A stretch of 33,882 nt of DNA, taken from NCBI GenBank assembly GCA_011052815.1, contig DRIG01000043.1, forward strand, positions 1 through 33,882. Reading direction: 5' to 3'. Numbering within the stretch: position 1 is the stretch's first letter; the number at the start of each line of letters is the position of its first letter. The notes below the pieces were generated by a model. It ran no database searches. It had not been told where the DNA came from and was given only the letters and a program-made list of their open reading frames with translations. The translations under genes were made by a program, and so were the position numbers. Of the stretch, positions 1 to 33,882 are shown piece after piece. The stretch comes from a candidate division WOR-3 bacterium. Lineage in GTDB: Bacteria > Hydrothermota > Tepidihabitantia > SM23-42.

Positions 1-540
1 GCCCGTAAATTTGTAGGAACGGCCTCCTATTCGCGTCGGGTTCCCGACCGCATCAAACGCCGTAAAGACATAGTTGTAGACTTCACCCATATTGCACATC
101 TCTCCTTTGTTGGTTCTGCCGTCCCAGGAGATAGAGGAAGGGGGCAGTCCCCGTTCTGCGTACCGCCTTACGACGTCCCCTTTTGTGTCGGTGATGACGA
201 GTTCCCATGAGGAAACGGTTTTTTCGAAACGCGGAATAAAGAGGGCTATGCTGCCGTACATCAGTCTGCTTACCAGAGGAATTCTTAGATATTCACTGTG
301 CAGGTATAAAATCGGGGTATTCAGTGCGTCGATTGTGGAATAGAGTTTTTCGTCAAAGATATATCTTTCCTGGGAAATTACAGAATCCAGAGGGGCGAAC
401 GGTTTCAGCTCAGGTGTAAGATATATTTTTCTGTCGTCGATTTTGAATTCCGCTTCTCCTTTTATTACCTCTTCGCCGATTTCATGACCACCGCTTTTTG
501 GTTCCTGCGATACTATAAAAATCAATAAAAAGAGATACAT
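1..540 (-). CDS. Secreted protein with FlgD-like module, 3' end outside window
   Basis: Reading leftward from an ATG at 538-540, the frame stays open for 180 codons to the window edge, so the C-terminus is missing. GAGGAG six bases before the ATG is a good ribosome site. The first ten residues (MYLFLLIFIV) look like a short signal sequence. Residues about 125-178 form a FlgD-like beta module: an SWELVITD strand, GDVVRRY, an SWDGRTNKG turn, then a YNYVFTAFDAVGN strand. The same pattern ends the PorV-like protein at 5577-6839. It lies 22 bases after the TonB-type gene, last visible in the Exb operon. By position it would match the periplasmic or outer-membrane partner (TolB/Pal/OmpA-like) of a Tol-type system, but no OmpA domain is visible in the part present, so that role is inference. 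Confidence 0.8.
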   Translation of the reverse strand, partial: MYLFLLIFIVSQEPKSGGHEIGEEVIKGEAEFKIDDRKIYLTPELKPFAPLDSVISQERYIFDEKLYSTIDALNTPILYLHSEYLRIPLVSRLMYGSIALFIPRFEKTVSSWELVITDTKGDVVRRYAERGLPPSSISWDGRTNKGEMCNMGEVYNYVFTAFDAVGNPTRIGGRSYKFTG

Positions 541-562
541 TTTTTACTCCTCGATATGCATC

Positions 563-1468
563 TTAACCACAGACAAACCTGAATGTTATAATACCCCATT
601 GCGTTTCCTGGACGACGTTTGAAGGCAGGGGCGCGAATTTCCAGAGCCTCAGTGCTTTAATGACCGCCTGGTCAAGATCCGGATAGCCGGAGCTGACTTC
701 GATCAAAGTTCCTTCTCTGACACAGCCGGACGGTTCCACCCAGATTCTGATCTTCACGACACCGGAGATTCCTTTGCGCAGGCACCAGGCAGGATACTTG
801 GGCAGAATCTTGCTGAGGATCTGACGATTTGCAATCGGGCCGGCCAGAGAAATCTGGGTACCGCCTTTTTCGACCTTCAATTTTGTTTCAACCTGCTTTT
901 CGACTTTTTTCCCGATCTGGGAGGTCTTGGGCGGAGGTGGTTTTTTATCGATCTTGATTGCCGGCACCTGGGCTTTCCTACCTATATTGCCGCCGCCGAT
1001 GCCCACGCCGCCTTCACCGCCTGCACCACGGGGCAGATTCTTTGCAAGAGAAATCGGTTTTTCAGCGAGAATTTCCTCGGTGCTCTTCATAGTTCCGTTT
1101 TTAGTACTACCAATTCTGATTACGTCTCCGACATCTCCGTTGTTGGTCATATAACGATCCAGGTCGATCTTCGCCTGACTTCGATCCATTTTGACGTCAA
1201 GGTCTATCGCCGGAGTGACGATTTCACCGCCGCCGTACGAAGTCTGTTCTGATTCTGAATAGGTCTCTTTGATATCACTCCAGACTGATCCTTTGGAAAT
1301 CACTTTGGCGACTTCAGGTCGATAAGATTGGTCAATGAGGGTGACCTCTTTAATGTCTTCATAGCTGATACCAGAGCTTTTACTCGAACCTGACATCAGA
1401 ATAAATAACAGAATATGAATAATTATCGAAATGATTATACCCAAATCCAATCGTTTATTTCTAAACAT
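563..1468 (-). CDS. TonB/TolA-family energy-transducing protein
   Basis: 301 residues. One N-terminal membrane segment (about 9-26) follows a basic start, as expected for an inner-membrane anchor. The middle is a low-complexity linker: a Gly-rich stretch near residues 150-165, then KKPPPPK and a Lys/Glu-rich segment. The last about 85 residues are a TonB C-terminal domain: YPAWCLRKGISG, VKIRIWVEPSGCV, SSGYPDLDQAVIKALRLWKFAPLP. Known TonB proteins carry energy from ExbB/ExbD across the periplasm to outer-membrane partners. Its start overlaps the upstream exbD stop by one base (TAATG), so translation is coupled. No TonB-dependent receptor is in the window, so the partner is unknown; a TolA-like role is equally possible. 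Confidence 0.9.
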   Translation of the reverse strand: MFRNKRLDLGIIISIIIHILLFILMSGSSKSSGISYEDIKEVTLIDQSYRPEVAKVISKGSVWSDIKETYSESEQTSYGGGEIVTPAIDLDVKMDRSQAKIDLDRYMTNNGDVGDVIRIGSTKNGTMKSTEEILAEKPISLAKNLPRGAGGEGGVGIGGGNIGRKAQVPAIKIDKKPPPPKTSQIGKKVEKQVETKLKVEKGGTQISLAGPIANRQILSKILPKYPAWCLRKGISGVVKIRIWVEPSGCVREGTLIEVSSGYPDLDQAVIKALRLWKFAPLPSNVVQETQWGIITFRFVCG

Positions 1469-1860
1469 TATTCACCCTTTGGCTTTTTTGTGGCGCATGC
1501 AATCCGCTTTGCACCGACTTGTTTCACCTTTGAAAGAATCTCCAGGACATCACGATGGAGGACATTTTTATCCGCCCTGAGAATAACCAGTTGATAGGGG
1601 TCTTTTTCAATCTCGGTTGCCACGATATCTGAAAACTCTTCAGGAGTGACTTCGCTGTCGTTTACGAGCAGACGTCCGTCGACCGTATAGGTGATTGTCA
1701 GGTTCTCCTCGGTCTTTGTTTCAGCGGTATGGGCACGCGGCACATCCACGCGGGTCTGGGTGTGGGTCATTACCAGGGGAGCGACCACCATCATAACCAA
1801 TACCAGGATCAGACCCACGCACGCCATAGGCAGGATGTCGATATTCGCCATATGCTTCAT
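1468..1860 (-). CDS. ExbD/TolR-family protein (second copy)
   Basis: 130 residues: a short cytoplasmic N-terminus, one membrane helix (about 10-31, ACVGLILVLVMMVVAPLVM) and a small periplasmic domain ending LVILRADKNVLHRDVLEILSKVK, the usual ExbD/TolR pattern. In the family the helix lines the proton channel with ExbB and carries a conserved Asp; here D8, just before the helix, is the nearest acidic residue. It overlaps the first exbD by four bases (ATGA), and the next gene (TonB) starts in its stop codon. Translation could also begin at Met4. Two unlike exbD genes in a row suggest a heterodimer rather than a homodimer. Confidence 0.9.
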   Translation of the reverse strand: MKHMANIDILPMACVGLILVLVMMVVAPLVMTHTQTRVDVPRAHTAETKTEENLTITYTVDGRLLVNDSEVTPEEFSDIVATEIEKDPYQLVILRADKNVLHRDVLEILSKVKQVGAKRIACATKKPKGE

Positions 1861-2273
1861 TGTCGACTCCTCAGAAGTGCCAGTTCTCCGGCACCTTTTT
1901 GTTTGGCTAAGTCAAGAATTTGTATGACTCTTTCATAGTGGACGTTGGCTTCGGTGGATACTATCACCTTACGCTGGACACTGCGTGCGAGCAATTCAGG
2001 CAGGAGTTTTTCCAGTTCCTCATACGTTACGAATTCTTCATTCAACATAATCGATCCGTCATCGAGCAGATGGATATTGACCTTGATGTCGCTGACGTCA
2101 CTTGCACCTGCACGGGCGACGCCCGGTGTGTTTACGAATATCCCGGATTCAAAGAAGAGGGGGATGGTGACGATAAAACCGATCACCAGAGAAAGTGCAA
2201 TGTCGACGAGCGAGTTGAGAATCAATCCCTGGGCTTCAGTTTCGAACTTCAGTCGTTTTCGTCGTTTACGCAT
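1857..2273 (-). CDS. ExbD/TolR-family protein (first copy)
   Basis: 138 residues. A very basic N-terminus (MRKRRKRLK) precedes LVDIALSLVIGFIVTIPLFFESG, a membrane helix whose D24 fits the conserved channel aspartate of ExbD/TolR. The periplasmic part has INVHL-like strands and ends RKVIVSTEANVHYERVIQILDLAKQKGAGELALL, the typical TolR fold. It starts one base after the exbB stop and ends inside the start of the second exbD. This copy keeps the canonical Asp, so it is probably the proton-conducting partner. Confidence 0.92.
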   Translation of the reverse strand: MRKRRKRLKFETEAQGLILNSLVDIALSLVIGFIVTIPLFFESGIFVNTPGVARAGASDVSDIKVNIHLLDDGSIMLNEEFVTYEELEKLLPELLARSVQRKVIVSTEANVHYERVIQILDLAKQKGAGELALLRSRQ

Positions 2274-2274
2274 C

Positions 2275-3003
2275 TTAAAATTTCCATCCTGCGTTTGTCG
2301 GCGGCGGAGCAGGAGCTTGAGGAGCCGGTGTCGGATTCACCGCAGGCTGGGAAGCAGTTGCCGGACCCTGAGAAGCCGCTTTTTTCTTTAAATTGCTGAA
2401 CAGCACTGTAATCCGGTCACTCACACCATCCAGTTCCATCGCCATTTCATTGCTCTTTTTCGTGAAGTAGTTATAGAAGAAGAGAGTGGGGATTCCGATG
2501 AATAAGCCGAACGCCGTTGTAAGAAGTGCTTCGGCGATTCCGGCGGAGATGACTGCGGGACCTCCTGACCCGGTAATCGCGATATTGTGGAATGATTTAA
2601 TCAATCCCATCACAGTTCCCAGTAGACCAAGCAGAGTGGCGGCGTTCGCCAGGGTACCCATTCCACCGAGATAGCGGTCGAATTTGACTTTCTCTTCAAT
2701 GATAAAACTGGTCAATACTTCAAAGAGGTGGTCGGATTCAAGATGACGGTTTTCCAGAGCGATCGCAAACAGGGCGTTCAGGGTGTTCTTTCTTTGATTG
2801 ACGTAGTTGAGCGCTGCATTCGGTCCCTGACTTCTCAATATCGAACTGAACTGTAGAAACCCTTTGCGTGTATTGAATCCGTTTTTGCGGAAGTAGATAA
2901 ATCTCTCAATGATAAGCGCCAGGGCGACGATCGAGCAGAAAAGCAGAATATCCATCACCAGGCTGTTTTTAAAGATTTCAATTATTGGTTGACCCAATAT
3001 CAT
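2275..3003 (-). CDS. ExbB/TolQ/MotA-family proton channel subunit
   Basis: 242 residues. N-terminal helix about 13-31 (SLVMDILLFCSIVALALIIERFIYF), a cytoplasmic loop, then two helices within LGGMGTLANAATLLGLLGTVMGLIKSFHNIA and GIAEALLTTAFGLFIGIPTLFFYNYF, which are the hallmark ExbB/TolQ sequences. The family forms a pentameric proton channel around ExbD. The C-terminus carries an unusual Pro/Ala-rich cytoplasmic tail of about 35 residues. AGGAGG lies seven bases before the ATG, within a small predicted hairpin (see 3005-3039). The gene heads the energised part of the operon, 39 bases after the TPR gene. Confidence 0.95.
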   Translation of the reverse strand: MILGQPIIEIFKNSLVMDILLFCSIVALALIIERFIYFRKNGFNTRKGFLQFSSILRSQGPNAALNYVNQRKNTLNALFAIALENRHLESDHLFEVLTSFIIEEKVKFDRYLGGMGTLANAATLLGLLGTVMGLIKSFHNIAITGSGGPAVISAGIAEALLTTAFGLFIGIPTLFFYNYFTKKSNEMAMELDGVSDRITVLFSNLKKKAASQGPATASQPAVNPTPAPQAPAPPPTNAGWKF

Positions 3004-3004
3004 T

Positions 3005-3039
3005 AAGCCTCCTTTTTTAGGCTCCGGTTTTGAACCGGA
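3005..3039 (-). promoter_or_regulatory. Tandem small hairpins covering the exbB ribosome site
   Basis: On the mRNA (minus) strand, UCCGGUU-CAA-AACCGGA (3039-3023) forms a 7-bp stem right after the TPR stop codon. It is followed by AGCCU-N8-AGGCU (3023-3006), a 5-bp stem whose 3' arm contains half of the AGGAGG ribosome site of exbB. There is no U-run, so this is not a simple intrinsic terminator. It could lower exbB translation relative to the TPR gene or be an mRNA-stability stem. Pairing is read by eye; function is inferred. Confidence 0.35.
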
Positions 3040-3042
3040 ACA

Positions 3043-5514
3043 TTATTTCTCTCCTTGCAGGCTGTCCGCCTTCATCTCTTCCTGAACAGGTCCCGGACTT
3101 GTACCGGGTCCTGCTTCACCCAATAATTTTTCACAGATACCGACGTTGTGGCGTGCACTTTCAATATGGGGAGAGTCGGGGAAAGAATCGACGATCACCT
3201 TGAAGTTGGTGAGTGCCTCACCGTATTCTTTCAGGTTATAATAAGAAGTCCCCAGATTGAAATATACGCCGTCTCTCTGTTCTGCTTTTGGAAAATAAGA
3301 AAGATAACGTTTGTACAGATCCGTGGCTTTTTGCCAATCTTTTACGTTTACAGCACATTCCGCTGCGAGAAGCAGGGCGTCGGGTGCATAAGAAGAACTG
3401 GGGAAATTTACAACGACCTTTAAAAACTCATCGATTGCTTTAATGTACTTTTCGTCGTCAAAAAAGCTGCGGGCGATTTGGTACTGACCGTCTGCAGCCA
3501 GCTCGTCCTGCGGAAATTTATCGACGAAGATTTTCATATCGTCGATCGATTCAAGCCCTTTCTGGTAATAACACATCGCCATGCTCTTTCTGGCACTCGC
3601 CGCCTCTTCCGACGTCGGAAAGAGGTCCAGATATTTCTGGAATTCTCTGATTGCATCGTCGAAGCTCTGTTCATTATAGTAACTCTGTCCGATCGCCAGC
3701 TGACTTGAGCGGGCGTATTCACTCAGAGGATGATTTTCCACGACCCATCTGAACAGAGCGCGGGCTTTTTCATATTCAATCGCCTTGAAGTATGTATCAC
3801 CGGCACGGAATCCCGCTTCAGCGGATTTCTCGGCAAGGGGGAAGGTGCCGAGAAGTTTTTCCCATGACTCTATTGCATTTATGTAGTATTCCAAATTATA
3901 GTAACACATTCCTGCATAGAAGAGTGCGGGAACGGCGCAGCGCTCGTCCTTTGGATAGGTGTTATATAACAGCTCAAAGGTATCCAGGGCGCCCATGTAA
4001 TTCCCGAGATTGTACTGCGTATACCCGACTCCGAGATAAGCGGAGATCACAAGGGATGAATCGTCGAAGATCGTCTGGGTCATGGTGCTGAAGATATCGA
4101 GGGCTTCTCTTGCTCGAGCCTGGTTGTATATTGAATAAGCCAGACCCACGCGGGCATAGGGAGTGACTTCGATTCCGAAGAAATCTTTTGTCACACGGAG
4201 AAAATATTTTTCAGCGTCAGCGAAGTTGTTTTTGTAGTAATACGCTTCACCGAGAAAATAGAGGGTTCTTCCCCGCCACGGACTTTTTTCGTCGGGGAAA
4301 TCTTTGATGTAGCGGCTACCGAACGTGACCGTGTGATCATACTGTTTCAGATTGTTCAGTGAATAGAGAAGCATCGCTGCAGCCGGTTCACGGAGTGGTG
4401 AGTTGGGATAACGCTGGGATATGAGTTCGAAGTTGTTCGCCGCATTGAAGTAGTCACCTTTCTGAAAATATATCATACCGGTGAGGTATTCACCGACACT
4501 TGAGAGTTCTCCGGTGGTGAACATCGTCGCCAGCTGGGAAGCGGAGACCAATGCCTGGACAGTGTCGCCGGCAGCCAGCAGGGCGTTGGTCAGTTGAAGA
4601 TTGGCGTAGGATGCAATCTGCGTATTGGGATAGTTGGCACGCACCCGCTGAAACGCACTGACCGAACCGAGGCCGTCACCTAAGTTCATTCGGCATATGC
4701 CGAGGAAATAACTGCTGTGTGCGGCAAGCAGATTGTCGGAATGTCGGGTCAGGGGCAGCAGATGCTCTGACGCCGCCGCAAAATCTCCGGCGTGGATCAA
4801 TGCCGCCGCCAGGAAGAAGTGGGCATAATCATTAAGCGGTGATTTCGGATAATTCAATATGAATTCATAAAATGTGATTTTTGCACCTTCAAAATCTTTG
4901 TTGAAGAAGAGCGCTTCAGCCCGGGAGAACTCGGCGAGCACGGCGATGGGCGTGTTGGGTGCGGTGTCGAGGATCTCTTTGAAAACGGCGATGGACAGAA
5001 GAGGTTTTCCCAGGCGCGAGAGGGTTTTTCCGTAATAAAATTTGGCTTCCAATAACCCGATGTCTTCCAGTTTTTCTTTTGCTTCTTCATAGCTTCCCCT
5101 GAAGTAATGGAGAACGCCGAGGGCGAAGTTCGCACGTTCTTCTTGCTGGTATGCAGGATTTTTCAGAAGTTTTTGCAGGACGTCTTCTGCTTCCCGAAAG
5201 TTATTCTGCAGGATGTCTATAAGTCCGATCGCATAAAGGCACTCGGGTTCAAGATACGTGGATTTTTTCCTCTTCAGGATCTTTTCGAAATTCTTCTTGG
5301 CGTTTCGATAGTCATTGAGGTTGAAATAACATTCTGCAAGTCGGAATCTTATTTCATCCTCAAACTCGCTTCCGCCATACTTTCCGACCATTGACTTGAA
5401 GTATTTCGCGGCATCGGTGTAGTTTTCCTGGAGAAAGAGTTGATGGCCGATTTCATAATCGGTCACCAGTTTATTGTAGTCCACCCCAAACAGGAATATT
5501 ATCAAAGGTAACAT
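3043..5514 (-). CDS. Long tetratricopeptide-repeat periplasmic protein
   Basis: 823 residues. A short hydrophobic start (MLPLIIFLFGV) may be a signal peptide. The rest is an array of about 20 TPR-like helical hairpins of the BamD/YbgF type, with repeated signatures such as YYNLKEYGEALTNFKVIVDSFPDSP, ALFFNKDFEGAKITFYEFILNYPKSPL and YYKNNFADAEKYFLRVTKDF. The tail is a short acidic, Gly/Pro-rich segment. YbgF/CpoB, a TPR protein of the Tol-Pal locus, is the nearest functional parallel, but this protein is about three times longer. It sits between the PorV-like gene (62-base gap) and exbB, so a scaffold linking outer-membrane and energy modules is a reasonable inference. AGGGG precedes the ATG. 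Confidence 0.9.
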   Translation of the reverse strand: MLPLIIFLFGVDYNKLVTDYEIGHQLFLQENYTDAAKYFKSMVGKYGGSEFEDEIRFRLAECYFNLNDYRNAKKNFEKILKRKKSTYLEPECLYAIGLIDILQNNFREAEDVLQKLLKNPAYQQEERANFALGVLHYFRGSYEEAKEKLEDIGLLEAKFYYGKTLSRLGKPLLSIAVFKEILDTAPNTPIAVLAEFSRAEALFFNKDFEGAKITFYEFILNYPKSPLNDYAHFFLAAALIHAGDFAAASEHLLPLTRHSDNLLAAHSSYFLGICRMNLGDGLGSVSAFQRVRANYPNTQIASYANLQLTNALLAAGDTVQALVSASQLATMFTTGELSSVGEYLTGMIYFQKGDYFNAANNFELISQRYPNSPLREPAAAMLLYSLNNLKQYDHTVTFGSRYIKDFPDEKSPWRGRTLYFLGEAYYYKNNFADAEKYFLRVTKDFFGIEVTPYARVGLAYSIYNQARAREALDIFSTMTQTIFDDSSLVISAYLGVGYTQYNLGNYMGALDTFELLYNTYPKDERCAVPALFYAGMCYYNLEYYINAIESWEKLLGTFPLAEKSAEAGFRAGDTYFKAIEYEKARALFRWVVENHPLSEYARSSQLAIGQSYYNEQSFDDAIREFQKYLDLFPTSEEAASARKSMAMCYYQKGLESIDDMKIFVDKFPQDELAADGQYQIARSFFDDEKYIKAIDEFLKVVVNFPSSSYAPDALLLAAECAVNVKDWQKATDLYKRYLSYFPKAEQRDGVYFNLGTSYYNLKEYGEALTNFKVIVDSFPDSPHIESARHNVGICEKLLGEAGPGTSPGPVQEEMKADSLQGEK

Positions 5515-5576
5515 AATCTTCCCCTATATACTCTTAAAATATCCGGCTTGTTTTTTTCCGGTCCATTCATCTATTT

Positions 5577-6839
5577 TTATTCCTGCGGCAGGAATTCGAT
5601 TTCACCTTCTGGACCGAGTGTGGTAACTTTTGTCAGAAAGTCGCTGAAACTGATTGTTTCACCTATTTCATCAATCAATAAAATTTCATAGTAATATTTA
5701 CCGTCGGCGACCACTCTGCCGATATCGTCCAGCCCGTCCCACGAGAGTCTTAATGGTGGCGCTTCCCAGCCTGAATAGGTACGTACGACTTCGCCGTATT
5801 GATTTTTTATCAGGAGCTGCCATCGTTCAATCGGCCGTTTTGTGTTGTAATGGAGGTCGAGCCAGGCGACGTTTTCCTTACGCCCCGGTGTGGGAGAGAA
5901 TTGTTTGGGCTGGGCGTTGACCCATGTTCTGAAGCCGCCGAAGTTGATAAAGATTCCGAATCTATGCTGGTAAGGAACCAGATAGCTGGATGCATAGTGG
6001 AACTCGATGGCGTAATCGAGCCCCACGGAAAATTTATTCCAGTTATTCTTCAAGCCCATACCTGCACTGACATAGTTTCTGTCGAGTCCGCCGCGCAGAG
6101 TGAGTACTGGATAGACCGGAATGAATTCGATCCCGATATGGGGTTCGACAGAGGTCGCACTGCGCAGGATTTTTACGATATCCAGGGCGAAGATGCATCT
6201 TCCTTTATATAGTTTCAATGCGGCGCCGCCCCTGAAGGTCAGAGGAACCGTATCTGTTTGCGTTTCGTGGGTGAGGGTCGGGCCGAGAATGTTCTGGCAG
6301 GTCAGGCCAAAGGTTAGATTACCGCGCGGGAACAAGAAGATACCCAGGTCACCGCCCATACCCAGAGCTCCGTACTGGGAGACTTTACTCGTCATCAGTT
6401 TCATATTCGCACCGACGCCGAGAAATCTCGCCGGCTGATAGGCGTAAGAGAACATAAAACAGTTCTGACTGAACTTGAATGTGCCGAAAGGAGTGCCGTT
6501 TTCATCGTAGGAATCGACATCACCTGAACCGAGATAGATGATTCCTATTCCTATGGCGCCGAACTTTTTCGTCGGCAGGGCATAGCCGATGTAGCCCGCC
6601 TGACTGGCGAGCAGCTGGAGGTAAGAAGATTTTATGTTATGAGACAGAAGTTGAGTCAGACCCGCGGGATTGAAATAGACCGCTTCCTGGTCGTCGGCAA
6701 GTCCTGTGAATGCTTTGCCCATTGCTATGGTTCTGGGGGTCATGCCGTAGTTCAACAGGGCGCCGGGTATTCCTCCGTCCTGTGCAAAGACGAACGTCAC
6801 GACGAAAAATATAATTAATAAAGTAGAAAATTTCACCAT
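5577..6839 (-). CDS. PorV/UPF0164-like outer-membrane barrel with FlgD-like tail
   Basis: 420 residues from the ATG at 6837-6839. I prefer this to an upstream in-frame start (6890), because it places the signal peptide MVKFSTLLIIFFVVTFVFAQ at the N-terminus and AAGGTGGG in front. The N-terminal hallmark of the PorV/PorQ family follows (GMTPRTIAMGKAFTGLADDQEAVYFNPAGL, split across residues about 30-58), then alternating beta strands to about residue 325. The last about 85 residues are a FlgD-like module (RWQLLIKNQYGEVVRTY, LSWDGLDDIGRVVADGKYYYEI) that plain PorV barrels lack. In type IX secretion PorV shuttles substrates at the cell surface. Start and upstream stop overlap by seven bases. Assignment to a family is firm; role in secretion is inferred. 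Confidence 0.88.
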   Translation of the reverse strand: MVKFSTLLIIFFVVTFVFAQDGGIPGALLNYGMTPRTIAMGKAFTGLADDQEAVYFNPAGLTQLLSHNIKSSYLQLLASQAGYIGYALPTKKFGAIGIGIIYLGSGDVDSYDENGTPFGTFKFSQNCFMFSYAYQPARFLGVGANMKLMTSKVSQYGALGMGGDLGIFLFPRGNLTFGLTCQNILGPTLTHETQTDTVPLTFRGGAALKLYKGRCIFALDIVKILRSATSVEPHIGIEFIPVYPVLTLRGGLDRNYVSAGMGLKNNWNKFSVGLDYAIEFHYASSYLVPYQHRFGIFINFGGFRTWVNAQPKQFSPTPGRKENVAWLDLHYNTKRPIERWQLLIKNQYGEVVRTYSGWEAPPLRLSWDGLDDIGRVVADGKYYYEILLIDEIGETISFSDFLTKVTTLGPEGEIEFLPQE

Positions 6840-8182
6840 ACCACACCCACCTTCATCTTTTTGTTGAAGATTGTAGCTGTATGGGTCCATGCCTTGAGGA
6901 CCACGTAATAGACACCGCTCGCCACTCTTTTCCCTTTTTCATTGCGACCGTTCCATACCAGTCTGTTCGTACCGGCGCGTGCACCTTCTTCTCCGGCTGC
7001 AAGGTCCCGTCGGTAGACTAAGTTGCCGAAAGGGTCATAGATCGCAAAGATAAGATTGGACGGGCTCTGGAGAGTATATGCAAATACCATATTATGGGAT
7101 TCTATTCCCATGGGATTCGGATAAGCGAGAAAACTGTCGGGTGTCACCGTAGTGTCCACTACTGCGAGAATGTTCAGATAATTATTATAACTTCTGACGC
7201 CGGAGGTGCTTTTATCTTCTGCCCAGAGGATTACTCTTCCAGTGTCGGAAAAGTTTATTGTGAAGTTCGCCTCACCGTTCACCAGGCTTTCAGGTGCTGG
7301 ATTTGAAAAGAGAAAGTCTGAAAAGAGCTGTATTTGACCGCCTGATGTTGATGTTTTGTTCCACATCGTATCTGTGGCATAGACCGTGACCTCAAAGTCC
7401 TGCAGTTCGTATTGGTCCTCAGGAAGGTCGAGTTTGCCCGGGGTATATGTTTCAGTGTCGCCGGGTAGATATGTTTCTCCGGGAAGCATGACAAGCAGAG
7501 CGGCGTAATCTCCGGGATAGACGGTGATCAAAGAAGAAGTATCCGGTTTCAGAGAGGGGGTGGTGATTGAACGGGTGTACAGGTGTTGCGAACCAGCGGT
7601 TCGAAATACTGGTGAAACTGCTGCAGTTCCGTTGTTCAGGGAAAACCCTCTGGTCGGTGCGAATCCGTCACTACTCGTCATCTGACAGGAGTCATTCCCT
7701 GAACTTATCAGGTTGCTCCACTGGTCGGTAAGATACACCGAAACATTGAAATAATCTCCTGCTGTCTGAGGAACAACGTTTCCTGTTTTACCGGAATCAA
7801 TGCCGGGCGTGTATGTTTGGCCCGGCAGAATGGCCAGTAACTTATACGGAGAATTGGGGTTGAAGGTCACCTGGTTGCTCTCTCCGGTGTGAGGTGGATT
7901 TGCGTAGTCCTGACAGCTTATGGTATAGGTTCCAGCCAGGGTGGCGGTGAATTGTCCCTGCCACACGCCGTTGTTGAAGACGATGTCGAGATTTCCGTAC
8001 TGAGGACCGGGTGTGGTATAGATACGGGCGGGTTCGTTAAAATTCGTCACGATATTATTTGATGCATCGTATGCGTATACCGTGATTGAGCAGGGGGCAC
8101 CGGCGGTCTGGGGTGATGATATGGTGGCGAATCCGAAGTGATCGATCTGGCTGAAAATAAGTAATGAAATCAAAAATTCCAA
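6833..8182 (-). CDS. Secreted Ig-like protein with FlgD-like C-terminal module
   Basis: 449 residues. Start is TTG at 8180-8182, five bases after a perfect AGGAGG. A brief hydrophobic N-terminus (EFLISLLIFSQ) serves as a signal. Residues about 15-340 hold invasin/Ig-like beta domains (AGAPCSITVYAYDASNNIV, FNVSVYLTDQWSNLI, FEVTVYATDTMWNK) joined by a repeated linker, LLAILPGQTYTPG near 115 and LLVMLPGETYLPG near 229. After AYPNPM (353-358) comes a FlgD-like/Por-type sorting module (365-449: FAIYDPFGNLVYRRDL, LVWNGRNEKGKRVASGVYYVVLK). In Por-type secretion such tails are recognised at the outer membrane, so this may be a substrate of the neighbouring PorV-like protein. First gene of the operon. 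Confidence 0.85.
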   Translation of the reverse strand: MEFLISLLIFSQIDHFGFATISSPQTAGAPCSITVYAYDASNNIVTNFNEPARIYTTPGPQYGNLDIVFNNGVWQGQFTATLAGTYTISCQDYANPPHTGESNQVTFNPNSPYKLLAILPGQTYTPGIDSGKTGNVVPQTAGDYFNVSVYLTDQWSNLISSGNDSCQMTSSDGFAPTRGFSLNNGTAAVSPVFRTAGSQHLYTRSITTPSLKPDTSSLITVYPGDYAALLVMLPGETYLPGDTETYTPGKLDLPEDQYELQDFEVTVYATDTMWNKTSTSGGQIQLFSDFLFSNPAPESLVNGEANFTINFSDTGRVILWAEDKSTSGVRSYNNYLNILAVVDTTVTPDSFLAYPNPMGIESHNMVFAYTLQSPSNLIFAIYDPFGNLVYRRDLAAGEEGARAGTNRLVWNGRNEKGKRVASGVYYVVLKAWTHTATIFNKKMKVGVVW

Positions 8183-8273
8183 AGACGCCTCCTTTCGTTC
8201 CTTAATTTAAATTATATTAATTGCAGAGTGAAATAGATTTAAGTCTTCTCTTTTATCAAGCACTATTGACAAA

Positions 8274-8301
8274 ATTATAACCATATTTCCACGACTGTCA
8301 A
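8274..8301 (-). promoter_or_regulatory. Promoter of the Exb/PorV operon
   Basis: On the minus strand, TTGACA (8301-8296), a 16-base spacer and TATAAT (8279-8274): full consensus in both hexamers. Expected start of transcription is near 8267, giving a leader of about 85 bases before the TTG start at 8182. No other promoter of this quality was seen down to position 1, so the whole block may be one transcript. Confidence 0.85.
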
Positions 8302-8335
8302 TAAGTAAAAGTTCGGAGTCGCAATAAGTTCTTAC

Positions 8336-8542
8336 TCATAGAATATGCAAAATCTGTGCCAGTCGATTAAATGAAAATTCAGGAGAAATTAATCGGGTTT
8401 TTATCATGATGTTATACAATAGTGCAATTCCTTGTAAAAAAAGATAAGCAACGTCTGCGTTAAACCGTTCATAAACCCATGCTTCATCTTTTGTTATCCT
8501 TTTTAAAAGTAACAAATTATTATAACAAAATATTTTATTTTG
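8336..8542 (-). pseudogene. Decayed open reading frame, possibly transposase-like remnant
   Basis: Minus-strand frame open for 68 codons, ending at TGA 8336-8338; a possible TTG start lies at 8515. It reads KRITKDEAWVYERFNADVAY, then LFLQGIALLYNIMIKTRL, then ISPEFSFNRLAQILHIL. The pattern of an aromatic/charged helix, a hydrophobic helix and a short tail resembles C-terminal ends of DDE transposases, but I cannot name a family. There is no ATG and no ribosome site, and the frame begins just after an in-frame TGA. It may equally be chance in AT-rich DNA. Confidence 0.25.
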
Positions 8543-8568
8543 TCAAGTCCTTTCGCTCAACCGTGTAG

Positions 8569-8596
8569 TTGACAAGAAAGGGCTTTTGAATATAAT
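8569..8596 (+). promoter_or_regulatory. Promoter of the DUF2723 operon
   Basis: TTGACA (8569-8574), 16-base spacer, TATAAT (8591-8596). Transcription should start near 8603, right at the AGGAGGT ribosome site (8604-8610), so the leader is only about 10 bases before the ATG at 8614. Confidence 0.88.
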
Positions 8597-8613
8597 AGAG
8601 TGCAGGAGGTTTT

Positions 8614-11331
8614 ATGGACTATAGAAAATTAGAGAAGATACTATTTTATATTTTGTTGTTCATCGTGGCGGCGGTTTATCTTTATACGGTTGCTCCCACC
8701 CTTTCTTTCTGGGACTGCGGTGAGTTCATTTCATCGGCTTATACCCTGGCAATCCCCCATCCACCGGGAACGCCCTTTTACATCCTTTTGGGAAGGGTCT
8801 GGCTTATGATTTTCGGGTTGATTTCAGCCGTAATGCCGATTTCAAAAGAGGTCGCCTGGCATATGAACCTTCTCGGGTTGAGCTTCTCGATCATCACCGT
8901 CGGCCTTTTATACAGATTGATTCTGAAATTATTCAGAATGTTCAGGACAAAGAGCAGTGAGTTGAAACTAATTCTTATCAGTTTTGGAACCTGTTTATCA
9001 ATTGCTTTCTTTTATACTTACTGGCAGAATGCAATCGAAACAGAGGTCTATGCGGCTTCGACCTTCATCTTTGTATTGATCACTTATCTGACATTACTAT
9101 GGTATGAAAGCGTTAAAGAAGGAACTCCCAAAAACAGATATATTCTCTTTTCCTGCTATCTTATCTTTCTTTCCACAGGAATTCATCTTATTCCGTTTTT
9201 GATTTTTATTCCTTTTTATATCTTCATTCTGATTGTCGAACGGACATATATCAAAGATATATTATTCTTGTTATTCGGAATTTTTCAACTCTTCTTTTTC
9301 AGCCTTTTGTTCCTCCTGCCCGGACCATATCAATTCCCCGCCGTCGTGGTCCTCGTTTTGATTCTGTTGGCTGGAATAATTCTTCCCCTGAATAATCCCC
9401 GTAAATACCACAACTGGTCGTTTTTCTGGGTGGGTATCTTTCTCGTCATCGCCGGCGTGTCGAGCGAGCTCTATCTGCCGCTGCGTTCAGCCCGATTGGT
9501 TGAGTTGTATAAAGATCCGAAAACCGAGGAGAGGTATCTCGCCGGTGAGAACATCGCGCCGCGCATAAATGAATGTGACCCCGGTGCAGACTTCAAGGCT
9601 TTTAACAGGGTTCTGCACCGTGAACAGTACGGTCCGCCCCGGTTGATTCCGAGACAGACCCAGGAGGCGACGGGTTTCAATCTCATTACCGGTTATTATC
9701 ATCAGTTCGCTCTTTTTGTCAGATACCTGTCATGGCAACCCATGCCCGAAAGTATAAACAGGATTTTCCGCGGAGTGGTGCTTGCTTTCTTTTATCTCTT
9801 CGGTTTGTGGGGATTTGTAGAGTTATATAAACGGGATAGAAAACTCTTTCTCTTTATGATGATGATTATGTTTATGCTGTCCTTTGCAATGGTCGGATAC
9901 CTGAATTTGAAGTTTTCGCCGAGCGACAGTAATCCCGTTCACCAGCCGAGAGAGGTGCGTGAGCGTGATTATTTCTTCCATACCAGTCATACCTACTTCG
10001 GCATTTTGATCGGTTTAGGCTTTTTCGGTGCAACTGAATTTATGCGGCGTGAATTGAAGAAGAAGAAGTTTGTCGAGCTGAGCTGTCTGAGCGGTTTTCT
10101 CGTCTTTTCCGTTATACCGTTCTTTTCCAACATCAGCAAAAACAACCGCTACGGCAATTTCATTCCGAAGGATTACGCCTATAACATGCTCATTTCCTGT
10201 GCTAAGGATGCAATCCTCTTTACCAACGGTGATAATGATACCTTTCCGCTCTGGTTCGCCCAGGAGGTGCTGGGTATACGAAGGGACGTAATCGTCGCCA
10301 ACCTTTCACTTATCAATACGAACTGGTACATAAAACAGTTGAAATACTGGGGTGCGCCGATTACTTTCAGTGAGTATATTATCGACCGTCTTGAGCCGTT
10401 TATGACGAGGGATCGGCGTATCTTCTATGTAAAGGATATTATGATTCGACACATCATTGCGGCGAACGCGGGAGTAAAACTAAAGAATGAAGATTATACT
10501 ACAACCCAGCAGGATTTTGCGAGCCGTTATTTAAAAGGATATTCAGGAAAGAGGCCGATCTACTTTGCTTCGACTGTCTCCCGGGAGAACTACGAGGGAT
10601 TTATTCCTTATTTAAGGCTTGAAGGGCTGGTCTATCGGGTGGTCGGTGACAGTTCCGTGATTCGAATCGGCAGCGGTAATCAGACTGCAGAGTTCAGTGA
10701 TATTGATATTGCAAAGACCGAGACCCTTTTTTACAAAACATATCGCTACACCGGAGTTTTTGAACCGGTGAAGTATGAACTGCTCTCGAAGATATTGGTT
10801 GATTTTGAAAAGAGAAAACAAGAAGGTGAGTTCTATGACTTTTCTCTTCCCAAGGATGAGAATATCCACAGGCTTTACAGTAATTATGCGGCAGGGTTGC
10901 ATACACTGGGTATCGTGCTTCAGGAGCGCGGTGATATTCAGGGAACACTCAGGGCGTGGCGCTTCGCTCGATTATTTGATGCGGGTCAGGCCCGTTTCTT
11001 TGATTATAATTTGGCTTTACTCTTTGCCCAGCTCGGCATGGAGGATAGTGCAGAACAGTATTTTTCCAAAATCAAAGCAAAGGACCCGGGGACACTTATG
11101 CGGATCGGCTCAATCTACCGGGCGATGGGGAAGTATGACAAGGCGATTGAATATTTCCAGCGCGCCATCACCCTCAATCCCCGGATTCCTGAAGCGTATT
11201 TCGGACTCTATACCCTGTATTTGGAGAATAAGGACAGTACGGCGGCGATTGGTGTCTTGAATGACTGGCTTAAGATAAATCCCCGTGATACGAGTGCAAT
11301 TAATATGTTAAAAGAACTGACAGGAAAATGA
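8614..11331 (+). CDS. DUF2723 / TMEM260-type membrane glycosyltransferase with TPR tail
   Basis: 905 residues. The N-terminus has the DUF2723 signature (TVAPTLSFWDCGEFISSAYT, then IPHPPGTPFY), followed by about ten membrane helices to roughly residue 490, a GT-C architecture. Conserved family motifs REVRERDYFF (near 446) and NGDNDTFPLW (538-547) are present. Residues about 785-900 form TPRs (YRAMGKYDKAIEYFQRAITLNP). The eukaryotic homologue TMEM260 is a protein O-mannosyltransferase; bacterial members are widespread in Bacteroidota and largely uncharacterised. A role in glycosylating secreted or surface proteins is inferred. The stop overlaps the next gene's ATG (ATGA). Confidence 0.9.
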   Translation: MDYRKLEKILFYILLFIVAAVYLYTVAPTLSFWDCGEFISSAYTLAIPHPPGTPFYILLGRVWLMIFGLISAVMPISKEVAWHMNLLGLSFSIITVGLLYRLILKLFRMFRTKSSELKLILISFGTCLSIAFFYTYWQNAIETEVYAASTFIFVLITYLTLLWYESVKEGTPKNRYILFSCYLIFLSTGIHLIPFLIFIPFYIFILIVERTYIKDILFLLFGIFQLFFFSLLFLLPGPYQFPAVVVLVLILLAGIILPLNNPRKYHNWSFFWVGIFLVIAGVSSELYLPLRSARLVELYKDPKTEERYLAGENIAPRINECDPGADFKAFNRVLHREQYGPPRLIPRQTQEATGFNLITGYYHQFALFVRYLSWQPMPESINRIFRGVVLAFFYLFGLWGFVELYKRDRKLFLFMMMIMFMLSFAMVGYLNLKFSPSDSNPVHQPREVRERDYFFHTSHTYFGILIGLGFFGATEFMRRELKKKKFVELSCLSGFLVFSVIPFFSNISKNNRYGNFIPKDYAYNMLISCAKDAILFTNGDNDTFPLWFAQEVLGIRRDVIVANLSLINTNWYIKQLKYWGAPITFSEYIIDRLEPFMTRDRRIFYVKDIMIRHIIAANAGVKLKNEDYTTTQQDFASRYLKGYSGKRPIYFASTVSRENYEGFIPYLRLEGLVYRVVGDSSVIRIGSGNQTAEFSDIDIAKTETLFYKTYRYTGVFEPVKYELLSKILVDFEKRKQEGEFYDFSLPKDENIHRLYSNYAAGLHTLGIVLQERGDIQGTLRAWRFARLFDAGQARFFDYNLALLFAQLGMEDSAEQYFSKIKAKDPGTLMRIGSIYRAMGKYDKAIEYFQRAITLNPRIPEAYFGLYTLYLENKDSTAAIGVLNDWLKINPRDTSAINMLKELTGK

Positions 11332-12278
11332 AAGTAATTGTTTTATATTCCGGTGGTTTAGATTCAACCCTTACCCTGAAGATCGTCGAGGAATGGGATG
11401 CCGAGGTCTTTCCTCTGTACATCTATCATAAGTTTCTTTCCATGAAGAGTTATCCTGAGATTTCAAATCTCAAGGTGATAGATGTTACGAAGGAGTTTAT
11501 TTCCATCGTACGGTCTCCGCAGCACGGGTATGGTAAGAATCTGAATCCCTGCATAGATTGCAGAATTTTGATGTTGAAAAAAGCAAAAGAATACATGGAA
11601 GAGGTAAAAGCCGATTTTATTGCGACCGGTGAAGTACTTGATCAACGCCCCATGTCACAGCATTACGAACAGTTGATGTTGATAGAAAAATGCGCCGGAT
11701 GCGAAGGTATTGTGGTTCGTCCTTTAAGCGGCGGGTTGTTACCGGCTACGATCCCTGAACAGAAAGGTCTGGTTGACAGAAATTTCCTTTTGAAGATTAA
11801 AGGAAGGTCACGTAAGCTTTCCTTAGCCATGGCAGAGAAGATGCACATCGAATCCTTTGTCTCTCCGAGCGGCGGCTGCCTTTTAACAGACCCGGGCTTC
11901 TGTCGAAGACTCGCCGACCTTTTGAGATTTCAGGAAAAGATCGATCTACGGGACATCGAACTTCTGAAGATCGGCCGGCATTTCAGATTAGGACCGGAAA
12001 CAAAATTGATTGTGGGACGCAATGAAACCGAAAACGAAGCCATAGAGAAGATTTTGAAACCAGCGGACTTTTTCCTCTATGTTCCGGACACCGGAAGTCC
12101 GAATGCGATGCTCACCGGCAGCAAGAAATATCTGAGGCTTGCTTCGTCGATCACTGCACGATACAGTGATAAGAAGGAAGAAAAGGCGATCGAAGTTTAT
12201 TACCGCCAGCAGGGGAAGATAAGTAAGTTGAGGGTGAAACCACTCAGTAACGAAGAGATCGCGGGATGGAGAATATAA
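11328..12278 (+). CDS. PP-loop tRNA-thiolation-like ATPase with NFACT-R-like tail
   Basis: 316 residues. The N-terminus MKVIVLYSGGLDSTLTLKI carries the SGGxDS ATP-pyrophosphatase loop of ThiI/MnmA enzymes. NPCIDCRILMLKKAKEYM supplies a CxxC pair and ATGEVLDQRPMSQ matches the family's adenylation site. Residues about 205-265 (IGRHFRLGPETKLIVGRNETEN, then DTGSPNAMLTG) look like the NFACT-R/DUF814 RNA-binding module. No THUMP or rhodanese domain is present, unlike classical ThiI. The likely job is sulfur transfer to a tRNA uridine, but the target base cannot be told from sequence. It overlaps DUF2723 by four bases and lies seven bases before the HIT gene. Confidence 0.8.
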   Translation: MKVIVLYSGGLDSTLTLKIVEEWDAEVFPLYIYHKFLSMKSYPEISNLKVIDVTKEFISIVRSPQHGYGKNLNPCIDCRILMLKKAKEYMEEVKADFIATGEVLDQRPMSQHYEQLMLIEKCAGCEGIVVRPLSGGLLPATIPEQKGLVDRNFLLKIKGRSRKLSLAMAEKMHIESFVSPSGGCLLTDPGFCRRLADLLRFQEKIDLRDIELLKIGRHFRLGPETKLIVGRNETENEAIEKILKPADFFLYVPDTGSPNAMLTGSKKYLRLASSITARYSDKKEEKAIEVYYRQQGKISKLRVKPLSNEEIAGWRI

Positions 12279-12285
12279 AATAAGA

Positions 12286-12777
12286 ATGAAGAATCTCTGG
12301 GCGCCGTGGCGCATAGAATATATTCATAATCCGGGAAAAGGTTGTTTTTTCTGTGACGGTTTGAAGTCAAAGGATTACAAAGAGGCGTTGATCGTGGAGA
12401 AGGGTGAATCGGCGTTCACTATTATGAACCGCTATCCCTATAACAGCGGTCACCTTATGGTTGCGCCGATACGCCATATCGGAAAGCTGGAGCTGCTGGA
12501 CGACGCCGAGGTGCTTGAACTCCATCGTCTTTTGACCAGGGCGATGAGGGCGATAAAGAGAGTAATGAAACCACAGGGATTCAATATCGGTATAAATCAG
12601 GGAGAGGTCGCGGGCGCCGGTGTTGTGGGTCATATTCATATTCATCTTGTCCCGCGCTGGCAGGGAGATACGAACTTTATGCCTGTTCTTGCCGACACCA
12701 AAGTCGTTATTGAGGCGCTTGTTAAAAACTACGATAATATCAAACAGGCTCTTTATAAATTGGACCATCCCGAATAA
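12286..12777 (+). CDS. HIT-family nucleotide hydrolase/phosphorylase
   Basis: 163 residues. The histidine triad is H116-I-H118-I-H120 within GVVGHIHIHLVPRW; H120 is followed by LVPRW as in Ap4A phosphorylase-like HIT proteins. C20 and C23 (GCFFC) plus H64 could bind zinc, as in the Fhit-like bacterial group that begins LWAPWR. These enzymes act on dinucleoside polyphosphates or nucleotidyl conjugates. Ribosome site is weak, so translation is likely coupled; the stop codon shares one base with the purF start. Confidence 0.92.
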   Translation: MKNLWAPWRIEYIHNPGKGCFFCDGLKSKDYKEALIVEKGESAFTIMNRYPYNSGHLMVAPIRHIGKLELLDDAEVLELHRLLTRAMRAIKRVMKPQGFNIGINQGEVAGAGVVGHIHIHLVPRWQGDTNFMPVLADTKVVIEALVKNYDNIKQALYKLDHPE

Positions 12778-14222
12778 TGTGCGGCATAGTCGGTCTGATC
12801 GGTAAGGAAGAGGTGATAGACAAGATCTATCCCGCGTTGATTGCCCTGCAACATCGAGGACAGGATTCAGCAGGGGCGGTGACTTTTGACCAAGGATTTC
12901 ATCTTAAAAAAGGCAACGGACTCGTCGTCAATGTATTCAATCCCAAAAACCTCGAGCGGTTAAAAGGAACCGTGGGTATCGGACACGTCCGCTACCCCAC
13001 GGTCGGTTCGGGCACAGCAGAGGACGCCCAGCCGTTTATAATCACTGCACCGTACGGCATCGCTCTCGCCCATAACGGCAATCTCGTAAATTACTTCGAC
13101 CTCAAGAAAGAGTTGATTGAAAATGAACTCAGATATTTAAACTCCAACTGCGACGCCGAGGTGATTTTGAATCTCTTCTCGGTTGAATTGATAAAGATGA
13201 ATCTGCGCAGACTCGACCCAGATAAGATATTCAGGGCGTTGACGCGTATCTACAAAAAATTGATCGGCAGTTTCGCCGTGGTGGCGATCATCGCCGGAAA
13301 GGGTTTTCTCGCCTGTCGGGACAAAAACGGAATAAAACCGCTGGTCTTCGGCAGGAGTGAAGACAGTTACTGTTTCGCTTCAGAGAGCGTTGCGCTAGAT
13401 CTGCTCGGTTATAAACACATAACCGATGTAAAACCGGGTGAGGCGTTTTTCATCAACAACAAAGGAACTGTTTACCGACGGCAGATCGCAAAGAGTACAA
13501 AAAGATCCCGTGCTTCCTGTATATTCGAGTATGTCTATTTCGCCCGGCCTGATTCTGTGATTGACGGGATCGGTGTGTATGAAGCCCGGCTTCGTCTGGG
13601 CGCGGAACTCGGCAAAGAGTGTAGAAAACGGAAGATCAAACCGGATGTCGTCATTCCCGTACCGGATACGGCACGGGCTTCAGCGCAGATGGTCGCTGAA
13701 ATACTGGGGGTCAAGTATCGTGAAGGTTTGATTAAAAATCGTTATATCTACCGGACATTTATAATGCCCACCCAATCAGAAAGGATTGAAGCCGTGAGGT
13801 TGAAGTTGAATCCCATAAAGTCAGAGATCCAGAACAAAAAAGTGCTTCTGGTTGATGATTCAATCGTCCGCGGCAACACGGCGCGTGAGATAATCGGATT
13901 GATGAGGAGTGTGGGTGTCCGTAAGGTTTATTATGCATCATATTCTCCGCCTCTGAGATTTCCCTGTGTATACGGAATTGATATGCAGACGAGGGGTGAA
14001 TTTATCGCCCGTGATAAATCATTAAAGGAGATTGAGAAATCGATCAACGCGGATGCCCTGATTTATCAAAGTGTCAAGGGGTTGATCCGCGGGGTCGGCG
14101 TGGAGAGAAAAGGATTTTGTACCGCCTGTTTTACAGGTTCTTATCCCACGGAAATTCCTTCTCTGCTTTTAGAACGCATTGAAGCGGATCGTATGATGAG
14201 TAAACTTACGACGTTTCATTAG
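12777..14222 (+). CDS. purF: Amidophosphoribosyltransferase
   Basis: 481 residues. Catalyses the first step of purine synthesis: PRPP plus glutamine to phosphoribosylamine. The N-terminus is MCGIVGLIG, so Cys2 becomes the nucleophile after Met removal; there is no propeptide, unlike Bacillus subtilis PurF. The glutaminase domain (LQHRGQDSAG, GHVRYPT, HNGNLVN) runs to about 240; the PRPP site is VLLVDDSIVRGNT (356-368). C248, C397, C448 and C451 occupy the places of the four ligands of the structural 4Fe-4S cluster of the Bacillus type. TAATG overlap with the HIT gene couples translation. It ends six bases from the convergent transketolase gene. Confidence 0.97.
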   Translation: MCGIVGLIGKEEVIDKIYPALIALQHRGQDSAGAVTFDQGFHLKKGNGLVVNVFNPKNLERLKGTVGIGHVRYPTVGSGTAEDAQPFIITAPYGIALAHNGNLVNYFDLKKELIENELRYLNSNCDAEVILNLFSVELIKMNLRRLDPDKIFRALTRIYKKLIGSFAVVAIIAGKGFLACRDKNGIKPLVFGRSEDSYCFASESVALDLLGYKHITDVKPGEAFFINNKGTVYRRQIAKSTKRSRASCIFEYVYFARPDSVIDGIGVYEARLRLGAELGKECRKRKIKPDVVIPVPDTARASAQMVAEILGVKYREGLIKNRYIYRTFIMPTQSERIEAVRLKLNPIKSEIQNKKVLLVDDSIVRGNTAREIIGLMRSVGVRKVYYASYSPPLRFPCVYGIDMQTRGEFIARDKSLKEIEKSINADALIYQSVKGLIRGVGVERKGFCTACFTGSYPTEIPSLLLERIEADRMMSKLTTFH

Positions 14223-14228
14223 TTTTAT

Positions 14229-16127
14229 TTATTTCTGCAACATTTTTTTCACGAAAGAACCCAGCGAGTCGCTGTCAAGCCCGTATTTACGATAGAGCCT
14301 CCCGGCATTGTCAGAACCGCCGTAATTTTCAATACCCAATTTCACGAAATTCGTACTTACCTTATTCTCCGCAATTATCTGGCCGATGATGCCGCCCAGA
14401 CCTGTCCGGGCGATGTGGTCTTCATAGGTGATAATACAACCGGTGGCAGCGGCGTCGGTGATGATTTCCCTGTCGATATGCAGGGGTGAAGAAATGTTGT
14501 AGATCCGCATGCCGATACCGTCTTTCTTCAGGGCCTGCCACGCCGAGAGGGCCTGATTCACCATTGCACCCATTGTGAACAGCACACAGTCATTACCTTC
14601 TCTTATCAAATCGATCTTTCCGTAGGTGAATTTATAATCCTTATCAAAAAATACTTTTCCACTCTCGTTTCTGATTATCGGCAGTTTACTTCTTGTCAGG
14701 GCGATTACATAATTTCCGGTCTGGTTCAGCACGTATCGTATTATGCGGTCGGTTTGATTCGGATCAGCGGGGATTACGAGTTTGAAGCCGAAGAGATTTC
14801 TGAGCAAGCCGATGTAATCGATACAGTGATGAGTTTTACCGTCGGGTCCTACATTGTATCCCAGATGCGTGGCGATAATCTTTAAGTTCGTATTGTTGAT
14901 GTCGTTGAGCCGCAGCTGGTTATAGACTTCATCGATGTTGAATACACCGAAGTCTGCCCAGAGTGTTAGAATACCGTTTATCGACAATGCACCGGCAGTA
15001 GTCGCCGTGGTATGTTCACTTACTCCGGCTTCGAAGAAATTTGTCGGTTTTATTTCAGCGAATTTGGTGACTTTCACTGAACCGGCGAGGTCACAATCAA
15101 AGACCGCTATTTTATCCTGCGGATTCATTTCAGCAATTTCCGCTAAGACATTACCGAATACCGCTCTGGGGTGGGTCGTTTCTTCGTAGATTTTCGGAGT
15201 GCCGGTTTTTATCAGCGGTTGTGGTGGGTCTTTACGATTGAACTTCGTAAAACTCTTTTTCGAATCTTTATTTCTCAACAATTCTTCCAGATCATCTTCG
15301 ACTCCCAGTTCTTTCAGTGCTCTTTTGCATTCTTCGGGTGTCGCCGCCTTGCCGTGAAAATCCGCTTTATTCTCCATAAATGACACGCCGCAGCCCATTA
15401 CAGTGCGGGCGATGATTGCATAGGGGTTTTCCTGGTCTCCCAGTGCCTTTTTTATGGCACTGTACAGACTTTGAAAATCATGCCCGTCCACCTCCAGCAC
15501 CTCCCAGCCGTCGGCGATGTAGTTTTCTTTTATTCTTACAGGCATTACCTCTTCGGTCCTGCCTGATATCTGGAAGTGATTATTGTCGATGATCACCGTA
15601 AGGTTGTTCAACCCGAATTTCCGGGCAAAGCGTCTCGCTTCACCTACCTGACCTTTTGCCTGCTCGGCGTCACTCATCACCACAAAGGTATCGTAGTTCG
15701 TTTTATGTAATTTTGAAGCCAGTGCAAAACCGCAACCGGCAGACAATCCCTGGCCCAGATTTCCTGTTGACCACTCGACACCGGGGATGTTTCGTTCGAT
15801 ATGGCCTTCAAAAGGACTGTTGATTTTCCGGAAGCCGACGAGTAATTCGGCGATGTCGATGAAGCCGAGACGGGCAAGGCAGGAGTAGAGCGCCGGTGAA
15901 GTGTGGCCGTGACTTACAATGATTCTGTCACGTCTGGGGTCGTCGATATTTTCCGGTGTAATATTGGCGAAGGTGAAGAGCGTCAGATAGATATCAATGG
16001 ATGACATCGAGCCGGCAGGGTGACCTGAACCGGCGATCGTCGTCATCTTGATGATATCACCGCGACAGATCCGGGAAAGCCTTTTGAGCTCTTCTATCTT
16101 TTTGTTGAAGTAACTTACGCCCTTCAT
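14229..16127 (-). CDS. Transketolase-type thiamine diphosphate enzyme
   Basis: 632 residues, full length in one chain. The N-terminal TPP domain shows GSGHPAGS (33-40), SHGHTSPALYS, STGNLGQGLSAG and the cofactor motif SDAEQAKGQ...DNNHFQ (152-185). The pyrimidine domain (about 330-480) contains FEAGVSEHTTATTAG, DFGVFNIDE and NVGPDGKTHHCIDYIGLLRN; a C-terminal domain follows. Classical transketolases have GDGELQEG at the cofactor site; here it is SDAEQAKG, with the Asp and Glu kept. The reaction is likely two-carbon ketol transfer in the pentose phosphate pathway, but substrate range may differ. It overlaps RNase G by four bases (ATGA). Confidence 0.85.
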   Translation of the reverse strand: MKGVSYFNKKIEELKRLSRICRGDIIKMTTIAGSGHPAGSMSSIDIYLTLFTFANITPENIDDPRRDRIIVSHGHTSPALYSCLARLGFIDIAELLVGFRKINSPFEGHIERNIPGVEWSTGNLGQGLSAGCGFALASKLHKTNYDTFVVMSDAEQAKGQVGEARRFARKFGLNNLTVIIDNNHFQISGRTEEVMPVRIKENYIADGWEVLEVDGHDFQSLYSAIKKALGDQENPYAIIARTVMGCGVSFMENKADFHGKAATPEECKRALKELGVEDDLEELLRNKDSKKSFTKFNRKDPPQPLIKTGTPKIYEETTHPRAVFGNVLAEIAEMNPQDKIAVFDCDLAGSVKVTKFAEIKPTNFFEAGVSEHTTATTAGALSINGILTLWADFGVFNIDEVYNQLRLNDINNTNLKIIATHLGYNVGPDGKTHHCIDYIGLLRNLFGFKLVIPADPNQTDRIIRYVLNQTGNYVIALTRSKLPIIRNESGKVFFDKDYKFTYGKIDLIREGNDCVLFTMGAMVNQALSAWQALKKDGIGMRIYNISSPLHIDREIITDAAATGCIITYEDHIARTGLGGIIGQIIAENKVSTNFVKLGIENYGGSDNAGRLYRKYGLDSDSLGSFVKKMLQK

Positions 16128-17599
16128 ACGACCACCACCTTGAAATCACCGTCGTTTATCGAGTAGTCACCTTTCACCCTCAAGATCAGGTTGTATTCTT
16201 TTGACAACTTTGCAAGGGTTTCTGCATGCTGCAGACTGAGAAAATCGGCGAGTCTCGGTGACGTCCTTAACTCGACCATCTTCCCCCTTATGGTCTTTCC
16301 GTTGTTCAAAAACCATCTTTCGATGTAGCCGACAGTACTCTGGCGCGAAACTATTCTTCCTCTACCTTTACATACCGGACAGGTTTCAGTCAGAACGTGG
16401 GTGACACTCGCCCTCGAGCGTTCACGCGTGAATTGCAGGAGGCCGAATTCACTGATGCCGCCTATGCGGTAGCGGGCACGGTCGTCACGAATCAGGGTCC
16501 GGAATTCCCGAAGCATCTTGTTGACGTTTTCTCTTTTTTCCAGGTCAATGAGGTCGACGATGACCAGACCGCCGATATCACGCAGCCTGAGCTGGCGTGC
16601 AATCTCCCTCAGGGCTTCAAGATTCGTCGCAAGAGCCAGTTTTTCCGCCTGTTTTTCTTTTGAGGATTTACCGGTATTTACGTCAATGGCGACGAGCGCC
16701 TCGGTCTGATCGATAACTATATACCCTCCACTGCGCAACCATATTTTTCGTTCCTGAATGTCTTTCAACTGCTCTTCTATGTTGAACTTCTGAAAGATCG
16801 GCTGGGGGTCGTTGTACAGTTTAACACGGGATCTCATACGCGGGGACACCGAGCCGAGATAAGTAAGTATCTTTCTGTATTCTTTTTCGTCATCGATGTA
16901 GAGATTGCGGATTTCACTGTTAAAGAGATCCCGAACGGTTTTTATCACTGCGTCCGGCTCCTTGTAGATCAAAACCGGTGCAGGATCTTTTATCTGTTTC
17001 AAACTTTTCTCGTAATTACTTTTCAACAGTTCGACCTCTTTTTTGATCTCAACGGATTTGGCTTTTGCCGCTGCGGTTCGGATGATTAATCCCATTCCTT
17101 CCGGTTTTATCTGTTTTCCTATTTTAAAAAGGGTTTCCCTTTCCCGACGATGGCGGATTTTTCGGGAGACCCCGACGTTTTTTGCGTTGATCAACAGTAC
17201 GACGTATCTACCGGGAAGCGAAATAAAAGAAGTAACGCGTGGTCCTTTTATTCCGTAAGAATCTTTTGTGACCTGCACGATGATTTCCTGATTCTTTTTG
17301 AGCTTGATCTCTTCAGGTCGATATTCGTGTTCCAGTTCGACGTCGCTTTCAAAGAGGTCGGAGAATTCTTCAAACGGTATTTCATTCAGGGGAAGAAAAC
17401 CGTTTCGGTCAAGCCCGATATCAACAAACGCGGCTTTCAATCCCGGAATAAGGTTGAGTACTTTTGCTTTATAGATATGTCCTACGAGACTGTTCTGCTC
17501 CGGTCGTTCCAGGTAATACTCAAGGAGAATATTATCGACCAAAAGGGCGATTCTTGTTTCTGTGTTTGAGACACTTATAACTATTTCCTTTCTTTTCAC
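16124..17599 (-). CDS. rng: Ribonuclease E/G
   Basis: 491 residues. Start is GTG at 17597-17599, inside the stop of the preceding gene (GTGA overlap), with GGAGGT just upstream. An S1-like RNA-binding segment comes first (LVGHIYKAKVLNLIPGLKAAFVDIGLDRNGFLPL), then the RNase H-like catalytic core. The metal-binding aspartates lie in ALVAIDVNTGKSS and LVIVDLIDLEKRENV. CPVCKGRGRI is the Zn-link that joins subunits in this family. The length suits RNase G rather than the longer RNase E with its scaffold tail. It processes rRNA and mRNA in the cytoplasm. Confidence 0.95.
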   Translation of the reverse strand: MKRKEIVISVSNTETRIALLVDNILLEYYLERPEQNSLVGHIYKAKVLNLIPGLKAAFVDIGLDRNGFLPLNEIPFEEFSDLFESDVELEHEYRPEEIKLKKNQEIIVQVTKDSYGIKGPRVTSFISLPGRYVVLLINAKNVGVSRKIRHRRERETLFKIGKQIKPEGMGLIIRTAAAKAKSVEIKKEVELLKSNYEKSLKQIKDPAPVLIYKEPDAVIKTVRDLFNSEIRNLYIDDEKEYRKILTYLGSVSPRMRSRVKLYNDPQPIFQKFNIEEQLKDIQERKIWLRSGGYIVIDQTEALVAIDVNTGKSSKEKQAEKLALATNLEALREIARQLRLRDIGGLVIVDLIDLEKRENVNKMLREFRTLIRDDRARYRIGGISEFGLLQFTRERSRASVTHVLTETCPVCKGRGRIVSRQSTVGYIERWFLNNGKTIRGKMVELRTSPRLADFLSLQHAETLAKLSKEYNLILRVKGDYSINDGDFKVVVV

Positions 17600-20010
17600 T
17601 TTACCTCCATGGGAGAATATAATATACCCTCTTTTTTAATGAACATAGTTGTTCGGGTTATCTTATATGTTCTGCTCATCTCTATTGAATTATCCGTAAG
17701 AAAAGAAATGAGTTCATAGATATTAATCTTTTTCCCTCCGAAACGCAAACCACAGGTTAATACTCCATCGTCGTAATTCAACGACTCCACCCCGTCAAGT
17801 ACGTCCTTCATACCTGATTTTGTCTGGATGTAGAGCGGTTTATCACGGGGAAGCTCAAGGGGCTTTTTTATGGCGTTTCTGGGTATGTCGACTTCATAAT
17901 ATATCAGATTTATGGAACTGGAAAGAGAAGGGGCGGCGGACGGTAAGGCACGGACTTCCAGAATCCGAATGCCGTTGGGAAACGATTTATTCAGTTCCAT
18001 GGAAATGTTCCCGAAATATTGTTTCTCAAGATAAAAATCAAAAAAATCTCCTTTTGTTATCTGCCCGACGCTTTTCGGTGGGCAGAAAGAGACCTTTGGT
18101 ATCGGTGAAAATCCCTGGGTGAATTGAATCGGTAGATTAGATCTTCGCAGAGACCGATATATCGTCCGGGTGACATCACGGTGCGAAGCGTACCTGAAAG
18201 GCTCGCCGACTGAATATTTAACTCGATAGAGGATGGAAGCCGTCTTCTTTTTTGGATACCGGCCGTATCCTACATACACTTCTTTGCTTGAGAAGTGTTT
18301 TTCAATATTGCCGTCACACGCACCGCAGTTTGAGCAGGTTTTGTAATAACAATTTTCAGTGGTGATTGAATCCCGGGCACGCTCAGACTCTTTCTTCAAG
18401 AATTCCTTTGATACCCCGATGTCGATAAAGTCCCAGGGGTATTTGTCCCTGGGTTTGAGATATTCATCAGGGTCTATGCCGTGTTTTTCACACGCGGTGC
18501 GCCATTTTGAAAAATCAAATCCTTCGCGCCACTCCTCGAATTTAGCTCCCTGTTTATATACTTCTTCAATCACCGGGAATATTTTTTCGTCAGCCCTTGA
18601 GAGAAACGCTTCTATAAAAGAGACTTCCGGGGACTGATATTTGATTTCGAGACGCCGTTTTTTCATTTTTTTGATTTGTTCGATCTTGGCGTTCAACTCG
18701 GGGATCGGCGTGAATTCAACCCCTTCAAACGGGGTGTGGGGCTTTGGAATGAACGGGTTGACCGCAAGTTTTATATTGCCTTTTGAATATGCCTTTAGAA
18801 TCTGGTCGATAAGAGTATGGATCTCTTTTATATCATCTTCTTTTTCAAAGGGCAGGCCGATCATCATATATAACTTAACCTGTTTCCAGCCGAGACGGTA
18901 AGCCGTATTAATGGATGAAATGAGTTTTTCATTGGAAAATGGTTTGTTCAGTTTGTAACGCAGTTGTTCACTCGCCGTTTCAGGGGCGAAGGTGAGCCCT
19001 GTTTTCTTTATTTCTTTGAGGAGTAAACCGAGGTCTTCACTGAACAGCTCACCGCGCATCGCCGGAAGTGAAATATTGACCATCTTCTTTTTCAATATTT
19101 CATTCAACTTGCGGATCAAATTCAACAGGTCGGGATAATCAAGGATTGAGAAAGAAAGCAGGGAAATTTCTTCCCAGCCGGTTTCCCTGATTCCTTTTTC
19201 GACCGCCCTGATAATCTGTTCCGCTGGTCTGATGCGTAAGGGCCGGTTGACATAACCCGCCTGACAAAAACGGCAACCCCAGGTGCAGCCCCGCATCACT
19301 TCTATCGCAAGCCGGTCGTGGGTGATTTCACAGATCGGGACGATCGGCGGTGAAGGAATCGTCTTTTCATCCAATGACGGCACAATGGATTTTTTGATTT
19401 TCCTGTCGTATTTATGGAGTTGAGGAACCCAGATGCCCTGTATCTTTGCAAGTTCTTCCAGCCTTGTTGCCTTTTGCCCTTTGGGTATGGATTTGAGAAT
19501 TTCAGCAATTTTTTCCACGACTGTTTCGCCGTCGCCGATGACAAAGGCATCGAAGACAGGTGATAAGGGAGTCGGATTCAGGACTGCGGGTCCGCCGGCG
19601 ATGAGAATTGGCTCTCTGTCTGTTCGTTCTGAACTTTTATAAGGAATGCCGGCTAATTCAAGGAGATATAAGACCGTGGTGTAAGACAGTTCACTCTGCA
19701 GCGAGAAACCGATGAGGTCGAACTCTTTTATCGGCTTTTTCGTCTCCAGACCATAGAGTGGAATTTTTTTATTCAAAAGCTGTTCTCCGAAATCGGGCCA
19801 GGGTGCGAAGATTCGTTCGCACTGCACTCCTTCAATCCGATTGAAGAGAGAATAGATGATCTTGATGCCGAGATTCGACATACCTATTTCATATATTTCC
19901 GGAAATAGAATACCCACCACCACCGAAGGAGTCGTTTTGACGGTGATATTGTACTCCCCGCCTGTGTAGCGGATTGGTTTTTTCACCAAAGGAAGTATAT
20001 CATCAAGCAT
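17596..20010 (-). CDS. B12-binding radical SAM protein fused to DUF2344
   Basis: 804 residues, joining two families commonly found next to rng. Residues 1-230 are a B12-binding-like domain (RYTGGEYN, FPEIYEIGMSNLGIKIIY, ILIAGGPAV). The radical SAM cluster is C242-x3-C246-x2-C249 in RGCTWGCRFCQAGY; the partner motif LLSFSILDY follows. A further Cys cluster (NCYYKTCSNCGACDG) sits near 552-566. From about 590 the DUF2344 part begins (RYASHRDVTRTIYRSLRRS, FTQGFSPIPKVSFCPP). Substrate is unknown; the fixed linkage to RNase G suggests RNA or ribosome modification. It starts ATG with a weak ribosome site, after an 80-base gap. Confidence 0.92.
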   Translation of the reverse strand: MLDDILPLVKKPIRYTGGEYNITVKTTPSVVVGILFPEIYEIGMSNLGIKIIYSLFNRIEGVQCERIFAPWPDFGEQLLNKKIPLYGLETKKPIKEFDLIGFSLQSELSYTTVLYLLELAGIPYKSSERTDREPILIAGGPAVLNPTPLSPVFDAFVIGDGETVVEKIAEILKSIPKGQKATRLEELAKIQGIWVPQLHKYDRKIKKSIVPSLDEKTIPSPPIVPICEITHDRLAIEVMRGCTWGCRFCQAGYVNRPLRIRPAEQIIRAVEKGIRETGWEEISLLSFSILDYPDLLNLIRKLNEILKKKMVNISLPAMRGELFSEDLGLLLKEIKKTGLTFAPETASEQLRYKLNKPFSNEKLISSINTAYRLGWKQVKLYMMIGLPFEKEDDIKEIHTLIDQILKAYSKGNIKLAVNPFIPKPHTPFEGVEFTPIPELNAKIEQIKKMKKRRLEIKYQSPEVSFIEAFLSRADEKIFPVIEEVYKQGAKFEEWREGFDFSKWRTACEKHGIDPDEYLKPRDKYPWDFIDIGVSKEFLKKESERARDSITTENCYYKTCSNCGACDGNIEKHFSSKEVYVGYGRYPKKKTASILYRVKYSVGEPFRYASHRDVTRTIYRSLRRSNLPIQFTQGFSPIPKVSFCPPKSVGQITKGDFFDFYLEKQYFGNISMELNKSFPNGIRILEVRALPSAAPSLSSSINLIYYEVDIPRNAIKKPLELPRDKPLYIQTKSGMKDVLDGVESLNYDDGVLTCGLRFGGKKINIYELISFLTDNSIEMSRTYKITRTTMFIKKEGILYSPMEVK

Positions 20011-20024
20011 GCTGCTTCATTACC

Positions 20025-20079
20025 GACTTCTTAAGTCCCGATCCCTCGAAAATTAAAAGCGATTTCTAAAAAAATCGGG
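20025..20079. repeat. Palindromic element between oxidoreductase and radical SAM genes
   Basis: The gap 20011-20090 contains nested inverted repeats: CCCGAT (20037-20042) with ATCGGG (20074-20079), CGATTT (20060-20065) with AAATCG (20072-20077), and GACTT/AAGTC (20025-20037). Both strands carry short A or T runs. It could work as a weak terminator or mRNA end after the gamma subunit gene, or be a small dispersed repeat. Only one copy is seen here. Confidence 0.4.
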
Positions 20080-20090
20080 TACGGTGATTC

Positions 20091-20624
20091 CTATAAAAGG
20101 CCATACCCTTTTTCCAGCGCCCTGTCGTTCAAAGCCAGTTGCTCTTCGTTCGCCTTTTTGAACCGCTTGCGTTGTGCCTTTTTCAATGTTTCCAGAGAGA
20201 GTAATTTTGTCTTTTTTATCATAGCACCGAGCATAACCATATTTGCAATTCTACCCTGACCCAGTTCTTCGGCGACCGCATTGGCTTCAATGGGGATTAT
20301 CGTTATATCTTTACGTGTCGGTCTTGACTTTATAAGGGTTTTATTAAAGAAGAGCAGTCCGTTCGATTTAACCGTGGGTTCAAAACGTGTGAGAGAGGGT
20401 TCATTCATTATTATGACGATATCCGGAGCGGCGACGATCGGTGAAGCCACCGGTTCAGAGGATATGACGACCGAGCAGTTCGCTGTTCCTCCCCGCATTT
20501 CAGCTCCGTAGGAAGGAAAGAAGGTGACGTTTTTATCTTCGAGCAAACCACCGTGGGCGAGGATGATGCCTGAGCTTACGATACCCTGACCACCGAATCC
20601 TGCAATTATGATTTCTTTAATCAT
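20091..20624 (-). CDS. 2-oxoacid:ferredoxin oxidoreductase gamma subunit
   Basis: 177 residues from the ATG at 20622-20624, chosen over a longer upstream start because the family begins MIKEIIIAGFGGQGIVSSG and AAGGAGGAAAA precedes it. Other family signatures: FFPSYGAEMRGGTANCSVVIS and PDIVIIMNEPSL. This subunit completes the active site of KorA/VorA-type complexes. Its start overlaps the beta-subunit stop by four bases. Last gene of the cluster. Confidence 0.94.
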   Translation of the reverse strand: MIKEIIIAGFGGQGIVSSGIILAHGGLLEDKNVTFFPSYGAEMRGGTANCSVVISSEPVASPIVAAPDIVIIMNEPSLTRFEPTVKSNGLLFFNKTLIKSRPTRKDITIIPIEANAVAEELGQGRIANMVMLGAMIKKTKLLSLETLKKAQRKRFKKANEEQLALNDRALEKGYGLL

Positions 20625-21370
20625 TTTTCCTCCTTTGCGCGGTCCCGATATACACCCAGAGGATAGTACTGAGCCATCACTTCGCCGATCCATTTTTTCG
20701 CCTGAACAGGAGTCTGTCCCCAACCGGTCGGACACATCGACAGTATTTCAATGAGAGAAAAACCTTTATTGTCCATCTGGTTTTTGAACGCTCTCTTTAA
20801 CGCCTTTTTGGTCTTTATCACGTTTTTCGGTGTATCTACGGCGCATCGTTCCAGATAGTACGGACCATCGAGTGCTGCAAGCAGTTCACAGACTTTCATT
20901 GGATAACCCTGTTTTTTGACGTCTCGGCCGTTCACCGAGGTCGTTGATTTCATTCCGGGCAGGGTGGTCGGTGCGAGCTGACCACCTGTCATTCCGAAGA
21001 TCGCATTATTTATAAAGACGATGGTTATATTTTCATTGCGGGCACCGGCGTGGATAATCTCAGCCGTTCCAATGGCAGCGAGGTCGCCGTCTCCCTGATA
21101 ACTGAAGACGATACAATCAGGACGTACGCGTTTTATCCCCGTCGATACTGCCGGACCCCTGCCATGGGGTGGTTGAATCATATCACAGTTGAAGTATTCA
21201 TCTGCAAAGACCGAGCAACCGACCGGTGCAATGCCTATCGCCCGTTCTCTTATATTCAGCTCGACAAGCAGCTCACCGATAATCCGATGGACAATACCGT
21301 GGCCGCAACCCGGACAGTATCTCAGAAGGGTGGAAGTCAATCCTTCGGGTCTGCCAAAGAGTTTCTTCAT
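20621..21370 (-). CDS. 2-oxoacid:ferredoxin oxidoreductase beta (TPP) subunit
   Basis: 249 residues. YCPGCGHG at the N-terminus and VGCSVFADEYFNCDMIQPPHGRGPA supply the Cys ligands and cofactor contacts; SYQGDGDLAAIGTAE with INNAIFGMTGGQ is the TPP/Mg motif. The family oxidatively decarboxylates a 2-oxoacid to acyl-CoA and reduces ferredoxin. Ribosome site GGAGGTG lies within the end of the alpha gene; four-base overlaps at both ends show tight coupling. Confidence 0.96.
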   Translation of the reverse strand: MKKLFGRPEGLTSTLLRYCPGCGHGIVHRIIGELLVELNIRERAIGIAPVGCSVFADEYFNCDMIQPPHGRGPAVSTGIKRVRPDCIVFSYQGDGDLAAIGTAEIIHAGARNENITIVFINNAIFGMTGGQLAPTTLPGMKSTTSVNGRDVKKQGYPMKVCELLAALDGPYYLERCAVDTPKNVIKTKKALKRAFKNQMDNKGFSLIEILSMCPTGWGQTPVQAKKWIGEVMAQYYPLGVYRDRAKEEK

Positions 21371-22449
21371 TTTTCACCTCCGAGTATTGCCTCAACTTTT
21401 TCAAGAACTTCAGGGGGTGTCGGTACTCCTCCTCCTGGACGGCCATGGAAAGAAATCTTTGAGCGGCATTCTGTGGCAAGTTTGACGTCGTCGATCATCT
21501 GACCGCAGTTCATCTCGACTACTAGAAAATGTTCGACCTTTTTTGAAAGATCCGCCAGTACATCCGCAGGAAAGGGCCACAGGGTTATCGGTCTCAGAAG
21601 TCCTACTTTGTATCCTTTGCTCCGCGCCATCTTGATCACCGCGCTGCAGACCCGGGCACACGTTCCATAGGCGACGATGACGATATCCGCGTCATCACAC
21701 TCCAACGCATCAAAGCGCTGTTCTTTCTTTTTTATCTCTTCATACTTTTTGGTGCGTTGGTGATTCAGGGCTTCGAGTTTGCCGGGTCGTAAATCATAAG
21801 AGCGGACAACCCTTCTTTCTCTTCCTTTACATCCTGACAGCGCCCATTCCGGTTCAGGAAGACTCTCTGGATCAATCGGTTCATAACTGAATTCAACGGG
21901 TTCCATCATCTGTCCCAGAATTCCATCGGCGACGATAAGTGCCGGATTTCGATATTTCTCCGCCAGCTCAAAGGCGAGCCTGGGGAATTCAAACAGGTCT
22001 TGGGCTGAATAGGGCGCGAGGGTTATTGTAAAGTAATCACCATGACCGCCTCCCCGGGTCGCCTGATAATAGTCTGATTGGGCGGGAGCGATATTGCCGA
22101 GTCCCGGGCCGCCTCTGATGACGTTGACCACCAGAACCGGGAGGTCGGCGCCGGCGATATATGAGATGCCTTCCTGCATCAGGCTTATTCCCGGTGAAGA
22201 GGACGACGTCATCGCACGTTTTCCCGCGGCGGCGGCTCCGAAAAGCATATTGATTGCGGCTATCTCACTTTCTGTCTGGACAAAGACCCCACCTTCCTCA
22301 TTCATCCTGATCGACATAAATTCAGGAATTTCATTCTGGGGGGTGATGGGATAGCCGGCAAAGAAACGACAGCCTGCGTGGATAACTCCTTCCACCAAAG
22401 CATGATTTCCGTACATCAATTTTTTCTCTGCTTTATTCGCTTTATTCAT
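21367..22449 (-). CDS. 2-oxoacid:ferredoxin oxidoreductase alpha subunit (VorB-like)
   Basis: 360 residues. GNHALVEGVIHAGCRFFAGYPITPQNEIPE is the pyrimidine-binding start of the alpha subunit; TSSSSPGISLMQEGISYIAG, GPGLGNIAPAQSDYYQATRGGGHGDY and DGILGQMMEPVEF closely match the group usually annotated 3-methyl-2-oxobutanoate dehydrogenase VorB. The substrate may therefore be branched-chain 2-oxoacids, though 2-oxoglutarate is possible. AGGAGG sits seven bases before the ATG. Ten bases separate it from the ferredoxin subunit. Confidence 0.94.
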   Translation of the reverse strand: MNKANKAEKKLMYGNHALVEGVIHAGCRFFAGYPITPQNEIPEFMSIRMNEEGGVFVQTESEIAAINMLFGAAAAGKRAMTSSSSPGISLMQEGISYIAGADLPVLVVNVIRGGPGLGNIAPAQSDYYQATRGGGHGDYFTITLAPYSAQDLFEFPRLAFELAEKYRNPALIVADGILGQMMEPVEFSYEPIDPESLPEPEWALSGCKGRERRVVRSYDLRPGKLEALNHQRTKKYEEIKKKEQRFDALECDDADIVIVAYGTCARVCSAVIKMARSKGYKVGLLRPITLWPFPADVLADLSKKVEHFLVVEMNCGQMIDDVKLATECRSKISFHGRPGGGVPTPPEVLEKVEAILGGEK

Positions 22450-22460
22450 TTTTCGCCTCC

Positions 22461-22670
22461 TTATTTATAGACCTCAATCGCCGGTTCTGGACAGACCATA
22501 TAACAGTAACCGCATCCTTTGCACTTCGTCATATCAGTGATCGTCGCCGGATGATACCCATTCGAATTAATACGATCTGGAGAAAGGACGAGAATATCCA
22601 CCGGGCAGATATTATCGCAGCAGAGTCCGCATCCTTTACAAATTTCTTCCAAAATTCTGACTTCGGGCAT
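22461..22670 (-). CDS. 2-oxoacid:ferredoxin oxidoreductase delta (ferredoxin) subunit
   Basis: 69 residues from MPEVRILEE; AGGAGG five bases before this ATG decides it over an ATG at 22688. Two 4Fe-4S clusters are visible: CKGCGLCCDNICP (one extra residue before the last Cys) and CKGCGYCYMVCP. It passes electrons from the TPP site to free ferredoxin. First gene of the delta-alpha-beta-gamma operon. Confidence 0.95.
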   Translation of the reverse strand: MPEVRILEEICKGCGLCCDNICPVDILVLSPDRINSNGYHPATITDMTKCKGCGYCYMVCPEPAIEVYK

Positions 22671-22760
22671 CAATTCCTCCTTTCTCATACAAAAAATTTA
22701 ACAGATAAATTAGTAATTAATAATCAGAATCCAATAATTCAATCTCTGAACGCCCTTTCT

Positions 22761-22788
22761 ATTATATCCAATATAATAATAAAGTCAA
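22761..22788 (-). promoter_or_regulatory. Promoter of the oxidoreductase operon
   Basis: Minus strand: TTGACT (22788-22783), 16-base spacer, TATAAT (22766-22761). Transcription would begin near 22754, leaving a leader of about 84 bases before 22670. Its -35 box is 13 bases from that of the divergent promoter at 22802-22829. Confidence 0.85.
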
Positions 22789-22801
22789 GAAAAGGGGGGT
22801 A

Positions 22802-22829
22802 TTGACATCCGTGAAATTTAATTTATAAT
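22802..22829 (+). promoter_or_regulatory. Promoter giving a leaderless mRNA for the TPR/zinc-finger gene
   Basis: TTGACA (22802-22807), 16-base spacer, TATAAT (22824-22829). The expected start is at 22836-22838 and the ATG is at 22838-22840, so the transcript should have a leader of zero to two bases and no ribosome site. Confidence 0.85.
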
Positions 22830-22837
22830 GCTTGTAT

Positions 22838-24559
22838 ATGGCAATTTTTTTACTCTGTCTGATGTGCCAATTCAGCATTCAATATAAACAGTTCTTGAAC
22901 TCTCCGGAGAGCGAAGTCGTTTTCAAAGGGTTGACAAGGAAGGAATACAGGGTAGCGGACTTTGCCGACAACCCGGTGATATTGTGGTTTTGGCGCAGCA
23001 ATACGGGAAGTGCGGAAGCCGATTCATTTCTCAAGAAAATCCATTTGAGAAAGAATTTCCATCTTTCCGCGGTACTGCGGTGGGAAGCGAAAGAAGCCCA
23101 GACAGATGAAGAAAAGATGAACAAATTGAACCTCGCCGTTCACTTCGACTCCACGGCGATCGAGAATTTCTTCTCCATATTATCTCTGGCAATAAAGAAT
23201 CGTGATTTACAGCAAATCAAAAGCGCCTTCGCTCTTCCGATACTCACTGATTTCCGCAGTCAGTTGTTTTTAATAAGCAATATAATACTTATTTTAGCCG
23301 CCGCCGTCTTTATGTGCGGTGTCGTCTATGTTTTAATTAAAACGATTCATTATCTTCCGGCAGCGGCTCACCGTTTGGGTCCTGAAAAAGGCGGGCAGAT
23401 GCTCGACGTCGTAAAGACCATCGTCCTTTTGAGTCCCATCATAATCTTCCGTAATCTCTATCTGATTTTTATCTGTTATGCACTTCTTTTGATATTCATT
23501 ATGGACAGGCAGGAAAAGAACTGGTTACGGCTGAATCTCATCGTTTTAATCATTATGTTCGTCCTCTCGCTTCCCGTAAACAGCTTTATCTCATTCTTGA
23601 AAGAGCATAATTATAATTATCAGGTGTACGAGATGATCAACTACGACAATTCCCTTACCATTGAACCGAACGGTAAAAACAGAGAATTAATCGCCTACGG
23701 CCTTAAACAGCAGGGGAATCTTGAAAGGGCGCTTTCTCTTTATGAAGAACTTTATTACAGTGGCAACCGGAACCTCGCCGTAGTTAACAATCTGGCGAAT
23801 ATCTATTTTTTATATAATGAAGACGCCCGCGCCGAATCACTCTATAATTACGCAATCCTGTCAGGAAATAGAGGCGAGCCGTATTTTAATCTGGGACTTT
23901 TAAAATTGAAGAATATCGAGTATTCCGAATCCTCACGACTTATGGAAGAGGCGAGGAAGCGGAATTTTTCAAGCCTTCTTAAAGAGCCGGTCGACATTAA
24001 ACCGGGTAATACTGATTTTTACAAGATGGTCTTTTCCGAAAAGCTGAAATTCAACGGTCTCATCAAGTTTATCTACGTTGTCCCGCTGGTTATTATTTTG
24101 ATTCTTTCTTTCCTGCCGTTCAAATTCACACCACCGTTTTATTGCGCGACCTGTGGAAAACCTATATGCGGACGATGTCTCAAAGAGGTCGATGATGAAA
24201 TTCTCTGTGAATCTTGTTTTACAAAATTTAAGTCAGCAAAACGGGCAGAGACAGAGGAAGAACTGCGCCGGGCGGTGAGTAAGAGCAGAAGGCGGCTCAG
24301 GCGGTTTATCCTCTATGCCGTAAATCTTTTTATTCCCGGGGCGGGTCTTATATATATAAACAGACATCTCACCGGTTTTATAATCATGTTTTTCGTTATT
24401 CTCGGCTATGTCCCTCTGCTCTTTCCCAGGATATTCGTGAAACCCGCCGGTTGGATAGCGATTCCCTTCAGCCCGATCTTCATCCTTATCGCGATGATTC
24501 TTGCGTTATTTTCCTACATAATTTCGTTTTTGATAATAAAGGAGTGCGATGCCGATTGA
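22838..24559 (+). CDS. Polytopic membrane protein with TPRs and a B-box-like zinc finger
   Basis: 573 residues from ATG 22838. An in-frame TTG at 22832 would lie before the expected transcription start, so I reject it. A hydrophobic N-terminus (MAIFLLCLMCQF) and about 155 residues of possible thioredoxin-like sequence come first (NPVILWFWRSNTGSAEADSFL, without a CxxC pair). Helices follow at roughly 146-250, two or three TPRs near 265-385, another helix near 410-428, then a B-box-like zinc site: C436, C439, C444, C447, C457, C460. Four more helices close the protein. I do not recognise the family. The stop overlaps the DUF4388 gene by 11 bases, so the two probably act together. Confidence 0.82.
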   Translation: MAIFLLCLMCQFSIQYKQFLNSPESEVVFKGLTRKEYRVADFADNPVILWFWRSNTGSAEADSFLKKIHLRKNFHLSAVLRWEAKEAQTDEEKMNKLNLAVHFDSTAIENFFSILSLAIKNRDLQQIKSAFALPILTDFRSQLFLISNIILILAAAVFMCGVVYVLIKTIHYLPAAAHRLGPEKGGQMLDVVKTIVLLSPIIIFRNLYLIFICYALLLIFIMDRQEKNWLRLNLIVLIIMFVLSLPVNSFISFLKEHNYNYQVYEMINYDNSLTIEPNGKNRELIAYGLKQQGNLERALSLYEELYYSGNRNLAVVNNLANIYFLYNEDARAESLYNYAILSGNRGEPYFNLGLLKLKNIEYSESSRLMEEARKRNFSSLLKEPVDIKPGNTDFYKMVFSEKLKFNGLIKFIYVVPLVIILILSFLPFKFTPPFYCATCGKPICGRCLKEVDDEILCESCFTKFKSAKRAETEEELRRAVSKSRRRLRRFILYAVNLFIPGAGLIYINRHLTGFIIMFFVILGYVPLLFPRIFVKPAGWIAIPFSPIFILIAMILALFSYIISFLIIKECDAD

Positions 24560-25550
24560 GGGAGATTTAAAAAGCCTTAATCTTTCCAGTGTTCTTCAGT
24601 TGATATCCCAGGAACGTCTTACCGGCGTTCTGAAGATAAAGAGACGGAATGAAGTCGTTGATATCGGTTTTGCCGAGGGTCAGATAACCGGTGCATTCTA
24701 TGAACGGGGTGAGAAGGTTGAAAGATTGGAGGTGTATCTGGTCAGATCCGGCATGATCGGCAGAAACGTATATAAATTAGTGGAAGAGATCCATGAGGAG
24801 ACGAAACGGCCGATTATGAACATTATTCTGGAAGACAGATATCTGACTACGGAAGAGGTCGAAAGAATCATAAAGTTCAAGATACAGGAGGTTATTGACG
24901 AGTTGTTTCAGTGGGAGGAAGGGGCTTTTAAATTTGAAGAGGGTTCGATAATATATCCAAAAAGTTTGATAAAAATACGGTTGAACACAGAAGGATTGAT
25001 TTTAGAAGCCGCACGGCGGATGGATGAATGGCCCAGAATAAAAGAGGCGGTGCCTTCCGGAGATATCGTATATAAGAAGGTCGAGAGGCCTGAATTGAAA
25101 TTGACTCCCCAGGAAGATGAGGCACGGGTTCTTTCATTATTAAACGGCCACCGAAGTGTTGATGATTTGATTGAGATTTCAGGGCTTGGAAAATTTCATA
25201 CTTATTCCTGCCTTTATCGTCTTTTATCTACCGGCCAGATAGAGGTCGCCTATGCAAAGCCCACTGCCAAGAAGATAAGGCCCAAGAGAAAGAAGATTTC
25301 CCTCAAGTTTATCACGGTGCCGCTAACGGCCGTGTTCGCCCTGGCGGTGCTGCTGGTAGAGATATTGATCGGTAATTATCTCAGTAAGAACCATTTGATT
25401 ACTGTAAATATTTTCAACAAGGAGATGTATCAATCTGATTATAAAGATTATCAGGAGATTTTTTTCTTCAGGCACAACAGAAAACCTTCTGTTAAAGAAG
25501 TGAAACTTATTTTTGAAAGTGAAGCTCAGGGACCGGGAGAGGCGGATTGA
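24549..25550 (+). CDS. DUF4388 (PatA-N-like) protein with C-terminal membrane helix
   Basis: 333 residues. The N-terminus (MPIEGDLKSLNLSSVLQLIS, then RLTGVLKIKRRNEVVDIGFAEGQITGAFY) is a clear DUF4388 domain, found in gliding, chemotaxis-like and signalling proteins. Residues about 195-240 (LTPQEDEARVLSLLNGHRSVDDLIEISGL) form a winged-helix-like segment typical of this family. A basic stretch precedes one membrane helix near 252-275 and an about 55-residue tail. GGAG precedes the ATG. A role as a membrane-tethered regulator linked to the preceding TPR protein is inferred. Ends 38 bases from a convergent gene. Confidence 0.85.
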   Translation: MPIEGDLKSLNLSSVLQLISQERLTGVLKIKRRNEVVDIGFAEGQITGAFYERGEKVERLEVYLVRSGMIGRNVYKLVEEIHEETKRPIMNIILEDRYLTTEEVERIIKFKIQEVIDELFQWEEGAFKFEEGSIIYPKSLIKIRLNTEGLILEAARRMDEWPRIKEAVPSGDIVYKKVERPELKLTPQEDEARVLSLLNGHRSVDDLIEISGLGKFHTYSCLYRLLSTGQIEVAYAKPTAKKIRPKRKKISLKFITVPLTAVFALAVLLVEILIGNYLSKNHLITVNIFNKEMYQSDYKDYQEIFFFRHNRKPSVKEVKLIFESEAQGPGEAD

Positions 25551-25588
25551 CCTTCAGTCGTTTGGTCTAACATCGTTCCCGCGGTGGA

Positions 25589-25774
25589 TTAAAATGGTTT
25601 TTCTTTTATTTCAAAATTAAATTGAGTAAGGCTGTAAAGCTGCATAAGTTCTTCATATGAAAAGGTGGCGTTGCAGTTCGGACAGATATAAAACCCGTCT
25701 TCCGTGAGAATGAGATCAAAATATTTTGAGGTAAAAATACAAAAAGGGCAGAGTACTTTGTCGATTTTCGCCAT
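25589..25774 (-). CDS. Small zinc-ribbon protein
   Basis: 61 residues. CPFC (9-12) and CPNC (32-35), 19 residues apart, form a rubredoxin-like zinc knuckle pair; the rest is a short beta/alpha tail (YEELMQLYSLTQFNFEIKE). Function unknown; such proteins often assist transcription or metal handling. A full-consensus promoter ends five bases before the ATG, which argues strongly that this is a real gene with a leaderless mRNA. It follows the asparaginase gene by 35 bases. Confidence 0.8.
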   Translation of the reverse strand: MAKIDKVLCPFCIFTSKYFDLILTEDGFYICPNCNATFSYEELMQLYSLTQFNFEIKEKPF

Positions 25775-25779
25775 GGATA

Positions 25780-25807
25780 ATTATAACCAGGAATGGTTGA
25801 TTGTCAA
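25780..25807 (-). promoter_or_regulatory. Promoter giving a leaderless mRNA for the zinc-ribbon gene
   Basis: Minus strand: TTGACA (25807-25802), 16-base spacer, TATAAT (25785-25780), then only TATCC before ATG at 25774. The sixth base after the -10 box is the A of the ATG, the usual position of the transcription start. The -35 box is two bases beyond the asparaginase stop codon. Confidence 0.88.
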
Positions 25808-25809
25808 TC

Positions 25810-26697
25810 TTAATAGTTGAACGATTTCATTCTTCCTTTCTTTATATAACACCAGGACATCGCCGGAGTGTTGTGGACATTCAGGATCCTTCCTTTTCGA
25901 TCGATTCCAATGAGCCCACAGCGGCAATTATGTGCGGTCGCATAATCGATTATTTTTTTGCTGGCGAGCGGTGCAGGATAACGCGCCATCAGGGAAACGG
26001 CGCGGAATGAGAGCAGATGGCGCATAATCTCTTCACCGTGGCCGGTCGCCGTGACCCCTCCGAAACGGTCGGCATAGATTCCTCCGCCGATGATCGGAGT
26101 GTCGCCGAGACGTCCCGGTAGATTCAACGAGATTCCTCCGGTCGAATTGGCGACCGCTATCAGACCGGTCTTATCGATTGCAACGACTCCGATGGTGCCG
26201 TAAAGTCCTGCTATCTTTTTCAACTGGGGGAAATAGGAATGGTCGATATTCTTTTTCTTTCTTTTCCAGAGGCGTATTTTTTCTTTTGTTCTGGGGTTAT
26301 ATTTTTTAAGACCCATTTTATAGGCGAAGCTGGCGGCACCGTCGCCACAAAGCAGAAGATGGTCTGTCTTTTCCATTACGAGTCGTGCGACTTTTATCGG
26401 ATATCTGACGTTTTTGATTGCACCGACTGCGCCGAATTTCAACTCGCTCGTCATCAGGGAGGCATCCATTTCGACTTCACCTGTCAGGTTGAGGTATGAG
26501 CCGGTTCCAGCGTTGAATACTTTACTGTCTTCCAGAATCATCGCCGCTTTTTCCACAGCATCAAGGCTGGAACCACCCTGCTTCAAAATTTCATAACCAG
26601 CGGCGACGGCTTTTACCAGACCTTGATGTCTTCGCCGGGGGAACTTTATGCCGCCGGCGCCGCCGTTTGCGATAATAGCACAATCATAATGTTTCAT
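25810..26697 (-). CDS. Plant-type L-asparaginase / isoaspartyl peptidase
   Basis: 295 residues, Ntn-hydrolase family. HGG-like start ANGGAGG (10-16), GGSSLDAVEKAAMILEDSKVFNAGTGSYLNLTGEVEMDASLM, and the autocleavage site YGTIGVVAID, where Thr168 becomes the N-terminal nucleophile of the beta chain. GRLGDTPIIGGGIYAD and ATGHGEEIMR are substrate-loop signatures. The enzymes cleave isoaspartyl dipeptides or asparagine. No signal peptide is seen, so it is cytoplasmic, although it is translationally coupled (ATGA) to a secreted C11 protease; it may finish off peptides taken up after outside digestion. Confidence 0.9.
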   Translation of the reverse strand: MKHYDCAIIANGGAGGIKFPRRRHQGLVKAVAAGYEILKQGGSSLDAVEKAAMILEDSKVFNAGTGSYLNLTGEVEMDASLMTSELKFGAVGAIKNVRYPIKVARLVMEKTDHLLLCGDGAASFAYKMGLKKYNPRTKEKIRLWKRKKKNIDHSYFPQLKKIAGLYGTIGVVAIDKTGLIAVANSTGGISLNLPGRLGDTPIIGGGIYADRFGGVTATGHGEEIMRHLLSFRAVSLMARYPAPLASKKIIDYATAHNCRCGLIGIDRKGRILNVHNTPAMSWCYIKKGRMKSFNY

Positions 26698-28778
26698 CTT
26701 TGCCTCGCAATCTTTCCCAGTTTTTTGAATGAGCCTGAATTCAACAGAACAAAATAGAGTCCGGAACCCACCTCCTTGTTATGCATATCCTTACCGTTCC
26801 AGTGGACGGTTCTATTGTTAATCATTTCAGGGGTGAATCTTTTAACCAGCCTGCCGGTAATGGAAAATATTTCGACCGTGGGGTTCAAAGAATCAGGATA
26901 GTCCAGGATTATATCACAGGAACCGCGGAAAGGAGCCGGTTTTGAATACGGCCGGGCGAATTTTTTTAAAGAGACACCAACGGAATTACTCAGGTTTCCC
27001 GTATTTCCGTATCTGTCCTCAGGTCGAACCATATAGTAGTATTCCCCTTTTAGTTTGTTGAAGATGTAGAGCGCAGTGTCCGCCAATGAGTTTCTTATAA
27101 AACAGCTGTATTTCAATTCTTCGATCTTGACGTCGTCGATATAAACTCCTCCTTTATTCATCGCGCCATTGGTGTGGTAGGAGATTTTCAGTCGACTGCT
27201 CCCGGCAGGCAGAATCAGGGTTCGTTTCCGCCAGCCTTCTGAAACGCCGTAATGAACGTCTTTCAGATTTCCGAATTCAATGATCAACGAATCATTCTTT
27301 TCTTCGGTATTGTATGAGAGATAGACGGTCAAGAGCCCGTAGTCGTTCAGAGATATCATCTCTTTCGTTTCGATGGAATTTTTAAGATTGCTTTCGTTTC
27401 CCGAGAAAAAAGAGTAACTTCCGGAATATGGGTTGTCAGAGGAAAGGCTGAATCCATCGAAGTTCCATTTTGATGAATCTTCACACAGATCTTCGAATAT
27501 CGGGTCTATTTCTTTGGTTTCTATTATACTGTAGGTGACCGGCGCAAGATCGTGGGAACCGGACCAGGATAGAGAGAAATCGTTGTTGTTTCCCACTTTG
27601 CCGGCACTCAACGATACCGCTGTGGGGTTGATGTCGTCTTCGCCGTAAAACCAGTTCAGGAAATTCACCCAGAGGGTGTTCGACCACTCAAGGTTTTTGT
27701 AATAATCATACATCTGTTTGAATTCCAGATAACGGTAGGGAAACCAGATGGTCAAACCGGTTGTTCTTGCGAAATCACTTCCTCGATAGTCAGAGACGAT
27801 GATGAGGTCATTGTAGATATTCATCAGTGCTTCACTCATTGAAGTTTTTAGCGTTTTATGCAGTGCATTTATGAAATCACCGAAGTCCACCAGTTCATCT
27901 TCAGGATGCGGAATCAATCCCATGGACGGTATCGTCTGGACGGTTTCCCGCAATTCCATGAGTTCTGCCGCAGGCAGGCCTTCAAGCAGGGATGAAAAGA
28001 GGTCATCTCCGCTTTGTTTCAGTTTCGTCAACTTTTCCGCAGCGATTGCGGAATAAGTCACCGGTTGAATATCGGCGTAGTACTCGACGTTGACCTCGAC
28101 GATTTTTTCCGCAAGGTCGAATTCATCGATTCCCGGGTCAAGACGCAGGACCTCGAAAATCCCGTCATACTTGAATCCCTGTAGCGGACAGACAGCCTGG
28201 GACGCCAGAAACATCCTTACGTAATTTTTTACTTCATAAACGACCTCTGTCTGCTGCATCAAACAGGCGTCAAAGGCGAGGATATCTATTTTTTCACCGG
28301 TGTAATCATACGCCGTACTCACCGCCTTTTGGAAATCACCGTTCGATATACTGAGCCGGCTTCCGCCGGACCAGTCGTTGCCGAATGTTCTTCGGGGCGC
28401 CAATGACCAGCCGGTGCCGTGATCCCAGAGAATTACAAGGTATCTGTCCGCAGGATAGTTTGTGATACCCCAGACAAGAAAATCAGAGAGTGTCTGCCAG
28501 TTGCACATATCAGTGATCCCCAGATCGGCAATCTGAGAATTGCCGCCTTTTTTTATAAGCAGACGTCTTGCTCCGATATATGGTTTGTCCACCTGAACAA
28601 TGATTGCGAAATCGTCGGTGGACCCGACGGCCTCCATCTCTACGAGGTCTGAGTCCGCCCATTGAGCAAGGTCATTGTCCGCCGCCATATATACGAGGGT
28701 CGTCCACTTACGGCAGAACAGAACCAAAGGAAAGAGCAACAGGAAGAGAATTTTCCGAAGTCCGGCGCTGATTTTCAT
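26694..28778 (-). CDS. Secreted C11 (clostripain) cysteine protease with FlgD-like tail
   Basis: 694 residues. Signal peptide or lipoprotein-like start (ILFLLLFPLVLFC; the lipobox is poor). The protease domain follows: WTTLVYMAADNDL (25-37), catalytic H120 in WDHGTGW and C172 in FDACLMQ, as in clostripain and gingipain-related C11/C25 enzymes. A jelly-roll-like domain lies near 440-560. The C-terminal about 65 residues (VEIFSITGRLVKRF, VHWNGKDMHNKEVGSGLYFVLL) are a FlgD/Por-type sorting module, so it is probably exported and anchored through the same route as the protein at 6833-8182. It starts directly after the activase stop codon with no clear ribosome site. Confidence 0.92.
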   Translation of the reverse strand: MKISAGLRKILFLLLFPLVLFCRKWTTLVYMAADNDLAQWADSDLVEMEAVGSTDDFAIIVQVDKPYIGARRLLIKKGGNSQIADLGITDMCNWQTLSDFLVWGITNYPADRYLVILWDHGTGWSLAPRRTFGNDWSGGSRLSISNGDFQKAVSTAYDYTGEKIDILAFDACLMQQTEVVYEVKNYVRMFLASQAVCPLQGFKYDGIFEVLRLDPGIDEFDLAEKIVEVNVEYYADIQPVTYSAIAAEKLTKLKQSGDDLFSSLLEGLPAAELMELRETVQTIPSMGLIPHPEDELVDFGDFINALHKTLKTSMSEALMNIYNDLIIVSDYRGSDFARTTGLTIWFPYRYLEFKQMYDYYKNLEWSNTLWVNFLNWFYGEDDINPTAVSLSAGKVGNNNDFSLSWSGSHDLAPVTYSIIETKEIDPIFEDLCEDSSKWNFDGFSLSSDNPYSGSYSFFSGNESNLKNSIETKEMISLNDYGLLTVYLSYNTEEKNDSLIIEFGNLKDVHYGVSEGWRKRTLILPAGSSRLKISYHTNGAMNKGGVYIDDVKIEELKYSCFIRNSLADTALYIFNKLKGEYYYMVRPEDRYGNTGNLSNSVGVSLKKFARPYSKPAPFRGSCDIILDYPDSLNPTVEIFSITGRLVKRFTPEMINNRTVHWNGKDMHNKEVGSGLYFVLLNSGSFKKLGKIARQR

Positions 28779-31700
28779 CTACACTTTTACGACCGACAGG
28801 TTGTTCCTCGCCTGGCTGACGAACGTTTCCAACCGCATCTCATCGATCGAATGTTCAAGACCGTCAAAGGCGAGAACAAAGAGAGGAAATTCGGGAAATT
28901 CTTTTTTGACTCTTTTGTATAAGGTCGTAACGATGTTCCCGGGCATGCAGGTGAAAGGCATTACATTTATGACCCCTGAAAAATGTTCTTTGATGTACTC
29001 AATCGTTTTGCCGATCGACAGGATTGCTTCTCCTTCGAATGAGGGGTGTAAGATTTTGTCGGCGTAGTTTAACAATTTTTTTATTTCTGATTCCGGTGTC
29101 AAACCGAAAATTTTGTAGATTTTGTTGTGACGCCATTTCATATATTTATCAAAGACCCGGGTGAAATTCGCCCGTCGATATTCACGGAACCATTGACAGT
29201 TCTTTATCCGCGTGAAGTTCGTATAGAAGAACCACTCGGCGATGGACGGTAAAGAAACCTCACAACCGAGGTCTTCAAGTTGTTTTATAAGAAAGTTATT
29301 GCTGAATTTTTGTGACCGCACATAGATTTCGCCGACGACGCCGATTTTCGGTTTTTCCCGATAGACCGTTTCGACGCCGTCCAGTTCCCTCTTTACTTCT
29401 TTTAAAAATCCGATGATGCTTCTGCCTTCTTCAACGAGAATACATATCTGTTCAAGGGCTTTTTTGTAGATTTTGTCTGTCGTTCCTTTTTTTTTCTCAT
29501 AAGGTCTTATTTTCCTGCATTTCGCTTCGAGGGCGTCGACGGCGCAGATGCCGTCCCAGGTCAAGGTAAGGAAGCGCATACCCATGGGACCCAGATCGTC
29601 GAAGAGACTCGGTCCTTGATTAGGAGCGTATATCGGAACATCATCGAAGCCGAGTCGATCAAGTATAAGTCTGTGGAGTTTATAGTATTGTCCGAAGCGG
29701 CAGGGACCAGAACCCTGCGCCATAAAGAACGCACTCTTTTCCGGCGCAAAATCAGGGGCGTTCAATTTTTTAATCATATCGCCGGCAGTGAGAATCGCCG
29801 GGAAACACTCATGTCCTGAAGTGAATTTTCTTCCGAGAATCACCGATGTTTGATCCGGGGCAGGAAGAACAGATGCATTGAAGCCGGCGTAGCGCATTGC
29901 ACTCGCCAGAATTTTTGCTGCATCACACATATCCGGAATGTAGATTTTTCGTTCTTTCGGCACTTCACTTCTTGCCTTTATCTTTTTTGGTTCACCGATG
30001 CTCTTTGTTCCCCTTATACTGTCGTAAAACGCTTCACAGCGGGTGATGAATCCGGCGTCACCGGAATGTTCATCAAGTTCAAGAAGCAGAAAAGGTTTCT
30101 CACCGAGTTTTTCTTTGAAGAAGCGGGTCAGGAAGGAATCCGGTCCGCAGGAAAAGTTTGAAAGATACACGGCGAAGAGTTTACTGTTTTCCCTGATTGT
30201 CTCTGCGGCGGACAGAATACGCTGGCCATAGTGCCAGTACATATTATAGAAGTCTTCTTTGATGGCTTTGTAATTCAAGGGAATAAAGTCGATGGGGATC
30301 GAGAGAACGTTCAGGTCACGCAATTTCCTGGGTAGATCCAGATTCATCCCCAGGTCATAGCCGTTATAAGGGCGGGAACAGATTACAAATGCAAAATCTT
30401 TGATACTGGCCAGGGCGTCTTTCGCGAGGATTTCTATCTTTTCTGTAACTTCTGCCTGGTGCTTTTCTGCCTTTGCTATGGCGTTTTTTATCTCCGTGAC
30501 GGTTTTGTTGAACCGCCTGCCGAATTGAATGAGTGATTCTTCGATACCTTCTCTGCCGCGGTCGAAATAGATATACGGAGAGAAGACTTCCACATCCGTG
30601 TCGAATACAGCCCGCGCCATATAAGGAAGGGTCTGGACATAAGGGCAGACAAAACACCGGGTGAACTTTTCTTCTTTGTTCGGCATAGTGATGACACTCG
30701 GTATAAACAATTTTTTTATTCCTTTGTTGATGAGGGTGCGGATGTGTCCAAAGGCGATCTTGACCGGAAGACAGGTGTCTGCGACAGAGATTTCGGTTCC
30801 GAGTTCAATCGTTTTGCGGGACGTAGGCGGAGAGAGCACGGGTTTGAAACCGAGTTCAACCAGGAATCTGTAGAAGAACGGAAAGAGTTCATAAAAAATC
30901 AAACTTCTCGGTATGCCTATTTCGACGCCGCTCACCTCTTTTGTTTCGAAGAAGATTTCATTGCGCATTCTGAAATAATCAGGAAGATTATTCGTGTTCT
31001 TTCTCTTCTTTTCTTCATATCGTTCACACCTGCCGCCGTAATATATTGTCTTTTCACCCTCAATCACGATTTTATTTATTTCACACTCATTGCTGCAGTG
31101 TTTGCAGATAAACGACGAAGATTCGTAATGTCTGGAACCGAGACTGAAACCTTTGAATTTCGTCTTTTTTATCTGGGCTTCCCGAACAAGAAGAGCGATT
31201 CCAATCGCCCCGGTGATGTCGTAATTGGTGGGGACATTGATCTTTTTTTTCAAAACCCGCTCAAACGCTGAAACCACCGCTTTATTCGCCGCCACCCCTC
31301 CTTGGAAAAATATCTTATCACCGATATGTTTACCGTTGACGACGCGGTTGAGATAATTGAAGACTATTGAATAACCGAGTCCGGCAAGCAGATTCTCACG
31401 CTCTTTTTTATCCTTCTGGTGGTGGATGACTTCAGAGCCGATAAATACAGTGCATCGTTCGCCGAGATTTATCGGGGCGCTCGCCTTTAATGCGAGATCA
31501 CCGAATTCCTTCAGTTCAATGCCGAGTACCTCAGCCTGTTCTTCAAGAAAAGAACCCGTGCCGGCGGCGCAGACCTTGTTCATTTCGAAGTCAATTATGG
31601 TTTTGTTCTTCAAACTGATGAATTTTGAGTCCTGTCCGCCTATTTCAAAGATCGTATCAACATCAGGGTCTATTTCAACCGTTGCTCTTGCCTGGGCGGA

Positions 31701-32843
31701 GATTTCATTTTTGATGACATCCGCGCCGATGAATTCTCCTATCAGATAACGTCCGGAACCGGTCGTCCCGACACCGATGATTTCAACTTTGCCGTCCATT
31801 TCTTTTTCCAGTTCTTTCAGCCCCTGGAGCACCACCTCGATCGGTCTGCCTTTTGTCCAGAGATAGCGGCGGGCGAGTACTTTACCGTTTTTATCCAGCA
31901 GGACAAGATTGGTTGAGATGGAACCGACGTCTACCCCGAGGTACGCTTTGGTCTTTTCCGTGGGAGGTGAAGCCGTGATTATCGGAGACCATTTTTTATG
32001 GCCGTCGAGCGGCGCCAGCCTTTTTATTTTCTTGGGCCGTGACAACCATCGTTCAAACTCACGGTATCCGTGATACGTTCTGTTTTCAAACTCCCTTGCC
32101 TTAAGTACCGCACCGATGGCTCCGATGCTGTTGTAATATCTGGGAATGATGAGGGAATCGGAAACAATGTCGAGGACTTTTCGAAACGCCATTATCATAC
32201 CTTGATTCGCCGCCACTCCGCCGACAAAGGCGATCGGTGTAGAAAGTTTTTTACCTTTGGCGATGACACTTTTGAAATTTCTTGCGAGGGCGAAACAGAG
32301 ACCGCACATCAGGTCTTCAGGTCGGGTTCCGATCTGCTGCAGATGAATCATATCGCTCTTTGCAAAGACCGAACACCGGCCGGCGATACGGGCGGGATTT
32401 TTGGAACGGAGGGCGACGTCCCCGAACTCTTCAATACCGAAACATAATCTCCGTGCCTGCTGATCAAGGAATATTCCGGTACCCGCGGCACATATTGTAT
32501 TAGAGGCGAATTCTTTGATCTTTCCGTTGCTTACGTTTATCAGTTTTGAATCCTCTCCGCCGATTTCGATTATTGATTTGACGTCGGGGTGGAAATAGAG
32601 CACTCCGTTTGTGGTTGCTTCAACCTCGTTTATGTATACTGCATTCAGGACATCTTTTAATTCCTTCAGAAGACCGCCGGTGACGATCAGCCTATCGATT
32701 CTGTCAAATTCTTTAAGGACCTGGAGCAGAAGATCGTACGGTTTTCCGTGATGCTTTATATAAGCGGTTTTTAAGAGCCGGCTGTTTTTAAATTCGGCAT
32801 ATTTTAAACTTACAGAACCGATGTCAATGCCGCATTCATACAT
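28779..32843 (-). CDS. Acyl-CoA dehydratase activase fusion (two activase modules, DUF2229, HgdB-like)
   Basis: 1354 residues in one chain. Two BcrAD/BadFG ATPase modules come first: module 1 (GIDIGSVSLKYAEF; CAAGTG with C118; GRCSVF with C157; GGVAANQG) and module 2 (GVDVGSISTNLVLLD; GVGTTGSGRYL; CAAGTG with C425; ERCTVF with C464; GGVAANKA). In 2-hydroxyacyl-CoA dehydratase activases these cysteines hold a 4Fe-4S cluster that is reduced and fires electrons on ATP hydrolysis. A Cys-rich linker (580-606) leads to DUF2229 (about 638-860) and a C-terminal part resembling the dehydratase D subunit (FSCGPDSF, AQGSGPCRFGQYYKL). Target substrate is unknown. Ten bases follow the barrel gene. Confidence 0.9.
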   Translation of the reverse strand: MYECGIDIGSVSLKYAEFKNSRLLKTAYIKHHGKPYDLLLQVLKEFDRIDRLIVTGGLLKELKDVLNAVYINEVEATTNGVLYFHPDVKSIIEIGGEDSKLINVSNGKIKEFASNTICAAGTGIFLDQQARRLCFGIEEFGDVALRSKNPARIAGRCSVFAKSDMIHLQQIGTRPEDLMCGLCFALARNFKSVIAKGKKLSTPIAFVGGVAANQGMIMAFRKVLDIVSDSLIIPRYYNSIGAIGAVLKAREFENRTYHGYREFERWLSRPKKIKRLAPLDGHKKWSPIITASPPTEKTKAYLGVDVGSISTNLVLLDKNGKVLARRYLWTKGRPIEVVLQGLKELEKEMDGKVEIIGVGTTGSGRYLIGEFIGADVIKNEISAQARATVEIDPDVDTIFEIGGQDSKFISLKNKTIIDFEMNKVCAAGTGSFLEEQAEVLGIELKEFGDLALKASAPINLGERCTVFIGSEVIHHQKDKKERENLLAGLGYSIVFNYLNRVVNGKHIGDKIFFQGGVAANKAVVSAFERVLKKKINVPTNYDITGAIGIALLVREAQIKKTKFKGFSLGSRHYESSSFICKHCSNECEINKIVIEGEKTIYYGGRCERYEEKKRKNTNNLPDYFRMRNEIFFETKEVSGVEIGIPRSLIFYELFPFFYRFLVELGFKPVLSPPTSRKTIELGTEISVADTCLPVKIAFGHIRTLINKGIKKLFIPSVITMPNKEEKFTRCFVCPYVQTLPYMARAVFDTDVEVFSPYIYFDRGREGIEESLIQFGRRFNKTVTEIKNAIAKAEKHQAEVTEKIEILAKDALASIKDFAFVICSRPYNGYDLGMNLDLPRKLRDLNVLSIPIDFIPLNYKAIKEDFYNMYWHYGQRILSAAETIRENSKLFAVYLSNFSCGPDSFLTRFFKEKLGEKPFLLLELDEHSGDAGFITRCEAFYDSIRGTKSIGEPKKIKARSEVPKERKIYIPDMCDAAKILASAMRYAGFNASVLPAPDQTSVILGRKFTSGHECFPAILTAGDMIKKLNAPDFAPEKSAFFMAQGSGPCRFGQYYKLHRLILDRLGFDDVPIYAPNQGPSLFDDLGPMGMRFLTLTWDGICAVDALEAKCRKIRPYEKKKGTTDKIYKKALEQICILVEEGRSIIGFLKEVKRELDGVETVYREKPKIGVVGEIYVRSQKFSNNFLIKQLEDLGCEVSLPSIAEWFFYTNFTRIKNCQWFREYRRANFTRVFDKYMKWRHNKIYKIFGLTPESEIKKLLNYADKILHPSFEGEAILSIGKTIEYIKEHFSGVINVMPFTCMPGNIVTTLYKRVKKEFPEFPLFVLAFDGLEHSIDEMRLETFVSQARNNLSVVKV

Positions 32844-32853
32844 TGAGTTTGTC

Positions 32854-33456
32854 TTATGGTGAGTAAAAGACTCCTACTGATATATGGTAATCCGTTGTTT
32901 GGGGTGATGTATCACTGTCTTTTGGTTGAAGGTTCGCTGTAAATTCAGGAGAGATTCTCAGTTTTGTCAGTTTGATTTCAGCACCGATTCCGAGAATCAA
33001 GAAGCCGCTTGTGCTGGAGCCTTCAATCTTATCTTCTACGGCAGTGCCGTTGTTGAATTCGAATCTGTCGATACCTTCAAATTGAATGTTAATACCGATT
33101 CCCAGTCCGAGATAAGGAGAAACCAGCGGGATCATCCCTCCTTTGAGAGACACAAGGATCGGAAAATAGAGATTTTTATATGAATACGTTCTTGTACCCA
33201 GAAGTTCATCGCGGCTGTAGTTTGTCGTACGGAATTGCGGAACCATATCAATTGATATCAAACTGACGAAGTCAGTACCCATTCCGAAGCCGAAATGCAT
33301 TCCAGTACCGCTGAAAGAGTCACCGCCGTTGCCGGGGTCGTAAGAACCAGGATTGAATCCCAGTTTTATCCCTACTCTGGTGCTTATCGGAGACGACAGA
33401 CACTGGCCAAAGACCACGACCGAGAGGCCGACAAATATTATCAGTAATTTTTTCAT
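32854..33456 (-). CDS. Outer-membrane beta-barrel protein
   Basis: 200 residues. MKKLLIIFVGLSVVVFGQ is a signal peptide. The rest alternates short beta strands with turns (VGIKLGFNPGSY, HFGFGMGTDF, YFPILVSLKGG, PYLGLGIGINI, FLILGIGAEIKL) and ends YHISVGVFYSP with terminal hydrophobic/aromatic residues, as in small OmpA/OmpW-like or PorT-type eight-stranded barrels. GGAGG is five bases before the ATG. First gene of the operon with the activase, protease and asparaginase genes. Confidence 0.9.
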   Translation of the reverse strand: MKKLLIIFVGLSVVVFGQCLSSPISTRVGIKLGFNPGSYDPGNGGDSFSGTGMHFGFGMGTDFVSLISIDMVPQFRTTNYSRDELLGTRTYSYKNLYFPILVSLKGGMIPLVSPYLGLGIGINIQFEGIDRFEFNNGTAVEDKIEGSSTSGFLILGIGAEIKLTKLRISPEFTANLQPKDSDTSPQTTDYHISVGVFYSP

Positions 33457-33474
33457 AGATACCTCCAGACAAGA

Positions 33475-33502
33475 ATTATACTTTAAAAATCGAATAAGTC
33501 AA
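33475..33502 (-). promoter_or_regulatory. Promoter of the barrel-activase-protease operon
   Basis: Minus strand: TTGACT (33502-33497), 16-base spacer, TATAAT (33480-33475). Transcription should start near 33468, about 12 bases before the ATG at 33456, just upstream of the GGAGG ribosome site. Confidence 0.87.
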
Positions 33503-33670
33503 TCTATAACTTGACAGATGTTAGGTAAAAGTTAAAACTGGACTATTTGGGGTATTTTTTAAAAGATAAAACTGGACCGGGCGATATCAGAAGGCAGAGG
33601 GGTCAAATTTACCTTATTCCACTATCTGCTTTATCTGATCCGTAATTTCAAGATATTGTTTTTTGTGCTC

Positions 33671-33820
33671 TTATCTTACAAATACCAGTTTCTTTACTAC
33701 AGTTTGGGTACTCAAGCCGAGTTTAACAAAATATACACCCTGGGTAAGTGCATTCGTATCTAAATTTATTACATAAGAACCTGACCCATTATTTATTTGT
33801 GTCTGATTATAATAAAAAGC
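33671..33820 (-). pseudogene. Truncated Por-type (T9SS) C-terminal sorting domain
   Basis: A minus-strand frame of 49 codons ending in TAA (33671-33673). It reads QINNGSGSYVINLDTNALTQ, then GVYFVKLGLSTQTVVKKLVFVR, a textbook end of a type IX sorting domain. An in-frame TGA (33821-33823) cuts it immediately upstream, and the other two frames do not continue the domain. It is therefore the tail of a broken secreted-protein gene, unless the break is a sequence error near the contig end. Confidence 0.7.
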
Positions 33821-33882
33821 TCAAAATACCAAGGGTAAAAAGTTAGTCTCAGGAAATATTTCGTAAAAAATAAAGTTTAGAA

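Follow-up and report, generated by a model that had tools for sequence, protein, structure and literature searches.

A consensus promoter abutting the start codon suggests a conserved leaderless layout in one order of candidate division WOR-3

Leaderless genes are already known in bacteria. The survey of Zheng et al. (2011; PMC3160421) described TA-led genes, marked by a Pribnow-like box situated about 10 bp ahead of the start, in several phyla and in 207 of the 953 bacterial genomes covered, and argued that leaderless initiation is restricted to the gene that opens a transcript. The same report found that the turnover of initiation mode is proportional to the 16S distance in Actinobacteria and Streptococcaceae. 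Open reading frames adjacent to a −10 motif, which serves as the promoter for a leaderless mRNA, were described in Deinococcus-Thermus in a study that also includes a general bacterial scan (Zhong et al., 2025; PMC12340547). An extensive leaderless class with mapped starts is known in Mycobacterium tuberculosis (Cortes et al., 2013; PMC3898074), whereas the WOR-3 starts considered here are predicted. An AT-rich bias before starts is, by itself, not proof (Nakagawa, 2017). We found no report of a leaderless class in WOR-3 in the open-licence literature, and the instance described here appears to be new; WOR-3 genomes may, however, be covered by the domain-wide scan of Zhong et al. (2025). WOR-3 is absent from the groups that Zheng et al. 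(2011) name in their distribution and evolution sections.

The window analyzed here is a stretch of 33,882 nucleotides (contig DRIG01000043.1) from a candidate division WOR-3 genome of 2,385,744 bases (111 contigs, 97.55% complete). On its forward strand, an open frame at 22838–24559, stop codon included, encodes a 573-aa product, labeled a membrane protein, in which TPR-like helices are combined with a zinc-ribbon-like segment containing six cysteines (hereinafter, the TPR/zinc-ribbon gene). Upstream of its start codon ATG (22838–22840) are the −35 hexamer TTGACA (22802–22807), a 16-nt spacer (22808–22823), the −10 hexamer TATAAT (22824–22829), and the 8-nt discriminator GCTTGTAT (22830–22837), all on the forward strand. 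All 12 consensus positions of a sigma-70-type promoter (TTGACA and TATAAT 16–18 nt apart) are present, and the distance of 8 nt from the −10 box to the start is within the range of approximately 5–9 nt expected for TA-led genes. Again as expected for such genes, the TPR/zinc-ribbon gene is the first of its transcript, the upstream genes being on the opposite strand. No Shine-Dalgarno match of at least four bases was found ahead of ATG 22838. A preliminary description of this DNA had placed the end of the −10 box at 22829 and the ATG at 22838 with no ribosome site, and both the coordinates and the Shine-Dalgarno scan agree with it. A promoter scan of positions 22000–24500 with a threshold of nine out of 12 consensus positions revealed six promoter-like sites, the one upstream of the TPR/zinc-ribbon gene being the best. 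As shuffled sequence yields on average 4.9 sites at this threshold, the weak sites are noise, whereas the TPR/zinc-ribbon promoter is exact.

With a perfect sigma-70-type promoter abutting the ATG, the mRNA of the TPR/zinc-ribbon gene would, very probably, have its 5′ end at A22838 or some two bases earlier. The predicted transcription start (22836–22838) is derived from the promoter geometry: both A22836, following a 6-nt discriminator, and A22838, following an 8-nt one, are plausible, leaving a leader of two or zero nucleotides, respectively. The discriminator letters, when examined, gave no choice between the two. According to the preliminary description, the transcript “must” start no more than two bases away from the ATG; the geometry and the conserved short gap (see below) are in favor of this position, but the word “must” is too strong for an inferred start. 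A strict zero leader was not adopted here, given gaps of 8–10 nt; the 8 nt found in the window leave room for a leader of two nucleotides.

The TPR/zinc-ribbon protein was searched for in 41 genomes and matched in 26 of them, at 28 places. Two genomes of the family (G010 and G013) gave no match in this search. We analyzed 25 loci, including the one in the window, having excluded a distant match (L026) and two partial ones (L027 and L028). Three of the loci (L015, L019, and L023) lack upstream DNA, so that 22 loci are readable, i.e., the window gene and 21 relatives. Among the named records (19 loci of an alignment scan), the relatives come from candidate division WOR-3 or Candidatus Stahlbacteria and, in one case, from a record titled TA06.

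All 22 readable orthologs start with ATG and have the −35 hexamer TTGACA. The −10 hexamer is TATAAT in 21 of them and TATACT in one, and the promoter score is, respectively, 12/12 (21 loci) and 11/12 (one locus); the spacer is 16 nt in 21 orthologs and 17 nt in one. The gap between the −10 box and the in-frame ATG is 5 nt in six orthologs, 6 nt in ten, 7 nt in one, 8 nt in one (the window gene), and 10 nt in four (L002–L004 and L025); that is, 5–8 nt in 18/22. A Shine-Dalgarno sequence of at least four bases before the ATG is absent from all 22. The proteins of the 21 relatives are 43–59% identical to that of the window, and the letters of the spacers and discriminators differ; hence the kept feature is the promoter together with its distance to the ATG. 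A leaderless mRNA, which the preliminary description had proposed for the window gene, predicts precisely this, i.e., that a short promoter–ATG distance is retained amid changing surroundings, and the prediction holds in 22/22 orthologs with gaps of 5–10 nt. Such conservation identifies the short-distance layout, at the sequence level, as inherited and maintained within one WOR-3 order, in two of its families. The distant match from family f3 (L026, 26% identity) lacks such a promoter, its best site scoring 8/12. Where the gap is 10 nt, as in four relatives, the transcript seems likelier to carry about 4 nt of leader than none, and hence “leaderless” should be read here as 0 to about 4 nt.

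Four other explanations of the layout were considered. One is that a second promoter farther upstream supplies a normal leader, the abutting promoter being minor. There are weak promoter-like sites nearby, at about the chance rate; however, the longer leader would still have no ribosome site, given the lack of Shine-Dalgarno sequences in the 22 readable orthologs, the abutting promoter scores best within the 140–170 nt searched upstream of every one of them, and in the window the divergent ferredoxin oxidoreductase promoter sits just upstream. We consider this explanation very unlikely. The same low probability is given to a true start located downstream, e.g., at the in-frame ATG at codon 9, which would follow a short leader without a Shine-Dalgarno sequence. 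While residues 1–10 are poorly modeled (pLDDT below 50), the abutting ATG is present in 22/22 orthologs and the one at codon 9 in only 2/22, no further ATG occurs in codons 2–20 of 19/22, the hydrophobic start is common to the relatives, and all 14 aligned sequences have F12.

Translation from the in-frame TTG at 22832–22834, within the discriminator, has still less to recommend it. It yields the longest open frame, but the codon lies 2 nt past the −10 box, where transcription would not usually have begun yet. In-frame TTG or GTG codons in the gap are confined to the window gene (1/22), the 21 relatives having none. The preliminary description had rejected this TTG as the start, and we concur, regarding its use as extremely improbable. 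Finally, the chance occurrence of TATAAT near an ATG in an AT-rich genome may be dismissed: although 37 genomic matches at a control distance (see below) demonstrate that single matches are no proof, the same layout in 22/22 readable orthologs at 43–59% protein identity refutes coincidence for this gene.

The leaderless reading of the TPR/zinc-ribbon gene thus being preferred, the neighboring genes of the window provide both parallels and contrasts. The ferredoxin oxidoreductase genes are transcribed divergently, from a reverse-strand promoter TTGACT-16-TATAAT (22761–22788) whose −10 box is 90 nt before the ATG at 22670; this ATG is preceded by AAGGAGG, and the leader is therefore normal. Another leadered contrast, on the forward strand at 8569–8613, consists of TTGACA-16-TATAAT followed by 17 nt with AGGAGGT and the ATG at 8614. 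Downstream of the TPR/zinc-ribbon gene and overlapping it by 11 nt is the second gene, at 24549–25550 of the forward strand, whose product is a DUF4388 protein (E-value 5.7e-28) and which is presumably on the same transcript. On the reverse strand, convergently to the TPR/zinc-ribbon gene, lies a second predicted leaderless gene (25589–25774), encoding a 61-aa zinc-ribbon protein that scores 22.2 bits with A2L_zn_ribbon, just under the cut-off of 22.9. Its promoter TTGACA-16-TATAAT (25780–25807, reverse strand) ends 5 nt before the ATG at 25774, and the same layout is seen in 17 relatives' loci, i.e., opposite the TPR gene in 18/25 loci including that of the window. The gap is 5 nt, with one locus having 4 nt, and one of the genes starts with GTG. 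These genes were searched for by motif and several loci are incomplete, so the remaining 7/25 say little.

The product of the TPR/zinc-ribbon gene is only loosely characterized by similarity. The TPR_19 score of 18.4 bits is below the Pfam gathering cut-off of 25, a search of NCBIfam with the protein produced no family match, and the “membrane” label rests on hydrophobic stretches judged by eye. Cysteines C436, C439, C444, C447, C457, and C460 are invariant in the 14 aligned sequences. The structure model is mostly helical (mean pLDDT 85.9), and a Foldseek search with it returned TPR-like partial matches only, with query TM-scores of 0.16–0.19 among the 50 matches listed and no function indicated. 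A membrane-anchored scaffold working with the DUF4388 partner would be a guess.

The preliminary description had also proposed counting promoters that abut start codons across the genome. Exact promoters with spacers of 15–18 nt have 243 matches in the 2.39 Mb genome, compared to three for a reversed control pattern. An ATG is found 4–10 nt after an exact promoter in 99 cases, and at a control distance of 20–26 nt in 37 cases; the count thus reveals a genome-wide class. About a third of the genomic matches could accordingly be coincidental, although the control distance probably overstates chance, as it also holds real leadered genes. A control with the reversed pattern (0 vs. 105 matches) was rejected as a measure of enrichment, since reversal of the pattern destroys the promoter and thereby overstates the effect; the distance control was used instead. 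Across the order, the 27 genomes searched contain 2219 near matches vs. 998 control ones, the near count being higher in 27/27. For other families, near and control counts were summed for 67 of 147 genomes. Four genomes of family f25 (G086–G089) have the reverse bias, with 23 near matches (4–10 nt) vs. 49 control ones (20–26 nt), and hence the leaderless class is not phylum-wide.

The size of the class was estimated in a sample of 400,000 bases in 20 stretches of the same genome outside the window (L078–L097), where a simple greedy rule called 335 frames of at least 100 aa. Exact TATAAT boxes before an ATG peak near gene starts, with six, six, four, and two cases at gaps of 5, 6, 7, and 8 nt, respectively, compared to zero, two, one, and zero inside genes; the looser box TAnnnT has no clear peak near the gene starts of this sample. 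Promoters with all 12 consensus positions are too few in the sample (7/151 operon-first genes vs. 0–5 at control distances; 10/335 genes vs. 0–6), and the class was therefore estimated from those with at least 10/12. At this threshold, 28/151 operon-first genes are leaderless-like vs. 7–16 at six control distances, and 36/335 of all sampled genes vs. 8–20. Relative to the mean of the controls, this amounts to a rough surplus of about 17 among the operon-first genes and about 22 among all 335 genes, whereas in Deinococcus-Thermus about 30% of ORFs are of this type (Zhong et al., 2025). A Shine-Dalgarno sequence of at least five bases precedes some candidate start in 153/335 sampled genes. As these sequence counts show, predicted leaderless initiation, of which the TPR/zinc-ribbon gene is one case, is a minority mode genome-wide, beside a larger Shine-Dalgarno class.

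The spacer length of exact TTGACA/TATAAT promoters is itself nearly uniform. With spacers of 14–19 nt allowed, there are 43 such promoters in 400 kb of the genome, 39 of them with 16 nt and two with 17 nt. In 200 kb of E. coli K-12, taken as a yardstick, no exact promoter with a 14–19-nt spacer was found.

Five further genes were followed across relatives, their identities being assigned with Pfam and NCBIfam. Ribosomal protein L13 (rplM), PdxJ, SelA, and RnfB were picked from the exact-promoter matches in the window's genome (30 loci), and PolA from a list of its 11/12 promoters; as the leaderless families were chosen for exact or near-exact promoters and for recognizability, their high conservation cannot be taken as an unbiased measure. 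The leaderless layout of L13 is present in 24/24 readable loci of the order, with a gap of 8 nt in 20 of them and 7 nt in four genomes of family f2; outside the order, three out of the four class-level relatives seen are not leaderless. L102 and L121 are not readable in this count, though the sequence of L102 shows the layout, and L117 uses an ATG that precedes the aligned start by 9 nt. For PdxJ, the layout is observed in 25/25 readable loci of the order (L138 left out), with a gap of 5 nt in 24 and 6 nt in one. RnfB has it in 16/16 readable loci of family f1 at gaps of 8–9 nt, and in 0/12 class-level relatives outside the order; L213 and L217 were left out, and no member of family f2 is readable. 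In PolA (L278–L299), it is seen in 20/20 readable loci of the order, with gaps of 5–7 nt and a start codon ATG or GTG. L289 and L298 were left out, while L285 (TATAAT-TTATT-GTG), for which the script chose a distant box, was counted by eye as having a gap of 5 nt. Unlike those of the other leaderless genes followed, the PolA promoters have a weak −35 region, with scores of 8–11 in the 19 that were scored.

Of the six families followed across relatives with protein searches, SelA is the only one with partial retention, the layout being kept in only 16/23 loci of the order; two loci with 41% identity (L186 and L187) were excluded from the 23. In four SelA loci (L169, L170, L171, and L175), an exact promoter is retained, yet the closest start that could be used lies at 16–17 nt instead of 5–6 nt, with AAGGA ahead of it in two cases. 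Judging by sequence, these loci apparently switched the start mode on an unchanged exact promoter. Two RplM, one PdxJ, and one SelA relatives with a five-base Shine-Dalgarno piece before another in-frame codon were counted as leaderless.

Two genes that have an exact promoter and a leader in the window's genome served as controls, both imperfect. The ExbB/TolQ-like gene has a Shine-Dalgarno sequence of at least seven bases in 25/25 loci and a best promoter of 11–12 in 22/25; the promoter–ATG distance varies from 18 to 88 nt, with 12/25 loci clustering at 22–28 nt. The cyclase/ATPase gene has promoters scoring 11–12 in 19/19 loci, at a distance of 31–105 nt in 16 and of 8 nt in three genomes of family f2 (L260–L262), which apparently represents another switch of the predicted start mode. 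A Shine-Dalgarno sequence of at least five bases was found in only 6/19 cyclase/ATPase loci, and hence some of these starts may be misplaced. Strong promoters are thus widespread in this lineage. As the leadered controls mostly have near-consensus promoters at varying distances, it is the near-fixed short distance that marks leaderless genes.

Thus, the WOR-3 genes resemble TA-led ones (Zheng et al., 2011) in that the box is close to the start and they form a minority beside genes led by Shine-Dalgarno sequences. Two features differ from the TA-led genes as described in that report. Firstly, several of the chosen WOR-3 genes keep not only the mode but also an almost constant gap, be it throughout a family or throughout the order. 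Secondly, a −35 box is present too, separated by a 16-nt spacer, although it is weak in PolA. The leaderless layout looks like a stable habit of this WOR-3 group, kept by several core genes.

The proposed course of expression is as follows. The housekeeping (sigma-70-type) promoter would drive the TPR/zinc-ribbon gene, the transcript being predicted to start at A22838 or about two bases earlier. Because a Shine-Dalgarno site would not fit into so short a leader, the 5′-terminal AUG itself would have to be recognized by the ribosome, by analogy with known leaderless mRNAs for which 70S initiation is established. The overlapping DUF4388 gene may then be read via translational coupling or from a site of its own.

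These observations extend the list of phyla with a leaderless class by one that has hardly any cultured representatives. They also affect start-codon calling, as a longest-frame rule would choose TTG 22832 in the TPR/zinc-ribbon gene. Orthologs with fixed or seemingly switched start modes on similar near-consensus promoters, such as those of SelA and the cyclase gene, offer a clean comparative test. The wider phylum has a pure culture, strain sy37 (PMC12285271), assigned to the class Hydrothermia (PMC12542636), and hence 5′ ends can be mapped. The promoter–ATG distance is near-locked at 8 or 7 nt in L13 and at 5 nt in PdxJ, whereas the leadered controls mostly have strong promoters at varying distances. 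We tentatively suggest, as a possibility that we ourselves hold somewhat doubtful, that the leaderless status is selected and gene-specific, being fixed in L13, PdxJ, RnfB, PolA, the TPR/zinc-ribbon gene, and its 61-aa neighbor, and that it is used for co-regulating a core set. If so, the leaderless mode would co-regulate core genes of these bacteria, e.g., via the state of the 70S pool.
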